A stretch of DNA of 64,000 nt from Methanoculleus sp. (GTDB taxonomy: Archaea > Halobacteriota > Methanomicrobia > Methanomicrobiales > Methanoculleaceae): assembly GCF_020696975.1 (NCBI RefSeq), contig NZ_JAJGBK010000022.1, forward strand, positions 1-64,000, written 5' to 3'. The position numbers and the translations under genes are program-made. This document shows, in pieces, positions 1 through 64,000 of the stretch; the first letter of the stretch is position 1, and each line of letters starts with the position of its first letter. The notes beneath the pieces were generated by a model that was given only the letters and a program-made list of their open reading frames with translations, had not been told where the DNA came from and did not search any database.

Positions 1-104
1 TGGTCGAGGAGGGGAGGAGGGTGAAACGGGTGGCGAATCTGAATGAGGAGTTGTGGAAGATTTTGGGGTTGTTAGGGAAGGAATATGAAAAATACTATTT
101 GTGA
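1..104 (+). CDS. C-terminal fragment of an unknown protein, cut by window edge
   Basis: Frame 3 stays open from the window edge to a TGA at 102-104 and encodes about 33 residues ending in GKEYEKYYL. The tail is rich in Lys, Glu and Leu. Its codon use and G+C content are lower than in the rest of the window, which suggests acquired DNA. The short basic, coiled tail would fit the end of a transposase, but no catalytic part is visible, so this is only a guess. The remainder of the gene lies upstream of the window. Confidence 0.35.
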   Translation, partial: VEEGRRVKRVANLNEELWKILGLLGKEYEKYYL

Positions 105-387
105 TGGAAGACCTGCGGAATGTGGGTTATAACATCATCGAACCTAAAACAACGATTGCACTCGACTTTTTCGAGGGTCGCCAGAAATAGAACGGTGAAC
201 CCTTCCCTACTTTGTCCCACCTACCTCAAGGTAGCCTCATCCGTTTCGGGAAGGACTTACTCACTAGATGCATAGTGTGTATGCGAAGAAGATAAATATT
301 GTGCTATAACCGCGCCGATAATCCAGTGCCTGTAACCTCGGTTGATCAGCAGGTGTAAATCCGCTTTGACCGCTGCAGAACACCTGT
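105..387. other. Intergenic stretch, relatively AT-rich, no gene seen
   Basis: This stretch separates the partial left-edge ORF from the TM2-like gene on the opposite strand. It is richer in A+T than the neighbouring genes and holds a short palindrome (CTACCT-CA-AGGTAG, 221-234). No convincing coding frame or RNA gene was recognised. It could hold the end of a mobile element, but no terminal inverted repeat or target duplication can be shown with only one end in view. Confidence 0.4.
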
Positions 388-795
388 TTACATCATTCCC
401 TGCAATCCCATCTCGACGAGCAGCATCGCCGACGCCGCCGAGAGCACGAAGATCGTCACCGCCCAGACTACCACGAACGCCACAATCGCGAGCGGACTCG
501 TCTCCCGGTAGGGGACGAGCCCTTCGTTCATTCCTTTCGCCGTCCGGTAGGCATCGTAGACGCCCCAGACCCAGATCGCCACGCCCGGAACGATCATGAG
601 AAAGAGACCAAAGAGGCTCCCGAGCAGCACCAGGACGCCTCTTACGAACTGCCCGTTGTAGGCCTGGCCGAGACCGTTGAAGAGGAGCGAAAGCCCTGCT
701 GCAATCGCCGGGTTCTTCCTTCCCTCCCGGCGGGAGACCTCCGCCGCTGCCATAGCGTCCCCGAGAGAGACCGGTTCCGCCGCATCGCCGTGCAT
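388..795 (-). CDS. TM2-like small membrane protein
   Basis: A 135-residue protein. A short charged N-terminus is followed by a Lys/Asn-Pro segment leading into a hydrophobic hairpin (about residues 30-72: LSLLFNGLGQAYNGQF, then a long Leu/Val/Ile stretch with GVYDAY at its end). This is the layout of the TM2 domain family. A third hydrophobic helix lies near residues 102-128. TM2 proteins are small inner-membrane proteins of mostly unknown role. It is the last gene of a probable minus-strand group with a 48-residue ORF and two epoxide-hydrolase-like genes. An alternative start is Met15. Confidence 0.7.
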   Translation of the reverse strand: MHGDAAEPVSLGDAMAAAEVSRREGRKNPAIAAGLSLLFNGLGQAYNGQFVRGVLVLLGSLFGLFLMIVPGVAIWVWGVYDAYRTAKGMNEGLVPYRETSPLAIVAFVVVWAVTIFVLSAASAMLLVEMGLQGMM

Positions 796-842
796 GATTC
801 TCAGGTACGCCTGGCGGAAGCATCAGCCTTTCCCGGCGAACG

Positions 843-989
843 CTACCGCTCAAACACCTTCTCGATCCGCACCCGCCGCCCGAGCACCGCCTCGTACCAC
901 TCCTGCTGCTTTAAGGCCTGCTTCATGCTCCTGATACGGTGCCGGACCCGCCGCCCCGTCGCCGTGTCGATCAGTACCAGCCTCGACAT
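843..989 (-). CDS. Small basic hypothetical protein
   Basis: A 48-residue, strongly basic protein beginning MSRLVLIDTATGRRVRHR and ending RIEKVFER. The frame is open further upstream, but the ATG at 989 gives a compact product that avoids overlapping the upstream hydrolase gene. It lies between the TM2-like gene and the hydrolase pair in the same direction. No family was recognised. It could be a small nucleic-acid-binding protein judging by charge only. Confidence 0.5.
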   Translation of the reverse strand: MSRLVLIDTATGRRVRHRIRSMKQALKQQEWYEAVLGRRVRIEKVFER

Positions 990-1029
990 CCGAAGACCAC
1001 CGTCGATGCATGGAGTTCGACCGCCGGGG

Positions 1030-2208
1030 TTACGAATCTTTCCGTTCGCGGCCGCCCTCTCCCGGCCCCGCCGCACGCAGCGGCCGGAAGAATGCCCGGA
1101 TCTCCCGGGCCATCAGCTCCGGGACCTCCATCGGCGCAAAGTGGCCGCCGCGCTCGAGCACCGTCCACCGGCGGATATCTTTCAAGTTACGCTCCGCAAA
1201 CTCCCGCGGGGGGATCGGGTCGATATCCTTCGGGGGGAGGGCGAGCCCCACCGGGACGTCGACCTTCTGGTCCGGCGCAAGCGAACCCGATACCCACTCC
1301 TCGCGGTAACTGATCGCCCTGACCGAAGGGCCGGCCGTCCAGTAGAGCATGACGTTGGTCAGCAATTCGTCCTTCGAGTAGACCGTCTCCAGGTCTCCGT
1401 CGCAGTCGCTCCATGTGCGGAACTTCTCGATGATCCATGCGGCGTAGCCGGCGGGAGAGTCGTTTAACCCGTAGGCGAGAGTCTGCGGCTTCGTGCCCTG
1501 GAGCACCGCATACGCACCCTCGGAAAAACCCCACGCCTGCGATCTCGTGAGGTACTCCCGCTCCGTATCGGAGAGGTCCGGAAAGTTCGCCGTCATGATA
1601 GGAAAGCCGATGTCGGTGAGGTGGAGACCGATGATCGACCCGGGGTGGCGGACGCCGAGGATCTGCGATATCGGGCTGCCGCCGTCCCCGCCGCCGGCGC
1701 CGAACCGCTCATACCCGAGCTCCTCGGTCATCAGCCGATACGATATCTCCGCCATCTTTGCGAGCGGCTGCCCTTTGTCCGATCGTGACATCCCTGGGTC
1801 GCCGATGAGCGAAGGGACGATGACGTCAAACGAGTCGGCGGGATCGCCGTCGTGCGATGCCGGATCGGTGAGCATCGGGATCAGTTTGAGGTACCTGCAG
1901 ATCGAGTCCGGCCAGCCGTGAAAGAGGATGAGCGGCATCGGGTCCGGCCCCCTGCCCCGCTCGTGGATGAACCGGATCTCCATCCCGTCAATATCGGTGG
2001 TGTAGTGCCGGAATCGGTTCAACTTCGCTTCGCGAGCCCGCCAGTCGTAGGCGTGCAGCCAGTAGTCGGCGAGTTCCTTCATGTAACCGAGGTTCGTGCC
2101 GTAGTCCCAACCCGCACCCTCGACCTCGTCGGGGAAGCGGGTGCGGGCGAGCCGTTCCCGGAGGTCGTCGAGCGTCTCCTCCGGGACACTGATGGTGTGG
2201 GGCCGCAC
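1030..2208 (-). CDS. Epoxide-hydrolase-like alpha/beta hydrolase, copy 2
   Basis: About 392 residues of the alpha/beta-hydrolase fold with the N-terminal domain typical of microsomal-type epoxide hydrolases (EHN family). Visible parts are the N-terminal lid region (DDLRERLARTRFPDE), the oxyanion-hole motif HGWPDS, the nucleophile elbow GGGDGGS (Asp near residue 173), and the catalytic His in ERGGHFAPME (near residue 354). Epoxide hydrolases use this Asp to form an ester with the substrate. The open frame runs on past 2208 to 2703, but that part is the shadow of the upstream gene. The start is taken as GTG at 2208; TTG at 2214, overlapping the upstream stop, is the alternative. It is clearly a paralogue of the gene just upstream. 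The natural substrate is unknown. Confidence 0.8.
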   Translation of the reverse strand: MRPHTISVPEETLDDLRERLARTRFPDEVEGAGWDYGTNLGYMKELADYWLHAYDWRAREAKLNRFRHYTTDIDGMEIRFIHERGRGPDPMPLILFHGWPDSICRYLKLIPMLTDPASHDGDPADSFDVIVPSLIGDPGMSRSDKGQPLAKMAEISYRLMTEELGYERFGAGGGDGGSPISQILGVRHPGSIIGLHLTDIGFPIMTANFPDLSDTEREYLTRSQAWGFSEGAYAVLQGTKPQTLAYGLNDSPAGYAAWIIEKFRTWSDCDGDLETVYSKDELLTNVMLYWTAGPSVRAISYREEWVSGSLAPDQKVDVPVGLALPPKDIDPIPPREFAERNLKDIRRWTVLERGGHFAPMEVPELMAREIRAFFRPLRAAGPGEGGRERKDS

Positions 2209-2210
2209 CG

Positions 2211-3401
2211 TCAAATCGACACCCCCAGAACCTCCCGGTACTCCGCCCGCAAGGGGCGGAAGAACCCCCGGATATCCCGAACGAAGAGGTCCGGTTCCTC
2301 CATCGCGGTGAAGTGGCCGCCCCGCGGCATCTCGGTCCACCGCTCGACGTTCAGCCTCCGCTCCACCCATTCGCGGGGAGGCGGGATGAAGTCCTTCGGG
2401 AAGACGGCCATCCCGACCGGAACCTCGATACGCTCTTTGAGGAAGTCCAGCGGCAGAGCATGCACGTTCTCGTAGTAGAGCCGGACCGACGACCCGATCG
2501 TCTCCGTCGTCCAGTAGATCATGATGTTCGTGAGGAGTTCGTCCTTGCTGAAACGCCGCTCGATATCGCCGCCGCAGTCGCTCCAGGAGCGGAACTTCTC
2601 GACGATCCAGGCGGCGAGACCGGCGGGCGAGTCGTTTAACCCGTAGGCGAGGGTCTGCGGTTTTGTCGACTGCATCATGTTGTAGCCGCCTTCCTGCGTC
2701 CACAACTGCTGGATCGCATCGAAATACCGCCTCTCGTTCTCCGAGAGGTCGGGGATATCGACGCCGAGAGGAATGAAGCCCATATCGGTGAGGTGGAGGC
2801 CGATGATCGATCCAGGATGCCCGAGCGCCAGGAACCGGGAGACCCCGCTCCCGATGTCCCCGCCGCCGGCGGCAAACCGCTTGTAGCCGAGGACGTCGGT
2901 CATCAGCCGCCCCCAGATCTCGGCAATCCGCGCCGACGTCATACCGCGCTCGTGCGGGCGGTCGGAGAAACCGTAGCCGGGCATCGAGGGGACGACGACG
3001 TCGAACGCGTCGGCAGGGTCACCGCCATGCGCCGCCGGGTCGGTGAGCATCGGGATGATCTTAGCGTAGCGATAGAAGGAGTCCGGCCAGCCGTGCGTGA
3101 GGATGATCGGGAGCGGGTCGGGGCCTTTGCCCCGCTCGTGGATGAAGTGGATGCCCATACCGTCGATATCGGCACGGTAATGGGCAAACCGGTTCAACTC
3201 CGCTTCGCGGGCCCGCCAGTCGAACCGGTTCAACCAGTAATCGACCAGTTCCATCATATAGTCCAGATTCGTCCCGGAGTCCCAGCCCGTGCCCTCGACC
3301 TCGTCGGGGAAGCGGGTATGGGAGAGCCGATCCCGGAGGTCGTCCAGGACCGGTTGGGAAGTCTCGACCCGGAACGGCTGCACTGACGTATCAACCACCA
3401 T
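2211..3401 (-). CDS. Epoxide-hydrolase-like alpha/beta hydrolase, copy 1
   Basis: A 396-residue EHN-type alpha/beta hydrolase. The N-terminal domain carries DDLRDRLSHTRFPDE, followed by the HGWPDSFYR oxyanion motif, a G-Y-G-F-S loop, the nucleophile elbow AGGGDIGSG (Asp near residue 179) and the catalytic His in RGGHFTAMEEPD (near residue 360). The length matches full-length family members. It starts at ATG 3401 and is followed directly, with touching ends, by a second copy. The pair probably arose by tandem duplication and is co-transcribed. Its role is unknown; family members hydrolyse epoxides in lipid or xenobiotic metabolism. Confidence 0.85.
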   Translation of the reverse strand: MVVDTSVQPFRVETSQPVLDDLRDRLSHTRFPDEVEGTGWDSGTNLDYMMELVDYWLNRFDWRAREAELNRFAHYRADIDGMGIHFIHERGKGPDPLPIILTHGWPDSFYRYAKIIPMLTDPAAHGGDPADAFDVVVPSMPGYGFSDRPHERGMTSARIAEIWGRLMTDVLGYKRFAAGGGDIGSGVSRFLALGHPGSIIGLHLTDMGFIPLGVDIPDLSENERRYFDAIQQLWTQEGGYNMMQSTKPQTLAYGLNDSPAGLAAWIVEKFRSWSDCGGDIERRFSKDELLTNIMIYWTTETIGSSVRLYYENVHALPLDFLKERIEVPVGMAVFPKDFIPPPREWVERRLNVERWTEMPRGGHFTAMEEPDLFVRDIRGFFRPLRAEYREVLGVSI

Positions 3402-3483
3402 GCGGGGACTGCTGGAGAGAGATGAGATAATTCTTTCGCGCTGCCGGACCTGCCTCCCCGATCCTCAGCCGGCCCCGTGACCC

Positions 3484-3497
3484 GCTAATATATATGC
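3484..3497 (+). promoter_or_regulatory. TATA box for the channel/CorA fusion gene
   Basis: The sequence CTAATATATATG lies about 65 nt before the ATG at 3558, in an otherwise GC-rich gap, and looks like an archaeal TATA element. Transcription would begin near 3518, leaving a leader of roughly 40 nt. Confidence 0.5.
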
Positions 3498-3557
3498 AGC
3501 GACCCCCTCATCTCGCCCGGACCGTGGCTGAAGGTTGAAGAACCGGGACTGGATCGT

Positions 3558-5033
3558 ATGCTGGAAAACCGGCCTTTAGGGGAGGAGAACCCCGCCGGAG
3601 AGAGCCGGCCGGGGCGGAAAGCGGCTCTGCGGGACCTCGTCTACCTCCTCCTCCCGGACGGCCTGATGATCTTCCTCGGTCTGATGATGGCGCCCATCGT
3701 CATCCTGCCCCTCCTCTTCCCATCCCTCCCCGAACCCCTCATCGAGTTCCTGAATACCGCCGACACCGTGATCATCGCCATATTCGTCCTCGAATACGTC
3801 CTCAAACTGGGGCTCGCCGAGGACCCGGTGAGCCACTTCCTGGACCGCTGGCACCTCCTCGACCTCGTCATCATCACGCTCCCAGTATTAGAGGTGGTGC
3901 CGGTCGCCGGTTCGACCCTTGCCCGGTCCTCACCGGCGCTCCGGCTCCTCCGGGTGGTCCGGGTGGCGGCGGCCGGCGGGCGGTCCGTGGAACGGCGGAT
4001 CGAGCCGGAGGTCACCGTTGCCGGACCAGCACCGCCAGCGTTCTCGACGATGCGGATCCGGGGGGTGGTGGGAGAACCCGGGAGCGTGATCGATGGCCTC
4101 ACTCCAGAGGAGGGAAAGCGGTATCTCCAGGACCCCTCGGTCGGGGCCTGGCTTGACATCTCCGGTGTATCCCGGCTGGACTTCCCGGTCCTCTCCGACC
4201 TCCTCGGGATCCCCGCCGTCTTCCTCGAGAGTAAACTCATGCGCCCCTCGCGCCCGGGAATAACGGTTGCCGGCACAACCCGGCTCATCTTCGTGCAGGA
4301 GCCAGAACGGACGGACCGGGTTCGTAAAGGGGCGCGGACCCAGGTCGTGACGACCACAGGGCTGATCATCCTGCACCGGGAGACGAAGATCGTCACCGTC
4401 TCAATGGCAGAAGACCACTTCTTCGAGCAGACCCGGGCGGGTCTCGACGAGAGCGCCCTCCCCGGGGTGCCCCTGGACGCCCGGGTCCTCTACGGATCTC
4501 TTGACCGTATCAACGAGAACTACGCGCGGATCCTCGCGGAGCTGGAGGCCGAACTGATGCGGCTTGAGGAGACGCCCAACAACGAGATGCCGAAGAACTT
4601 CCTCGATACCGTCTTCCAGTTCAAGCGGGTGAGCAGCGTTCTGGCCTCAAACCTCTTTCACGAGAGGGAGGTGACGACGATCCTCGCAAGAAGCATCTCG
4701 GCTACAGAATCGTGGACAGGGGAGAAGAGTATCTTCGATGCCCTCGCAAGCGAGACGGACTACCTGCACGAGACCGCCGGGAACATCCGCGAAGGGCTTC
4801 TCTCCCTGATCGACGTCCACATCAACACCGTCTCCTACGAGATGAACCGGGCGATGCGGGTGATCGCCGTCCTCTCGGCCCTCGTGCTGATCCCGACGCT
4901 TGTCGGGCAGATGCTCGGGATGAACACCCTCGACATCCCCTTCAGCCTCTACCTCTGGCAGGTGACCGTCTGGACCCTGATTGCGATGCTCGGGGTCGGC
5001 TGGGTCTTTTACAAGATCGGGTGGCTGAGATGA
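3558..5033 (+). CDS. Ion-channel-like (S1-S4) domain fused to a CorA-type divalent cation transporter
   Basis: A 491-residue membrane protein. Residues about 31-147 hold four helices arranged like the S1-S4 segments of voltage-gated channels. The fourth (about 126-147) is Arg-rich (LRLLRVVRVAAAGGRSVERR), as in a voltage sensor. From about residue 163 the chain is a CorA/MIT transporter: a beta-rich N-terminal domain, a long helix near residues 305-345, then two C-terminal helices with the signature GMN at 454-456. CorA proteins carry Mg2+, Co2+ or Ni2+ as pentamers. No pore helix or selectivity filter is seen between the two parts. Related archaeal proteins may share this layout, but I cannot check. 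Direct evidence for both domains is good; voltage control is inference. Confidence 0.85.
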   Translation: MLENRPLGEENPAGESRPGRKAALRDLVYLLLPDGLMIFLGLMMAPIVILPLLFPSLPEPLIEFLNTADTVIIAIFVLEYVLKLGLAEDPVSHFLDRWHLLDLVIITLPVLEVVPVAGSTLARSSPALRLLRVVRVAAAGGRSVERRIEPEVTVAGPAPPAFSTMRIRGVVGEPGSVIDGLTPEEGKRYLQDPSVGAWLDISGVSRLDFPVLSDLLGIPAVFLESKLMRPSRPGITVAGTTRLIFVQEPERTDRVRKGARTQVVTTTGLIILHRETKIVTVSMAEDHFFEQTRAGLDESALPGVPLDARVLYGSLDRINENYARILAELEAELMRLEETPNNEMPKNFLDTVFQFKRVSSVLASNLFHEREVTTILARSISATESWTGEKSIFDALASETDYLHETAGNIREGLLSLIDVHINTVSYEMNRAMRVIAVLSALVLIPTLVGQMLGMNTLDIPFSLYLWQVTVWTLIAMLGVGWVFYKIGWLR

Positions 5034-5181
5034 GGGGGGTCTTCAACCTCTTTGTAAAACAGGTATTTCCATGCACGGGGCCGGCCGCCGGACGCCTCTC
5101 CCGGGATCCGGGAGACGGTGGTCTTCCGGAGCAAAGAAAGGCTTATCCCCTGACAGGCCTCCTCCACCTTCGGTGAGTTCG

Positions 5182-5361
5182 ATGCCCACATCAGTGTATT
5201 GCGGATACTGTGGTCGAGAGTTCTTGATGGAAGAGCAAGGTACAGGTGCACCCTTCTGCAGCCCTGAGTGCCTGACGGCGGCAACGAAGCAGGGTGCCGG
5301 CCAGGGAGAGCACCGGCCGGAGAGATTCCTGGTCTCGGGCCGATCCCCCTGGTGCCGGTAA
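5182..5361 (+). CDS. Small zinc-ribbon protein
   Basis: A 59-residue protein starting MPTSVYCGYCGREF. Two Cys pairs, CGYC and CSPEC, are spaced as in a small treble-clef or TRASH-like zinc finger that binds one metal ion. The tail is short and basic. The open frame extends upstream, but the ATG at 5182 places the first zinc pair at a normal position near the N-terminus. It stands alone between the CorA fusion and tRNA-Asn. Its function is unknown; metal sensing or nucleic-acid binding would be typical of such fingers. Confidence 0.6.
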   Translation: MPTSVYCGYCGREFLMEEQGTGAPFCSPECLTAATKQGAGQGEHRPERFLVSGRSPWCR

Positions 5362-5541
5362 CCCGGCCGGACAGGCCCTGCCTCGCCGTGAGGTTGTGTG
5401 CGTAGCGGTGCAGAACAGCATTCTTGAAGAGCGGGAGCCGTAGCATGTTCTGACGGGCTGATATACCCACACTCTCTTCGTGAGAGGTGACGGGAGCTCA
5501 AGGAGCCACGGATATAACAAAGATCGGGGCAAAAGTGAAAA

Positions 5542-5614
5542 CGCCGCCAACAGGACTCGAACCTGTGACATGCTGGTTAACAGCCAGCCACTCTACCAAC
5601 TGAGTTATGGCGGC
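5542..5614 (-). tRNA. tRNA-Asn (anticodon GTT)
   Basis: The minus strand folds into a full cloverleaf of 73 nt. The acceptor stem is GCCGCCA paired with TGGCGGC, with discriminator G. The D-arm contains AGTTGGTAGA, the anticodon stem GCTGG/CCAGC encloses the loop CTGTTAA, and the T-arm is ACAGG TTCGAGT CCTGT. The anticodon GTT reads Asn codons. No intron is present and CCA is not encoded. Confidence 0.95.
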
Positions 5615-5653
5615 ACCATAACAAGTGCTCTATAATGTCTTGTCTGAACCGTA

Positions 5654-5962
5654 TTAAACATTACGGGAGTTCTCCCGCTTGATGGTCTCAAGGAGATCGA
5701 TCAGGTCGTCGACCTCGCCCTCCAGACCGTCAAGGAGGTCGGCCGCGAGCGGTGTGGCCACTGCGCCGGCCGGCGAAGCGCGGATATACCCCTCCTGCTC
5801 GAGGATCCGCAGCGAGTAGCGGACCCGGTGGTAGGGGAGGTCCAGGACCTCGGAGAGCTTCATGATGCCGATGGGCTGGTGCTCCACGACCGCCCGGATC
5901 ACCTCAAGGTGCCGTGAGGCGAGTTCGATCTCGGATTTGAGTTTTGTCAGCATATCCGCCAT
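5654..5962 (-). CDS. Winged-helix transcriptional regulator
   Basis: A 102-residue protein. Residues about 15-70 form a winged helix-turn-helix: an N-terminal helix (EIELASRHLEVIRAVVEH), a recognition region (GIMKLSEVLDLPYHRVRYSLRILEQEG) and a wing (YIRASPAGAVATPLA). The C-terminal acidic helix (DLLDGLEGEVDDLIDLLETI) probably makes a dimer. This layout is common among small archaeal regulators. It sits just downstream of a small membrane-protein gene on the same strand with about 20 nt between them, so the two may be co-expressed. No target site was recognised. Confidence 0.75.
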   Translation of the reverse strand: MADMLTKLKSEIELASRHLEVIRAVVEHQPIGIMKLSEVLDLPYHRVRYSLRILEQEGYIRASPAGAVATPLAADLLDGLEGEVDDLIDLLETIKRENSRNV

Positions 5963-5982
5963 CTACTCCGGGTTCATGCGCG

Positions 5983-6216
5983 TTACGGCTGCTCGTGCAG
6001 CCAGGCCTTCGTCAGAGTATATCGCTTCCGGAACGAGACGGAGAAGACCACCCCGACAGCGAGGAGGAGGAGCCCGATAACAAGCCCGGGGGTTCCTTCT
6101 GGCGCGAACCGGAAGAGGACGAAGACAGCCATGGCAAAACTGAGGACTATGACGTTTAGCATGATCGCCAGCATGACGAACTTGGCTTTGAAGACCTGTT
6201 TGGTTGCCTCATCCAT
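5983..6216 (-). CDS. Small two-helix membrane protein
   Basis: A 77-residue protein with two predicted membrane helices (about residues 12-36 and 43-62) separated by a short FAPEGTPG turn, a charged N-terminus (MDEATKQVFKAK) and a basic C-terminal tail (SFRKRYTLTKAWLHEQP). No known family was recognised. It is transcribed away from the peptidase gene at 6276 and towards the winged-helix regulator gene, which lies 20 nt downstream. The layout suggests a regulator and membrane-partner pair, but that is inference. Confidence 0.65.
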   Translation of the reverse strand: MDEATKQVFKAKFVMLAIMLNVIVLSFAMAVFVLFRFAPEGTPGLVIGLLLLAVGVVFSVSFRKRYTLTKAWLHEQP

Positions 6217-6275
6217 TATTCATACTTGAACGCGGGGGTAAAAGTACTTGTGGTTTCAACGGAAGAGGTGGTAGA

Positions 6276-7406
6276 ATGAATGGACTGGATTTGGCTCTCC
6301 AGGAGGCAGGAGCAGCAGCATACGCGGCCTACGGCTCATCTCAAGACGCCAACGTGCGCTACCTGACCCGGTTCCGCACCACCGACCCCGTGGTCTATGT
6401 CCAGAAGTCCGGCGAGCGCGGTATGATCGTCGTCCCGCAGATGGAGCACGAGCGGGCGGTCCGGGAATCGACCGCAGCGGTCGTCACCCGGGCCGATGCC
6501 GGCTACCTCGAGTACATCAAGGCCGGGGAGCCGCGCTGGCGGGCGACCGCCCACATGATCGCGGACCTCGCCCGCGGCCCCATCCTTGTCCCCGCAACCT
6601 TCCCCCTCGCCCTCGCCCGGGAACTCGAGTCGTTCCACCCGGTCATCCTCGACACCCGGGGAGCCGTCGAAGGGATGCGGGCAGTCAAGACTCCCGAAGA
6701 GATTGAGCGGATCCGCTCGGTCCAGCGGGTCGCCGAGACGGCGATGGAGCGAGGGATCGCGCTCATCCGGAGCGCCGTCCCGAAAGATGGCGTCCTGTAC
6801 CGGGACGGTCTGCCCCTCACCTCCGAAGCCGTCCGTGCCGGGATGCACGCCGTCCTCCTCGCCCACGGGTGCCGAGGGGTCGATACCATCGTCTCCTGCG
6901 GCCCCGACACCGCCCTCCCGCACAACGAAGGGTTCGGTCCGCTCCTTGAGAACGAGCCGATCGTCATCGACATCTTCCCGCAGGAAGAGCAGACCGGCTA
7001 CCACGCCGACATGACCCGGACGGTCGTGAAGGGCGAACCGTCACCGGAGATCCGGGAGATGTTCGAGGCCGTCCGGGACGCAAAAGCCCTCTCCTCATCG
7101 ATGGTCCGGGCCGGGGCCGTCGGCGCTGACCTTTATCGCGCGACGGTCGAGTTCTTCCGCGACCGCGGCTACGAGAGCGACACGCGTGGGTTCATCCACA
7201 GCCTCGGACACGGCGTCGGGCTCGAAGTGCACGAGGACCCGTCGCTCGGACCCCAGGGCGGAGCGCTCGTCGCCGGGAACGTCGTCACCATCGAGCCGGG
7301 GCTCTACTACCCCGGGACCGGGGGCGTCCGCCTGGAGGATATGGGCGCGGTGACAGAGACCGGGTTTGACCGGTTCACCCAATACGGAGAGGAGCTCACG
7401 TTATGA
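6276..7406 (+). CDS. M24 family peptidase, Xaa-Pro aminopeptidase/prolidase type
   Basis: A 376-residue cytosolic metallopeptidase of the pita-bread fold. The N-terminal half resembles the creatinase domain. The C-terminal catalytic domain shows the five metal ligands: Asp in VIDIFP, Asp in HADMTRT, His in SLGHGVGLEVHE, Glu in TIEPGLYYPG and Glu in VRLEDMG. Such enzymes remove an N-terminal residue next to proline or split Xaa-Pro dipeptides. The ATG at 6276 follows a good ribosome site (GGAAGAGGTGG). The stop overlaps the start of a methionine aminopeptidase gene (ATGA), so the two M24 peptidases are translationally coupled. Confidence 0.88.
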   Translation: MNGLDLALQEAGAAAYAAYGSSQDANVRYLTRFRTTDPVVYVQKSGERGMIVVPQMEHERAVRESTAAVVTRADAGYLEYIKAGEPRWRATAHMIADLARGPILVPATFPLALARELESFHPVILDTRGAVEGMRAVKTPEEIERIRSVQRVAETAMERGIALIRSAVPKDGVLYRDGLPLTSEAVRAGMHAVLLAHGCRGVDTIVSCGPDTALPHNEGFGPLLENEPIVIDIFPQEEQTGYHADMTRTVVKGEPSPEIREMFEAVRDAKALSSSMVRAGAVGADLYRATVEFFRDRGYESDTRGFIHSLGHGVGLEVHEDPSLGPQGGALVAGNVVTIEPGLYYPGTGGVRLEDMGAVTETGFDRFTQYGEELTL

Positions 7407-8284
7407 TCATGGATGATGTTGTCTATGACGCCTACCGCGAAGCAGGGGCGCTGGCACAGAAGATACTCCACCGGGCCGCAGGGATGGTGAAGGAGGAGGC
7501 AAGCCTCCTTGAGATGGTTGAGGCGACGGAAGCGATGGTGACCGAGGAAGGGGCGTTCCTTGCCTTCCCCCTGAATGTCTCCTTCAACGAGGCCGCGGCC
7601 CACGACACCGCCATGCCCGGCGACGAGCGGATGTTCGCCCGGGGCGATCTGGTCAAGGTCGACCTCGGCGTGCATATCGACGGCTACATCGCCGATACCG
7701 CACTGACCGTCAACCTGGGCGACCACGGTCCGCTCGTTGAGGCGTCCCGGGCAGCCCTCGAGGCGGCGATCGCCGCCGTCCGACCGGGGGTCACCACCGG
7801 GGAACTCGGGACAGCCATCCAGGCAGCGATCGAGGAGCACGGCTACAGGCCGGTCGCAAACCTCACCGGGCACGGCCTCGACCGCTACGACCTCCACGGA
7901 AAGCCCACCATCCCGAACGTCGCGATGAGCGGGGGAGCCGTGCTTGAGGAGGGAATGGTCTTTGCAATCGAGCCCTTCGCCACCACGGGGTCGGGGAAGG
8001 TCGGCGAGGCGACGCGCGTGGAGATCTACAAGCAGATCGCCGCCCGACCCGCCCGCCTCCCGTCGGCAAAACGGGTCCTCGAGACCGCACGGCCGCGCCG
8101 GGGCCTCCCATTCTCCCGCCGCTGGGTCCCGGGCGACAAGGTCGAGATCGGCCTTGCCACCCTTGTGCGGACAGGGATCCTCCATCCCTTCCCGATGCTG
8201 CACGACGTGCCGGGGTCCTTCGTCTCCCAGGCGGAGCATACCCTGATCGTTACGGAGGACGGGTGCGAGGTCACCACCCGGTGA
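7403..8284 (+). CDS. map: Methionine aminopeptidase, type II
   Basis: A 293-residue enzyme that removes the N-terminal Met from new proteins. It carries the M24 ligands: His in FNEAAAHDT (substrate His), Asp in KVDLGVHIDGYIADTA (both Asp ligands), His in NLTGHGLDRYDLH, and Glu in FAIEPFA. A helical insertion between the last His and Glu-rich segments (about residues 200-245) marks it as type II, as expected in archaea. The final metal Glu is in QAEHTLIV. It begins at ATG 7403, four bases inside the preceding M24 gene; a second ATG at 7409 is possible. Confidence 0.92.
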   Translation: MIMDDVVYDAYREAGALAQKILHRAAGMVKEEASLLEMVEATEAMVTEEGAFLAFPLNVSFNEAAAHDTAMPGDERMFARGDLVKVDLGVHIDGYIADTALTVNLGDHGPLVEASRAALEAAIAAVRPGVTTGELGTAIQAAIEEHGYRPVANLTGHGLDRYDLHGKPTIPNVAMSGGAVLEEGMVFAIEPFATTGSGKVGEATRVEIYKQIAARPARLPSAKRVLETARPRRGLPFSRRWVPGDKVEIGLATLVRTGILHPFPMLHDVPGSFVSQAEHTLIVTEDGCEVTTR

Positions 8285-8328
8285 GTTACGCTTATTGATG
8301 TCGCACGCCAACATGTCAGCTCATAGAT

Positions 8329-9618
8329 ATGACCATTGAAACGGGTACGCGTGACGTCCTCGACATCATGGAGGTCCTGCTCACCGCGGAGATATTCAAC
8401 CGGAACGAGGGCCTCGGCATCAACGACCTTCATCCGCGCTGCCGGGAGTTCTTTGGCGCCGGAAGCGGCGGCAGCACCGAAGTGAAGCGTCCTCTGATCG
8501 TGAGCGAGGGAGCGATCCGGAAGACCTTCGGCAGCCCGGATGCCGTCTGCCAGGCCGTCCGCAAAAACCCGTTCGTCGGCTACGACGAGTTCGGTCAGCG
8601 CCTGAGCCTGCCTTCGCTCGACGCAGCCGCAGGATGGTTCATCAAGAAGGGCGGAACGGAGAGAGTCGGGAGGAATCCCGTCCTTGCATACTTCCTCGAG
8701 GGAAAGGACGGCGTCGACGTCAACTACCAGAACGTCCTGGCAAAGAACCCCCGGTTCGAGGACACCAGAGAATACATGGAGGCGAAGATCTCCCGGCTCA
8801 TCGGGGAGAGCGAGGAGATGCGGGAGGCCCGCGACCTCATCATCATCAGCGCGCCGGACGAGGTCGAGTTTACGCTCGATAAACTGGTCTGCACGCCACG
8901 CCAGGAGGAGATCATCCGTAAGATCGGCGTCGCCCTCGAGCACCGGGAGTTTTTGAAGGAGCACAGCATCTACGAGTTCGGCAGGCTCCTCTTCGTCGGC
9001 CCGCCCGGCACCGGGAAGACGTCGCTTGCACTCGCGATGTCGCGGACGCTCCACATGCCGGTCCTCGAGGTCCGTCTCGCGATGGTCACCTCCCAGTACC
9101 TGGGAGAGACCTCAAAGAACATCGACCGGATCTTTGACCTCGCAAAGAAACTCGCCCCCTGCATCCTCTTCATCGACGAGTTCGACTTCGTCGCGAAGAC
9201 CCGGGTCAGCGACGACCACGGTGCGATGAAGCGTGCGGTGAACATGCTCTTAAAGAACATCGACCAGATCAGTTTCGTCAAGAACGGCGTCCTCCTCATC
9301 GGCGCGACGAACCACCCTCGGATCCTCGACGAGGCTGCCTGGCGCCGGTTCGACGAGGTCGTCGAGTTCCCGCTCCCCGACCAGGCGATGCGGCAGGCGA
9401 TCCTCCAAAAGATCGCCGCCACGATCGAGTGCGACTGCGACTTCGCGGACCTCGCCGCCCGGACGGAGGGGTTCTCGGGCTCCGATCTCCGGATGATGAT
9501 GAAGGAGGCGGTGATGTCGGCGCTGATGGAGGACCGGCGGCGCCTCGATGCGGTGGACATTGAGCAGGGTCTCCTCAGGGTCGAGGAGCGCAACGTCATC
9601 CGCGGCACCGGGTACTGA
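8329..9618 (+). CDS. AAA family ATPase
   Basis: A 429-residue protein. The N-terminal 200 residues have no recognised domain. The AAA module follows: Walker A GPPGTGKT (224-231), Walker B ILFIDEFD (279-286), sensor 1 GATN (325-328), an Arg-finger region AWRRFDE (337-343) and the C-terminal helical lid with sensor-2-like GFSGSDLRMM. The sequence is closest in style to the classic AAA clade (proteasome-activating ATPase, Cdc48, FtsH). The unusual N-terminus suggests a dedicated adaptor or substrate-binding region. It is followed at 5 nt by a metallo-beta-lactamase gene, probably in the same transcript. Confidence 0.85.
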   Translation: MTIETGTRDVLDIMEVLLTAEIFNRNEGLGINDLHPRCREFFGAGSGGSTEVKRPLIVSEGAIRKTFGSPDAVCQAVRKNPFVGYDEFGQRLSLPSLDAAAGWFIKKGGTERVGRNPVLAYFLEGKDGVDVNYQNVLAKNPRFEDTREYMEAKISRLIGESEEMREARDLIIISAPDEVEFTLDKLVCTPRQEEIIRKIGVALEHREFLKEHSIYEFGRLLFVGPPGTGKTSLALAMSRTLHMPVLEVRLAMVTSQYLGETSKNIDRIFDLAKKLAPCILFIDEFDFVAKTRVSDDHGAMKRAVNMLLKNIDQISFVKNGVLLIGATNHPRILDEAAWRRFDEVVEFPLPDQAMRQAILQKIAATIECDCDFADLAARTEGFSGSDLRMMMKEAVMSALMEDRRRLDAVDIEQGLLRVEERNVIRGTGY

Positions 9619-9622
9619 GCGC

Positions 9623-10351
9623 ATGCAGATAACACTGCTCGGGACCGGTGACGCCATCGGGACACCAAAGATCGGGTGCGACTGCGAGAACTGCCGGGCG
9701 ATGACGGCCGCGGGGCGATCAAGGCTCCGGACGTCCCTCCTCATCGAGACGGGGGGTAAGCACATCCTTATAGAGTCGTCGCCGGACCTCCGGCAGCAGC
9801 TCCTCCGGGCCTGCTCGCCGCACATCGACGCGGTCCTCTGGTCGCACGGCCACTACGACCACTTCATCGGGTTCGGAGAGTTCTACCGGGTGCAGAAGGT
9901 CCCCCCGGCCTACGCGGCGCCGCCGGTGATGGACTACTGCTCCGGCTACCTCCACTTCCTCCCGTTTGAGAAGCACCCGGTCCCCGTCTACGAGCCGTTC
10001 GACCTCTTCGGGATCACCTTCACGTTCTTTCCGGTGAACCACCCCCCGGTCTACACCTGCGGCCTCCTGATGGAATACGAGGATACCACGGTTGCCTACA
10101 CCGCAGACACCCGGGAGGACATCCCGCAGAAGAGCCGGGACCTCCTCTCCGAGGCCGATATCGACCTCCTCTTTGTGGACGCCATCGCTCCCGAGGGCTA
10201 CTCGATCACCAAGCACATGAACTACGCCGAAGCGGTCCGGTTCGCCCGCGATATCGGGGCGAGAGACTACCGGTGCGTCCACATGAGCCACATGGTCCCG
10301 CCGGATATGCCGCACGCCGGGTACGACATGGAGACGTTCTGCTGGGAGTGA
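9623..10351 (+). CDS. Metallo-beta-lactamase fold hydrolase, PhnP/RNase Z-like
   Basis: A 242-residue protein starting MQITLLGTGDAIGTPKIGC. It has a Cys pair near the N-terminus (GCDCENC), the metal motif SHGHYDH, a later His in FFPVNHPPVYTCG, an Asp in AYTADTRED, and HMSHMVPPD near the C-terminus. This combination, including the CDCxxC zinc site, resembles PhnP-type cyclic phosphodiesterases. The exact substrate is not evident. The ATG at 9623 is 5 nt after the AAA ATPase stop, so the two genes are probably co-expressed. Confidence 0.82.
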   Translation: MQITLLGTGDAIGTPKIGCDCENCRAMTAAGRSRLRTSLLIETGGKHILIESSPDLRQQLLRACSPHIDAVLWSHGHYDHFIGFGEFYRVQKVPPAYAAPPVMDYCSGYLHFLPFEKHPVPVYEPFDLFGITFTFFPVNHPPVYTCGLLMEYEDTTVAYTADTREDIPQKSRDLLSEADIDLLFVDAIAPEGYSITKHMNYAEAVRFARDIGARDYRCVHMSHMVPPDMPHAGYDMETFCWE

Positions 10352-10361
10352 ACTACAACAA

Positions 10362-10372
10362 TCTATATACTC
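10362..10372 (+). promoter_or_regulatory. TATA box for rpoL
   Basis: CTATATAC with an upstream purine-rich AACAA (BRE-like) lies about 30 nt before the start codon of rpoL. Transcription would therefore begin within a few bases of the start codon, giving a leaderless or very short-leader mRNA. Confidence 0.55.
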
Positions 10373-10397
10373 CTCCCGGGACCAAACATAGGTGCGT

Positions 10398-10682
10398 ATG
10401 GCCATGAAACTCAAACTTCTGGAGCTGACCGACGACAGTGCCCGGATCCTCTTTGAAGGCGAAGGCAACACTTACGTCGACGCGCTCGCCGCCGAACTCA
10501 TCAACGATCCCCAGGTGGATGTGGCGCAGCGTAAGCAGGCATTCCGGTTCACCGACCCGGAACTGATCGTCACCACGACCGGCGGCCGGCCACCTCTTCT
10601 TGCAATCACGGACGCCGCAAAACGGCTCTCCGGCTACGCTGGCGAACTCCTCCAGCAGATGGAAAGCCTCGAGACCGCATAG
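10398..10682 (+). CDS. rpoL: DNA-directed RNA polymerase subunit L (Rpo11)
   Basis: A 94-residue protein matching archaeal RpoL/Rpb11: the N-terminal strand-helix segment MKLKLLELTDDSARILFEGE, then G-NTYVDALAAELINDP, and a C-terminal long helix (ITDAAKRLSGYAGELLQQME). RpoL pairs with RpoD to nucleate RNA polymerase assembly. ATG 10398 is chosen; GTG 10392 and ATG 10404 are alternatives only two codons away. A methyltransferase gene follows after 7 nt. Confidence 0.9.
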   Translation: MAMKLKLLELTDDSARILFEGEGNTYVDALAAELINDPQVDVAQRKQAFRFTDPELIVTTTGGRPPLLAITDAAKRLSGYAGELLQQMESLETA

Positions 10683-10689
10683 ACCGGCC

Positions 10690-11322
10690 ATGAGAAAGAG
10701 TGCGGAAGGCTTCGCCCGGATTGCCCGGGAAGTCTTTGCCCCCATCTACCCCGTCATCGCCGAGCAGGCGCTCGCGTGGTCGGGGATACGGAACGGCTTC
10801 GCGCTCGATATCGGGAGCGGCCCCGGCCTCCTCTCACTCGCGCTGGCGGAAAAGAGCAATCTTACCGTCATCGCGCTCGACACCGACCCGGCGGCGGGCC
10901 AGATTGCGCGGGAGACCGCCGCAGGCTCGCCGGGCAAGGTGGTCCCGGTCACCGGCGACGTCCACGGTATGCCCATCCGGGACAACACCGTTGCGCTCGC
11001 CGTCAGCCGCGGCTCGATCTACTTCTGGCATGACCGGCCGCAGGCGTTCCGCGAGATCGAGCGGGTCCTCCGACCCGGCGGGTTCGCGTTCGTCGGCGGC
11101 AGTTTCGGGACTCCCGAGATCCGAAAAACCATTTTTGATGAGATGCGCCGGCGAAACCCCGACTGGGACCGGGATATAGCCCGGCGAAGCGGGCAGGCGA
11201 CTCCAGAGACACTCCGCCGGGAGCTTGAGGAGAGCGGCGTCGCCCACTCTCGTATCCGTGAAGAAGAGGAGGGGATGTGGGTGGAGATCCGAAAAGATCC
11301 CTTTAATCCACACGCTCGGTGA
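10690..11322 (+). CDS. Class I SAM-dependent methyltransferase
   Basis: A 210-residue protein of the Rossmann methyltransferase fold. Motif I is [15 protein letters not shown] (residues about 36-50), an acidic residue ends strand 2 (VIALDTDP), and a motif IV-like strand ([13 protein letters not shown]) is followed by a helix typical of COG2226 members ([19 protein letters not shown]). The substrate is unknown; the group includes small-molecule and quinone methylases. It lies 7 nt after rpoL and its 3' end overlaps the converging aIF2-beta gene by about 20 nt. Confidence 0.82.
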
Positions 11323-11920
11323 AGATGATCGTCCCGGCGATCCGGGTGATCTTCACCTTCACCGTCTGGCCCGGTTTTGCGTTCGCGACATACATCGTGT
11401 AGCGGTCGATCTTCACGACACCGTCGCCGCGCTTCGAGAGGAACTGCGGGGTGACGTCCATGATGGCGCCCTCGGTCGGTTTCGAGGCTGCAGAGGGGTC
11501 TGCGGTTGCCTTCCGCTTCCGGACCGGCCGGTGACCGCCGCAGGCGTCGCACCGGAGCGTCAGGACCCGCTCGGTCTTAACGAGCCGGGTATCGGGCTTT
11601 CCGCACTCGGAACAGATGACGTAGTCGTCGATGTAGCCTTTGATGATCGTGTTGATCTGCTCCTGCTCGAACTTCCCGGAGAAGACGGCCCGCGTCCCCT
11701 CGATCTTGCCGGCGGTCCCGAGCTCACCAAGAAGGTGCTTCATCAGGTGGTCCGGGTCGCGCCGGAGGGTATCGGCGATCTCGGCGAAGTTCTCAAGGAC
11801 CGTGGTCTTCCCCTCGATGAAGGCGCGGGCGACCGGAACCGTGAACCGGTCCTCGAACTCCGTCGGTTCCGTGATATTGGTATAAGCCTTCTTCAGAAGG
11901 TCTTCATATGACGGGCTCAT
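11303..11920 (-). CDS. eif2b: Translation initiation factor aIF2 beta subunit with C-terminal TRAM domain
   Basis: A 205-residue protein. Residues 1-130 are aIF2-beta: an N-terminal helix ([13 protein letters not shown]), the central alpha/beta domain ([20 protein letters not shown] region) and a zinc ribbon with C-x2-C pairs (CSEC and CDAC). After a linker, residues about 148-205 form a TRAM-like beta barrel ([20 protein letters not shown] then [14 protein letters not shown]). The heterotrimer brings initiator tRNA to the ribosome. ATG 11920 fits the family N-terminus; an upstream in-frame start is possible. It is transcribed divergently from purL. Confidence 0.92.
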
Positions 11921-12014
11921 ACCCCAGTATTGGTTGCGCGACGTCAAAAAGTGAGTACCTCATCCCCGGGCCCGGGCATGCTTATGTAGGTGGGCAACCC
12001 ACCAGCCTGACAGT

Positions 12015-14087
12015 ATGCTGCCGGCACAGGACCTTGGATTGCTGCGAACAACCCTCGGGCGGGACCTAACCGACGTCGAGATCGCCTGCTTTGAAAACCT
12101 CTGGAGCGAACACTGCAGTTACCGGTCCACCAGACCGCTTCTCCGGACGCTGCCGACCGAGGGGAGCGAGGTGCTGCTCGGGCCGGGGGACGACGCTGCG
12201 ATTGTCCGGTTCAGCGAGACCTGTGCCCTCGCCATCGGGATGGAGAGCCACAACCACCCGAGTTACGTGGACCCCTACGACGGCGCCGCCACCGGGGTCG
12301 GCGGGATCGTCCGCGACATCCTCTCGATGGGCGCCCGTCCTATCGCCCTGATGGACCCGCTCTACTTCGGGCCCCTCGATAGCGAGAAGAACCGTTACCT
12401 TCTCGAACACGTCGTCGCCGGGATCGGGGATTACGGCAACTGCATCGGGGTGCCGGTCGTCCGGGGCGAACTCGTCTTCGACCCCTCGTACTCAGGAAAC
12501 CCGCTCGTGAACGTCGTCTGCGTCGGGGTCGTGGACTCCGACCGCTACATCACCGCCAGGGTCAAACGGCCGGGAAGCCATCTTGTCCTGGTCGGCTCCT
12601 CGACCGGCCGGGACGGGCTTGGCGGAGCATCGTTTGCATCCCGTGACCTCTCCGAGAACGCGGAGGCCGTCGACCGCCCGAGCGTCCAGGTCGGGGACCC
12701 CTACACGGAAAAACTCCTCATCGACGCCATCCTTGCTATGGCCGGGACCGGGAAGGTCCTCTCCTGCCGGGACCTCGGGGCGGCGGGTCTTGCCGGGGCG
12801 TCAAGCGAGATGGCGAGCACGTTCGGCGCCGTCATCCACGCCGATCGGGTCCACCTCCGGGAGACGGGGATGGTGCCGCGGGAGATCATGCTCGCCGAGT
12901 CCCAGGAGCGGATGCTCATCGAGGTGGCCCCCGAAGACGTCGCCCTGATGGGGGCGATCGCGGAGAAGTACGATCTTGCCTGGAGCGACATCGGCGAGGT
13001 GATCGAGGAGCCCCGCTACATCGTGAAGTTCCACGGCGAGACCGTCGCGGACCTCCCGATCTATCTCCTTGTCGGGGGGGCGCCGCTCTGCAGGTGGGAG
13101 ACGAGACCGTATGCAGCCGAGAAATCGTTCGTCCGCCCGGCGACGCCGGTAAAGGACCTCGCGCTCGCGGTCCTCGCACACCCCGACGTGGCCCGCAAGG
13201 ACTGGGTCTACGAGCAGTACGACAGGGATGTCCAGCTCCGGTCGGTCTCACTCCTTCATGACGCCGCCGTCCTCCGCCTGGAGGAGAAAGCGCTCGTCCT
13301 CTCCTGCGGGTGCAACCCCCGGCACATCTACCTAAAGCCCTTCGAGGGAGCGGCAAACGCCGTCATCGAGAACGCCAGCAATCTCGCCTGCCTCGGCGCC
13401 GACCCGCTCTGCATCGTCGACTGCCTGAACTTCGCGAGCCCCGAGCACCCGGAGACCTACTGGCAGATCGAGCAGGCCGTCCTCGGCCTCGGGGATGCGG
13501 CACGGAGGATGGGGGTCCCGATCGTCGGCGGCAACGTCTCGCTCTACAACGAGAGCGACGAGTTCGGGACAGAGATCAAGCCGACACCCTCGCTCGGGAT
13601 GATCGGGCGAGGCGAGATCCGGAAATGGACGGCCCCTGCCGAAGGCGAAAAACTCGCCCTGATCGGGAGGACTGAGCCCGACTATGGAGGATCGGTCCTC
13701 GACGCGGTCACCGGATGCGGCGGATCCGCACCCGCAATGGCGGACCCGGCGGTCGTCGCCGTCGTCCGCGACCTTGTTCGGGAGGGACGGGTCACCACCG
13801 CGACCGACCTCTCCCGGGGCGGCCTCGTTGCCGCGCTGGCAAAGGTCGCCCCGCGTGCGGACGTCACCCTCGCCGGCGACCCCCTCGCGGAACTCTTCTC
13901 CGAGACCTGCGGCCGGTTCCTGGTCGCGGTTCCCGATGAGTCGGCCCTCGCCGGGGTGGAGCACCGACTCATCGGCACCGTCGGCGGCGACGCCCTCACC
14001 CTCCGGCTGAAGGAGGGGACGGTCGTCATCACGCCGGAGGAGATCGCGACGGCGCTTGGCACGACGAGCCGGACGATGCGTTACTGA
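12015..14087 (+). CDS. purL: Phosphoribosylformylglycinamidine synthase subunit PurL
   Basis: A 690-residue small-type PurL, which uses ATP and ammonia from PurQ to convert FGAR to FGAM in purine synthesis. Recognisable segments are the N-terminal [19 protein letters not shown], the ATP-binding GPGDDAAIV, the conserved SHNHPS and [18 protein letters not shown], and the second repeat with [10 protein letters not shown] and [14 protein letters not shown]. The length is normal for archaea, where PurL, PurQ and PurS are separate. PurQ and PurS are not beside it here. The 3' end overlaps the converging flavodoxin gene by 7 nt. Confidence 0.96.
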
Positions 14088-14575
14088 ACAACCAGTTCTT
14101 TCTCCGACCGGCGGACGAGATCCACCAGGCTCTCGATCCCCTCCCCCTTCTGGACGTCCCGCACCGTGAACGCGACCGCACCGCGGACGTCGGCGCCCCG
14201 GCCCGCAAGCATCGCCGTCATCGTCTCAAGCGTCTTCCCCGGCATCCCGCCCGATGTGCAGAAGACGACCGCGGCCTTCCCCTCGATGCCCGCGAGGGCG
14301 TTGATCACCGCGTTGACGGCCGGCGTCGGGCTCCGGGCCCATACGGGGGTTCCGACGACGACGGTCTCGTAGCCGGAGACGACGATGGTGGCAGGCTCGA
14401 TTACAGCCGCTTCTCCACGCATGGCTCGCGGAGCCCCTTTAAGGTACATGCCCACCTTCGAGTAGCCCGCAAGGTCTCTTACCGCGAGGAGGTCGCCGCC
14501 GACCATGGCAGCGAGCCGTTCGGCCACGGCCCGGGTGTTGCCGGTCTCGGAGTGATAGATGATACAGACAGCCAT
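14081..14575 (-). CDS. Flavodoxin family protein
   Basis: A 164-residue flavodoxin-fold protein. The FMN phosphate loop is at the N-terminus ([18 protein letters not shown], residues about 5-22). The second flavin-binding loop is [17 protein letters not shown] (about 73-89) and the third is [11 protein letters not shown]. Such proteins carry electrons or act as small FMN-dependent reductases in the cytoplasm. The gene is short and compact, starts at ATG 14575 and ends within the last codons of purL. Confidence 0.88.
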
Positions 14576-14613
14576 ACCGGAGGGTACGGCAGATTGATAT
14601 AAACGGGTGTCGG

Positions 14614-14629
14614 GTGAAAAAAAGGAGTA
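14614..14629 (-). terminator. Poly-T terminator after ilvC
   Basis: On the minus strand a run of seven T (plus-strand A at 14617-14623) comes directly after the ilvC stop. Archaeal polymerases end transcription at such T-runs. Confidence 0.55.
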
Positions 14630-15625
<996 letters not shown>

Positions 15626-15649
15626 TCACACCCGATTGGTCAGCAGACC

Positions 15650-15672
15650 TGATAAATACTATATAATATAAC
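15650..15672 (-). promoter_or_regulatory. AT-rich TATA region for ilvC
   Basis: On the minus strand the sequence TTATATTATATAGTATTTATC lies about 30-55 nt before the ilvC ATG and is the only strong TATA-like element in the gap. The mptA promoter on the other strand is less clear; CTCTATACG at about 15722-15730 is a weak candidate. Confidence 0.5.
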
Positions 15673-15746
15673 TGCAGTTGCCGGGAGGGTCATTTTAAGG
15701 TTGATGAAGAGAAACCTTATTCTCTATACGCTATTGAGGATTTGTA

Positions 15747-16688
15747 ATGGAACTGCCAGATGTCCAGTCCAGCCTGCCGGAGGTCCGTATCAACCTGACC
15801 AGGGTGGGTGTGAAAAACGTCCAAAAACTTGTTGAAGTCGCCCGACCCGGCAAGCGGCCGGTCATATTCATCTCCAACTTCGACGTCTTCGTCGACCTGC
15901 CGGGGAGCCTCAAAGGGGCAAACCTCTCCCGGAACTTCGAGGTGATCGATGATGTGCTGCAGCAGGCCATCGACGGGGACGTAAAGGAGATCGAGGAACT
16001 CTGCAGCGCGGTGGCGCGCAAACTCCTCGACCGGCACGAGTACGCGGAGCGGACCGAGGTTCGGATGCGGAGCCAGTTCATGGTCCGGCGGGAGACACCG
16101 GTCAGCGAGACGAGTTGCCATGAGGTCGTGAACGTCCACGCGAGCGCAGTCGCTCAGAGGAACGACGGCGACCCGATCATCCGAAAGAGCATCGGGGCCG
16201 AAGTGACCGGGATGACCGCCTGCCCCTGCGCCCAGAACATCATGAAGGACCATGCCCTGCATGTCCTCGAGAACCTCGGCGTGGAAGACGAGAAGATCGA
16301 GACGTTCTTCAAGGAGGTGCCGATGGCCACGCACAACCAGCGTGGACGGGGTTTCCTCTGCATCGAGATCGATGATGACCAGCATATCAGTCTTGAGAAG
16401 ATCATCAAGATCTTGAAGGATTCCATGAGTGCGCGCATTTACGAACTTCTCAAGCGGGGTGACGAGAGTTACGTGGTGATGGAAGCCCACAAGAACCCCC
16501 GGTTCGTAGAAGACTGTGTTCGCGAGATGGCCCGCAAGGTGATCGCGCAGTTCCGGGATCTCCCCGGAGATACCGTAGTCACCATAAAGCAGACCAACGA
16601 AGAGAGCATCCACCAGCACAACGCCTATGCGGAACGGAAGGCGACAATAGCGGAACTCGTTGCGGAGATGGACGAGGGAGCGCTATAG
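15747..16688 (+). CDS. mptA: GTP cyclohydrolase MptA (methanopterin pathway)
   Basis: A 313-residue protein of the GTP cyclohydrolase IB/MptA family, which opens GTP to 7,8-dihydroneopterin 2',3'-cyclic phosphate, the first step of methanopterin synthesis. Family features are FISNFDVFVDLPGSLKGANLSRN (near residues 41-64), the conserved SCHEVVNVHA region, and the metal Cys segment GMTACPCAQNIM (near residues 158-169). QTNEESIHQHNAYAERKAT at the C-terminus is also typical. It is the first gene transcribed rightwards from the ilvC/mptA gap; the AT-rich frh leader follows. Confidence 0.93.
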   Translation: MELPDVQSSLPEVRINLTRVGVKNVQKLVEVARPGKRPVIFISNFDVFVDLPGSLKGANLSRNFEVIDDVLQQAIDGDVKEIEELCSAVARKLLDRHEYAERTEVRMRSQFMVRRETPVSETSCHEVVNVHASAVAQRNDGDPIIRKSIGAEVTGMTACPCAQNIMKDHALHVLENLGVEDEKIETFFKEVPMATHNQRGRGFLCIEIDDDQHISLEKIIKILKDSMSARIYELLKRGDESYVVMEAHKNPRFVEDCVREMARKVIAQFRDLPGDTVVTIKQTNEESIHQHNAYAERKATIAELVAEMDEGAL

Positions 16689-16689
16689 A

Positions 16690-16914
16690 CCCAATAATAT
16701 TTTTAAATCCATTATAATCATTAGATGAATTTTAATAATAGCTATTACGTTAAGCAGTTGTCATGCAATTCAAGGACGTACTGAAACGAAAGTTATAAAC
16801 TCTGTTTTCTTCATATTTCCTGTTGACGTACACGCGTACGTTTCCAGTACAAAATTGTGTGGTAACACCGGTATAGTGTTCTGAACACCAAAATATCGGA
16901 ATGAGGCGATATAT
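16690..16914 (+). promoter_or_regulatory. frh operon promoter and long leader
   Basis: This is one of the most AT-rich stretches in the window. A TATA box (TTATAAA, 16793-16799) predicts a start near 16820 and a leader of about 95 nt. Direct repeats of GACGTAC occur at 16775-16781 and 16825-16831, flanking the TATA box. The second lies in a perfect inverted repeat ACGTAC-ACGC-GTACGT (16826-16841). A further palindrome GTGTTC-T-GAACAC is at 16876-16888. T-rich DNA at 16698-16705 may end mptA transcription. A GAGG ribosome site lies before the TTG start. Confidence 0.6.
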
Positions 16915-18282
16915 TTGTCGAAAGTTGTAGAGATTTCCCCAACAACGAGACATGAAGGCCACTCAAAGCTCGTTCTGAAGGTCAACGATGAAGGCATCGT
17001 CGAGCGTGGAGACTGGCTCAGCATCACCCCGGTGAGGGGTGTCGAGAAACTCGCCATCGGAAAGACGATGGAGCAGGTTCCAAAGATCGCATCGCGTGTC
17101 TGCGGTATCTGTCCCATCGCCCACACCCTGGCGGGTATCGAAGCGATGGAAGCATCCATCGGGTGCGAGATCCCCGAGGACGCGAAACTCCTGCGTTACA
17201 TCCTGCAGTGTGCCAACAGGATGCACAGCCACGCGATCCACAACATCCTGTCCCTCCCGGACATGTACATCCCCGGAACCGACGTGAAGATCAACCCCTT
17301 CACCAAGGAAGAACCGGTCAGGAGTGTTGCACTCCGGATCCAGCGGATCCGTGAGATCGGCCAGACCATCGGCGAGATCGTCGGCGGAGAGGCAATCCAC
17401 CCGAGCAACCCCCGCGTCGGCGGTATGTACAAGAACATCACCCCGCGTGCGAAGGCAAAGATCTATGACCTCGCAAAAGAGGCCCGGGTCCTCACTCATG
17501 AACAGATGGAGTTCATGATCGCGGTCTTCCGGAACTACCAGAACCGCGACTGGTCTGAAGTCGGCGGCGTCGAAGTCCCGATCCCGAAGGACCTCGGCTA
17601 CCACAACCAGGGCTACATGGCCACCGCGCCGGTCTACGGCAGCTCCAGCCTCGACGAGACCCCGATGTGGTTCCCCGAGCGGTTCACCGAAGTCCGCCCC
17701 TGGGACTGGTACATGGGTGAGGTCGAGATCGATGAAGCCGACCCGAACTACCCGGTAGGCGGCACCACCCCCGTCGGGAACAAGGCATGGCCCCAGATGG
17801 AAGCCTGCACCGGCGTCCCGCTCTACGACGGCCAGCCTGTCGAGGTCGGACCGCGTGCACGCCAGGCCATCTTCAAGAACTACGACGAGAAGGGCACCAT
17901 CGGCCTGCAGATCGCCCGCCAGATGGAGTTCCCCGAGACCGCCTACGGCATCATCGACGCCCTCGACGCGCTCGACACCTCCGGCTCGGTCCTCGCGGAC
18001 GAGATCCCGCAGGGTGACGGCTCCCTTGGATGGGCCGCAAACGAAGCGCCCCGTGGAACCGACGTCCACCTTGCCAAGGTCAAAGACGGCCGCGTACAGT
18101 ACTTCGGGATGCTCGTCCCGACCACCTGGAACTTCCCCACCTGCAGCCGTGCACTGACCGGTGCGCCCTGGAGGCTCGCGGAAGTCGTCATGCGTGGATA
18201 CGACCCCTGCGTCTCCTGTGCGACGCACATGATTGTGATCGACGAAGACAAGAGACTGGTGGCCCAGAAACTCATTCAGTGA
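16915..18282 (+). CDS. frhA: Coenzyme F420-reducing hydrogenase, large (NiFe) subunit
   Basis: A 455-residue catalytic subunit of the cytosolic H2:F420 oxidoreductase. The nickel-iron site has its Cys pairs at CGIC (Cys63, Cys66) and DPCVSC (Cys432, Cys435). The C-terminus after His438 is a 17-residue extension that FrhD should remove once nickel is inserted. The start is TTG at 16915 after the ribosome site GAGG; it gives the usual family N-terminus (SKVVEISPTTRHEGHSKL). The second ligand positions hold Cys, so this is the Cys-only enzyme, not a selenoprotein. The operon order is A-D-G-B. Confidence 0.97.
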   Translation: MSKVVEISPTTRHEGHSKLVLKVNDEGIVERGDWLSITPVRGVEKLAIGKTMEQVPKIASRVCGICPIAHTLAGIEAMEASIGCEIPEDAKLLRYILQCANRMHSHAIHNILSLPDMYIPGTDVKINPFTKEEPVRSVALRIQRIREIGQTIGEIVGGEAIHPSNPRVGGMYKNITPRAKAKIYDLAKEARVLTHEQMEFMIAVFRNYQNRDWSEVGGVEVPIPKDLGYHNQGYMATAPVYGSSSLDETPMWFPERFTEVRPWDWYMGEVEIDEADPNYPVGGTTPVGNKAWPQMEACTGVPLYDGQPVEVGPRARQAIFKNYDEKGTIGLQIARQMEFPETAYGIIDALDALDTSGSVLADEIPQGDGSLGWAANEAPRGTDVHLAKVKDGRVQYFGMLVPTTWNFPTCSRALTGAPWRLAEVVMRGYDPCVSCATHMIVIDEDKRLVAQKLIQ

Positions 18283-18292
18283 GCGTACACGC

Positions 18293-18853
18293 ATGCTATT
18301 CCGTGAGATCGTGATCGCAGGATGCGGCAACCCCCTCTTCGGAGATGACGGGTTCGGCCCTGCAGTCGTCGAGGAACTCCAGAAACTACAACTGCCCGAC
18401 AACGTCAAGGTGATCGACGCCGGCCTTGGCGCCCCTCACTTCCTCTTTACGCTGATGGAAGATGCAGAGGTGCCGGTGAGGAAACTGATCATCATCGATA
18501 TCGCCGATTTCGGCGCCAACCCCGGTGATGTGACGAAACTCCGGCCCGAGGACCTGCCGCCGGGCTCCTACCGGGACGCCCATTCGTGGGATCTTTCCGA
18601 ACCACTGCAGCGATTAAAAGACGTCATTGATATCACGATCATCGGGTGCCAGCCCAAGCGTGTCGCGAGCCATGAGTTTGAACTAGGGCTCACTGAGGAG
18701 GTTGAGGGTGCCATTCCCAAAACAGTACGTATCGTACTGGAGGAAATTGGGGTAGAATATGGGGCTGCTATCAACCATCAAGGAACGCATCTTTGGGCGT
18801 CGCCGGGAGAAACCACCGGAGGATCCGGAGGTAAAACCGGAGAGCAAACCTGA
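18293..18853 (+). CDS. frhD: F420 hydrogenase maturation endopeptidase
   Basis: A 186-residue protein of the HyaD/HycI hydrogenase-maturation protease family (peptidase M52), which senses nickel in FrhA and cleaves its tail. It shows GCGNPLFGDDGFGPAVVEEL with the metal Glu/Asp near the N-terminus, DAGLGAPH, IIDIADFGANPG and DAHSWDLSEPL with a metal His. The family core ends near residue 156 (VLEEIGVEYG). The last 30 residues are Gly/Thr-rich and overlap the start of frhG in another frame, so they may not be functionally conserved. The gene starts 10 nt after frhA. Confidence 0.93.
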   Translation: MLFREIVIAGCGNPLFGDDGFGPAVVEELQKLQLPDNVKVIDAGLGAPHFLFTLMEDAEVPVRKLIIIDIADFGANPGDVTKLRPEDLPPGSYRDAHSWDLSEPLQRLKDVIDITIIGCQPKRVASHEFELGLTEEVEGAIPKTVRIVLEEIGVEYGAAINHQGTHLWASPGETTGGSGGKTGEQT

Positions 18854-19883
18854 GGTGATACCAGCGGCGAGCCAGCCGCAGAATAAGCCGGAGGTGAAAC
18901 CCGAGGCAAAGCCTGCTGCGACAGAGCCGCAGACGAAGCCCAAGGCAAAGCCCGAGGTAAAGACTGCGAGAAGTAAACCGCACAGAAGACCTGAGGGAAA
19001 GCCGGAGGTGAAACCGGAGGCAAAGCCTGCTGCAACGAAAGCGCAGGAGAAGCCCGCGGTGAAGCCCTCTGATGTGATTGTAAAAGAAAAGGTGGAAGTT
19101 GTACAAAAGGAGGAAAAGCCTGTGGCAGAAAAGATTTCGATAGGTGAATTACACCTGAGCGGATGTACGGGATGCCTCGTGACGATTGCAGATAACTACG
19201 AGGGTCTCTTCAAGCTGCTCGATGATTACGCCGACCTGGTCTATGCGCTGACCCTGGTCGACACCCGCCACGTCCCGGAGATGGACGTGTGCCTGGTCGA
19301 GGGTTCGTGCTGTCTGAACGACAAACTCTCGGTAGAGGAACTGAAAGAAGCAAGGGAGAAGTCGAAGGTGCTGGTCGCCTACGGCGCCTGCGCGGCCTAC
19401 GGGAACATCACCCGGTTCTGCCGTGGCGGTCAGTGGAACCAGCCCGGCCACGAGGCATTCGTGCCGATCAGCGAGGTCGTCGACGTTGACCTCTACATCC
19501 CATCGTGTCCCCCGTGCCCCCAGGAAGTCAGGAACGTCGCCGTCATGGCCTACCTGCTGCTGAAGGGCAACGAGGAGCAGAAGGCCCTCGCGACCGCCTA
19601 CCTGACGCCGCTGATGCAGCTGGCAAAGCGCGGCAACGAGGCCTGCGGCTGCGATCTGATGTATGATGTCATCAACCAGGGTCTCTGCATGGGATGCGGG
19701 ACCTGTGCCGGCACCTGCCCGGTCCGTGCCATCACCATGGAGTACGGCAAGCCGAACGTCAACCGCGACCAGTGCATCAAGTGCGGCGCCTGCTACTCGC
19801 AGTGCCCCAGGAGCTGGTTCAACTTCGACGTCATGAACAACTACGAGGGCATCATGGATGCCATCAAGGGAGCCATGCAGTGA
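18759..19883 (+). CDS. frhG: F420 hydrogenase small subunit with Lys/Pro/Glu-repeat N-terminal extension
   Basis: The full frame gives 374 residues. From residue 122 on, VAEKISIGELHLSGCTGC starts a normal FrhG of 253 residues: it carries the proximal iron-sulfur cluster Cys (CTGC and later Cys) and two ferredoxin-type 4Fe-4S motifs (CMGCGTCAGTCP and CIKCGACYSQCP). Upstream, residues 1-121 begin with a short basic amphipathic segment (MGLLSTIKERIFGRRR) and continue as repeats rich in Lys, Pro, Glu and Ala (KPEVKPEAKPAA). A strong ribosome site AAGGAGG (19107-19113) precedes GTG at 19122, exactly where the family normally starts. ATG 18759 also has a site (GGAGG 18739-18743). Either a long form, a short form, or both may be made. 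Confidence 0.9.
   Translation: MGLLSTIKERIFGRRREKPPEDPEVKPESKPEVIPAASQPQNKPEVKPEAKPAATEPQTKPKAKPEVKTARSKPHRRPEGKPEVKPEAKPAATKAQEKPAVKPSDVIVKEKVEVVQKEEKPVAEKISIGELHLSGCTGCLVTIADNYEGLFKLLDDYADLVYALTLVDTRHVPEMDVCLVEGSCCLNDKLSVEELKEAREKSKVLVAYGACAAYGNITRFCRGGQWNQPGHEAFVPISEVVDVDLYIPSCPPCPQEVRNVAVMAYLLLKGNEEQKALATAYLTPLMQLAKRGNEACGCDLMYDVINQGLCMGCGTCAGTCPVRAITMEYGKPNVNRDQCIKCGACYSQCPRSWFNFDVMNNYEGIMDAIKGAMQ
18885..19055 (+). repeat. Duplicated segment inside the frhG extension
   Basis: Two copies of about 57 bp lie 114 bp apart (18885-18941 and 18999-19055). Both read KPEVKPEAKPAAT followed by a QxKP segment. They differ at a handful of bases. The intervening DNA is made of related KPE/KAK units, so the whole stretch grew by duplication of a short unit. 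Confidence 0.8.
19107..19124 (+). promoter_or_regulatory. Internal ribosome binding site and GTG start in frhG
   Basis: AAGGAGG at 19107-19113 is followed after 8 nt by GTG at 19122-19124, in frame with frhG. It is close to a perfect Shine-Dalgarno site and lies at the position where FrhG proteins normally begin. Confidence 0.75.
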
Positions 19884-19893
19884 GGTGAGAAAG

Positions 19894-20781
19894 ATGGACG
19901 TACTCGGTAACTACAAGTCCGTAATCTCGGCACGCTCGACCGACAAGGACATCACAAAGAAGTCCCAGGACGGCGGTATCATCACGACGCTCTTCGCGTA
20001 CGCGCTTGAAGAGGGTATCATCGACGGTGCCATCGTCGCAGGCCCGAGCAACGAGCCCTGGAGACCGGAACCCATGGTCGCGACCACGAAGGCTGAACTT
20101 CTGGCCGCTGCCGGAACGCGCTACACCATCAGCCCGAACCTCTACCTGATCAAGGAAGCGACCCGCAGTTACGGTCTTGACCGCGTCGGTATCGTCGGTG
20201 TGCCCTGCCAGATCCAGGCTGTCCGCAAGGCCCAGCTCTACCCGATCGGCATGCGCGACGTCGATGACAAGATCGCTCTTGCGCTCGGCATCTACTGTAT
20301 GGAGAACCTCTCCTACCAGGCACTCGAGGCGATCGTCGAGGATCACTGCAACCAGAAGATGGAGTCCGTCAAGAAGATGGACATCGGCAAGGGCAAGTTC
20401 ACGGTCTACACCGAACGCGGTGCAGTCAGCCAGATGCCCCTGAAGCTGATCCACAAGTACGTGCAGCCCGGCTGCAACGTCTGTCTGGACTACGTCGCGA
20501 ACCTCGCCGATATCTCGAGCGGTTCCGTAGGGAGCCCCGACGGCTGGAGCACGGTCTTTGTCCGGAGCATGAAGGGCAACGCCGTCTGGGACGGCGCCAT
20601 GGCGGCCGGCCTCTTCGAGACGAAGCCGATTGACCAGGTCAAGCCCGGTCTCGACCTCGTCAAGAAGCTCGCCACCGAGAAGATCACGAAGAACCAGAAG
20701 ACTGTGGATGCTCGTAAGACGATCGGTCTCAAGGCGGACGGAACCCCCAAGGGTCTCCGGAACCCCTACGAGTCCCCCTGA
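19894..20781 (+). CDS. frhB: F420-reducing hydrogenase, FAD/F420-binding subunit
   Basis: A 295-residue FrhB, which holds FAD and one 4Fe-4S cluster and passes electrons to coenzyme F420. Conserved parts are the N-terminal KKSQDGGIITTLFAYALEEG, the GVPCQIQAVRKA loop with a cluster Cys, the GIYCMENL segment, and the QPGCNVCLDYVANLADIS cluster region near residues 189-210. The ATG at 19894 follows GAGGTGAG immediately after the frhG stop. It is the last gene of the operon and is followed by a T-run. Confidence 0.96.
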   Translation: MDVLGNYKSVISARSTDKDITKKSQDGGIITTLFAYALEEGIIDGAIVAGPSNEPWRPEPMVATTKAELLAAAGTRYTISPNLYLIKEATRSYGLDRVGIVGVPCQIQAVRKAQLYPIGMRDVDDKIALALGIYCMENLSYQALEAIVEDHCNQKMESVKKMDIGKGKFTVYTERGAVSQMPLKLIHKYVQPGCNVCLDYVANLADISSGSVGSPDGWSTVFVRSMKGNAVWDGAMAAGLFETKPIDQVKPGLDLVKKLATEKITKNQKTVDARKTIGLKADGTPKGLRNPYESP

Positions 20782-20783
20782 AA

Positions 20784-20796
20784 CTCTCTTTTTTCG
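20784..20796 (+). terminator. T-rich terminator after the frh operon
   Basis: CTCTCTTTTTTCGG begins four bases after the frhB stop, with six consecutive T, consistent with archaeal transcription termination. Confidence 0.6.
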
Positions 20797-21460
20797 GTCG
20801 GGTCGGTCTCCCCTCAATCGAATATCTCCGTTGACTGAGTTTTACCGGGTTTACGTGAAATCAGTCGCCCAACCCCGGTCAAGCGGCCCGGGTCGTCGCT
20901 GATTAGAAGTGAAAAAGGGAAAGCGAGACACGGCTTTCCACCGGGTATCGCCATGATTGCCCCCGCCCCATGGTGTGGGGTGCGATGGGCCGCAGGGCCG
21001 GAGCATGAGCACCGCTAGGTGCAGAGGAGGAGGCCGGAGGCCGGGCGAGGTGGGGGTCACAGGTATAGCCTTCCGGGGTAGAGACAGGGGAGGGGGGATG
21101 CTCCCTCAAAGGCCTTCGGCCTTCTCGTGCTCCGCTCCTTCGGAGCATCGCACCTCGCACCTGTCGGTGCTCAAGCTCGTTACGCTCGCACTCCCCGTCA
21201 GCCCCTCCCCCAATGGCGATAGCCACCACGGTCCACCGCATGGTGATATGCCCGAGGAAAAAGGCAGGTCCCAGGGACAAAACGGACCCTCACGTAGAGG
21301 CAGGGTATACAGACCCGGACGTCCGGACCATTCTTCTCCAAGAAAAATCGAGGGTGGGGGCCGCCCCGCCGTAGTTTCCGGTTAGACCGGCGGGAGATGG
21401 CTGCGGCTCTTTGCCGTCATAGGGTATTGTTAAAGTGCTTGCCGGGTGCCTTGTTCGTAT
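20797..21460. other. Long intergenic region with structured repeat, no gene supported
   Basis: About 660 bases without a convincing gene. Frames on both strands are open but have Arg/Pro/Ser-rich shadow-like products and no conserved domain. It contains a 40-bp near-exact copy of DNA found at 62243-62282, followed by three strong hairpins: AAGGCC-TTC-GGCCTT (21109-21123), GCTCCG-CTCCTT-CGGAGC (21129-21146) and GCACC-TGTC-GGTGC (21157-21170). The whole may be a mobile or RNA-coding repeat unit. Confidence 0.6.
21017..21056 (+). repeat. Dispersed intergenic repeat, copy 1 (core)
   Basis: A purine-rich 40-bp core, beginning AGGTGCAGAGGAGG and holding GGCCGGAGGCCGG, matches 62243-62282 at 39 of 40 positions. 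A second similar block (21103-21132 against 62288-62317, 24 of 30 identical) follows. The spacing between the blocks differs: 46 nt here and 5 nt in the other copy. Confidence 0.8.
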
Positions 21461-21907
21461 TCAGTCCCTGAACAGTACCTGGTAGGTTGCTGATTGTGCT
21501 CCAAAAAAGTCCTTGCAGAACTCGGCTGCCTTCGAAGGCTCGTATTCTTTGCAGCTGAAGATGTCAAGGTAAGCTGCGTTGGTCTCATTCGCGAAGTGGC
21601 CGGAGACCAGCGATGTCTCGATGAGCTGGGTCATGGAGAATCCTGCGACCCTCTCATTCGGGCCGAAGTGGATGATCTGTGGTTCACCGAATCTCTTCAT
21701 GTCGATGAGGTTGCACAGTTCGATGACGAACTGGTGAATCTTCTCTGCGTCCCTGATCGATGCCGGGTCGCATCCCTTCAAATCCACGCTCGTGTACAGC
21801 CCCCAGCAGTCACGCTGCTTGAACTGTGCAACGATCTCTGCGTCGCTTACTGCCTCTGCCATAACGCCGCTTGCGGCAGCGTTGTTTGTCATAACTTTAC
21901 TTGCCAT
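21461..21907 (-). CDS. SpeD-like pyruvoyl-dependent decarboxylase homologue
   Basis: A 148-residue protein related to class 1 S-adenosylmethionine decarboxylase. From memory of the Thermotoga maritima enzyme, an ungapped alignment of IETSLVSGHFANETNAAYL and the following DIFSC to its active-site segment places Ser98 at the pyruvoyl-forming Ser63, His103 at His68 and Cys118 at Cys83. The usual Glu-Ser cleavage bond would be Thr-Ser here, and the His after the Ser is Leu. The N-terminus (CWGLYTSVDLKGCDP) also fits. It probably self-cleaves, but the substrate is open: SAM, arginine or another. A GAAGGTGAG ribosome site precedes ATG 21907, and TTTAAA at about 21968-21975 may be its TATA box. No polyamine genes are adjacent. 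Confidence 0.75.
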   Translation of the reverse strand: MASKVMTNNAAASGVMAEAVSDAEIVAQFKQRDCWGLYTSVDLKGCDPASIRDAEKIHQFVIELCNLIDMKRFGEPQIIHFGPNERVAGFSMTQLIETSLVSGHFANETNAAYLDIFSCKEYEPSKAAEFCKDFFGAQSATYQVLFRD

Positions 21908-22555
21908 GATCTCACCTTCGAGCGGATCTTCTGATCGATTGATCTCTGTAGTTATTGATAGTACAGATTTTAAACTTATCCATCATACTAATGGAAAATA
22001 GCCGTTATTTCCCCGTTACATCGGAGCAATCCCAGCGTATCTGAAATTCTACGCCGTATTTTTGACAGATTTTGAAATTGGTGACATTAATTGGTTTATT
22101 TGTGGTTTAGTGTGAAAAACCCAGACCATTAATAACACAAGATGTGATTCCACCCCCGCACCCAATTTTTCCCCGCAGGCCCTGTTCCGGGGGTTCGCGG
22201 AGAATTGGGGCCTCAGGAAATAGTTCTTTTTCCAGTAAGGTTCCCAGGCCACTTTTCCAGGGATAAAAACCATTAAACCAGAGTTTGAAAATTTTACTCC
22301 CCCACCGGCCAGAACGCCGACCGAAAGCCAATCGGGCGATGACTACGGGCCCCCCCTGCCGGGTCAAGAAACAGGGTATCTTTGCCGCTCCGCCGCGCAC
22401 CCCGGGTTCCCCTCACGCACCCCGCCGGGGAGCTCCGGGCAGACCTGCGGCACGTCTCCAGTCCTCGCCGGACAGCAGGGGGGCGCTGGTGCGGGCGCCG
22501 GGCATGGACAGGGCTATCGCCGCCGGCCGTAATCGGGCAGACGAGCTCAACCGTC
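21908..22555. other. Intergenic region, promoter at left, otherwise nothing recognised
   Basis: The first 100 bases carry the SpeD-like promoter on the minus strand. The middle (about 21980-22290) is AT-rich with no coding frame of normal composition. The right part is GC-rich and the short open frames on both strands look like compositional artefacts. No RNA gene was identified. Confidence 0.45.
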
Positions 22556-23155
22556 TCACCCACCACGCGCCTCCGCCGCAATCTCTTCAAGCGTCCGCCC
22601 GGATATAACCGACCGGGGCTCTGTCGCGACCGGGTCCCGGCCAGGCTCCGCCCCGGGATCGTCCTTCTTCACAAGCAGCCAGGCTTCGCCCTTCCCGGTC
22701 CGGAAACGGGTGAGGGCATACCCGCCCCGGACCCTCTCCCCCTCGAGCCAGACCGAGACGTGACCCTGCCGGAGGGCCTCGGCGACCCCGACCTCCCGCC
22801 CGCTCTTCTGCGTGAGGTTTTGGTAGGTTCCCCGGTCCCAGACGAGGACCGTCCCCGCCCCGTAGCTCCCCGCCGGGATGACGCCCTCAAACCCGGCGTA
22901 GCCAAGAGGATGGTCTTCGGTCGGGACGGCGAGGCGTTTCTCCTTCGGGCTGGTTGACGGCCCCTTCGGGACCGCCCAGGACTTCAGGACGCCGTCGACC
23001 TCCAGACGGAAGTCGTAGTGGAGCGTGGTCGCGTCATGCTTCTGGATGACGAAGATAGGGTCCGCAGCCGCCGCCTCGCGTCCTCCCGGCGGCTCCGGCG
23101 TCCGGGCAAAGTCCCTCTTTGCCCGGTACTCGTCGAGCGTATCCGATCCGGCCAT
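22556..23155 (-). CDS. Stand-alone DNA 3'-phosphoesterase (LigD PE domain)
   Basis: A 199-residue protein equal to the phosphoesterase module of LigD, without ligase or polymerase domains. It shows FVIQKHDATTLHYDFRLEVD (His and Asp metal site, residues about 35-54), LKSWAVPKGPS, the conserved VPTEDHPLGYAGFEGVIP with a catalytic His, and GYALTRF near the end. Such enzymes trim 3'-phosphate and 3'-ribonucleotide ends for repair; independent PE proteins are known in archaea, including Methanosarcina. The length is normal for a stand-alone PE. Confidence 0.9.
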   Translation of the reverse strand: MAGSDTLDEYRAKRDFARTPEPPGGREAAAADPIFVIQKHDATTLHYDFRLEVDGVLKSWAVPKGPSTSPKEKRLAVPTEDHPLGYAGFEGVIPAGSYGAGTVLVWDRGTYQNLTQKSGREVGVAEALRQGHVSVWLEGERVRGGYALTRFRTGKGEAWLLVKKDDPGAEPGRDPVATEPRSVISGRTLEEIAAEARGG

Positions 23156-23197
23156 ACAAAGACACCCGCGCTGCCCCAGGATAAGGGTTTTCCGGCC

Positions 23198-25531
23198 TTA
23201 GGGGCTTCGTCCGGATGCGGGGACGATCCGGACGTTCATCTTCTCCGAGCCGATGATCAGGATCCCCTCCCCCGGCTGGAAGTTGAGGAGGTCTTTCTCG
23301 CTCACCTCGAAGAACTTGGCGTTCTCCTGGGCCTGCTTCTTGTTCTCGGCCCGCATGCAGAACTTCACCGCGATGTTTGCCAGGATCTCCTCGTTGAAGT
23401 GGGCGATGAGCTGGGACGCGAGGATGAGCGAGACACCGAACTTCCGCATCTCGGTCGCGTATTTGTTCAGCACCGCCTTGATTGAGGTCTTTGAGCCGCT
23501 CTTCTGGCTCACCAGGAGTTTCGCCTCGTCGACGATCACAAAGAGCCGGAACTTTGCCCGCTCGTCCGCCGTTCCACGCGGAATCTCGCCCATCGCCTGG
23601 AGGGTGTAGTAGATCCGCCGCAGAAACAGGTCCGCAAAGAGGTAGCGCAGGTTCTCCGGGAGGGCATTTAAGTTGATATGGGTGATCCCGCCGGCGAGGA
23701 TCGTGGGGATTGAGATCTTCTCTTCGCCCGAGAAGAGTTTGTAGTCGAAGATGTCCTCAAGGTAGGCCGGGATCGCCTCGTCCTCGCAGTTCATGATCTC
23801 GCCTTCGATGTCGTCGAAGTCGAGCACCCGTTTCCAGGTCTCGGTGTTTCCCGTGATCCCGGACATCCGGTAGCAGTCCTTGATGATGTTCTTGATCTTT
23901 CGGCGCTGCTGGATCCCGAGCGTCGGGAAGTTGATCGATATGGCGTCGACGAAGTCCGAGGTCGCCCGGAGCGGGGTGATCTCGTCTATGGCAGGATCGA
24001 GTTCCAGCGGGTTGAAGTAATACTGCCCGCCCTCGCGGATCTTGTAGGTCCGGATATCCCCTGAGCTCGCGGCCATATCCCCGTGGAAGTCGATCAGGAC
24101 GACCGGCATCGCCTGTGCCGCAAGATCCCCTGCGATGCACCGGATCGTCTCGGTCTTGCCGGCCCCCGAGCCGCCGAGGATGATCATGTGGCCGTTGTTG
24201 AGCCTTCCGGGCGACCAGTTGACCTGCCGCCCGTCCGGGGCATGGCCGAGGAAGATGTCAAACCCGTTCGGACGGGGAGGCTCCGGAGCAGGGGCGGGTG
24301 CCGCGGCCCGGCGGGGTGCGGGAGGCAGGACAGGGGGGAGCGGCTCAATCCTCTCCTCCTCTTCCTCCTCGTCGGCGAAGAATGCGCCGTCCCAAGCATC
24401 CTCTTCCTCCTCAGCCTCTTCCTCCTCGACCGGCGGCGCGGGGGGTGGGACGGGGGTCTCCCCGGGAACGGGGAGGATCTCCTCAGGAGCGGGGAAAACC
24501 TCTTCCTCATAGAAAAGAGGCTCCGCCGCCGGTTCCGGGGCAGGCCGGTCGACGACGATCTTCTCGGCAACCTCGGCCATCAGCGCCCGCCCGAGGTCGC
24601 GGAGGCGCGCATCGTAGAGGTCCCGGTCCTTGATGATGAACCGGGAGAGATCGACCCCGTCGTCCTGGGGCACCTGCTCAAGGATGTAGATCGCGTCGGT
24701 GAGTTCCGAGAGCACCCGTGAGAGTTCCCGGCGGTGGGCCGGCGATGCCCGGATACGGTCGGCGTCCTCGCCGCAGGCGAGGTAGCGCAGAACCGTGAAC
24801 GTCGAGTAGAACGACTCAAGGAGCATATCGTAGTGTTCTCTCGCCCCGGGGTCGATCGCTTCAAGCATCCCCTTGAGGATGTACGCAAACTCCGGGGGGA
24901 AGGTATAGACGACGCCTTCGGACGAAAATCCGTCGAGGTCGTAGGCATAGGCGAGGACCGCGCACCCGGCGGCTTTGAGCCGGGCGGCAAACCTTTCGCA
25001 CTCGAGAAAGAGGCCGGGGCTGTTGTTGAGGAGAAACCCGATGAACGTCTCCTCGGTGCGGGGGAGCGTGGACGGGAAGGTCTTGTTGACATACGAGCCC
25101 TTCACGGTCCCTGCAAGGAGGGCCGGGACGACCTCGTGGATCTCGCGGGCGAGGGCCTGGATATCCAGCGCCCGGATCCGGGCCTCCACGAGCGGGCGGG
25201 CAATCGCAGCTCCTGCGGCCGTCGTCCTGATCACCGTCGTGCCGTGCCAGGACGTGGACTCGATGAGGTCGACCTGCGCAAGGGCGAAGAGCGGGCCCGA
25301 TGTATAGGCGTAACAACTCTGTTCGACCACGCCCTCCCCCTCTCCCCGGGACGACGAGCTGTTCAGGGCGATGTAGATGTAGAGGAGCGTCTCAACGATG
25401 TCGCGGACCTCATGTGACCGGAAGTCCCGCAGGTACTCGATGACAGCGGGAGGGAACGACTCCACCAGGGTCGGGATCTCGGCATCTCGATACCCCATCG
25501 CTTTGAGTGCTTCAGTAAGGTCTGTTGACAC
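23198..25531 (-). CDS. HerA/FtsK-type ATPase with long N-terminal region and acidic linker
   Basis: A 777-residue protein. Residues about 1-330 form a mostly helical region without a recognised family. Residues about 335-430 are a low-complexity linker rich in Glu, Pro and Ala (runs of Glu). The C-terminal 350 residues are an RecA-type ATPase like HerA: Walker A ILGGSGAGKTETI (near 452), Walker B LFVIVDEAKLL (near 663), and sensor/Arg-finger region SLILASQLIAHF. HerA-like motors act on DNA or drive secretion complexes. No NurA is beside it. The start is GTG 25531. The role is uncertain, but the motor part is clear. Confidence 0.82.
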   Translation of the reverse strand: MSTDLTEALKAMGYRDAEIPTLVESFPPAVIEYLRDFRSHEVRDIVETLLYIYIALNSSSSRGEGEGVVEQSCYAYTSGPLFALAQVDLIESTSWHGTTVIRTTAAGAAIARPLVEARIRALDIQALAREIHEVVPALLAGTVKGSYVNKTFPSTLPRTEETFIGFLLNNSPGLFLECERFAARLKAAGCAVLAYAYDLDGFSSEGVVYTFPPEFAYILKGMLEAIDPGAREHYDMLLESFYSTFTVLRYLACGEDADRIRASPAHRRELSRVLSELTDAIYILEQVPQDDGVDLSRFIIKDRDLYDARLRDLGRALMAEVAEKIVVDRPAPEPAAEPLFYEEEVFPAPEEILPVPGETPVPPPAPPVEEEEAEEEEDAWDGAFFADEEEEEERIEPLPPVLPPAPRRAAAPAPAPEPPRPNGFDIFLGHAPDGRQVNWSPGRLNNGHMIILGGSGAGKTETIRCIAGDLAAQAMPVVLIDFHGDMAASSGDIRTYKIREGGQYYFNPLELDPAIDEITPLRATSDFVDAISINFPTLGIQQRRKIKNIIKDCYRMSGITGNTETWKRVLDFDDIEGEIMNCEDEAIPAYLEDIFDYKLFSGEEKISIPTILAGGITHINLNALPENLRYLFADLFLRRIYYTLQAMGEIPRGTADERAKFRLFVIVDEAKLLVSQKSGSKTSIKAVLNKYATEMRKFGVSLILASQLIAHFNEEILANIAVKFCMRAENKKQAQENAKFFEVSEKDLLNFQPGEGILIIGSEKMNVRIVPASGRSP

Positions 25532-25882
25532 GGTTTCACCAGCGGATGCATTCTCGTGGTGCCGGGAGCTCCCGGGCAGGGGACGGCATGGTACCGCTTC
25601 AGTGAAGCGGGCGATAGGAATAGGTTTGCTCTACAAACTATTAAAAATAGGTTATTTGCAAAAATCGGCTGCATCCGGGAGAATTTTTTTCCGCACCAGG
25701 AGAGGCGGCACAGGGACTATTCTTCTATCCTGATACAAAAAGGCAACGGGATACCCTGCCCACCGGAGATCGGTTTTTCCGCGGGATGCCGCCGGGATAG
25801 TGCCCTGAATCTGCAAATATTGATCATGAGGACATTTTTATATAATGAATATTATATATATTATCACTCAAGGTGGGTCCCC
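25532..25882. other. Divergent intergenic region between HerA-like and kinase genes
   Basis: It holds a perfect palindrome CCGCTTCA-G-TGAAGCGG (25594-25610) about 65 nt before the HerA-like start, an AT-rich block at 25630-25665 that can serve as a minus-strand promoter, and a TATA-rich block before the kinase. No gene was recognised. Confidence 0.5.
25835..25862 (+). promoter_or_regulatory. TATA region for the histidine kinase
   Basis: TTTTTATATAATG followed by ATTATATATATTATC lies 25-50 nt before the GTG at 25883. The open frame continues upstream through this AT-rich block, which argues that translation starts downstream of it. Confidence 0.5.
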
Positions 25883-27325
25883 GTGATAACCAGCACTGAA
25901 AAGCAGAGAGTGGCCATCCTTATAGTCCTCCTTGCCGTTTCGATCCTGCTGACCTGCTACTTCCATACCGTCCTGATGCTCGGGACCGTCTTTTCGCACT
26001 TCTTCTATATCCCGATCATCCTGGCCGCGCTCTGGTGGGAGAGGAAGGGGGTCCTGGTCGCCCTCTTCCTCGGCGGGATCGTCGTCGCGAGCAGCCTCCA
26101 GCACAGGCCGGATATCCTGACACTCAACGACTACGGACGCGCCCTGATGTTCGTCGTCATCGCCTTCGCCGTCGCCTCCCTCTCAAGGCGGCTCAGAGGA
26201 CGGGAACAGGAGGTGGAGAAACAAAGAGACCTTGCGCAGCGCTATCTCGACGTAGCAGGCGTCCTCTTTGTCGTCATCAACGCCGACCATACCGTCCGGC
26301 TCATCAACCGCCACGGCTGCGAGTTGCTCGGCTACCGTGAGGAGGAACTGGTCGGGAGAGACTGGTTTGCAACCGTCGTCCCCGAAGCGTCCCGCGATGC
26401 ACGACGACGGGAGTTCGACGTCGCGATCGCCAGCGCCGCCGCCTCCCCCAACCGGCGGGAGAACCCGGTCGTCACGCGGAGCGGAGAAGAGTTGATCCTC
26501 GCGTGGCAGGACACGGTCCTCGCCGGCGACGACGGTCGGCCGGCCTGGATCATCGGTTCGGGGACCGACATCACCGACAGGATCCGGGCGGAGAAGGAAC
26601 TCCGGACAGCCCGGGACGAGGCGAACCTCTACCTGGATATCATGGCGCACGACATCAACAACGCAAACGCCATCGCTCTCGGCTACGCCGACCTCCTGGT
26701 CGAGGGACTGGAGGGGACGGAGCGGCAGATGGTCCAGAAACTCAGGAGCGGCATCAACCAGAGCATCGAGATCATCCAGAACGTCTCGACGATCCGGCAA
26801 CTCCACTCCCACAAGACGGCAACACGACCCATCGACCTCGACGCCGTCATCAGGGCCGAGATCGCCCGCCATCCCGACGCCAGGATCATCTACCGGGAGA
26901 GACCGGTCTCGGTCATGGCCGACGACCTCCTCCCGGAGGTCTTTGCAAACCTTGTCGGCAACAGCATCAAGTTCGGGGAGCCCGGGGTCATGGTCACCAT
27001 CCAGGTGGACAACGAGGAGGCGTTCGTCCGGGTCTCGGTCGAGGATACCGGACCCGGGGTGCCTGATGCGGTCAAACCCACCCTCTTCACCCGATTTGCG
27101 CGCGGGACGAACAGACGGAGCGGCAAAGGGCTCGGCCTCTACATCACGCGGATGCTTGTCGTGCGCTACGGCGGGAGCATCCGGGTGGAGGACCGGGTAC
27201 CCGGAAGACCGGAGGAGGGCGCGGCGTTCCGGTTCACCCTGCCGGGGTGCGCCGCCCCGCCGCGGAGGCCGCCGGCACACCCCGCACCGGCGGCGCCCGA
27301 CCGGATAGTCACCGCCAGACCCTGA
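25883..27325 (+). CDS. Membrane sensor histidine kinase with PAS domain
   Basis: About 480 residues. Four hydrophobic helices (residues about 8-95, including FSHFFYIPIILAALWWERKG) form an N-terminal membrane sensor. A PAS domain follows (about 115-230, with LFVVINADHTVRLINRHGCELLGY). The H-box is YLDIMAHDINNANAIALGYADLL, with the phospho-acceptor His in HDINN. The ATPase domain has N-box LVGNSIKFG, G1 EDTGPGVPD and G2 GKGLGLYI. The start is GTG 25883 with AAGGTGGG before it; the frame is open further upstream but crosses the promoter. No response regulator is adjacent. The last bases overlap the converging DUF2124 gene. Confidence 0.88.
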   Translation: MITSTEKQRVAILIVLLAVSILLTCYFHTVLMLGTVFSHFFYIPIILAALWWERKGVLVALFLGGIVVASSLQHRPDILTLNDYGRALMFVVIAFAVASLSRRLRGREQEVEKQRDLAQRYLDVAGVLFVVINADHTVRLINRHGCELLGYREEELVGRDWFATVVPEASRDARRREFDVAIASAAASPNRRENPVVTRSGEELILAWQDTVLAGDDGRPAWIIGSGTDITDRIRAEKELRTARDEANLYLDIMAHDINNANAIALGYADLLVEGLEGTERQMVQKLRSGINQSIEIIQNVSTIRQLHSHKTATRPIDLDAVIRAEIARHPDARIIYRERPVSVMADDLLPEVFANLVGNSIKFGEPGVMVTIQVDNEEAFVRVSVEDTGPGVPDAVKPTLFTRFARGTNRRSGKGLGLYITRMLVVRYGGSIRVEDRVPGRPEEGAAFRFTLPGCAAPPRRPPAHPAPAAPDRIVTARP

Positions 27326-27791
27326 CCGGTCTGAGGGCGGCGTCGACGATCAGGTCGAAATCAAAGGCATCAAGCCATCCCCCTTTCTCAAACATCTGCA
27401 TGAAACAGATCCCGACAATCTTCGCGTCGGGATGCGCATCGACGACCGCCTGCACCGCTTCTTTCGTGACCGGGACGCCCGGCATGGCAAGCCCGCCCAT
27501 CAGGACAATCACCTTCGGGTCGACACTGACCGCGTCATCGGAGACCCGCATCCCGACGCCCTCGACCGGGCGGATTGCCTTTGCTCTCGCCTCATCCAGG
27601 AGAGGCACGTAGACCTGCGCGATGGGGAGTTCCCGGACGGCGAACCCCAGGAGTTCGATGAAGGGGGTGCAGGTGCCCGGGCAGCCGTAGTAGGCGACCT
27701 GGTCGCCCGCACCGAGTCCTGCCTCGCGGAGGTAAGCCTTGAACGGGCGGAGCATCCCGGGGACGCCGGAGAGTTCCTCAATGAGTTCCAT
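27309..27791 (-). CDS. DUF2124 family protein
   Basis: A 160-residue protein matching the DUF2124 family, found mainly in methanogens. It has an N-terminal helix, a YYGCPGTCTPFIELLGFAVR segment with a Cys pair, a VIVLMGGLAMPGVPV loop and a Cys in GICFMQMFEKGGWLD. The alternating strands and helices suggest a Rossmann-like fold. Its function is unknown. ATG 27791 is chosen; an upstream in-frame start at 27839 would lengthen it without adding conserved sequence. It is followed upstream on the same strand by another small conserved-looking gene. Confidence 0.75.
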   Translation of the reverse strand: MELIEELSGVPGMLRPFKAYLREAGLGAGDQVAYYGCPGTCTPFIELLGFAVRELPIAQVYVPLLDEARAKAIRPVEGVGMRVSDDAVSVDPKVIVLMGGLAMPGVPVTKEAVQAVVDAHPDAKIVGICFMQMFEKGGWLDAFDFDLIVDAALRPVRVWR

Positions 27792-27842
27792 GGGAATTCT
27801 GTTGTCCCCCCGGCATAAACCGTTTCCGAATGCGGCCAATCC

Positions 27843-28190
27843 CTACAGCATCCCGCACCCGGAGAGGTGGTAGAGCCTCTCGACCCGTTCCGCCGCCTGC
27901 TCCGAGACTGCCTCGCGGATGCGGGCGATGATCGTCTCGATATCCTCCTCGGGCATGCACCCGAGGTCTTCCCGGCCGGAGAGGATCTGGTCGGTGAGAT
28001 ACCCCCAGTCCTCGCCCGAGAGGCGGGCGACCCGTTCCGCAAAGTCTTCCTCGTCCGCGGCGATGTGGTTTGAGACCGGCGGGAGGATCGAGCGGAACTC
28101 GTGCCCGGACTCCGGGCAGAGGATTCCGCTGTATTCCGGCGCCAGTTTCCGCAGGATGGCAAAGTCTTTCTCGTCAAGTTCACGTGCCAT
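27843..28190 (-). CDS. Conserved-looking hypothetical protein
   Basis: A 115-residue acidic helical protein (MARELDEKDFAILRKLAPEYSG). It has two Cys-containing patches (ILCPESGHEF and LSGCGML) and a conserved-looking GEDWGYLTDQILSGRED segment. No family was recognised. ATG 28190 is preferred to the in-frame ATG 28202. It belongs to a same-strand run with the DUF2124, tautomerase and prenyl synthase genes. Confidence 0.6.
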   Translation of the reverse strand: MARELDEKDFAILRKLAPEYSGILCPESGHEFRSILPPVSNHIAADEEDFAERVARLSGEDWGYLTDQILSGREDLGCMPEEDIETIIARIREAVSEQAAERVERLYHLSGCGML

Positions 28191-28250
28191 ACGTCTGTTC
28201 ACTCCCGGGAGGGTGAGGGGTCCTCGGTCAAAAATGTCTCGATGGGTGGA

Positions 28251-28436
28251 CTACGACTCCGAGACGAGGGTCCCTGCCCGTGCTATGTTCTCCGTATCGA
28301 GTTCTTCAAAGAAGAGGATGACCCGTTCCGGGTCGACGCCGAGCGTCCTCGTGATTGCGGCGGTGATCTCGGCGGCAAGTATCTGTTTCTGCTCAAGTGT
28401 CCGCCCGTTTGCCATGCGAATTGTTACAACCGGCAT
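28251..28436 (-). CDS. 4-oxalocrotonate tautomerase family protein
   Basis: A 61-residue protein beginning MPVVTIRMANGRTLEQKQ. After Met removal Pro1 is the catalytic base of the 4-OT superfamily. The rest (EITAAITRTLGVDPERVILFFEELDTENIARAG) follows the beta-alpha-beta pattern of the family, and the size is typical of hexameric 4-OT enzymes. The natural substrate is not known in methanogens. Confidence 0.85.
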   Translation of the reverse strand: MPVVTIRMANGRTLEQKQILAAEITAAITRTLGVDPERVILFFEELDTENIARAGTLVSES

Positions 28437-28468
28437 ATATCTCAAAAGAGTGTGAGACGGGGCGGTAT

Positions 28469-29407
28469 TTATCGTTGCGGGAGGGCTGCCCGGAGCGGGG
28501 CTCCCCCACCCGGCGCCTCCCCCGTGATCGTGAGCCCCACAATATCCCGGACCGCCTCTCCGAAGGCTTCCCGGGCCTCCGGCGGCACCCGCTCCCAGCC
28601 TTCGCTTGAGAGCCGGGCAGCCGCAGACCGGACCTCCCGCTCGAGCACCGACTCCAGCGCCTGCTGGGTGCCGTTGTTCCCCGGCCCGCCGGCGCGCTCC
28701 GCAACGCACCGGAGGAGGAGCGTCTCGGATCCCGGGCGGGAATCGCGGACTCCTTCTCCAAGCGCGCCCAGGTCCGTGATGTCGTCGGCGATCTGCATCG
28801 CCCTCCCGGCAGAGAGGCCGTAGTCCGCAAACGCCGAAACAACCATCTTCTCCGCTCCCGCCGCCATGGCGCCCCAGGCGGCCGCGAGCGAGAAGAGGCA
28901 GCCGGTCTTTCGGGTGATGACCGCGTCGTAGAGGTCCGCCGTCGGGAGGTCCGGCCTCCCGAGCATCTCCCAGGCCACCCCCCGGGCCATGGTCTGCTGG
29001 GCCGATGCGAGCATCGTCACGTACCCGGGACCGTAGGGGGCAGCAAGCGCGTAGGGGAGAGCAAGGATGCCGATGCTGTCGAGGACCGCCCGTCCCTCCC
29101 CCCGGGAGAGATGGAGGGAGGGGACGCCCCGCCGGACAGTATCGCCGTCCAGCATATCGTCGAGGATGAGGCTTGCGGCGTGGGCAAGTTCGACGGCACA
29201 GGCAAGGTCGAGCGCCTGGCGGATGGGCGCCGCCGCCCGGGTGAGGCCGGTGTAGATGTGGAGGAGGAGCCCGGCCCGCATCCGCTTTCCCCTGGCAAGG
29301 ATCGGGAGGACAGCAGGATCGATATCACCCTCACCGCTCGCCACCTCTTCGATCCGCCGGTTGACGGCAGGTCTGATCGTCTCCAGGAACTCGCGAAACG
29401 GCATCAT
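28469..29407 (-). CDS. Polyprenyl (geranylgeranyl-type) diphosphate synthase family protein
   Basis: A 312-residue trans-prenyl transferase. The first Asp-rich motif is ILDDMLDGDTVRRG (residues about 80-93) and the second is MQIADDITDLG, both in helices facing the active site, with GKRMR near the N-terminus for diphosphate binding. In archaea such enzymes build the C20 or longer chains of membrane lipids. The first motif, DDMLD, is of the DDxxD form. The sequence is more divergent than usual and the C-terminus is Pro/Gly-rich, so it may be a paralogue with a special product. Confidence 0.85.
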   Translation of the reverse strand: MMPFREFLETIRPAVNRRIEEVASGEGDIDPAVLPILARGKRMRAGLLLHIYTGLTRAAAPIRQALDLACAVELAHAASLILDDMLDGDTVRRGVPSLHLSRGEGRAVLDSIGILALPYALAAPYGPGYVTMLASAQQTMARGVAWEMLGRPDLPTADLYDAVITRKTGCLFSLAAAWGAMAAGAEKMVVSAFADYGLSAGRAMQIADDITDLGALGEGVRDSRPGSETLLLRCVAERAGGPGNNGTQQALESVLEREVRSAAARLSSEGWERVPPEAREAFGEAVRDIVGLTITGEAPGGGAPLRAALPQR

Positions 29408-29522
29408 GGCTCATCACCCCAGAATGGCGTGCACCCGCTTAGACGCCCGGCCGGTAAAAAAGGTGTGGGTCGATCCTCTCCCGGGGTAGATTCATTGCCG
29501 TGCAGAACCCCCGGACCCTCCG

Positions 29523-30470
29523 GTGGTGGGACGGCGGTTGAGCGTTGAGAGGGAGATCGGGCATCTTGAGGCCGGCGACGCGTTCAGGGACTGGCTCACG
29601 GGCATCCTCGCCGACCGGCTGCCGGATGGTGGAGGCGACGTCCGGGTCTACCGGATAGAGCCTGCATCCCATCTCGTCTGCCGGTATGAGTTTGCCGGTA
29701 CCGGAGTCAGCGTGATCGGAAAGTTCTTCGGCGCGCCGACGGGCGCAAAGACCCGTTATAACGCCGATGCGGCGATGGAGAACGAGTTCCGCCGGCTCCG
29801 GCGCGCAGCCGGCCTGGTCCGCGTCCCTCCGGCGATCGCGACGGGCAGCCGGTTCAACTCCGTCATCGTGACCGGATGCGTCCCCGGCACGACCGTGCGG
29901 GAACTCCTCGCGGCGGGGGCCTCCCTCTACGAACCCCTGACCGGCATCGCGCGCCTGCTCCGCCGGCTTCACGACGGCACCCGGACCCACGGCGACCGGG
30001 AGCGCGACTTCGCCTACTTCCACGCTCTCCTCGACCAGAACAACCTGCCGGCCCCCCTGAGGGAGCGGTTCAACCGCCTGCTCGGGGCGTGGTGGCATAG
30101 CCCGCGGATCGGCCCCGGCACCGGCTGCATGGTCCACGGCGACGCCACGCCCGGCAACTACCTCTTCGACGGGGGCGTCTGTGCGATCGACTTCGAGGGC
30201 TCCCGGGACCACGCCCACCCGGTCCGCGATCTCGGGATCCTCGCCGCGGAGATCAAGGCATCGCCCGGGTCCGCCCGGGCGGAGGACTACATCGGCCACC
30301 TCCTCTGGCAGTATAGCAGCGATGAAGAAGAGTTCCGGTATCATACCGCCGTCCTCCCCTTCTTCATGGCGCTCGGCCACCTCAGGATTGCCCGGCTGCC
30401 CTGGCGGGCGGCGGAACGCGACTGGCTTTTAGCGGAGGCAGAGGCGTGTCTCGCCGCGATCCAGGGGTAG
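29523..30470 (+). CDS. APH-family phosphotransferase
   Basis: About 315 residues of the aminoglycoside/choline kinase-like fold. The N-lobe has SVIGKFF with the ATP-contacting Lys; the catalytic loop is MVHGDATPGNYLFD and the metal Asp is in AIDFEGSRD. Family members phosphorylate small molecules such as sugars or choline. The start at GTG 29523 is uncertain; TTG a few codons later is possible. Its 3' end overlaps the HAD phosphatase gene by 25 nt, indicating translational coupling of a kinase and a phosphatase. The substrate is unknown. Confidence 0.78.
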   Translation: MVGRRLSVEREIGHLEAGDAFRDWLTGILADRLPDGGGDVRVYRIEPASHLVCRYEFAGTGVSVIGKFFGAPTGAKTRYNADAAMENEFRRLRRAAGLVRVPPAIATGSRFNSVIVTGCVPGTTVRELLAAGASLYEPLTGIARLLRRLHDGTRTHGDRERDFAYFHALLDQNNLPAPLRERFNRLLGAWWHSPRIGPGTGCMVHGDATPGNYLFDGGVCAIDFEGSRDHAHPVRDLGILAAEIKASPGSARAEDYIGHLLWQYSSDEEEFRYHTAVLPFFMALGHLRIARLPWRAAERDWLLAEAEACLAAIQG

Positions 30471-31108
30471 CGGGGGTTCTCTTCGACTGCTACGGGACAC
30501 TCGTCGACGTCCTGACTGATGAGCACGATATTGAGACCTACCGGCTCCTTTCCCGGTGGCTTCTCTACCAGGGCGTCCGGATTGCGCCCGAACGCCTGCG
30601 GGCAACCTACTCCGGCCGGGTCGCGGAGGCGGCCGGCCGGACCGGGGAGCGCTACCCGGAGGTGCGGGTCGAGGAGGTCTTTGCCGGGATCTGCGCTGAG
30701 CACGCAGTCTGGGAGGTCGATACGGATCGGCTCGGCGCCGAGACAGCCCGGGCATTCCGGGCCGCGTCGCTCCGGCGGCTCGGGGTCATCGAAGAAAGCC
30801 GGAGGCTGCTCGACCGATTCGGTACAGCGAGGACGGGGGTCGTCTCGAACGGGCAGCGGGTCTTCTCCGAGCAGGAGATGCGGGTGCTCGGGGTCTACGA
30901 TCGGGTCGGCTTCGTCATCTTCTCTTCAGACCTCGGCTACCAGAAGCCGGACCCCCGGATCTACGCGGCGGCTCTCCGGCGGCTGGGGCTTTCGGCCCGG
31001 GATGTCCTCTTCATCGGGGACAACTACGAAAACGACGTCGATGCGCCCCGGAGACTCGGGATGCAGGGGCTGCATGTCGAGGAGGCGTGGCGGCGCTACG
31101 GGGTGTGA
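30446..31108 (+). CDS. HAD superfamily hydrolase
   Basis: A 220-residue haloacid-dehalogenase-type phosphatase. Motif I is GVLFDCYGTLVD (the first Asp is the nucleophile, but the second Asp of DxD is Tyr-neighboured in DCYGT). Motif II is VVSNG, motif III Lys is in YQKPDPRIY, and motif IV is FIGDNYENDV. This pattern fits the subfamily I hydrolases such as phosphoglycolate phosphatase or pyrimidine nucleotidase. It overlaps the preceding APH-type kinase gene. The substrate is unknown. Confidence 0.85.
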   Translation: MSRRDPGVAGVLFDCYGTLVDVLTDEHDIETYRLLSRWLLYQGVRIAPERLRATYSGRVAEAAGRTGERYPEVRVEEVFAGICAEHAVWEVDTDRLGAETARAFRAASLRRLGVIEESRRLLDRFGTARTGVVSNGQRVFSEQEMRVLGVYDRVGFVIFSSDLGYQKPDPRIYAAALRRLGLSARDVLFIGDNYENDVDAPRRLGMQGLHVEEAWRRYGV

Positions 31109-31172
31109 GGACGACGAGGCCACTCCGCCCGGGTGCGGGTTTCATGGGATCCGGACGCACTCAGACCCCACG

Positions 31173-31913
31173 ATGAGCGACAGACGATGGCTGGTCACTT
31201 TCGGGACGGGGCTTATCATCCTCTCGGTCGTGCTCTACGTCCTGCACTTCCTGGCCTTCCACGACCTCTACTACATTACGAGCTACACGCTCGGCGACCT
31301 TGCATTCCTCCCGCTCGAGGTCCTCCTGGTGACGCTCGTCTTCCACCAGGTGCTCGCGTTCCGCGACCGGCGGCAGAGGAAGGAGAAACAGAACATGCTC
31401 ATCGGGGTCTTCTTCTCGGCTCTCGGGACGCAGCTCCTCACCTACGTCTCCGATAACGATCCCGACCGGGACAGGATCCGGCCGCTGCTGATGGTCGCCG
31501 ATACGTGGACCGCCAAGACGTTCCGAGAGGTGGCGGCGCGGTTGAAACGGCATCCCTCTCATGTCAGGATAGACTCGGTCGACCTCACCGCCGTCAAACG
31601 GTTCCTCGGATCCCGTGAGGACCTGCTCCTGCGGTTGCTGGAGAACCCCATGCTCCTTGAACACGAGACGTTTGCCGGGCTTCTCCGGGCGATATTCCAC
31701 TTCGACGAAGAACTGCAGCGGCGACCCGACCTCTCCCGCCTGCCCGAAAGCGACATAACCCATCTTGGCGGAGACCTTGAGCGGATCTACGGCCTTCTCA
31801 TACGGGAGTGGCTGGACTACATGCGCTACCTGCAGAAGAACTACCCCTACCTCTTCTCGCTTGCGATGCGGACAAACCCCTTCGACGAGACGGCATCGGC
31901 GATCGTGGCGTGA
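31173..31913 (+). CDS. Two-helix membrane protein with cytoplasmic domain
   Basis: A 246-residue protein. Two hydrophobic helices (about residues 6-29 and 39-62) are followed by a basic stretch (RDRRQRKEKQN) and a large helical, charged cytoplasmic region of about 170 residues. No family was recognised. The clear gene-like composition, ATG 31173 and the non-overlap with the HAD gene support it as real. It lies beside a HEAT-like and a small GTPase gene on the other strand. Confidence 0.7.
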   Translation: MSDRRWLVTFGTGLIILSVVLYVLHFLAFHDLYYITSYTLGDLAFLPLEVLLVTLVFHQVLAFRDRRQRKEKQNMLIGVFFSALGTQLLTYVSDNDPDRDRIRPLLMVADTWTAKTFREVAARLKRHPSHVRIDSVDLTAVKRFLGSREDLLLRLLENPMLLEHETFAGLLRAIFHFDEELQRRPDLSRLPESDITHLGGDLERIYGLLIREWLDYMRYLQKNYPYLFSLAMRTNPFDETASAIVA

Positions 31914-31932
31914 GAGACGGGGCCCCCCTGCG

Positions 31933-32757
31933 TTATGCCATCTGCGCCCGGATATGCCCCACCGTCTCCGGGTAGCGCTTCCCGAGCCGGCTCTCTTTGA
32001 GGTTCTCCTTCACGATCCACCGGATATCCCGATCGTCAAGGGTCGCAAGCTGCCGCAGGTACTCAAAACCGATCCCGGGGAGAGCGGCGATGACCAGGCT
32101 GAGCGTGTGCCCGAGCGCATTCTTGAGCGCGAGGAACGCATCCGACTCCCTCTCTTTCGCCATGTAGACGCGGATCAGCGTCTTCCGGTGGAGCCGGAGC
32201 GCCATCCGGGCGAGTTCCGGTTCAGCGAGCAGGTCCGGCTCGGCAACACCGGCAACCGCGGCCCGCATCGCGAGCCAGGAACCGCCCTCCACCCAGTCCT
32301 CAAGTTCCGGGACGGCCGTATCCGGCTGCCGGGAGAGGAGATCCTGGACCCCCATCGCCACCGCGTCCCTGACCCGCCACCGCGGATCGGCGGAGGCCTC
32401 CGCAAGGTGGGCGGCCGCCTCCTCCGCGCATGCCGGGGATACAGACCCGATCGCCCCGATGCCCCGGACACCGCAGAACGAGAGGAACTCGTGCGGGTCG
32501 CCCGTCGGTGCGTCCTCCGGGGCGACGCAGGCGAGCTCGACACAGAGCCGCCACAGGGCGTTCTGATCGTCCGGATCGGCGGCCGCGAACTCCCGCACGG
32601 TCTCGCTGAAGGCTCCGGCAAGTTCCAGGTTTGCCCGGGAGCCGGGCAGATGGCTTTCCGCGACCAGATAGGCGAGGAGATCCCCGGCGTTCCCGCTCGC
32701 GAGGAAGCCCGAGAGCAACCGGGCAACCTCCTTGATATAGGTCTCTTTGCGGGTCAT
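31933..32757 (-). CDS. HEAT-like repeat protein
   Basis: A 274-residue, all-helical protein. Repeated helix pairs (for example DPRWRVRDAVAMGVQDLL and DDRDIRWIVKENLKESRLGK near the C-terminus) look like HEAT or DNA-alkylation-repeat units. ATG 32757 is chosen; the frame is open upstream to 32829, where it would overlap the GTPase stop. It is read just after the GTPase gene on the same strand with about 40 nt between, so the protein may be an effector or regulator of that GTPase. That link is inference. Confidence 0.7.
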   Translation of the reverse strand: MTRKETYIKEVARLLSGFLASGNAGDLLAYLVAESHLPGSRANLELAGAFSETVREFAAADPDDQNALWRLCVELACVAPEDAPTGDPHEFLSFCGVRGIGAIGSVSPACAEEAAAHLAEASADPRWRVRDAVAMGVQDLLSRQPDTAVPELEDWVEGGSWLAMRAAVAGVAEPDLLAEPELARMALRLHRKTLIRVYMAKERESDAFLALKNALGHTLSLVIAALPGIGFEYLRQLATLDDRDIRWIVKENLKESRLGKRYPETVGHIRAQMA

Positions 32758-32797
32758 CGTCTTAGAATCAACGACCCGCAGGGAGTAAAAGTGATCG

Positions 32798-33283
32798 CTA
32801 CCGGGCATCCAGGGTTGCGACGAAGGCATCGAGTGCCGCGTGAACGTTCTCGCCGTTCCGGGCAGAGATGGGGTGCACCGTCTCCCCGGGGAGGTCGCGG
32901 CTGATGCTCTCGGGCGTTGCGCCCGGGCAGTCGCACTTGTTCGCCATAAGCGCGAGCGGCACCCCGAGGGCTTTCAACTGCAGATAGAGGTGCCACGTCA
33001 TGGCGTCCACCCCCGTGGTGGCGTCCACGACGACGATCGCACCGTCCATCCCCCGCGAGAGGATCTGCCGGACGAACTCGAACCGTTCCTGGCCCGGCGC
33101 CCCGAAGAGGTAGACCGCCTGGCCTCTCACCTGCAGTCTGCCGAAATCGAAGGCGACGGTCGTGGGCCCCTCGCTCGAGGGCGCTTCGATATGGCGGCTC
33201 CGGGGATCGAGTGCCTGGATGAGACTGGACTTGCCTGCGTTGAATGAACCGAACACGACAATTTTGAGCCTGCCTTCTGCCAT
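32798..33283 (-). CDS. Small Ras-like GTPase, COG2229/MglA type
   Basis: A 161-residue GTPase. The P-loop is GSFNAGKSS (residues about 12-20), switch I carries TTVAFDFGR, the switch II region reads LFGAPGQERFEF in place of the canonical DTAGQ, and the base-specificity motifs are NKCD and the SAR of HPISARNG. GTP-binding proteins with an FGxPGQ switch are typical of the COG2229 group, which acts with roadblock or kinase-like partners in bacteria. The Asp of DxxGQ is Gly here, so its hydrolysis rate may be unusual. The next gene encodes a HEAT-like protein. Confidence 0.82.
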   Translation of the reverse strand: MAEGRLKIVVFGSFNAGKSSLIQALDPRSRHIEAPSSEGPTTVAFDFGRLQVRGQAVYLFGAPGQERFEFVRQILSRGMDGAIVVVDATTGVDAMTWHLYLQLKALGVPLALMANKCDCPGATPESISRDLPGETVHPISARNGENVHAALDAFVATLDAR

Positions 33284-33476
33284 CAGCCTTCTATTACCTC
33301 TGAACTGTTTTAGGGTTTCGCTATGGCGGCGCCCTGAACGGGATAGAGGCGTATCCCGGCCTTCCGGGAACGGTTATTTCCCCAAAGCCCGCGGAGAGAG
33401 CGAGATCGTTTTCCGGGGGTGCAAGTGCCCGCCGGAGTCTTAAGAAAGATATACCGCCAGATCCAAGGTACCGGGT

Positions 33477-33824
33477 ATGGGGATGGAGGAGATGGATACC
33501 GTCGCGCAGGAGATCATGGCAACCCTGGACAACATCTTCCTTGCGGAGAAGCGTGCAAGGCTCCAGGTATCCGCCCTTGAGGAGCGGCAGTACGCCCTGG
33601 CGGCGACGTTCGGGATGGTCCAGGAGATGGAGGTCGGTAACGCCATCGAGGAGGCTCTCACCGGATTCGGGTTCGATTACCATAGCGTCGACGACGATGC
33701 TGAACTCTGGATCTCGGATGAGCACGGGCTGATGGTCTTCCTCTCCTTCACCGCCGCAGAAGGGCGGTATTACAACTACAGGATCGTTGCGTTCGACGTC
33801 ATCGGCGAGGACGAGGGCGTCTGA
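33477..33824 (+). CDS. Hypothetical acidic protein
   Basis: A 115-residue protein. The N-terminal half is a long helix (VAQEIMATLDNIFLAEKRARLQVS), the C-terminal half a beta-rich segment with many acidic and aromatic residues (DYHSVDDDAELWISDEHG and RYYNYRIVAFDVIGED). No family was recognised. A TATA-like element, AGATATACC, lies about 25-30 nt upstream of ATG 33477, predicting a very short leader. It sits opposite the GTPase gene, facing away. Confidence 0.6.
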   Translation: MGMEEMDTVAQEIMATLDNIFLAEKRARLQVSALEERQYALAATFGMVQEMEVGNAIEEALTGFGFDYHSVDDDAELWISDEHGLMVFLSFTAAEGRYYNYRIVAFDVIGEDEGV

Positions 33825-33930
33825 AGGGTTACAGGCGACGGAATACTCCTCACTTCCCGCGCGGTGGAGCGCCGTACCTGCTATATACCGTAAGCGAGAT
33901 TAATCTGCAGTAGAATGCTGGTGACATGAG

Positions 33931-34461
33931 ATGGAACGCTCAGTAAAACGGCTCATAGAAGATAAAGAGAAGCGGCGTGAAGAGTACATCGGCAAATACA
34001 TCGAGCAGCTCTCTAACGAGAGCACCCCCTACCGGCTCCGGGCGGCCGAGGCTCTCGGGGGGTGCGCCGATCCCCGGGCCGTCGAGCCGCTGATCGCCGC
34101 CCTCAACGACCGGGAGAACGAGGTCCGCTGGGTCGCGGCGCAGGCGCTCGGGAAACTCCGCGACCCGCGGGCTGTCGAGCCGCTCCTCTCCCTCCTCGGC
34201 GACCCCGACCGGTGGGCGCGGCGCGGAGCCGCCTGGTCGCTCGGCGAACTCGGGGATACTCGCGCGGTCGAGCCGCTCCTTCCCCTTCTTGCGGATAAAA
34301 AGATGGACGTCCGGGTGGCTGCCGCCGATGCGCTCGGGAAACTCCACGACACGCGGGCCGTCCCGGCCCTCTCCGCCGCGCTTGAGGACGAGGAGGAGCC
34401 CGAGGTCAGGACGGCCATCCGCCGCGCGCTCCGGGAGATCACCGGCGAGGCGGGACTTTGA
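33931..34461 (+). CDS. HEAT-repeat (PBS-lyase-like) protein
   Basis: A 176-residue protein made of four to five HEAT repeats of about 31 residues, each with the pattern D-RAVEPLL-L-D and a following helix. The last repeat ends ALREITGEAGL. Such scaffolds bind other proteins. It is read directly into the M1 peptidase gene: the stop overlaps the peptidase TTG start (TTGA at 34458-34461). The peptidase itself ends in HEAT-like helices, so the two may form one assembly. Their shared role is inference. Confidence 0.85.
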   Translation: MERSVKRLIEDKEKRREEYIGKYIEQLSNESTPYRLRAAEALGGCADPRAVEPLIAALNDRENEVRWVAAQALGKLRDPRAVEPLLSLLGDPDRWARRGAAWSLGELGDTRAVEPLLPLLADKKMDVRVAAADALGKLHDTRAVPALSAALEDEEEPEVRTAIRRALREITGEAGL

Positions 34462-37316
34462 CCGGGGAGCGCGAAGGGCGGGAGAGGCTCTTTCGCTACT
34501 ATCCGGAGGACTTCGGGGCGCTCCCCGTCCGGGTCGCCCACATGGACCTCATGTTCGATGTCTACGACGGGCATACCCGGGTCGTCTCCGCCCTCACCGC
34601 AGAGACCCTTGAATCACCGCTTGCATCCCTCGCCCTGAACGCCCGGGACCTGGACATCCTCACCGTCGCCTGCACCGAATACGCCGTCGCCCACACCTAC
34701 GACCGCAACGCCGCAATCCTCACCGTCACCTTCGATCCGCCCGTCCCGCCCCGGACCCGGTTCACCCTCGAGACCAGGACGATCTGCCGCCCGAGCAGCC
34801 ACGTCCTTGAAGGGCTCTACTTCGACGGGTTCTGCCCCGGCGGGCCGCCCACCCAGATCACCCAGTGCCAGCAGTGGGGGTTCCAGCGGCTGGTCCCCTG
34901 CCTCGACGACATGACCGCAAAGTGCACCTACACGACGGCGATCGTCGCTGATACCGGGTATACGAATACCATATCAAACGGCGACCCGGCGGGACCGCGG
35001 CTTCCCTGCGCCCCCGGCCGCTCCATCCAGAGGTACGAGAACACCACGACCCCGATGGCCCCCTACCTCTTCTTCCTCGGGGTGGGGTGCTATGACACTT
35101 ACCGGCGGGAGTTCGAGTACCCCGACGGCCGGACATTCGCGCTCGAACTCCTCGCAAAACCCGGCTCCGACCTGGAAGGTGCGGAGCGTGCGCTTGATAT
35201 CCTCGCGGACGCGGTGATCTGGGTCCACCTCTTCACCGGCCCGGAGCAGTACCGCGACCGGGAGACCCGGGAGGAGATATGGCGTCTTACCCGGGTGCGG
35301 GACGAGGCAAAGCGTTCCGGTGACCACGAGGCGCTTGAAGCGTCCCGAAGAACGCTTGCCGGGCTGATTGCGACGATAACCCCGGGTTACGCTTACACGG
35401 GAGCGGTCTACCGGGAGATCGCCATGCAGAACTCCGATTTCGGCGGGATGGAGAACGTCGGGAACACGACGATTGCCGCAAACCGGCTCATGCCAGGGCC
35501 GGACACGACCGACCCGGCCTTCGAGTACATGATCCGGGTGAAGGTCCACGAGTACTACCACAACGAGAACGGCTCCGAGGTGACGGGATGGAGCCCGTTC
35601 GAGATCTGGCTGAACGAAGCCGTGACGGTCCACATCGAGAACCAGTACCACGCCTTCCTCTTCGGCGAGGCCTACTCCCGCCTCCAGACCGTGCTCGATC
35701 TCTTCGATCCCGCGGCCGGGACGCTCACGCTCGACCGTGGGGCAGGCTCGATGCCGATCGAACCGGACGGCTTCAACGACCCAAACGACCTCATCACCGG
35801 CGTCACCTACGTGAAGGCCCCCGAGTTCGTCAGGATGATCGAGACGCTGATGGGAAAGGAGGCGTTTGCCGAAGGGCTCGCCCGCTACCACGACCGGTTC
35901 CGGCACGCGAACGCCTCACGGAACGACTGGCTCCGTTGCATGGAGGAGGCCGCGGGCCAGGACTTCTCGGGGATGGCGGCGGTCTGGCTGAAGGAGAAGG
36001 AGTACCCGGTCCTCACCGTGAACCCAGCCTACGACCCGGAGATGCGGCGGTTCAGCCTCGCCTACCGCCAGAGCCGCTCGCCGGGCGGCCGGGTCCGGGA
36101 GTTTCCGTTCCGGTTCGCACTCGTGGATGAGAAAGGCCGGGATATCGCGGACCGGACCATCCGGATTGCGGACGAAGCAGGCGTGGTCACCCTCGACGAC
36201 GTCGACCGTCCGGCGTTCCTCTCCCTCAACCGCGGCTACTCGTTCTACGGAAAGGTGACGTACCGGCCCCCGGAGGATGAACTTTACATCCAGGTAGAGA
36301 GGGACAGCGATATCGTCGGCCGGTTCACCGCATTCCTCGCGCTCGTCGACCGGGAGATGGTCCGGCTGCTCGAAAACCCGGATGCGGCGGTCTCAGAGCG
36401 GTTCGTCGACCTCTGCATCGGTCTCCTCGCCGACGACCGCCTCATGGAGGAGGCGGGCGGGCAGTTCCTGACCATATTCCCGTCAGTCGAGGACGAGCGG
36501 TTCGCTCATCATTACCGGGCGCTTCACGACGCCCGACAGAAGATCTACGCCGCCATCGCCGCACGGGACGAGGAGACCCTCCTCTCGCTCTACCGGCGGG
36601 CGGGAGCGCCCGCTCCCGGCGGGCCGGATGGCCTGGAGGCGGAGGCCGCGGCGATCCGGCGGCGGCAGAGAAAGAACACCGCACTCGCCATCCTCGCGAC
36701 CCGCGACACGCCGAAGGTCCACGAACTGCTTCTCGGCCAGTTCCAGGAGGCGACGAACGCGACCGACCGCCTCACTGCGTTCCGGCTGATCCTTGAGAGC
36801 AGTGCTCCCGGACGGCTGGAGACCCTTGCGGCGTTCTCCGCCGAATCGGCGAAGCGCCCGGTTGCATGGGAGTCATTCCTCGCAACGATCGCCGGGAGCG
36901 ACGCCGATGACCTTGTCCCCATCCTGCGGCGGATCGAATCCTCGCCTGCCTTCGCGATCGAGCAGGCCGACCAGCAGCGGGCCCTCTACGGGCGGTTCGC
37001 ACTGAACAGGAAGCGGTCGCTTGAGACCGAAGAGGGACGGATATACCTCGCGGAGGTGCTCCGGCGGCTCGCCCCGGTCAACGAGTACAGCACCGTCCGG
37101 GTCCTCGATGCGTTCGCGTTCATCGACGGGATGGAGCCCCGCCATCGGGTGCCGGCCGTCGCGGTGCTCGCGGACCTCCTCGGCTCTATCGATGCGGGTG
37201 CGCACCCGGCCGTCTACAACAACGTTCGCCGCTTCCTCCTCGGCGCCCCGGAAGCCGTCCGCGCCTACGAGGCGGAGCACGGGGAGATCCCGGCGCTCCG
37301 GGGATTGAACGCCTGA
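34458..37316 (+). CDS. M1 family metallopeptidase (aminopeptidase N-like)
   Basis: A 952-residue protein. The N-terminal beta-sandwich domain (residues about 1-300) precedes the catalytic domain, which has the substrate motif GGMEN (in place of GAMEN, near residue 331) and the zinc site HEYYH followed 18 residues later by the third ligand Glu in WLNEA (near residues 365-388). A C-terminal helical repeat region of about 350 residues follows. No signal peptide is seen, so it is probably cytoplasmic. The start is TTG at 34458, which overlaps the stop of the HEAT gene. The preference is unclear, as M1 members include both aminopeptidases and leukotriene-type hydrolases. Confidence 0.88.
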   Translation: MTGEREGRERLFRYYPEDFGALPVRVAHMDLMFDVYDGHTRVVSALTAETLESPLASLALNARDLDILTVACTEYAVAHTYDRNAAILTVTFDPPVPPRTRFTLETRTICRPSSHVLEGLYFDGFCPGGPPTQITQCQQWGFQRLVPCLDDMTAKCTYTTAIVADTGYTNTISNGDPAGPRLPCAPGRSIQRYENTTTPMAPYLFFLGVGCYDTYRREFEYPDGRTFALELLAKPGSDLEGAERALDILADAVIWVHLFTGPEQYRDRETREEIWRLTRVRDEAKRSGDHEALEASRRTLAGLIATITPGYAYTGAVYREIAMQNSDFGGMENVGNTTIAANRLMPGPDTTDPAFEYMIRVKVHEYYHNENGSEVTGWSPFEIWLNEAVTVHIENQYHAFLFGEAYSRLQTVLDLFDPAAGTLTLDRGAGSMPIEPDGFNDPNDLITGVTYVKAPEFVRMIETLMGKEAFAEGLARYHDRFRHANASRNDWLRCMEEAAGQDFSGMAAVWLKEKEYPVLTVNPAYDPEMRRFSLAYRQSRSPGGRVREFPFRFALVDEKGRDIADRTIRIADEAGVVTLDDVDRPAFLSLNRGYSFYGKVTYRPPEDELYIQVERDSDIVGRFTAFLALVDREMVRLLENPDAAVSERFVDLCIGLLADDRLMEEAGGQFLTIFPSVEDERFAHHYRALHDARQKIYAAIAARDEETLLSLYRRAGAPAPGGPDGLEAEAAAIRRRQRKNTALAILATRDTPKVHELLLGQFQEATNATDRLTAFRLILESSAPGRLETLAAFSAESAKRPVAWESFLATIAGSDADDLVPILRRIESSPAFAIEQADQQRALYGRFALNRKRSLETEEGRIYLAEVLRRLAPVNEYSTVRVLDAFAFIDGMEPRHRVPAVAVLADLLGSIDAGAHPAVYNNVRRFLLGAPEAVRAYEAEHGEIPALRGLNA

Positions 37317-37326
37317 GGCTCCGGGC

Positions 37327-38166
37327 TCACCCATACTCGAGGTGCAGCCCGACACCCGTCTCGCAGACGTTCGCAACCTTTGCAAGCGCAATCTTTGCCG
37401 CAAGGTCGGTGCAGTGGCAGGGGTGGAGGGCGGCCGGCTGCACCTCGGAGAAGTAGTCGAGGATCCCCTCAATCTGCTCGGCCGGGGCGTTGAGGAGGTG
37501 GAACCCGCCGATGACGTCGGCGACGCGGTCATCGCTGCAGACCTCCCGGGCCTGCTCGACGATTGAGCAGATGCCCGCGTGAGAGCACCCCGTTATGACG
37601 ACGAGTCCCGCCGGCGTCCGGCAGGCGAGCGCGGTGTCGTCGGGGACGGTATCGTCCCGGATGCCGTCCGGGGTGTAGATGTAGCCCCTCGGCGGCGCCT
37701 GCTCGAACTCGAACCGCCGCTCGATCTCGCCGAGGAAGACCAGGTTCTCCGTCAGCCAGAGAGGGCCCGTCGTGAGGAGGACCTTCCCGTGCCGGAAGAG
37801 TTCCTCGACCGAGAGGTGGCACCCGATCTCCCCGACGCCCTCGCAGCTCCGGGTGAGGAACGCATCGGGGTGGGCAACGAACGTGGGCTCGATCCGGTCG
37901 CGGCCCTCGAGGATCGCCTCGGTATGGAGCCGGAGCAGGGCGTCAAGGCCCCAGGTGTGGTCAAGGTGGCCGTGGGAGAGGACGATCTCCTCGACGCGGA
38001 GGAGGTCGATCCCCATCTTTCGGGCGTTGGCGATGACGACGCCCGAGTAGCCGGTGTCAAAGAGGAGGCGCCTTGGCCCGTCCTCGACGTAGATCGAGAG
38101 CCCGGGTTCCGCGAGGAAGTAGCGGTCGGTGAGGGTGGCGTTATCCACGAGGACCGCAAGTTTCAT
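37327..38166 (-). CDS. Metallo-beta-lactamase fold protein
   Basis: A 279-residue MBL protein. The metal site is SHGHLDHTWG, with Asp in LLFDTGYSG, His in TGCSHAG and a C-terminal HPCHCTD. The arrangement and length fit the archaeal group related to methanopterin-pathway RFAP-synthase-like MBL proteins (COG1237). It starts at ATG 38166, keeping the strand MKLAVLVDNA at the N-terminus. It ends 10 nt from the converging M1 peptidase gene. Confidence 0.82.
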   Translation of the reverse strand: MKLAVLVDNATLTDRYFLAEPGLSIYVEDGPRRLLFDTGYSGVVIANARKMGIDLLRVEEIVLSHGHLDHTWGLDALLRLHTEAILEGRDRIEPTFVAHPDAFLTRSCEGVGEIGCHLSVEELFRHGKVLLTTGPLWLTENLVFLGEIERRFEFEQAPPRGYIYTPDGIRDDTVPDDTALACRTPAGLVVITGCSHAGICSIVEQAREVCSDDRVADVIGGFHLLNAPAEQIEGILDYFSEVQPAALHPCHCTDLAAKIALAKVANVCETGVGLHLEYG

Positions 38167-38304
38167 GCACGGCACCCCCGGGAGGAGCGGTGGGCCCGGG
38201 AGACGGCCGGTATCCCCGCCGTGCAGGAAACGGCGGCAGAAGAAGGCCTCAAGAAGGGTGTCCGGGCCGTGGACGGATCCATGCAGATACTGGGAAGGTC
38301 GCGG

Positions 38305-38805
38305 TTAAGAAGGTTTCCCGGCGACGCTCTGTTCCGCCCGCTCCCTGAGCGCCTTGTTCATGAGCAGAAACCCGAGATGGGTCGCACGGAGGGTGCCGGT
38401 GAGGTCGACGACAGGCACCAGCAGCCCGGTGAAGACCTCGGCCTGGACGAACCGGGAGCCGTCGCCCTCAGGGACGATGGTGAACCGGTGTTCGCCGTCA
38501 AAGAGCCCCGCAATCAGGACCCGGCCGATCCACCGGAGTTCGCGGTCTTTTGCGACCCGCAGCACCATCGGGGAAAACCGCATGCTCCGCCGTCCCGGCG
38601 GCTGGATCTCGACCGAGAGGCGGGTCCCCACCCAGGGTTTCCCCTCGATCGACCGTATAAAAGGATTCCAATCGGGATAGGCCGCAAAGTCGGTCAGCAC
38701 CTGCCAGACGACCGCGGGCGGGGCTGCGATGACGGTCTCGGCCCGGACTTCCCGGACCAGGGCCCTGGAGAGTGCCGGGAGAGAGGGATTCTGCGCTCCT
38801 GTCAC
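38305..38805 (-). CDS. SRPBCC-family (START-like) protein
   Basis: About 166 residues from the GTG at 38805; the frame is open to an ATG at 38904, but the segment before VREVRAETVIAAPPAVVWQVL lacks typical protein composition. The conserved core has the family pattern: ETVIAAPPAVVWQVLTDFAAYPDWNP, then WVGTRLSVEI, RELRWIGR and EHRFTIVPEGDGSRF. Such helix-grip proteins bind hydrophobic ligands and are often polyketide cyclase/dehydrase-like. Its ligand is unknown. Confidence 0.72.
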   Translation of the reverse strand: MTGAQNPSLPALSRALVREVRAETVIAAPPAVVWQVLTDFAAYPDWNPFIRSIEGKPWVGTRLSVEIQPPGRRSMRFSPMVLRVAKDRELRWIGRVLIAGLFDGEHRFTIVPEGDGSRFVQAEVFTGLLVPVVDLTGTLRATHLGFLLMNKALRERAEQSVAGKPS

Positions 38806-38927
38806 GATGGCACCGGATGGGGCGGAAGAGGGAAAAGGCTTTCTTTGGGAGAGGAGGTATCCAGAGACCACCTTGCGGCGGAGAAATGAAGACGCCGGGC
38901 GCACAACACCTCAAGAGGAGAAATACC

Positions 38928-39320
38928 ATGACGGAACCAGAATATGCACTCTTCTCTCCCGACAGACCGGAAACTCTCGAATCACTCGGCCTTGCGGCAG
39001 GCGTGCACCTCCCGCTCGGCCGCCTGAAGGACCTGCAGGAACGCCACGGATTTGAGGCCATCCTCTACTTCGACGAGAACCTCGCCCGGAACTCGACGCT
39101 CGATGCGGACCATATGGATTTCCGGATCGTCCCGGTGCAGGCCCGGCCGTTCATGCCGCTCCCGGTCTTTCTGCAGGTGATGGCAGAGCATGATCCGGAG
39201 TTTTCCGACCGGATGCAGCAGGAGCCCCCGGTTGTCGAGATCCTGGAGACCGGGACGATCAACCGCTACTCCGGGTGCGTCCAGTGCATAAGGCCGTACG
39301 TGAAGGGACTGCTACTGTAG
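38928..39320 (+). CDS. Hypothetical protein
   Basis: A 130-residue protein starting MTEPEYALFSPDRPETLESLG. It is compact, with mixed helices and strands and a C-terminal Cys pair in SGCVQCIRPYVKG. A strong ribosome site (AAGAGGAG) precedes ATG 38928, which makes the start well supported. No family was recognised. Its stop overlaps the converging 2H-phosphoesterase gene by a few bases. Confidence 0.65.
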   Translation: MTEPEYALFSPDRPETLESLGLAAGVHLPLGRLKDLQERHGFEAILYFDENLARNSTLDADHMDFRIVPVQARPFMPLPVFLQVMAEHDPEFSDRMQQEPPVVEILETGTINRYSGCVQCIRPYVKGLLL

Positions 39321-39992
39321 CCTCCCGGCACGGCTCCCGGCCGTCCAGCTGCGGGGGACCGGCTCCCGGGTCCCGAGATCGAACCCGGCGAGGATCCGCC
39401 GGCAGGTGCAGTGGCTGCCCAGGTGGCATATCGCAGCCCTGGCTGCCTCGAACCGGATCGGAAAGTCTATCCCGGGGATGAGTTCCGGCAGATCGCCGAA
39501 CCCGAGCGTGATATGCGGCGAGTAGCGTTCATACGCAGAAGTCTTTGGAAACCGGGAGAGGCAATCGAGAGACGACGCCGGAGCCTCGTCCACGAAGATC
39601 CCGGGTCCGGCCTGCGGTACCGGAAACGGCTTTATGGCGTTCATCACGCTCTTATGAAAGAGCTGGATGATCTCTGACCGGAGGATGTGAAAGACCGAGA
39701 CGGTCTCTCCCGTGCTCGTCCGGTGTTTTGCGACAGCATCGATCGTCAGGGTCATGGGGGAGCACTGCCGGGAGATCCGGTCCACCCTCCTGATGATCTC
39801 CCCGAGGTTCTCCCGCCGTGCCGGGAGCATTGCGACCGAGATGTGCGGGAGGCAGTCCTCCCTGTCAAGACGTATCCCTCCATCCGGGTTGCCGGCAAGC
39901 AGGGTCCGGTTCGCGCTGATCGCCGTATCCATGACCGGTCCGGGCGGCAGAAGGACGATATCGATGGCAACCGTATCGGGAAGTTCGTGCAT
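39312..39992 (-). CDS. 2H phosphoesterase / 2'-5' RNA ligase-like protein
   Basis: A 226-residue protein with two HxT/S motifs: PHISVAMLP (near residues 49-57) and PHITLGFGD (near 159-167). Two such motifs define the 2H phosphoesterase fold (LigT and AKAP7-like families), which acts on 2'-5' or cyclic phosphodiester bonds in RNA. The length and spacing are close to LigT-like proteins. The substrate is not known. The start at ATG 39992 leaves an N-terminal strand with DTVAIDIVLLP typical of the family. Confidence 0.82.
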   Translation of the reverse strand: MHELPDTVAIDIVLLPPGPVMDTAISANRTLLAGNPDGGIRLDREDCLPHISVAMLPARRENLGEIIRRVDRISRQCSPMTLTIDAVAKHRTSTGETVSVFHILRSEIIQLFHKSVMNAIKPFPVPQAGPGIFVDEAPASSLDCLSRFPKTSAYERYSPHITLGFGDLPELIPGIDFPIRFEAARAAICHLGSHCTCRRILAGFDLGTREPVPRSWTAGSRAGRLQ

Positions 39993-40081
39993 GGGGGCCG
40001 GTCAGGCAACAGGGATAGAAAAGGGTTTCCTCCGGGACCGGCAGCCCCGCCGTAATGCTCCAGGTCTGCATCAGGCCGCGC

Positions 40082-40282
40082 TCACCACTTCACCCCGAAG
40101 ATCGGCTCCTCCTCGACGATGTTTGTTATCCTCCGGACACTCGCCTCCATCGGGATATCCTCTCCGCGGCAGAGGCCCTGCTTGAGTTGCTCAAGGCCCG
40201 CAGCCACCGAGTCGTCCCTCGACCGCACGCCGCTTACCGTCACCCTGAACGTCAGCGTCACCAGCCACTGGGTCGTTTCCAT
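40082..40282 (-). CDS. Small hypothetical protein
   Basis: A 66-residue protein from ATG 40282 with a GAGGGGGAAGAG ribosome site upstream. The sequence METTQWLVTLTFRVTVSGVRS and EDIPMEASVRRITNIVEEEP suggests a mixed beta/alpha fold such as a small dodecin-like or ACT-like unit, but no family was firmly recognised. Extending upstream to 40345 would add a segment without clear coding character. Confidence 0.55.
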   Translation of the reverse strand: METTQWLVTLTFRVTVSGVRSRDDSVAAGLEQLKQGLCRGEDIPMEASVRRITNIVEEEPIFGVKW

Positions 40283-40729
40283 CTCTTCCCCCTCGTAGCG
40301 TGGGCGGGGGTATACCGCCCGGGGGAGATAAAGGCAGCTCACCATCGGGAGGCATCTTCCCCGGTCAGGGTATCACCTCCCGTGGACGGCGGCCGGTCAT
40401 GAGGCGTCTGCAGAGGCAAAAAAACAGGATTGATGCATGAGACCGGAGAGCCAGCACGACGCCGGGGGTATGCCCGGTTTATTGACGTAGAGAGGTATAG
40501 AGCGTTGCAGTCTTAATGGAGGTATTACGATCACTCATCCGGTTGATCAGCCCGGCACTGACCCTTCCGTATCCCAGACACATTATAATTCGTAGTTCAT
40601 AAAAATAGTTTCGACGGTCCCGGCGAGATCGTGCTACCCGGACCCGGCAGGATGCGTCAGGCACAACGAATATATACAAACATCAGGGATTCTGGGGCTC
40701 CGGAGAACCATATCAAGGAGAGAAGAGAG
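40283..40729. other. Intergenic region with promoter for the ABC cassette
   Basis: No gene was recognised. The right part contains a TATA box (GAATATATAC, 40668-40677), predicting a start near 40700 and a leader of about 30 nt with the ribosome site AAGGAG. An AT-rich stretch at about 40580-40612 may hold further control sequence. Confidence 0.5.
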
Positions 40730-42007
40730 ATGTTCCCAGACTCCGAGGCTGGCTCCCGGGGAGGCACGGGGAGACGAGCGGCCGGTTGTATCGCGAGCGC
40801 GCTCATCGTAATTCTGGTGCTCATCCCGGCAGTAGCGACGGCACAGGCCCCGACAGTGATCGTCTCCAACTACACCGTCACCCCGGCCGTCCTGATGCCC
40901 GGGGATGAGGGGACGATCACGGTGGTGCTCTCAAGCACCGCTCCCGTAGCCCAGGGAGCACCGTTCGAGATCCGGGTGGACAGCGGCACCGGAGGGATGA
41001 ATACCTCGACAGGGACGCAGGAGAACGCCTACATCGAGAACGTGCTCGTAAACGGCGAAGGGGTCGAGGTTCTGACCGGGAGTTTCCAGGATATCGGCGA
41101 GATCGGTCCCGGCCAGTCCTTCCCGCTCACCTTCCAGATACGCGCCCCCGGCAAGGAAGGCGTCTACTTCCCGGAGGTCTGGGTCCGGGTGCGGGACGCG
41201 GCCGGTGTGCGCTATCCCATACCGGTGAACGTCAACTCGGCCTACGCCCTCGCTAAAAAACCCGCGCTCCGGGTGGAGAGGACCGTCCCGGCATCCGTCG
41301 ACCCGGGCACCCCCTTCAACGTCACGCTCACGCTCATTAACGACGGCCAGGCGAGTGCAAGCGACATCTCCGTCGACATCAACACAACCTCGAACGCGAT
41401 CACCCCGAAGACCTCGGAGAACTACTACATCCCCGAACTGGGAGCCGGGGAGGAGTCGGTCCTCGACCTGACGTTTGAGACCGATACCGGCGCACCCCTC
41501 GGACTGACACCGGTCCTCGTCACCATCGACTACCGGGGCGCCGATCTTGCAGCGTTCCGGCAGGCGGCGACGATCGGTGTGCCCATCGTCGGCCGCGCCG
41601 AGATGGGGGTCGCCTCCATCAGGACCGAACCGTCCCGGGTGACCGCCGGAAACCCCGTAGACCTGACGATCCGGATAGAGAATACCGGGACGGCGGACGC
41701 GAAATCGGTCCGGGCAACCGTCAACGGCCTGCCCCTCCCGGGGACAAAAGAAGCCTTCCTCGGGACGATAGAGCCGGGAAACGACGGGCCCGCGGTCTTC
41801 TCCCTGCAGGCCGACCGTGAGGGTGAGTTCCCCTATACCCTCACCGTCCAGTACACCGATGACTACGGGCCACATACGACCCGGCAGGATCTGAACCTGA
41901 CCGTCGGAGAGTCGAATACGGTCCCCACCATCGCCATCGCGGCGGTCGTCCTCATCATCGCCGCCGTGGCCGCGGTCTTCTGGTACCGGAGACGGAAGGA
42001 GGGCTGA
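40730..42007 (+). CDS. Exported CARDB/S-layer-like protein of an ABC cassette (COG1361-like)
   Basis: A 425-residue secreted protein with an N-terminal signal/anchor helix (ASALIVILVLIPAVATA, residues about 23-40) and a C-terminal membrane anchor followed by RRRKEG. The middle is a series of Ig-like beta domains with repeated signatures (SVDPGTPFNVTLTLINDGQA and VTAGNPVDLTIRIENTGTA), the CARDB/COG1361 pattern. It is followed after 5 nt by an FtsX-type permease and then an ATPase. The protein probably acts on the outer face with that transporter. N-glycosylation sequons are visible. Confidence 0.85.
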   Translation: MFPDSEAGSRGGTGRRAAGCIASALIVILVLIPAVATAQAPTVIVSNYTVTPAVLMPGDEGTITVVLSSTAPVAQGAPFEIRVDSGTGGMNTSTGTQENAYIENVLVNGEGVEVLTGSFQDIGEIGPGQSFPLTFQIRAPGKEGVYFPEVWVRVRDAAGVRYPIPVNVNSAYALAKKPALRVERTVPASVDPGTPFNVTLTLINDGQASASDISVDINTTSNAITPKTSENYYIPELGAGEESVLDLTFETDTGAPLGLTPVLVTIDYRGADLAAFRQAATIGVPIVGRAEMGVASIRTEPSRVTAGNPVDLTIRIENTGTADAKSVRATVNGLPLPGTKEAFLGTIEPGNDGPAVFSLQADREGEFPYTLTVQYTDDYGPHTTRQDLNLTVGESNTVPTIAIAAVVLIIAAVAAVFWYRRRKEG

Positions 42008-42012
42008 CCCCC

Positions 42013-43215
42013 GTGCTTGAAGGTCTCAGGGTCTCTGCGTTCCTGGCGTGGAAGGCCATCCAGCGTGGGAGCAAAGGGACGCTCGCCCTCACGATCATGA
42101 TCATCGCCCTCATCTTCGTGAACCTGGTCTTCCTCCCCTCCATCATATCGGGCGTCGTCGAGACCTTCAACACCCAGTCGATCGACTTCGACTTCGGGAA
42201 CCTGGTCGTCGAACCCCGGGAGGGCAGCCAGTACATCAGCGGTGCGGCCGGTCTCCAGAAGAAGATCGAGCGGGTCCCGGGGGTCACCGGGACATCGCCC
42301 CGGATAACCGCCGGGGTGACCTACTTTTACCGGGGCCGGAACACCGCAAGCACCCTCTACGGCATAACCCCGGAGGACGAACGGTCGGTGACCAGGATCG
42401 CCGACTACATGACCGAAGGGGAGTTCCTCTCGAACGGGGATACCGACGCAATCGTCATGGGCGCGACCCTCGCGGGGAGAGAGGGAGAGGAAGGCGGCGG
42501 TCTCCCCACCCTCGAGGGGGTCACGGTCGGCGACTCGGTGGAGGTGGGCTACCCGAACGGCGAGACACGGACCTACCGGGTGAAGGGGATCTTCGAGACC
42601 CAGTCGTTCGGCGTCGATACGGCAGCCTTCGTCACGGGCCAGGAGATGAGCGATGTGCTCGGGCTTCGTGACCAGGCGTCCATGGTCCTGGTGAAGACCG
42701 AGGTGAACGGCAGGGAGGAGGAGTACAAGACGGAACTCCTCTCCTACGGCATCCAGGAGAACGTCTGGACATTCCGGGAGAAGGCCGGGGGGTTCGTCGA
42801 CCAGGCGATCCAGAGTTTCAACATCATCAACACCATCTCAACGCTCGTCAGCCTGATCATCGCCGTCGTGGTGGTCTTCATCGTGATCTTCATCAACACC
42901 GTGAACCGGCGGCGGCAGATCGGGATCTTAAAAGCGATCGGGATCGACCAGCAGATCATCATCAACTCCTACGTTCTCCAGGTGCTCTTCATCACCGCCG
43001 TCGGGGCACTCGTCGGGATAGCGCTGAACGCCGGCGTGACGACCTACCTGACCGCCTACCCGCTCGTCTTCCCCGGCGGCCCGGTCTACCCGGCGGTGGA
43101 GGCGTCGGCAATCCTCCGGAGCATCGCAAGCCTCTTTGCGGTCTCGGTGGTGGCGGGCTACATCCCCGCCTGGCAGATCGTCCGCGAGGAGATCCTCTCC
43201 GCAATCCGGGGGTGA
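42013..43215 (+). CDS. FtsX/MacB-type ABC transporter permease
   Basis: A 400-residue permease. An N-terminal membrane helix (ALTIMIIALIFVNLVFLPSI) is followed by a large external MacB-like periplasmic domain (residues about 60-260) and three C-terminal helices (ISTLVSLIIAVVVVFIVIF and others). The inner loop NRRRQIGILKAIGI is the coupling motif of the FtsX family. It starts at GTG 42013, 5 nt after the exported protein. These transporters move lipids or peptides or transmit force rather than import nutrients. Confidence 0.9.
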   Translation: MLEGLRVSAFLAWKAIQRGSKGTLALTIMIIALIFVNLVFLPSIISGVVETFNTQSIDFDFGNLVVEPREGSQYISGAAGLQKKIERVPGVTGTSPRITAGVTYFYRGRNTASTLYGITPEDERSVTRIADYMTEGEFLSNGDTDAIVMGATLAGREGEEGGGLPTLEGVTVGDSVEVGYPNGETRTYRVKGIFETQSFGVDTAAFVTGQEMSDVLGLRDQASMVLVKTEVNGREEEYKTELLSYGIQENVWTFREKAGGFVDQAIQSFNIINTISTLVSLIIAVVVVFIVIFINTVNRRRQIGILKAIGIDQQIIINSYVLQVLFITAVGALVGIALNAGVTTYLTAYPLVFPGGPVYPAVEASAILRSIASLFAVSVVAGYIPAWQIVREEILSAIRG

Positions 43216-43219
43216 AAGG

Positions 43220-43906
43220 ATGATCGTCGCAGAAGATCTCACGAAGGTCTATACCATGGGGAGGGTGGAGGTCCGTGCCCTCGGGGGGGTCTCGCTCTCC
43301 GTAGCAAAGGGCGAGTTCGTCGGGATCATGGGGGCGAGCGGGAGCGGCAAATCGACGCTCCTCCACATCCTCGGGCTCCTCGACCGGCCCACCTCCGGCA
43401 CGGTCGCGATCGACGGGACCAATGTCCTCGCCCTCTCCGACCGCCGGCGGACCCTGTTCCGGCTGAACCGGCTCGGCTACGTCTTCCAGGACTACGCCCT
43501 CATCGGGGAACTCACGGCGCTCGAGAACGTCTACCTGACATCGCTCGTCCGGGGGGACCCAAAGGAGGAGTACCTCAAGAAGAGCGTCGAGATCCTGGAA
43601 CGGGTCGGGCTCGGCGACAGGATAGATCACCGGCAGAGCGAACTCTCGGGCGGGGAGCAGCAGCGGGTGGCGATCGCCCGGGCGCTCGTGAACAGCCCGA
43701 GCATCCTGCTCGCCGACGAACCCTGCGCGAACCTGGACAGCCAGACCTCAAAGAGCATCCTCGACCTCTTTGCCCGCTTAAACGAGGAACTGGACCAGAC
43801 GATCGTGATGGTCTCGCACGAGGACTGGCACAAGGAGTACTTCTGCCGGATCGTCACCCTCCGAGACGGGCTGATCGAGGAGATGACGGAGTGCAGGAGG
43901 GCCTGA
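43220..43906 (+). CDS. ABC transporter ATPase, LolD/MacB type
   Basis: A 228-residue ATPase. Walker A is GASGSGKST, the Q-loop is YVFQDYAL, the signature is LSGGEQQRVAIARAL, Walker B is ILLADEPCANLD and the switch His is in VSHED. The size and short form match the LolD/FtsE-like partners of FtsX permeases. The ATG at 43220 lies 4 nt after the permease stop, so the three genes form one operon. Confidence 0.93.
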   Translation: MIVAEDLTKVYTMGRVEVRALGGVSLSVAKGEFVGIMGASGSGKSTLLHILGLLDRPTSGTVAIDGTNVLALSDRRRTLFRLNRLGYVFQDYALIGELTALENVYLTSLVRGDPKEEYLKKSVEILERVGLGDRIDHRQSELSGGEQQRVAIARALVNSPSILLADEPCANLDSQTSKSILDLFARLNEELDQTIVMVSHEDWHKEYFCRIVTLRDGLIEEMTECRRA

Positions 43907-44085
43907 TACTTGACGGCGGCGCGCCGTGGGCGTAAACCGGGTCAATCGGTGGGGGACGGCTGCGGTCCTTCCCGGGCAGCCGGGTGCGGCCGGACCGCCT
44001 GAGCCCTGCCGCTCAGGCCGGGCCGGAAACAACGGCGATATAATTTTATATACAACCCGGCATACAACCCGGGCCGGTGAGAGGC

Positions 44086-44262
44086 ATGCAGGAACAGAAG
44101 ACGTTCAGGTGCAGGGATCTCGGCCTTGCGTGCGAGTTCGAGGAGAAGGCGGAGAACGAGAACGAGTTGATGAAACGTATCGAGGGGCACGTCCAGACCG
44201 CTCACCAGATGAACCCGGAGCAGCCTGAAGTGCAGGAGAAACTCAAAAAAGCGGTGAAGTGA
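44086..44262 (+). CDS. DUF1059 family small protein
   Basis: A 58-residue protein starting MQEQKTFRCRDLGLACEFEEKA. The Cys spacing (CRDLGLAC), a central helix with NENELMKRIEGHVQTAH and the length are those of DUF1059. The family is common in archaea and its function is unknown. A clear TATA box (TTTTATATAC at 44043-44052) lies upstream. ATG 44086 is preferred; an in-frame start at 44077 is nine bases earlier. Confidence 0.85.
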   Translation: MQEQKTFRCRDLGLACEFEEKAENENELMKRIEGHVQTAHQMNPEQPEVQEKLKKAVK

Positions 44263-44366
44263 GGGCGGCAGGGCCCCGACAACTTCTTTTTGAAGACCAT
44301 CACCCCGGAGCCTGCGGGAAGGGGGAGAACAGCAGGTTATTTGAGGATGCAGACCACCGGACCGGT

Positions 44367-44942
44367 ATGGCACACCATATGGGTTCCTGGAGACACACGC
44401 CCGAAGACGAGGCGGCCCGCAGGCGCTGGCAGCATCCCGAGTCCGTCCTTGAGGGGATCGGGCTTGCCGATGGCGATACGTTCATCGACGTCGGGTGCGG
44501 TGACGGGTTCTTCGCGCTCCCGGCGGCGCGGATGGTCGGGCCGCACGGCCGGGTCTGCGGGATCGATATCGACGCCGAGGCTCTCGACCTCCTGCAGGAT
44601 AAGGCGTTTGGCGAGGGGCTTGACAACGTCATCCTTCATCCGGGGATGGCCGAGGAGGTCATTCTCTGCGACGGCTGCGCAGATATCGTCTTCTTCGGGA
44701 TCGCGCTTCACGACTTCGCCGACCCGGTCCGGGTGCTCCGGAACGCAAAGCGGATGGCGGCCCCGGAAGGCAGGATCGTCGACGTAGACTGGAAGAAGGA
44801 GCCCCTCCCTCTCGGCCCACCGGCCGCAAAGAAGTTCAGCACGGAGCATGCGGCATCGCTGATGGCAGAGGCCGGGCTCCGGGTTACGGGGATTGTAGAA
44901 TCCGGGCCGTACCACTACATCGTCACGGCCGTGCCGGAGTGA
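44367..44942 (+). CDS. Class I SAM-dependent methyltransferase
   Basis: A 191-residue methyltransferase. Motif I is FIDVGCGDGFFALPAA (residues about 39-54), the strand-2 acidic end is VCGIDIDAEAL, and the post-motif strand is ADIVFFGIALHDFADP. These are the features of the COG2226/UbiE-like group. The substrate is unknown. ATG 44367 is chosen and ATG 44379 is possible; the frame is open upstream into the DUF1059 region, but that part is a shadow. Confidence 0.8.
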   Translation: MAHHMGSWRHTPEDEAARRRWQHPESVLEGIGLADGDTFIDVGCGDGFFALPAARMVGPHGRVCGIDIDAEALDLLQDKAFGEGLDNVILHPGMAEEVILCDGCADIVFFGIALHDFADPVRVLRNAKRMAAPEGRIVDVDWKKEPLPLGPPAAKKFSTEHAASLMAEAGLRVTGIVESGPYHYIVTAVPE

Positions 44943-45228
44943 GGGAAAAGAAGGGATGGGGGTCGTGAAGAGCGGCCCTGGACCGTCCTCGACCCGCCCA
45001 CGCCGGTTCGCCGGCAGCAGGTGTCGCAGACAGACCCCTTTGGGCGGGGCCGTATCTGATGGCATTCACCGATACCGGGGATAGAGACCGGCCTAAACGC
45101 GCTCTGGACTGCTCAGGCACATCCTCCGGGACGGCGGGACCGAAATCAGGCCCGAATGCACCGGGCACGGCGATCATCTCCCTGAAAGTTTAAGAAAGGT
45201 ATTTAACAATTCTAAGCTACCTTAACGC

Positions 45229-45723
45229 ATGGTTCAGAGAAAGAGTCTCTATACCGTCCTGGTTGCAGGGCTCCTCGCCCTGTGCATGCTTGGTGCCGGC
45301 TGCACGACACAGCCGACGGAACAGGAAAACGTGACCGCAACCCCCACCCCGGAGGCGACCACCGCCGTTCCGACGGCAAACGAGACGGCAACCCCCACCC
45401 CGGCCACCGGGGCATACGCCTTCAACGAGACGGACGACAACACGACCGTCACCCTCCCGGTCGGGAGCAATATCACCATCAGCCTCGAAGAGAACCCGAC
45501 GACCGGGTACGAGTGGAACGTCACCTCCTCGACCGGGCTCCAGCTCGTGAATGAGACGCACGACGCACAAGAGACCGAACTCGTGGGCGCTCCCGGAGTC
45601 CACATCTGGGAGTACATCGCTGCCGATGAGGGCGACGCCGAGTTCTCTGCAGTCTACATGCGGTCCTGGGAGAACATGACCGGGAACGAGACCACGTTCT
45701 CGATGGCCTTCGTTATCGAGTAA
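45229..45723 (+). CDS. Lipoprotein with protease-inhibitor I42 (chagasin-like) domain
   Basis: A 164-residue exported protein. The lipobox is LGAGC (Cys at about residue 25), so the protein is probably anchored by a lipid at its N-terminus. A Thr/Pro-rich spacer (about 26-60) is followed by an Ig-like domain (about 63-164) with the inhibitor loop NPTTGYEW, a GXHXW-like pattern and three Asn-X-Thr/Ser sequons. I42 inhibitors block cysteine proteases. TTTAAG-type elements lie just upstream of ATG 45229. Confidence 0.85.
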   Translation: MVQRKSLYTVLVAGLLALCMLGAGCTTQPTEQENVTATPTPEATTAVPTANETATPTPATGAYAFNETDDNTTVTLPVGSNITISLEENPTTGYEWNVTSSTGLQLVNETHDAQETELVGAPGVHIWEYIAADEGDAEFSAVYMRSWENMTGNETTFSMAFVIE

Positions 45724-45833
45724 CCCTTCACCCACTTTTTCGCGGAGTTATTACCGGACCAGCCTTCCGGTATAAACAACGGGCATGACCGGAGAACCAG
45801 TTCCGTACCGCCTCCATCCGGGACACCTCATCA

Positions 45834-46532
45834 TCACCAGCCGGCCCCAAACCTCCTTGATACCTCCTCGCCCGACCACGGCCCGCCGTGCGCCGCATAG
45901 ATCCGTTCCACCCCCAGGGCAAGGAGTCCCCGGATGCTTCTCCTCGCCGTGGGAGGGTCGTCCGTCCCGAGGGGCAGCCGGGGCCTTCCGCCCGGGAGCA
46001 GGGCGGAGAGAAGGTCACCGACGATGGCGGTCCCGCCGGCGACAAGGACCGAGACCGAGCCCGGGGTATGCCCCGGTGTGGGGATGGCCATCCCGCGGAC
46101 CCCGAAGGCTGCAAGGTCCCTGGCGCCCTCGATGATGATATCGGGCTCAACGCCGCAGGAATCGAATACGCCCGTTCTGCCGCCCGCAATCCCGAGGAGG
46201 CGGAGGATGGTGCCGGCCGGGAAACGCAGACCGTTAAAGCCAAGATGCATGAGACCGGCGTCGGCCGCATGAACGGCGACCGGGACACCGGTCCGGGCCC
46301 GGAGTGCGTCGGCGCTCCCGCAGTGATCCGGATGGCCGTGAGTGACGAGGATCAGGGTGACCTCGTCGGGCCTGATGCCGGCCCTCTCCATCGCGGCCAG
46401 GATGGCCGTCTCGTCCCCGGCATTGCCGGTATCAACCAGGAGCGCACCCCGATGATCCCTGACGATGAACGCAGTCGTCAGGCTGAGCGGCACAGGGATG
46501 ACCTCCGGCAAAGAGCGATCGCCGGTCTTCAT
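45834..46532 (-). CDS. Metallo-beta-lactamase fold hydrolase
   Basis: A 232-residue MBL protein. The metal site is THGHPDHCGSAD, with Asp/Gly in LLVDTGNAGDE, His in IPTPGHTPGSV, Asp in AIVGDLLS and a C-terminal His in YAAHGGPWS. This is the glyoxalase-II-like set. ATG 46532 is used; an in-frame ATG at 46559 is possible. The substrate is unknown. It is the only minus-strand gene in this stretch of secreted proteins. Confidence 0.82.
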   Translation of the reverse strand: MKTGDRSLPEVIPVPLSLTTAFIVRDHRGALLVDTGNAGDETAILAAMERAGIRPDEVTLILVTHGHPDHCGSADALRARTGVPVAVHAADAGLMHLGFNGLRFPAGTILRLLGIAGGRTGVFDSCGVEPDIIIEGARDLAAFGVRGMAIPTPGHTPGSVSVLVAGGTAIVGDLLSALLPGGRPRLPLGTDDPPTARRSIRGLLALGVERIYAAHGGPWSGEEVSRRFGAGW

Positions 46533-46613
46533 GGGAGTACCGGTGTGAGATACCCTCACCCCACATCAACGATCCGGTCAGGGTTCGCCGCACCCCCGGT
46601 AGCGTTTCAACAC

Positions 46614-46624
46614 GCATATATATC
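46614..46624 (+). promoter_or_regulatory. TATA box for the DUF3821-like gene
   Basis: CATATATATCG lies about 25 nt before ATG 46645, so the transcript would start at or very near that ATG. This favours a leaderless mRNA or use of the second in-frame ATG at 46660. Confidence 0.5.
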
Positions 46625-46644
46625 GTGAAAACGAGGTTGCACGT

Positions 46645-47205
46645 ATGACCTACGAGAGAATGGCATCTCCATACACTTTCGTTTTCCTGGCGGTCCTTGT
46701 TCTGGCCCTCGTCGTCCCGGCAGCCGCACAGGGGACCGCGCCACGGGCGGTACAACCCGGCGAGACGATCGCGGTGGGGAGCGAACCGCTCGTCCTCGAC
46801 CTCGTCAACCTCCGGAGCGCAGATACCCTCAACCCGATCACAGAACTCCGGCACTACCGGGACGATAACCCCACAAAACAGATCGTCCGTGTCATCGGGG
46901 TGCCAAACGACGGATACTTCAAGATCAACGCTCACACACTCGGCGGAAAATACGGACGCTACTTCGCGTTCAGCAAAGAAGGCGGTCTGATCCGGCAGAG
47001 CAGCATCACGTTCACCCCCGCTCCGACGGCCACCCCCACAGAGCCGACCGTGACCATCACCGCGACCACAGAGACTCCAACCGGGACCGAGACGCCGCTC
47101 CCGGCCACAGCCACAACCACAACAATGCCAACGCAGGCACCGCTCCCGGGACTGATTGCCGTGATCGCGATCGCGGGGCTGCTCGTGGCGGTCACACGAC
47201 GGTAG
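46645..47205 (+). CDS. Secreted surface protein, DUF3821-like, with C-terminal PGF-type anchor
   Basis: A 186-residue exported protein with an N-terminal signal helix (FVFLAVLVLALVVPAAAQ, residues about 12-29). A beta-rich domain with IAVGSEPLVLDL and a K-N/Y-rich segment follows, then a Thr/Pro/Ala-rich spacer and a C-terminal hydrophobic helix starting LPGLIAVIAIAGLLVAV, ending VTRR. That tail resembles the PGF-CTERM sorting signal recognised by archaeosortase. The domain resembles DUF3821 of Methanomicrobia surface proteins. Confidence 0.75.
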   Translation: MTYERMASPYTFVFLAVLVLALVVPAAAQGTAPRAVQPGETIAVGSEPLVLDLVNLRSADTLNPITELRHYRDDNPTKQIVRVIGVPNDGYFKINAHTLGGKYGRYFAFSKEGGLIRQSSITFTPAPTATPTEPTVTITATTETPTGTETPLPATATTTTMPTQAPLPGLIAVIAIAGLLVAVTRR

Positions 47206-47298
47206 AAGGTCGCCGGCTCCCTGCCGGCAGGGCGGTCCCACACCCTTCTTCTGCAGCCTGAAAGAACCATCCCGAGGATCCTTCCGGCTGTGGGTTGG

Positions 47299-47310
47299 TA
47301 TTATATATGG
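47299..47310 (+). promoter_or_regulatory. TATA box for the TolB-like gene
   Basis: TATTATATATGG predicts a start near 47330 and a leader of about 125 nt before ATG 47457, which is preceded by a CCGGAGG ribosome site. Confidence 0.5.
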
Positions 47311-47456
47311 CCACGCGCACTCCCCGCCCGGGGAAGGAATACCCGTGCGTTCAGCGGTTGCCGCAGTTCAATCCGGGCGTCTCCTTCTACTATAAGGGAT
47401 TCCCCGGCCGTCTTCCCTCCGGGATGCCTTCCCGGGAATCCTCCGGAGGTCAAACG

Positions 47457-48428
47457 ATGAGTGAACGTAATCTCTCTTTACCTGCACTGGCGCTGATAGC
47501 CCTTGCGCTTCTCACCGGTGCCGCAACGGCCGCCGAGCACCAGGTCACGAACGCCTCGGTGGACCAGGTCTATGCATCGGTCCTCGACGACCGGATCCTC
47601 TGGTCCGATAACCGGACGGGTGACTACGACGTCTACCTCTACAACCTGACGGGGGAGAGCGAACGCCCACTCACCCCGCCGGAGAGCGATCAGTTCGCGA
47701 CGGCACTCCCTGCAGGCATGATGATGAGCGGCGAGCGGGTCGTCTGGGAGGACAACCGGAGCGGGAACCGGGACATCTACCTCTATGATCTCGCCACAGG
47801 CGAGGAGACCCGGATCACGAACGGGACCGGCCACGAGACCAGCCCCGCCGTCGCCGAGGACTGGATCGTCTGGCAGGATGCCCGGAACGGCAACTGGGAT
47901 ATCTACCTCTACGACATCGCCACGGGAGAAGAGACCCGGATCACCACAAACGAGAGCGCGCAGATGACGCCTGCCGTCACCGGGAGTATGGTCGTCTGGA
48001 ACGACTACCGGAACGGCAACTGGGACATCTACGCCTGGACCCCCGACGAAGGAGCGCCATCCACACCGTCTGCGCCTTCTGCGCCGGGACCGGCCGGTCC
48101 CTCTGCTCCGGGTGCACCCCCCGCGCCGCCCGCGCCGCCAGTGACTTCAGTGCCGGAGACATCGCCCCCGACGAACGCAACGACGACCTTGCCACCGGGA
48201 GAGAGACCGACAGTCACCCCGGCACCGGGAGGGGATACACCCACGCCCGGATCAGATGACGGGACACCAACAAGTGGTGGATTGACCCGGGTCACACCGA
48301 CACCCACACCAACGAGCGGTGGATTGACACGGGTCACACCGACAATCCCGGTGGTCTCCAGACCCGGTGATATCAGCGCTCCGCCGGTCTTCATCACCCC
48401 AACGCCCACCATAGAAGAGCTCAACTGA
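47457..48428 (+). CDS. Secreted TolB-like beta-propeller protein with Pro/Thr-rich tail
   Basis: A 323-residue protein. A signal peptide (about residues 1-25, ending TAAE) is followed by about four propeller-blade repeats of the form W-D-RxGN-DIYLYDLATGEETRIT (residues about 40-185), as in TolB and dipeptidylpeptidase-like propellers. The last third is a disordered stalk rich in Pro, Ala, Gly and Thr. No C-terminal anchor is evident. Such proteins bind other surface proteins or polysaccharide. The strong ribosome site CCGGAGG supports ATG 47457. Confidence 0.8.
   Translation: MSERNLSLPALALIALALLTGAATAAEHQVTNASVDQVYASVLDDRILWSDNRTGDYDVYLYNLTGESERPLTPPESDQFATALPAGMMMSGERVVWEDNRSGNRDIYLYDLATGEETRITNGTGHETSPAVAEDWIVWQDARNGNWDIYLYDIATGEETRITTNESAQMTPAVTGSMVVWNDYRNGNWDIYAWTPDEGAPSTPSAPSAPGPAGPSAPGAPPAPPAPPVTSVPETSPPTNATTTLPPGERPTVTPAPGGDTPTPGSDDGTPTSGGLTRVTPTPTPTSGGLTRVTPTIPVVSRPGDISAPPVFITPTPTIEELN
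48273..48346 (+). repeat. Direct repeat in the Pro/Thr-rich tail
   Basis: Two 32-bp units 42 bp apart (48273-48304 and 48315-48346) both encode SGGLTRVTPT. They differ at four positions and reflect tail expansion by duplication. Confidence 0.75.
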
Positions 48429-48587
48429 ACGCGGCCCGAACCGAGGTAAAACCCCGGATACCCCCGGCGGAACGTCGCCCCTGCCGTTCCACCGGGTGCA
48501 CCCATCGGTGGGCCATATGAAGGCCCGGGTGCCGGAGATCAGCCCGATTGGGGAGGTGGGCAGAGCGCACAGCATCCGCTCGCCGGA

Positions 48588-48605
48588 ACGAAAAACAAAA
48601 AGGGA
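48588..48605 (-). terminator. T-rich terminator after fusA
   Basis: On the minus strand two T-runs (from plus-strand A-tracts at 48591-48595 and 48597-48601) follow the fusA stop by about 20 nt. Confidence 0.5.
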
Positions 48606-48620
48606 GGGTATCGGGGGTGA

Positions 48621-50813
48621 TTACGCCAGGTAGTCTTCCGGCCGGGGGATCTGTTCCTTCAGACCCTTGCGCCGGCGGATACCCTTGACCACTTCGTCGA
48701 CGAGGCCTGAGGGGACGAGTTCGAACCCGGCGAACTCGGTGCTCCACATCGCGCGGCCTTCAGTGGCCGACCGGACGTCCCCGGCAAAACCGAAGAGCTC
48801 CGCGACCGGTGCCTTGCCGACGATCGTCATCGTGTCGCCGTCGCTCTGCATATCAAAGACCTGGCCGCGCCGGCCCTGGACCTGCGAGGTTGCCGCGCCC
48901 ATCTGCTCGCTCGGGACCGTGATCTGGATCTTCTGGGTCGGTTCGAGGAGCGAGTCGCCGGCCATCAGTATGCCTGCCTTGACGGCGCTCCTGACCGCCG
49001 GGATGACCTGGGCGGGACCGCGGTGGATAGCGTCCTCGTGGAGTTTCACGTCCACCAGCCGGATCTTCAGGTTCTGGACCTGTTCGTCGGCGAGCGGGCC
49101 GCCGTGAAGCGCCTCGCGCCAGCCCTCGAGGACCAGTTCCATCGTCTCGTTCAGGTACTGGATACCCTTCGTCATGTCGATGAACATGTTGGTGCCCTCG
49201 ATCGCCTTGACGTTCTTGGCCTCATCCTTGTCCATGCCGGCTGCCACCAGGGCGTCACGCCGCTCGACCGCCTGCTGGTTCATCGAGACCTCGCCGTCCT
49301 GGATCAGCTTCACGATCGCGGGGTCCATCGGCTCGAGTTCGATGTAGAACCGGTTGTGGCGGTTCGGCGATTTTCCTTCGACCGGGCCGGCACTGCCCGT
49401 GACCGTCTCGCGGTAGACGACGATCGGCGGGGAGGTGATGATATCGACGCCCTTGTCGCGCCTGATACGGCCGGTGATGATCTCGAGGTGGAGCTCGCCC
49501 ATGCCGCTGATCAGGTGCTCGCCGGTCTCCTCGTTGATCGAGACCTGGACCGTCGGGTCTTCCTTTGCGACCTGGCGGAGAACCTCGACGAGTTTCGGGA
49601 GGTCCTTCATGCTCTTCGCTTCGACAGCGACGGTCATGACCGGCTCCGAGTAGTGCTTCAGCGACTCGAACGGAGTCATCTCAAGGAGCGTCGTGACGGT
49701 CGAACCGACGATGGCGTCCTTTAAGCCCGTCACGGCAGCGATGTTGCCGGCCGGGAGCGCGTCGACCTCGATCCGCTCGGCACCCATGAAGATACCGACC
49801 TGAGCGAGACGGTTCGCGCGCTTTGCCGCGCCCACGATGTAGCACTCGGTACCCCGGCGGAGCGTCCCCGAGAAGAGACGGCCGGTGGCGACCTCGCCCG
49901 CGTGCGGGTCGAAGGATATGTCGGTGACCATCATACAGACAGGCCCGTTCGGGTCACAGTTGACCATGGCCTTCCCCTCGGGGGTATTGTAGTCGCCGTG
50001 CCAGATGATGTGGATACGCCGGTCCTGGGCCTGGAGGGGGTTTGGCAGGTGCTTGACCACCATGTCGAGCAGGACTGCGTGGAGCGGGCTGTTCTTTGCC
50101 AGCCACTTCATGTCGCCGGCGTTGCACTTCTCAAAGACGTCCTTGAACGAGACATTGCTCTTCTTCATGAAGGGAACGGAGACGGCCCAGTTATATAGCG
50201 CGGAGCCGAAGGCGACGGTGCCCAGTGCGGCATCGAGCTTCCAGCCCTCGTTGTACATCTTCTCGTTCATGCCTCTGATCAGCTTGTTGACCTTGTCGAT
50301 CACCTTCGCGAGGCGGATCTGCATCTCCTGCTCGTCCACCTTCAACTCGTTGACCAGCCGGTCGACCTTGTTGATGAAGAGAACCGGGCGGACACCCTCT
50401 TTGAGGGCCTGCCGGAGCACCGTCTCCGTCTGGGGCATGGTGCCTTCGACGGCGTCCACCACGACGACGGCGCCGTCGACCGCACGCATGGCACGGGTCA
50501 CGTCACCGCCGAAGTCCACGTGGCCGGGGGTATCGATCATGTTGATCAGATACTCATCGCCGCCATACTCGTGGACCATCGAGACGTTGCTCGCATCGAT
50601 GGTGATACCGCGTGCCTGTTCCTCCTCGTCGGAGTCCATGAAGAGCTGCCTGCCGGCGAGTTCCTCGCTGATCATGCCTGCGCCTGCAAGCAGGTTGTCC
50701 GAGAGGGTTGTCTTTCCGTGATCGATGTGGGCAACGATGCCGATGTTCCGGATCCGCTCCGGCTTGTCCATCAGCTCCGTCACCCGCTCTACCATCTTCT
50801 TTCGTCGGGTCAT
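48621..50813 (-). CDS. fusA: Elongation factor 2
   Basis: A 730-residue archaeal EF-2, the GTPase that moves tRNAs and mRNA after peptide-bond formation. The G domain shows [12 protein letters not shown] (P-loop), [17 protein letters not shown], and NKVD. Domain IV near the C-terminus has the diphthamide site region [12 protein letters not shown], where the His is modified. The length is normal for archaea. It is the last gene of an rps12-rps7-fusA operon with about 30 nt after rps7. The elongation factor 1-alpha and rps10 genes that often follow are absent. Confidence 0.97.
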
Positions 50814-50844
50814 AGTTCACCAAAAAATAATGGGGTAGTGGGGT

Positions 50845-51435
50845 TTAACGGGCAGCCTTTGCAATACGTTCTCTCTCTTCTTTCTTCGAGACGGCGTAGG
50901 AGCGTGTATCACCGTTCGCGGCCGCGATCAGTTCCTCGGCAAGCGCCTCGCTCACACTCTTCTTCTTCTTGTGGCTCGCCTGCAGGACGCCGTCGGTGAT
51001 GAACCGGAGAGCGGTATCGACACGGCGCTGGGGAGCGGTGTCGACCGACTTCGGGACGTTGATACCACCGTACTTCAGACGAACGGTCTCCTCGCGGGGC
51101 CCGGTGTTCGCGACTGCGTCCACCAGCACCTGGACCGGGTTCTTCTTCGTCTTCTTGTTGACGATCTCGAAGGCATCCCGGACGATGCGGATGGCAAGTT
51201 CCTTCTTGCCGGTGTTGTTCTCAGTCTGCATCAGTTTGTTGATCAGACGCTCGACGATCAGCATGTTGCTCTTGTTGAACTGCTGGCCGGCAAGCTTGCC
51301 GCAGGAGTGCGGCACGATCATCGTGTGCAGGTTCACGTAACGGGCAAGGCTCGGATCCTGGATCTCCACCTCGCTCATGTCCCAGCGGTTAAAAAGGAGC
51401 TGCGCCTGGGTTGCTGCCTCTGCTGCTTCTACCAT
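50845..51435 (-). CDS. rps7: 30S ribosomal protein S7
   Basis: A 196-residue archaeal S7 (uS7). It shows [22 protein letters not shown] at the N-terminus, the conserved core [38 protein letters not shown] and [19 protein letters not shown] at the C-terminus. S7 binds 16S rRNA at the decoding region and neighbours the exit tRNA. It lies 7 nt after rps12 and just before fusA. Confidence 0.97.
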
Positions 51436-51442
51436 TGCTTAC

Positions 51443-51871
51443 TTACCTCCGCGGCTTCTCCTTGCGCCCGATGACCATTTCACTCAGGCTGACGTTATTG
51501 ACCTTGGTCACGACAAACCGGACACCGGGGATATCACCCATTGACCGGCCCAGTCTGCCGCCGATGCCCTCGATCTCGACCTCGTCGTGTTCGTCGATGA
51601 AGTTGATGGCACCGTCGCCGACGGCGAATGCGGTCACCTGACGGCCGTTCTTGATCAGCTGCACGCGGACGCACTTCCTGATCGCAGAGTTCGGCTGCTT
51701 TGCCTCGACACCCACCTTCTCAAGAACGATCCCGCGGCCCTGCGGTGCTCCCTCAAGGGGGTCGGATTTCACATCGAGCCCGAGCTGACGCCGCGCGTAG
51801 ACCGTGTCGTGCCACCGGTTGTCCTTTGCGTCGCGCTTCAGTTTTCGGGCTGCAAATTTACCATTTCCCAT
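51443..51871 (-). CDS. rps12: 30S ribosomal protein S12
   Basis: A 142-residue archaeal S12 (uS12), starting [20 protein letters not shown]. It has the loop [16 protein letters not shown] and the C-terminal [21 protein letters not shown]12 sits at the decoding site and affects fidelity. It is the first gene of the operon; its promoter and a perfect 14-bp palindrome lie upstream. Confidence 0.97.
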
Positions 51872-51904
51872 CGAATACCCTCGTATCGGTTGAATTTGTG
51901 GATA

Positions 51905-51957
51905 GGAGTAACTCCTGGTGTGCTATAAAGCAACGCGCGTTGCGGATTTATATATTG
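51905..51957 (-). promoter_or_regulatory. rps12 operon promoter with palindromes
   Basis: On the minus strand a TATA box (AATATATAAAT, about 51947-51957) is followed by the perfect palindrome GCAACGCGCGTTGC (51930-51943) and then GGAGT-A-ACTCC (51905-51915). The expected start point is about 51920-51928, so the first palindrome sits between TATA box and start and the second just after it. Confidence 0.6.
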
Positions 51958-52011
51958 TGGAACCCGCCCGCGCGCCGATCTTTCGCCCTAGTTATTTGAT
52001 CGTGAGCTGAT

Positions 52012-52026
52012 ATAATATTATATCCT
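52012..52026 (+). promoter_or_regulatory. TATA box for the queD operon
   Basis: TGATATAATATTATATCC lies about 20-33 nt before ATG 52045. The spacing predicts a start very close to the ATG, so the que mRNA is probably leaderless. Confidence 0.5.
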
Positions 52027-52044
52027 GGCGGGCAACCTTCATTG

Positions 52045-52458
52045 ATGATAACCCGGATATACAAGGAGGTTTTTTTCGAGGCGACCCATCGCCTGATCCA
52101 CTATCAGGGGAAGTGTTTCCGATTGCACGGCCACCAGTGGCGGGTAGAGGTCTGGATCGAGGGGACGGCGGATGAGCGCACCGGGATCGTCCTTGACTAC
52201 AACAGCATCAAAGAGGTCGTCGGGCGGTTCGATCACCAGGTGATCTTAAACGAAGACGACCCGATGGCGGCATGCATCGAGGAGTTCCACCCGGTCGTCA
52301 CCACATCAGGAGACCCGACGAGCGAACTTCTTGCCGGCCTCATCGCAGATATGATCGATGCCGAGGCCGCACGGCAGGGACACGACGCCCGCGTCGCAAA
52401 GATCCGGGTCTGGGAGTCGACGTCCTGTTACGCAGAGCGTACCTATGTTCGTCAGTGA
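52045..52458 (+). CDS. queD: 6-carboxytetrahydropterin synthase QueD
   Basis: A 137-residue enzyme that converts dihydroneopterin triphosphate to 6-carboxy-tetrahydropterin in preQ0 synthesis. Zinc and catalytic residues are seen in FEATHRL, CFRLHGH (Cys and His) and the conserved RFDHQVIL and WESTSCYA segments. It starts at ATG 52045. It overlaps queE by 14 nt. In archaea preQ0 is used for archaeosine in tRNA. Confidence 0.93.
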   Translation: MITRIYKEVFFEATHRLIHYQGKCFRLHGHQWRVEVWIEGTADERTGIVLDYNSIKEVVGRFDHQVILNEDDPMAACIEEFHPVVTTSGDPTSELLAGLIADMIDAEAARQGHDARVAKIRVWESTSCYAERTYVRQ

Positions 52459-53053
52459 GATCTTCCGGAGCCTCCAGGGGGAGGGGAAGAACCAGGGCCG
52501 GCCCTGCACGTTCATCCGGCTTGCCGGGTGCAACCTCCGGTGCGCCTGGTGCGACACCTCGTATGCCTGGGAAGGCGGACGGGAGATGAGCGTCACCGAG
52601 GTCCTTGACCGGGTCTGGCTGCAGAACGGGAAACAGATCTGCATAACCGGCGGGGAACCGCTCCTGCAGTCCGCGGAGGTCCTCGAACTCCTCAAGAAGT
52701 TCAGCCTTCATGGCTATTCCGTCGAGATCGAGACGAACGGCACCCGCGACTTCCGCGATATGCAGCCGTATGCCTCCATCTGCATGGACGTGAAATGCCC
52801 CTCATCGGGTGAACGCAGCGACCTATCACTCCTCTCCCGCATCAGCCCACGCGACTGCGTCAAGTTCGTGGTGGCGGACGAGGACGACCTCCTCTACGCC
52901 CGGGCGGTGATGAGCCAGTGCGAGATCCGGGGCGAGGTCTTCATCTCGCCGGTGGAAGGGTCCGATTACCGCGCCATCGCGGACCACATCGTGAAAGAGA
53001 ACCTCCCGGTGAGGTTTCAGGTGCAGCTCCACAAGATCCTGGGGGTGAAATGA
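52445..53053 (+). CDS. queE: 7-carboxy-7-deazaguanine synthase QueE
   Basis: A 202-residue radical-SAM enzyme, the third step of preQ0 synthesis. The cluster motif is [14 protein letters not shown] near the N-terminus, followed by GGEPLLQ (SAM-binding), VEIETNGT, and [13 protein letters not shown]. The short length is typical of QueE. It overlaps both neighbours: queD by 14 nt and queC by 4 nt (ATGATGA). Confidence 0.94.
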
Positions 53054-53718
53054 TGAGAGCGGTCTGCCTCCTCTCGGGCGGCATGGACTCCACCACGCTC
53101 GCCTACGTCGCAAAGGATATGGGCTACGATATCATCGCGCTCCACTTCACCTACGGCCAGCGCACAGAGGCAAAAGAGCGCGAGTGCGCCCGGACCATCG
53201 CCCGGATGCTTGACGCGGCGGAGTTCGTCGAGATCAGCCTTGAGCACTTCAAGAAGATCGGGGCGTCGAGCCTGACGGATACCTCGATCCCGGTCGAGGA
53301 GTACGGCGGCGAGGAGGAGGGGATGCCGAGCACCTACGTCCCGTTCCGCAACGCGAACCTCCTCGCCATCGCGACCAGCCTCGCGGAGGCCCGGCGGGCG
53401 GAGGCGATCTTCATAGGCGTCCAGACCGGAGACTACCCGGGGTATCCCGACTGCCGGCCGGAGTTCATCGAGGCGTTCCAGCGGGTGGTCGACATCGGCA
53501 CGGCAGGAGACCCCCGGATCACCCTGATGACACCCTTCGTCCGGATGTCGAAGGTGGATATCATCAGAAAGGGCCTCGAACTCGGCGTCCCCTACGAGCA
53601 TACCTGGTCCTGCTACCAGAATAACGACTTAGCGTGCGGAATCTGCTCCTCCTGCCACTACAGGAGGGAGGCATTTCGGGAACTCGGGCTCGAGGACCCG
53701 ATCGCCTACGAGGAATAA
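53050..53718 (+). CDS. queC: 7-cyano-7-deazaguanine synthase QueC
   Basis: A 222-residue enzyme that makes preQ0 from CDG, ATP and ammonia. It has the PP-loop motif [13 protein letters not shown] and the zinc-binding Cys set [15 protein letters not shown] near the C-terminus, with [13 protein letters not shown] in between. ATG 53050 overlaps the queE stop. It completes the queD-queE-queC order. Confidence 0.96.
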
Positions 53719-53722
53719 ACCC

Positions 53723-54217
53723 ATGGAGATCTACAGAGGCAAACGGCTCACCGTCGAGAAGAGGGAGGTCACCCTCCCGGACGGAGAAAAGAAGGAGCGG
53801 GTGATCATCCATCCCGGCGGGGCGGTCGCAATCCTCCCGATCGAGGGGGATGACTGCTACCTCATCCGGCAGTACCGGTTCGCGATCGACGACTACATCT
53901 TCGAGGCTCCCGCGGGCACCATCGACGAGGGCGAGGAGCCGGACGAGACGGCGTATCGGGAACTGATCGAGGAGACCGGCATGAAGGCGGAGAGGTTCGT
54001 CCCGAAAGGCTGGATCTACCCCTCGCCCGGCTACACCGACGAGCGGATCTGGCTCTACCTCGCAGAGGGGCTCTCCCCCTGCTCCGACTACGGGATGGAT
54101 GATGACGAGGTGATCGAGGTCGTCCGTACCCCGGTCGCGGACCTTGCAGCAATGATCGCGGACGGCAGGATCGTCGATGCAAAAACGATCTGCCTCATCT
54201 GCCGGTGCCTGCAGTGA
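53723..54217 (+). CDS. NUDIX hydrolase, ADP-ribose pyrophosphatase-like
   Basis: A 164-residue Nudix protein. The Nudix box GTIDEGEEPDETAYRELIEETG (residues about 70-91) matches the GX5EX7REUXEEXGU pattern. The N-terminal half has strands like ADP-ribose pyrophosphatases (DCYLIRQYRFAIDDYIFEAPAG). The ATG at 53723 is 4 nt after queC, so it is probably in the same transcript and may clear ADP-ribose or a nucleotide by-product of the pathway. Confidence 0.9.
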   Translation: MEIYRGKRLTVEKREVTLPDGEKKERVIIHPGGAVAILPIEGDDCYLIRQYRFAIDDYIFEAPAGTIDEGEEPDETAYRELIEETGMKAERFVPKGWIYPSPGYTDERIWLYLAEGLSPCSDYGMDDDEVIEVVRTPVADLAAMIADGRIVDAKTICLICRCLQ

Positions 54218-54256
54218 CGGGGCCATGCAGAGCGCGCGCGGGGAGAGCGCCGAATG

Positions 54257-54270
54257 TGCGCATATTTATG
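54257..54270 (+). promoter_or_regulatory. TATA box for the aRF1-argS-taw1-sepS operon
   Basis: GCATATTTATG lies about 70 nt before ATG 54338, predicting a start near 54293 and a leader of about 45 nt. Confidence 0.45.
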
Positions 54271-54337
54271 CTTTCCCCGGAGAAACACATAGTAGCTTCG
54301 ACCAATGAACATTACTCAGATAGCTTGGTGAACTCCA

Positions 54338-55609
54338 ATGGAAGAGACGCAAGAGATGGATACCGCGCGAAAGCGCTACGAATTTAAAAAGATGCTTGAG
54401 AGGCTTGCGGAGAAGGAGGGGAGCGGCACCGAGCTTATCACACTGTATATACCACCAGATAAGCAGATATACGACGTGACCGCCCAGCTCCGCGACGAGT
54501 TCGGGCAGTGCTCAAACATCAAGAGCAAACAGACCCGGACAAACGTCCAGAGTGCCATATCCTCCATCCTCTCCCGCCTCAAATACTATAAGCGCCCGCC
54601 GGAGCACGGCATAGCCGTCTTCTGCGGCACGATCAACGTCGGAGGCGACCGCACCGATCTCGATTGCGAGATCATCGAGCCGCCCGAGCCGCTCAACACC
54701 TACATGTACCGGTGCAGCTCCTCGTTCGAACTCGAACCGCTGCAGCAGATGCTCGGGGAGAAGGAGGTCTACGGCCTGATCGTCCTCGACCGGCGAGAGG
54801 CCTACGTCGGCTTTCTCCGGGGAAACCGGATCGAGCCGGTCCGCGGCGTCACCTCGACGGTCCCCGGCAAGCAGCGGAAAGGTGGACAGTCGAGCGTCCG
54901 TTTCCAGCGATTGCGGCTGATCGCCATCAACGAGTTCTACAAGAAGATCGGGGATCTCGCAAGCGAGGTCTTCCTCGCCGAGAAGGACTTCTTTGAGCGG
55001 TTCAAGGGCGTGCTGATCGGCGGCCCGACCCCCACGAAGGAGGAGTTCGAGGCGGGCGGCTACCTCCACCACGAACTCCAGAAGAGGATCATCGGGCTCT
55101 TCGATGTCTCCTACACGAACGAGTCCGGGCTTGCCGAACTCGTTGAGAACGCGTCGGATGCTCTAAAAGGCCTCGATATCATCAAGGAGAAGAACGTCAT
55201 GAACCGGTTCCTCCAGGAACTGGTCAAAGACGAGAGTGCCGCCGCCTACGGTGAGGAGAGCGTCAGGAAGAACCTGGAACTCGGCGCCGTCGACACCCTC
55301 CTCCTCTCTGAGCGGCTCCGGAGAGCACGGGTGAAACTTGCCTGTCCGGGCAGCGACTACACGGAGGAGCGGACGATCAACATCGAGCCGGGCAAGCACA
55401 TCAAGGACATCGACTTCGGCACCTGCCCAAACGACGGGGCCGCGCTCTACGTTACAGAAGAGTCCGATATCATAGACGAACTGACCGCGCTCGCGGACCA
55501 GAGCAGCACGACGGTCAAGATCATATCAGACGATTTCGAAGAAGGTTCAATGCTTTACAATGCGTTCGGCGGGATCGCAGCGATCCTGCGTTACAGGACC
55601 GGATACTGA
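54338..55609 (+). CDS. prf1: Peptide chain release factor 1 (aRF1)
   Basis: A 423-residue archaeal release factor. It carries the stop-codon recognition motif NIKS in SNIKSKQTR (near residue 63), the peptidyl-hydrolysis motif GGQ in RKGGQSSVRF (near residue 185) and the C-terminal domain with Cys pairs (KLACPGSD and DFGTCPND) for a zinc site. It reads all three stop codons. ATG 54338 follows a short leader. The stop overlaps the argS start by one base (TGATG). Confidence 0.95.
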   Translation: MEETQEMDTARKRYEFKKMLERLAEKEGSGTELITLYIPPDKQIYDVTAQLRDEFGQCSNIKSKQTRTNVQSAISSILSRLKYYKRPPEHGIAVFCGTINVGGDRTDLDCEIIEPPEPLNTYMYRCSSSFELEPLQQMLGEKEVYGLIVLDRREAYVGFLRGNRIEPVRGVTSTVPGKQRKGGQSSVRFQRLRLIAINEFYKKIGDLASEVFLAEKDFFERFKGVLIGGPTPTKEEFEAGGYLHHELQKRIIGLFDVSYTNESGLAELVENASDALKGLDIIKEKNVMNRFLQELVKDESAAAYGEESVRKNLELGAVDTLLLSERLRRARVKLACPGSDYTEERTINIEPGKHIKDIDFGTCPNDGAALYVTEESDIIDELTALADQSSTTVKIISDDFEEGSMLYNAFGGIAAILRYRTGY

Positions 55610-57273
55610 TGTTTCAGGAGAAGTACCACCAGATTGAGCGCATGCTCCGCGCATGCACCGGTGAAGAGGATGTCCTCCTCACAACAGGCGGTGATCACGC
55701 CGATATCGCCTCCACGATAGCGTTTAAACTTGCGAAGGTTGAGAAGCGGGCCCCCCAGAAGATCGCCGCCGATATCGCCGCGAACCTCCTGGCGAACCCC
55801 GATCTTGGCGATATCCGGGTCGAGGCCGCCGGCCCCTACATCAACTTCCGGTTCGGGCCGTCACTTCTCTCGGAAGCGGTCAGGGAGGCACTCGAGCCCG
55901 GCTACGGGAGCCTGCAGCGCCGGTCCGGGCGGGTCGTCCTCGAGCACACGAGCGCGAACCCGAACGGCCCTCTCCATGTCGGGCATATCCGGAACACCAT
56001 CATCGGCGACACCCTTGCCCGGGCGTTCCGCAAGGCCGGAGACCCGCTTGAGGTGCAGTATTACTTAAACGACATGGGCCGCCAGATCGCCATCGTCTCG
56101 TGGGGATTCGATCACCTCGGCCTCGCCCGCGAGGAGGGTGAGAAGGAGGACCATTACGTCGCCCGGGTCTACATCGCGGCGAACCGGGAGATCGAGAAGA
56201 ACCCCGCGATCACCGAAGAGATCAATCACCTCATGCAGAAGGTGGAGCGCGGGGATGCAGAGACCGTCGCAAAATTCCGCAGAGCCGTCTCCCTCTGTGC
56301 GGAAGGGATCAAGGCGACCCTGGCCGCCTTAAACGCCCACCACGACCGGTTCGTCTGGGAGAGCGATTTTGTCCGGATCGGCGACGTGGACCGGATATTC
56401 GAGCGGGTCCGGCGCCTGCCGCAGGTCCACGAGGACGAGACTCTCTGGGTCGACCTCTCGGAATGCGGCTTTGAGAAGAAGTACATTCTCCGGAGAAGCG
56501 ACGGCACGTCGGTCTACAGCACCCGCGACCTCGCCTACCACACCTGGAAGGCGCGCAACTACGACCGGATGATCGACGTCCTCGGGGCGGACCACAAACT
56601 GATCGGGGCCCAGCTCCGCGCCACCCTCGAACTCCTCGGCGAGAAGCCGCCCGAGATCGTCTTCTTCGAGTTCGTCTCCCTCCCCGAGGGCTCCATGAGC
56701 ACCCGGGCAGGCAAGTTCGTCTCGGCGGACGAACTGATCGAGGAGGTTGCCGCGAAGGCGTTCGAGGAGGTGACCGTCCGCCGTCCGGAACTCCCCGAGG
56801 AGGAGCGGTGCTCGATCGCAAAGTCGGTCGCCATCGCCGCCATCCGCTACGATATCGTGAAGGTCTCCCCCGAGAAGAGCACAGTCTTTAACTGGAAGGA
56901 GGCTCTCGACTTCGAGCGGCAGAGCGGGCCCTACATCCAGTACGCCCACGCCCGCGCCTGCAGCATCCTTGAGAAGGCAGGAGAGTTCGAGCGGGCCTAC
57001 ACGCTTGAGACCGAGCACGAGGTCGCGCTCGCCCGGCACCTTGCCCGGTTCCCGGTCGTCATCGAGCAGACCGTGCAGGAACTCCGCCCGCACCTCCTCG
57101 CCACCTATGCCCGCGAACTCGCGGACCTCTTCAACGCCTTCTACCACTACGACCCGGTCTTGAAGAGCGAGGGTGAGACCCGCAGCAGCCGGCTTACGCT
57201 CGTAGACGCGGTCAGGAACACCCTGAAGGAGTCTTTAGAGACGCTTGGTATCGATGCGCTCAGAAGCATGTAA
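55609..57273 (+). CDS. argS: Arginyl-tRNA synthetase
   Basis: A 554-residue class I synthetase. The HIGH motif is HTSANPNGPLHVGHIRNT (near residues 115-132) and the KMSKS-like loop is SMSTRAGKFVS (near residue 363). The N-terminal Add-1 domain and C-terminal anticodon-binding domain (YAHARACSILEKAGE onward) are present. The length is normal. It is the second gene of the operon and overlaps taw1 by 20 nt. Confidence 0.96.
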   Translation: MFQEKYHQIERMLRACTGEEDVLLTTGGDHADIASTIAFKLAKVEKRAPQKIAADIAANLLANPDLGDIRVEAAGPYINFRFGPSLLSEAVREALEPGYGSLQRRSGRVVLEHTSANPNGPLHVGHIRNTIIGDTLARAFRKAGDPLEVQYYLNDMGRQIAIVSWGFDHLGLAREEGEKEDHYVARVYIAANREIEKNPAITEEINHLMQKVERGDAETVAKFRRAVSLCAEGIKATLAALNAHHDRFVWESDFVRIGDVDRIFERVRRLPQVHEDETLWVDLSECGFEKKYILRRSDGTSVYSTRDLAYHTWKARNYDRMIDVLGADHKLIGAQLRATLELLGEKPPEIVFFEFVSLPEGSMSTRAGKFVSADELIEEVAAKAFEEVTVRRPELPEEERCSIAKSVAIAAIRYDIVKVSPEKSTVFNWKEALDFERQSGPYIQYAHARACSILEKAGEFERAYTLETEHEVALARHLARFPVVIEQTVQELRPHLLATYARELADLFNAFYHYDPVLKSEGETRSSRLTLVDAVRNTLKESLETLGIDALRSM

Positions 57274-58147
57274 GGCCTTAAAGAGGCAGGGCTACCAGTT
57301 CGTCAGCCCGGCCTCCTCTGCGGCCGTCAAACCCTGCATGTGGAACAAGCGGGCGCTCAGGGGCGGGGAGATGTGCTACAAGGCGCAGTTCTACGGCATC
57401 GAGAGCCACCGCTGCGTCCAGATGACCCCGACACTCAAGTGCAACCAGCACTGCCTCTTCTGCTGGCGGTCCTTCGAGCACGAGGTCGTGGAGGAGGAGG
57501 AGTGCCCGCCGGAGACGATCATCGCAAACCTCCGCCGCCTCCAGAAGAGAGCGCTCTCCGGCTACAAGGTCTCGCCCTACGTCGCGCCGGAGCGGTTCGC
57601 CGAGGCCCTCGCCCCCACGATGGTCGCGATATCCCTCTCGGGAGAGCCGACCTGCTACTCGCGCCTTGCGGAGTTCATCGACGGCCTCAACGCCGAGGGC
57701 TACACGACGTTCCTCGTCTCGAACGGGACCCGGCCGGACGTCCTCGACCGGTGCCGGCCTTACCAGGTCTACGTCTCGCTGGACGCCCCCGACCGTGAGA
57801 CCTACCTCTCCCTCTGCCGGCCAAAGGAAGACTACTGGGAGCGGATCCAGGAGAGCCTCGCCGGGCTTGCCGGTCGGCGGTCGGCCATCCGGACCACCGT
57901 GGTCCGCGGTTACAACGACTTCTCCCCCGAGCGCTACGCGGCGATCTACCAGGACTCCGGGGCCCGGTTCGTGGAAGTAAAGGGTTATATGCATCTGGGG
58001 TACAGTAGGAATCGACTGCAGAGGGACCAGATGCCCGAACACAACGAGGTTCGGACGTTTGCCAGGGAAATAACTGAGCACTGCGACTATTTCATCAGGG
58101 ATGAGAGCCCGGCAAGCCGGGTCGTCTGTCTGGAGCGAGACGTATGA
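57254..58147 (+). CDS. taw1: 4-demethylwyosine synthase (TYW1/Taw1)
   Basis: A 297-residue radical-SAM enzyme that makes the tricyclic wyosine base at position 37 of tRNA-Phe. The cluster motif is [18 protein letters not shown] (residues about 60-77, CxxxCxxC), and [11 protein letters not shown] is the SAM-binding GE motif. Other family features are [17 protein letters not shown] and [19 protein letters not shown] 57254 is used; TTG 57245 is possible. ATGA overlaps the next gene sepS. Confidence 0.93.
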
Positions 58148-59742
58148 GATTTGATGTGGAAGAGTTCAAAAAGAGAGCGAGAGAGGACTTCGAGCACGCC
58201 TGGCACGAAGGGCCGTCGGTCCTGACCCCGGCCGGGGTTGAGGAGCGATACCCCCGGCTGAAGTACACCCGGGCTACGGCGCACCCGATCTTCGAGATCA
58301 CGCAGCGGCTCCGCGAGACCTACCTCTCGATGGGGTTCGACGAGGCGATGAACCCCGTCATCGTCGAGGAATCGGACATCTACCGGCAGTTCGGGCCTGA
58401 GGCAATGGCCGTCCTCGACCGGGTCTTCTACCTCGGCGGCCTGCCCCGCCCGAACGTCGGGATCGCACGAAAGCAGGTCGAGGAGATCGAGGCGATCCTC
58501 GGGCGGGCGGTCCCGGACGCGATCGAGGTGAAACTCCGCGAGACCCTCCACGGCTACAAGAAAGGGACGATCGACGGCGACGAACTGACGCACGAACTCG
58601 CCGCCGTCCTTGAGGCCGACGACGCGACCGTGGTGCATATCCTTGACGCGGTCTTCCCCGAATTCCGGGCGCTCGCACCCGAGTCGTCGCGAAACACCCT
58701 CCGCAGCCACATGACGAGCGGCTGGTTCCTGACGCTCTCCGCCCTCTGGGAGAAGCGCCACCTTCCGATAAGGCTCTTCTCGGTGGACCGGTGTTTCCGG
58801 CGGGAGCAGGAGGAAGGCCCCACCCGCCTGATGGCCTACCACTCGGCCTCCTGCGTCGTCGCGGGCGAGGACGTCACCCTCGAGGAAGGAAAAGCCGTCA
58901 GCGAGGCCCTCCTCTCGGCCTTCGGGTTTACGGAGTTCCGGTTCCAGCCCGACGAGAAGCGGTCGAAGTACTACATGCCCGAGACCCAGACGGAGGTCTA
59001 CGCCCGCCACCCGGTCCTCGGCTGGGTCGAGGTCGCCACCTTCGGCATCTACTCGCCCTCGGCGCTCGCGGAGTACGGGATCGGCGTCCCGGTGATGAAC
59101 CTCGGCCTCGGCGTGGAGCGGCTCGCGATGATCGCCTACCAGTCAAACGACATCCGCCAGCTCACCTACCCGCAGTTCCACCCGCGTGAGATATCCGACC
59201 GCGAGATCGCCGGCGCCGTCCACCTCCGCGAGGAGCCGAGAACCGCTGCCGGGAAGCGGATGGCGGAGGCGATCCGGGCTACGGCCGCCGAGCACGCTAC
59301 GGCCCCGGGACCGTGCGCTTTTGCCGCGTGGAAGGGTGAGATCGCAGGCAGAGAGGTGGAGGTGATCGTCGAGGAGCCCGAGTCCAACACGAAACTCTGC
59401 GGCCCGGCCTGCTTTAACGAGGTCTATGTCCACAACGGCTCGGTCCTCGGGGTGCCCGACATCGAGAAGTGGGCGGCCGTCCGGAAGGATGGTTCCCCCA
59501 CCGGCATCACCTACCTCGACGCGGTAGCAAGCCTCGCCGCCGCCCGGATCGAGGAGGCGGCCCGGTGCGGGGAGGAAGCCCATGTCCAGGTGAAGATGTC
59601 GAAACTCCCCTCCGACGTCAACCTCCGGATCGAGGAGTACGCGATGCGGTATGTCACCGACCACAACAAAAAGGTGGACCTCCGGGGACCGGTCTTCCTG
59701 ACGGTCAGGTCCGTCGTCACCCCGGAGCCACCGACTCAATAA
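58144..59742 (+). CDS. sepS: O-phosphoseryl-tRNA synthetase (SepRS)
   Basis: A 532-residue class II synthetase that charges tRNA-Cys with phosphoserine, which SepCysS then turns into Cys. It is nearly confined to methanogens and their relatives. It shows [18 protein letters not shown] at the N-terminus, a class II motif 1 region [18 protein letters not shown], motif 2 near [16 protein letters not shown], and motif 3 near [12 protein letters not shown]. The length is standard. It is the last gene of the aRF1 operon and overlaps the converging trehalose gene by 26 nt. Confidence 0.97.
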
Positions 59743-61975
59743 GCCTCTTCTCACGTCCGGGCTTTCCTTTTTTTTCGCTCGCACCGCCCTTTTCACCCCC
59801 GATACACCTTCGGAGCAGGGGCAGTACATCCCGCTGGGAGACCAGGTTGAAGCGGGCCCGGCTCGGGGCGAGGCCGACCTTGATCGAGTAGGCGTCCGGC
59901 GGCATCGCCTCGAAGAGGTCTTCGTCGGTCCGGTCGTCACCGATCGCAAGGACAAAGTCCCAGGCCTGACCTGTGATCCAGTTCAGTGCCGCCCTCCCTT
60001 TGTTGACGACGTTGTTCTTGATCTCGATCACCTTGTTCCCCTCCATGACGCCGACGTTGAGGTTGGAGGTCAGGTGCAGGAGGTCGTCTTTGAGGTCTTT
60101 TGCCCGCTGTGCGCCGAGCAGCGGCTCGGTCCTCCGGTAGTGCCAGACGAGGGAGTAGTCCTTCTCCTCGATGAAGGCTCCGGGTGTGCGGTCCGTGTAG
60201 AGTTCAAGGAGCGGGTAGATCTCTCCTTTCCAGTCATCCGAGAGCGCTTCAGGCATCCGCCACTCCCCAGAACGCTCCTTCACCCAGACGCCGTGCTCGG
60301 CGATGAGCCCGATATCCATAGCCCCGAACCAGGCGTCCAGCGTGTACCGGTCCCTGCCGCTGATCACCACCACCTCGTTCTCCGGTCTTTTGGAGAGGGA
60401 ATCGAGCACCTCCCGGGTGGCGTCGCCGGGGACGGCTTTCTGCGGTTTTGCAGCAAAGGGGACCAGGGTACCGTCATAATCAAGGAGGAGGAGCCGGTTC
60501 TTGCCGGCAGCGTAGTCCGCAACCAGCTCATCCCGGATGCCGGGGGTGATGACCTGCTCGGAGCGCTCGACCTGGACCGCCCGGGCATCCCCTAAACGGG
60601 TGAGGAAGTCCCCGACCCAGTGCTCGATGTCGTAACGCATCAGCCGCTTCTGCATCGCCCGGTTCCGCTCGATCTGCTCCTTCTCCGGCATGGCAAGCGC
60701 CGCCTCGATCGCCTCGATCACCGCGTCCTGGTCGTTTGGGTTGACGATGATCGCTTCACCGAGTTCTTCCGCCGCTCCCGCCATCTCCGAGAGGATGAGC
60801 ACCCCGGTCCCGTCGGTCCTTGTGGCGAGATACTCTTTCGCCATCAGGTTCATGCCGTCCCGGAGCGGCGTCACCAGGGCGACGTCGGCGGCGCTGTAGA
60901 ACGCCACCAGCGTCTCGAACGGGAGGAAGTTGTAGAAGTAACTGACCGGGGTCCAGTCGGTCGTCCCGTACTTCCCGTTGATCCGGCCGACGAGTTCGTC
61001 GATCCGCTTCTTTAACGCCCGGTAACTGTTGACGCTCGTCCGGGACGGGACCGCGACGACGACAAGGGAGACCTTCCCGCGGTACTCCGGCTTCTTGTCG
61101 AGGAGCGCATCGAAGGCCTCGAGCCGGAGCGGGATTCCCTTCGTGTAGTCCAGGCGGTCGAACGAGAGGATAATCTTTCGTTTCCCGTACTTATGCCTGA
61201 TCTGGGCGATCTCCTTCTGGACAGGGGTGCTGCCCGCCGAGTCGGCGAACCGATGGTAATCGATCCCCATGGGGAAGAGGTCGGTCCGCACCATCCGGGT
61301 GCCGGTCCGGACCTCCCCGAAGGAATGCTCGTGCCCGAGAAGCCTCCGGACGCTGGAGAGGAAGTGACGGACGTATCCGTAGGTGTGAAACCCGATGAGG
61401 TCCGCCCCAAGAAGGCCGGAGAGGATCTCTTTCCTCCAGGGCAGATGCCGGAAGACCTCAAATGACGGGAAGGGGATGTGATGAAAGTAGCCGATCTCCG
61501 CATCGGGCAGGCGTTCCCGGAGCATCTGCGGCAGGAGCATCAGGTGGTAGTCGTGCACCCAGATGACGTCGTCGGGCCGGGCCACCTCCATGACGGCGTC
61601 GCAGAACTTCTCGTTCACCCGCTGGTAGACCTGCCAGGTCTTGGGGTTGTAGTCGGCAAAGAGGTTGAAGTAGTGGAGAAGCGGCCAGAGGGTGTTGTTG
61701 CAGAACCCGTCGTAGTAGTGCTTGATGTCGTACGGGGAGAGAAAGACCGGGTGGCACTGCTCCTGCCGGAGCAGATCGACGATCCTGTCCCTCTCTTCTT
61801 CCTGCTTCTTCTGGACGTTCATACCAGGCCAGCCGACCCAGAGGCTCTCGTAAGACTTGTAAAAGGAGCCGACTCCGGTCGCAAGACCGCCAGCGCTCCG
61901 TTGCAGGTGGAGGTCGCCGTTCTTGCGGGAGATGCTGATCGGAAGCCTGTTTGAGACTATCAATAACCGGTTCAT
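59717..61975 (-). CDS. otsAB: Bifunctional trehalose-6-phosphate synthase/phosphatase
   Basis: A 752-residue fusion. Residues about 1-480 are Ots[14 protein letters not shown], the acceptor region [36 protein letters not shown], and [16 protein letters not shown] near the UDP-glucose site. Residues about 500-750 are OtsB, a HAD phosphatase ([13 protein letters not shown] and [15 protein letters not shown]). Together they make trehalose as a compatible solute. ATG 61975 is chosen over the in-frame ATG 62017. In bacteria the two enzymes are usually separate; fused forms are common in plants and yeast and known in some archaea. Confidence 0.95.
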
Positions 61976-62777
61976 AGTTTGACCCTGTTCATATCGGAGG
62001 GAATGATCAGCACCCAAAGATTCTCAACCAAAATTAAGGTTTTGGCCAAATCTCAAAAAATTGCAGATATCAGGCTCCAGGCGAACAGCACCTCTCCCCG
62101 GCGTGCCCGGCGCCGGCAGACTCTTCAGACTCCGCGCATGGACGGATGGGCGGGTTCTGTCGGGGCATTTGAGGTAACGGTTGGCGGAAGGAAGGTGGAT
62201 ATTCCGTCCATCGCAGTTCGAAGAGTTCGGTCTTCTCATGCGAGGTGCAGAGGAGGAGGCCGGAGGCCGGGCGGGGTGGGGGAGACACCCTCAAAGATCT
62301 TCCGTCTTTTCATGCTCACTACGTTCACACCTTCCCATTGTTCCGATAGTTATGCTGCTCCCTCATCCCCCGCCCAGCACCTTCACAATCACCGCCACCA
62401 CCCCGCCCACGACCCCGCCGGCCCCGGCGCTCCGCGCCTCCTCCCGCCCCCTCGGGGGGCGGGCAGTGCAGGGCGATACGCCCGCCGGAGGGATAGACGA
62501 GTATCCATCCGGCCTGTTTACATGGTGTTCCGGCCTCCGCCGTTGAAGTGCAACGAGAGAACAGATTCCTGTGGGACCGTGGGTAGCCGGGGTATCCACG
62601 GCAAGAAGGCCACACCTGCACCCAGTTACCTGAAAGACTCCATAGGTGGATTCTTCCAGGGATTACGTGCATAATCCGAAACAGTTAAGCAAACAAATCA
62701 TTAAGTCACTCCTTATCACCGCAAGGCTGCCCCACCGGGGCTCGCCGGCCCTGCGGGGTGCAGAGGAGGAATTGCGC
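61976..62777. other. Long intergenic region with the second structured repeat
   Basis: About 800 bases without a supported gene. The left 100 bases contain AT-rich DNA that probably carries the trehalose-gene promoter. The middle (62243-62400) is the second copy of the repeat found near 21017. Open frames here are Pro/Arg/Gly-rich and unlike real genes. A GAGGAGGAATTG ribosome-like site near 62761-62772 belongs to the next gene. Confidence 0.55.
62243..62282 (+). repeat. Dispersed intergenic repeat, copy 2 (core)
   Basis: Matches 21017-21056 at 39 of 40 positions. It is followed 5 nt later by a second block (62288-62317) similar to 21103-21132. A further short match, GGTGCAGAGGAGGA, occurs at about 62757-62770, just upstream of the next gene. 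Confidence 0.8.
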
Positions 62778-63290
62778 ATGAAGAACTCGTTCGTCCTGAT
62801 CGGTTCCCTCGTTCTCGTATGCTGTCTACCCCTGGGGGCGTACCTCTCCGGGGACCCGGGATGCTGGGAGCCGGCGAACCCTGCGGAAGAACTCAAACTC
62901 CTTCAGCCGATATACACGAAGCAATGGCCCTACCTCCTCAAGGCAGGCCTGAACAAGAGGGAGCCCGTCATCTTCACCCTCGGAGGGCTTCCTTCCTCAA
63001 AAGGCGGGAAAAGTGCATCGTATTCAGACCTGGAGAACGTCACCGAAGCCACATGGGGCATGCTGCGGGAGCGCCACCTCTATCCCACGGGAAACGTCAT
63101 CGGTTTCGGCTACGGCGTCGAAGGCTACCTTGAAGTCACCCTCTGGAACGGTCCTCCTCGCCCGGAGACAACCTATTCGGTCGAAGCACTGCACGTGATG
63201 GTCGATGAGCAGGCGAGGGCCGTGGGAATCGAGGATGTCCCGGTCAGGTTCACGGTGCGGACCTCCCCGCCGATAGTGATCCTCGATTGA
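62778..63290 (+). CDS. Secreted hypothetical protein
   Basis: A 170-residue exported protein with an N-terminal hydrophobic signal (FVLIGSLVLVCCLPLGAYLS, about residues 4-23) and a lipoprotein-like Cys pair in VCC. The mature region is mixed alpha/beta with FTLGGLPSSKGG and LYPTGNVIGFGYGVEGYLEV. No family was recognised. ATG 62778 follows GAGGAGG, a strong ribosome site, and is well supported; the open upstream frame is not. Confidence 0.6.
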   Translation: MKNSFVLIGSLVLVCCLPLGAYLSGDPGCWEPANPAEELKLLQPIYTKQWPYLLKAGLNKREPVIFTLGGLPSSKGGKSASYSDLENVTEATWGMLRERHLYPTGNVIGFGYGVEGYLEVTLWNGPPRPETTYSVEALHVMVDEQARAVGIEDVPVRFTVRTSPPIVILD

Positions 63291-63354
63291 ACGATAAATT
63301 CCTGGCACACATGGGCATCATCTCCCCCGAGCACGGCCGCCTGCTACCGACAAA

Positions 63355-63382
63355 GTTATATTTTTCTAACACAATGTTAGAA
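63355..63382 (+). promoter_or_regulatory. Promoter with overlapping operator-like palindrome
   Basis: TTATATTT at 63356-63363 is a TATA box for the gene at 63402, and the perfect inverted repeat TTCTAAC-ACAAT-GTTAGAA (63364-63382) begins at its 3' edge. The position blocks polymerase or TBP/TFB access when bound, so this is a probable repressor site, likely for the HTH protein encoded just downstream. Confidence 0.65.
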
Positions 63383-63401
63383 TTACATAACAGGAACAGA
63401 C

Positions 63402-63788
63402 ATGAAGACACGATACATGGTCCAGATTGCGGCGGGGACGGCAGTCGGGGCGGCTGGCCTCATTCTCCCGTTCTTCACGGACGGGATGGGGGCGCTCTCA
63501 TCAGTCCTGGTGACGATCGGTCTTGTGATCCTCGCGGTGGCCGCCGTCCGGCACTGGAAGTTCCGGGATGAACTGGAGAAGGACGAACGGACGCAGAAGA
63601 TCGGGGCATACGGCATCTCCTGCTCGTGGCTCCTCACCCTCATCTTCCTCGCACTCCTCTTCTGGGTGGACTACCTCGGGGTGCTCGCCCTCACGGTCGA
63701 GAGCGTGCTGCTCTCCACCATCCTGCTGATGGGGCTCTCGGCCCGCATCTTCCAGTGGTACCTCTTCCGGCAGGGAGATGTGGCGTGA
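63402..63788 (+). CDS. DUF2178 family membrane protein
   Basis: A 128-residue integral membrane protein with four predicted helices (about residues 7-26, 32-49, 69-90 and 94-112), and the conserved cytoplasmic segment [20 protein letters not shown] between helices 2 and 3. DUF2178 is a family in archaea of unknown function, usually next to a small HTH regulator, as here. ATG 63402 is preceded by the palindromic operator. Confidence 0.82.
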
Positions 63789-63837
63789 GACGGATGAGCG
63801 CGGCGGGACAGCGCCTGCTCCGGAAGGGGGACGTCGG

Positions 63838-64000
63838 GTGAAGACCCGGATCCGGGAACTCCGGGCGAAGACGGGGCTTACGCAGGAGGAGCTGGCGCAG
63901 CAGGTCGGGGTCCGGCGGGAGACGATCGTCTTCCTCGAGAAGGGGAAGTACAACCCCTCCTTAAAACTCGCCTATAAGGTGGCCAGGGCGCTCGGCGCCA
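63838..64000 (+). CDS. XRE-family HTH regulator, cut by window edge
   Basis: The first 54 residues start [25 protein letters not shown] and include the helix-turn-helix pattern [22 protein letters not shown], and the third helix [18 protein letters not shown] 63838 follows the ribosome site GGAAGGGGG. It belongs to the small YozG-like regulators found with DUF2178 proteins. The remainder lies past the window. Confidence 0.85.

Follow-up and report, generated by a model that had tools for sequence, protein, structure and literature searches.

The open reading frame at positions 3558–5033 (+ strand) of the window, i.e., the 64,000-nucleotide stretch of Methanoculleus sp. DNA analysed here, encodes a 491-residue protein in which an S1-S4 voltage-sensor domain (VSD) precedes a CorA domain. 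This architecture is near certain. The protein is likely to be a divalent-cation channel, and the chances that it is gated by voltage appear to be about even.

Both parts of the protein score above the curated Pfam cut-offs. A domain search of the N-terminus against ion-transport families, proposed when the fusion was first noticed, returned Ion_trans (PF00520) for residues 37–136 with 42.8 bits (cut-off 25, E 4.7e-11), and residues 197–486 matched CorA (PF01544) with 109.1 bits (cut-off 27, E 3e-31) over profile positions 5–292 of 292. The Ion_trans match covers profile positions 6–102 of 241, which correspond to S1-S4 only; it is followed by the CorA domain, and the S5-P-S6 pore that comes after S4 in six-helix (6-TM) voltage-gated ion channels is absent. 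Both domains also exceed the cut-offs in the distant members L046 and L081. phmmer searches of PDB chains matched the N-terminus to Na+-channel and T-type Ca2+-channel voltage sensors, and the C-terminus to the CorA proteins of T. maritima and M. jannaschii. The score against the NCBIfam corA equivalog model (TIGR00383) was 66.7 bits, below the equivalog cut-off of 200.75. The original prediction, made from the sequence alone, had described four N-terminal helices, the fourth rich in Arg, joined to a CorA domain with a GMN motif, and each of these elements was recovered, with the motif at the position claimed (Table 1). It had also held that CorA proteins normally have no such module; indeed, the module is absent from the three other CorAs of the genome and from all other CorAs compared.

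Table 1. Coordinates in the window of the VSD-CorA fusion gene, its encoded elements and its putative promoter.
Feature	Position	Strand	Remarks
TATA-like, AT-rich element (TAATATATAT); start codon about 63 nt downstream	3486..3495	+	putative archaeal promoter
VSD-CorA fusion gene, 491 aa, single-gene transcription unit	3558..5033	+	neighbours on either side lie on the other strand
S1 helix, residues 34–53	3657..3716	+	model; no acidic residue
S2 helix, residues 59–86; D69, F76, E79	3732..3815	+	model and alignment
S3 helix, residues 97–113; W98, D102	3846..3896	+	model and alignment
S4 helix and extension, residues 115–146; R123, R129, R132, R135; [AG]G[RK] at 140–142	3900..3995	+	model and alignment
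Variable linker between S4 and CorA, residues 147–165	3996..4052	+	
CorA cytoplasmic alpha/beta domain and 'willow' helices, residues 166–386; S225 replaces D89	4053..4715	+	
CorA stalk helix and TM1, residues 387–455; pore residues D419, N430, M433 kept; A395 equivalent to D253	4716..4922	+	
GMN selectivity-filter motif, residues 454–456	4917..4925	+	
CorA TM2, residues 466–487	4953..5018	+	

The full-length AlphaFold2 model, built with 21 orthologues (mean pLDDT 72), contains the four N-terminal helices followed by the CorA alpha/beta domain, the stalk helix and TM2, with the boundaries given in Table 1. The pLDDT of the S4 region is about 45–50, and S4 and the linker are of low confidence. 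The best PDB matches of this model in Foldseek were all CorA structures, with a TM-score of up to 0.74 on the CorA chain and E 2e-14. A separate model of residues 15–156, built with 28 relatives, gave a different set of neighbours: its best 50 PDB matches were all voltage sensors of voltage-gated Na+ channels, or chimeras or relatives of them, with probabilities of 0.95–1.0 and E values of only 0.02–0.14, as expected for a short helical query. S4 was the lowest-confidence segment in both models. The lack of an S1-S4 bundle had been named beforehand as an outcome that would speak against the idea, and the prediction yielded the opposite, a voltage-sensor bundle. A chance low-complexity match to Ion_trans is excluded by sequence, fold and the conserved charge-transfer residues. 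The topology is also compatible with the fusion, because the even helix count of S1-S4 brings its end to the cytoplasm, where the CorA domain sits.

The alignment of the fusion proteins identifies D69 as the outer countercharge, F76 as the charge-transfer aromatic residue, E79 as the S2 Glu and D102 as the S3 Asp, the inner countercharge. F76, E79 and R129 are present in every intact fusion VSD tabulated, and D102 in all but a few members; Asn or Tyr is found in a few Methanoregula-type proteins. S4 positions 123, 126, 129, 132 and 135 constitute one i+3 register, which reads R-P-R-R-R in the window protein, R-R-R-R-R or R-R-R-R-Q in Methanothrix, and R-R-R-Q-Q in most Methanoregula-type members (Gln at 132 and 135). 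Most members carry basic residues on the register beyond R129, and their total in members other than the window protein ranges from two to five. In the Methanomassiliicoccus member only R129 and R132 are found, L080 is reduced to the same pair, and in L014 S4 is shortened by a three-residue deletion. A basic [AG]G[RK] motif usually stands just after S4. In two Methanothrix type-2 proteins (L104 and L112), the S4 region is about eight residues longer, with repeated LLPR-like units (ILRLVRVLPRVLPRVLL), and the filter is GVN.

The substitution pattern indicates purifying selection of different strength along the protein. In Methanoculleus, the median dN/dS is lowest in S4 (0.09); S1-S4 as a whole and the pore helices both stand at 0.23, below the CorA cytoplasmic domain (0.37) and the linker (0.38). 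The corresponding medians of the Methanoregula-type set are 0.17 (S1-S4), 0.07 (pore helices), 0.19 (cytoplasmic domain) and 0.51 (linker). Thus, the sensor is constrained at least as much as the CorA cytoplasmic domain attached to it. The distal linker varies and is under weak constraint, which counts against a stiff lever running from S4 to CorA.

In TRP-type channels and others of weak voltage dependence, S1-S4 domains play a non-sensing part; the module described here may likewise have kept the sensor fold but not voltage sensing. It would then serve in ligand or lipid binding, assembly or anchoring, and CorA would be a constitutive or ligand-gated divalent-cation channel. We consider this possible, at clearly less than an even chance. 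The reduced S4 charge in several lineages (Q132/Q135 in the Methanoregula type, two Arg in L080) and the variability of the distal linker fit such a role, and the conserved basic patch after S4 could bind lipid headgroups. However, the complete charge-transfer centre is accompanied by four to five register Arg residues in Methanothrix (L073, L081) and by four in Methanoculleus and L046, and the Methanoregula substitutions lead to polar Gln, not to hydrophobic residues. Moreover, S4 is the most constrained segment in Methanoculleus, more so than would be expected of a passive anchor. The suggestion of the original prediction that the helices might merely be an extra anchor therefore fits the constraint data less well than its other suggestion, an influence of membrane potential on cation flux. 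The latter gains indirect support from the retained sensor anatomy, the constraint on S4 and the loss of Mg2+-sensing ligands.

This loss concerns the inhibitory M1 Mg2+ site of T. maritima CorA. Its residues D89 and D253 are missing in 23 of the 23 fused CorAs scored (S225 and A395 in the window protein), whereas the classical CorAs scored at these positions carry both. The MPEL loop is also missing in the fused proteins. In classical CorA, Mg2+ at the intersubunit M1/M2 sites regulates the channel (PMC8865849). Loss of D89 alone is no proof of a new gating mode, since a CorA type without a VSD (L003 of the window genome, and L033) lacks this residue as well. Comparison with T. maritima CorA and other archaeal CorAs showed that each of the 23 fused CorAs retains the equivalents of the pore residues D277 and M291, and that all but one (L025) retain that of N288. 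The filter itself is less uniform: the window protein has GMN, and the Met varies among the fusions, giving GTN, GSN, GEN, GVN and one GMK. GTN occurs in a Methanoculleus subclade and in Methanothrix. Within Methanoculleus, L009–L014 carry GTN as opposed to the GMN of the window protein (P0001), L006–L008 and L015–L017; as GTN is also found in Methanothrix type 1, the change from GMN to GTN seems to have occurred more than once. The window genome encodes three further, ordinary CorAs. A tandem pair of ordinary CorA genes was noted at G000:C22:43247–45352, one with a GMNF..MPE filter loop and the other with GMNVRNITF.

Pore-less VSDs such as Hv1 conduct protons, and Hv1 requires its S1 Asp. The VSD of the fusion might accordingly be the permeation path itself, as an Hv1-like proton pore or an omega-current pore, with CorA as a scaffold or a metal-sensing partner. 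In favour of this, the variable Met of the filter and the single GMK member imply that selection on the CorA pore may be relaxed. Nevertheless, CorA TM1 and TM2 with the D277/N288/M291 equivalents are strongly conserved, and the S1 helix of the window protein contains no acidic residue that would match the selectivity Asp of Hv1. An Hv1-like proton channel was rejected on the absence of this Asp, and we judge permeation through the VSD in general to be very improbable.

The CorA-domain tree, of 54 sequences, places the 25 from fusions in one clade (100/99 support) that requires a single change of state. The VSD tree recovers the same main groups, namely Methanoculleus, the Methanoregula type, Methanothrix type 1, and L046 with L104/L112, although its deep forks are weakly supported. 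The CorA clade and the matching groups of the VSD tree indicate that the two parts travelled together, and the simplest reading of these trees would be one old fusion followed by joint inheritance.

How widespread the fusion is had been left as a question by the original prediction. Matches were found in 49 of the 232 genomes of the window's order; about half of them are fusions (full-length proteins and a few fragments) and the rest are CorA only. Within Methanoculleus, 13 of 35 genomes encode a full-length fusion, the other copies being 72–79% identical to that of the window. Beyond the genus, fusions are present in Methanoregula and other Methanomicrobiales, in Methanothrix and in Methanomassiliicoccus. 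The family of Methanothrix gave matches in 5 of the 50 genomes searched, some as fragments only, and the two VSD-CorA types coexist in one Methanothrix genome (G545); in Methanomassiliicoccales the fusion was found in 1 of 147 genomes. Among 301 Chloroflexota genomes, a single one, a MAG, has a copy (L072), which is split by a frameshift near S4; the flanking genes on its contig look bacterial by eye (plsX- and DegV-like). In-frame fusions are present in dozens of genomes, far beyond what chance would give. Several of these genomes are closed or derived from isolates, e.g., Methanoculleus sediminis S3Fa, and the in-frame copies in complete genomes and isolates exclude an assembly or frameshift artefact. 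A frameshift removing the join in related strains, which had been named as a potential objection, was not borne out: the two halves are still joined in frame in most related strains, although broken, truncated or fragmentary copies are found in G060/L018/L074 (G060 ends in S4), G073/L084, G005/L029, G992 and the Chloroflexota MAG. The G070 copy has one TGA near its end. Its patchy occurrence and the broken copies mark the gene as accessory, and the patchiness suggests transfer and loss.

The damaged copies, and the lack of a full-length copy in 22 of the 35 Methanoculleus genomes, could also be expected of an accidental or dying fusion, a neutral read-through of two genes with no special function. 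However, the fusion has a single old origin, all intact members of the clade retain the VSD, dN/dS lies well below 1 over both parts, and in-frame copies exist in complete genomes and in isolates such as the one mentioned above. The clade tree and the dN/dS values make this explanation highly unlikely.

The reading that we prefer is that of a CorA-type pentameric divalent-cation channel in which the voltage sensor took over gating or was added to it; on present evidence its chances seem evenly balanced. Each subunit would carry S1-S4 ahead of the cytoplasmic domain and so have six membrane helices, and the single pore would be ringed by five sensors. The GxN pore would admit divalent cations, probably Mg2+, drawn by the inside-negative membrane potential. 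CorA uptake is electrophoretic, and both TmCorA and MjCorA show enhanced transport at −116 mV (PMC6972854). S4 would end in the cytoplasm beside the CorA N-terminal domain, and its voltage-driven movement could shift the cytoplasmic domains or the stalk helices, opening or closing the hydrophobic gate. The variability of the distal linker suggests that the coupling path is not a rigid lever but either the proximal basic motif or contacts of the VSD with helices of the pore or stalk. Voltage control would replace the inhibition that internal Mg2+ normally exerts through a main binding site that is lost here. As for direction, our guess is that the channel conducts on an energised membrane and closes once it depolarises, which would keep the influx of cations from dissipating the potential. 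The fuller proposal, a voltage-gated pentameric CorA in which potential replaces internal Mg2+ and couples divalent-cation entry in methanogens to energisation, and which was passed to a few other lineages, falls slightly short of an even chance.

Known voltage sensors sit on tetrameric pores or on phosphatases, or stand alone as in Hv1. If the proposal is true, a sensor on the five-fold CorA pore would represent a new kind of coupling with mismatched architecture, methanogen metal-ion homeostasis would be tied to membrane energisation, and a prokaryotic, probably expressible model for sensor-pore coupling would be at hand. The natural variants (S4 with four to five Arg versus two to three Arg plus Gln; GMN versus GTN, GSN, GEN and GVN) make the question testable by comparing orthologues. 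The fusion protein is best filed in the CorA family as a variant with a VSD. With the CorA/MIT proteins (2-TM-GxN; T. maritima and M. jannaschii CorA) it shares the alpha/beta domain, the long stalk helix, two C-terminal transmembrane helices, the GxN motif and the D277/N288/M291 equivalents; it differs from classical CorA in the extra N-terminal S1-S4, the lack of D89/D253 and the MPEL loop, the variable Met of the filter and the score below the corA equivalog cut-off. The S1-S4 fold, the charge-transfer centre and the i+3 Arg register of S4 are common to the VSDs of NavAb, NavMs, Cav3 and Nav1.x; in contrast to these Na+ and Ca2+ channels, the fusion has a CorA channel in place of the S5-S6 pore and, in Methanoculleus, Pro at the second S4 position. 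The sperm Na+/H+ exchanger SLC9C1 also joins a VSD to an ion-transport protein other than a voltage-gated channel pore, but it is a eukaryotic secondary transporter that additionally contains a cyclic-nucleotide-binding domain (PMC10620091), and its transport unit is a solute carrier, not CorA. Among known transporters, it has been described as the only one under the control of voltage-sensing domains (PMC10620092). In the voltage-sensing phosphatases (VSP), S4 is likewise followed by a cytoplasmic effector domain, and coupling of the VSD to the cytoplasmic region has been described (PMC6298786); the effector is, however, a phosphatase and not a channel, and the distal linker of the fusion is variable. 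The VSD-CorA combination is apparently undescribed, as no published account of it was found in the open-access full text searched.

The VSD-CorA gene stands alone, since its neighbours on both sides are on the opposite strand: an epoxide-hydrolase-like gene upstream (2211–3401), and a tRNA (5542–5614) and an HTH protein (5657–5962) downstream. TATATA-like elements lie upstream of the gene in all ten aligned Methanoculleus copies (the window and nine congeners), and a promoter/terminator scan, which says little for an archaeon, found nothing. Synteny is partly conserved in Methanoculleus with no operon partner, and no partner gene conserved across genera was found. At three Methanoregula-type loci (L077:7360–7911, L076:5286–5837 and L079:7345–7926), an orphan membrane protein of about 184–194 residues with no Pfam match is encoded directly 3' of the VSD-CorA gene and is a possible partner. 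The upstream neighbour belongs to two adjacent epoxide-hydrolase-like genes (1030–3401, − strand), seemingly unusual for a methanogen; EHN and alpha/beta hydrolase domains were confirmed for 2211–3401, ORF 1030–2703 resembles a second copy, and among the loci compared the pair is syntenic with L067 and L071 only. A DUF3800-X RNA (Rfam RF02984, 78.8 bits) lies at positions 193–266 (− strand) of the window, near the contig start. At a related locus (L065:7567–8211), an ORF starting VRVYVDESGDLGF, DUF3800-like by eye, is located directly 3' of the fusion gene.
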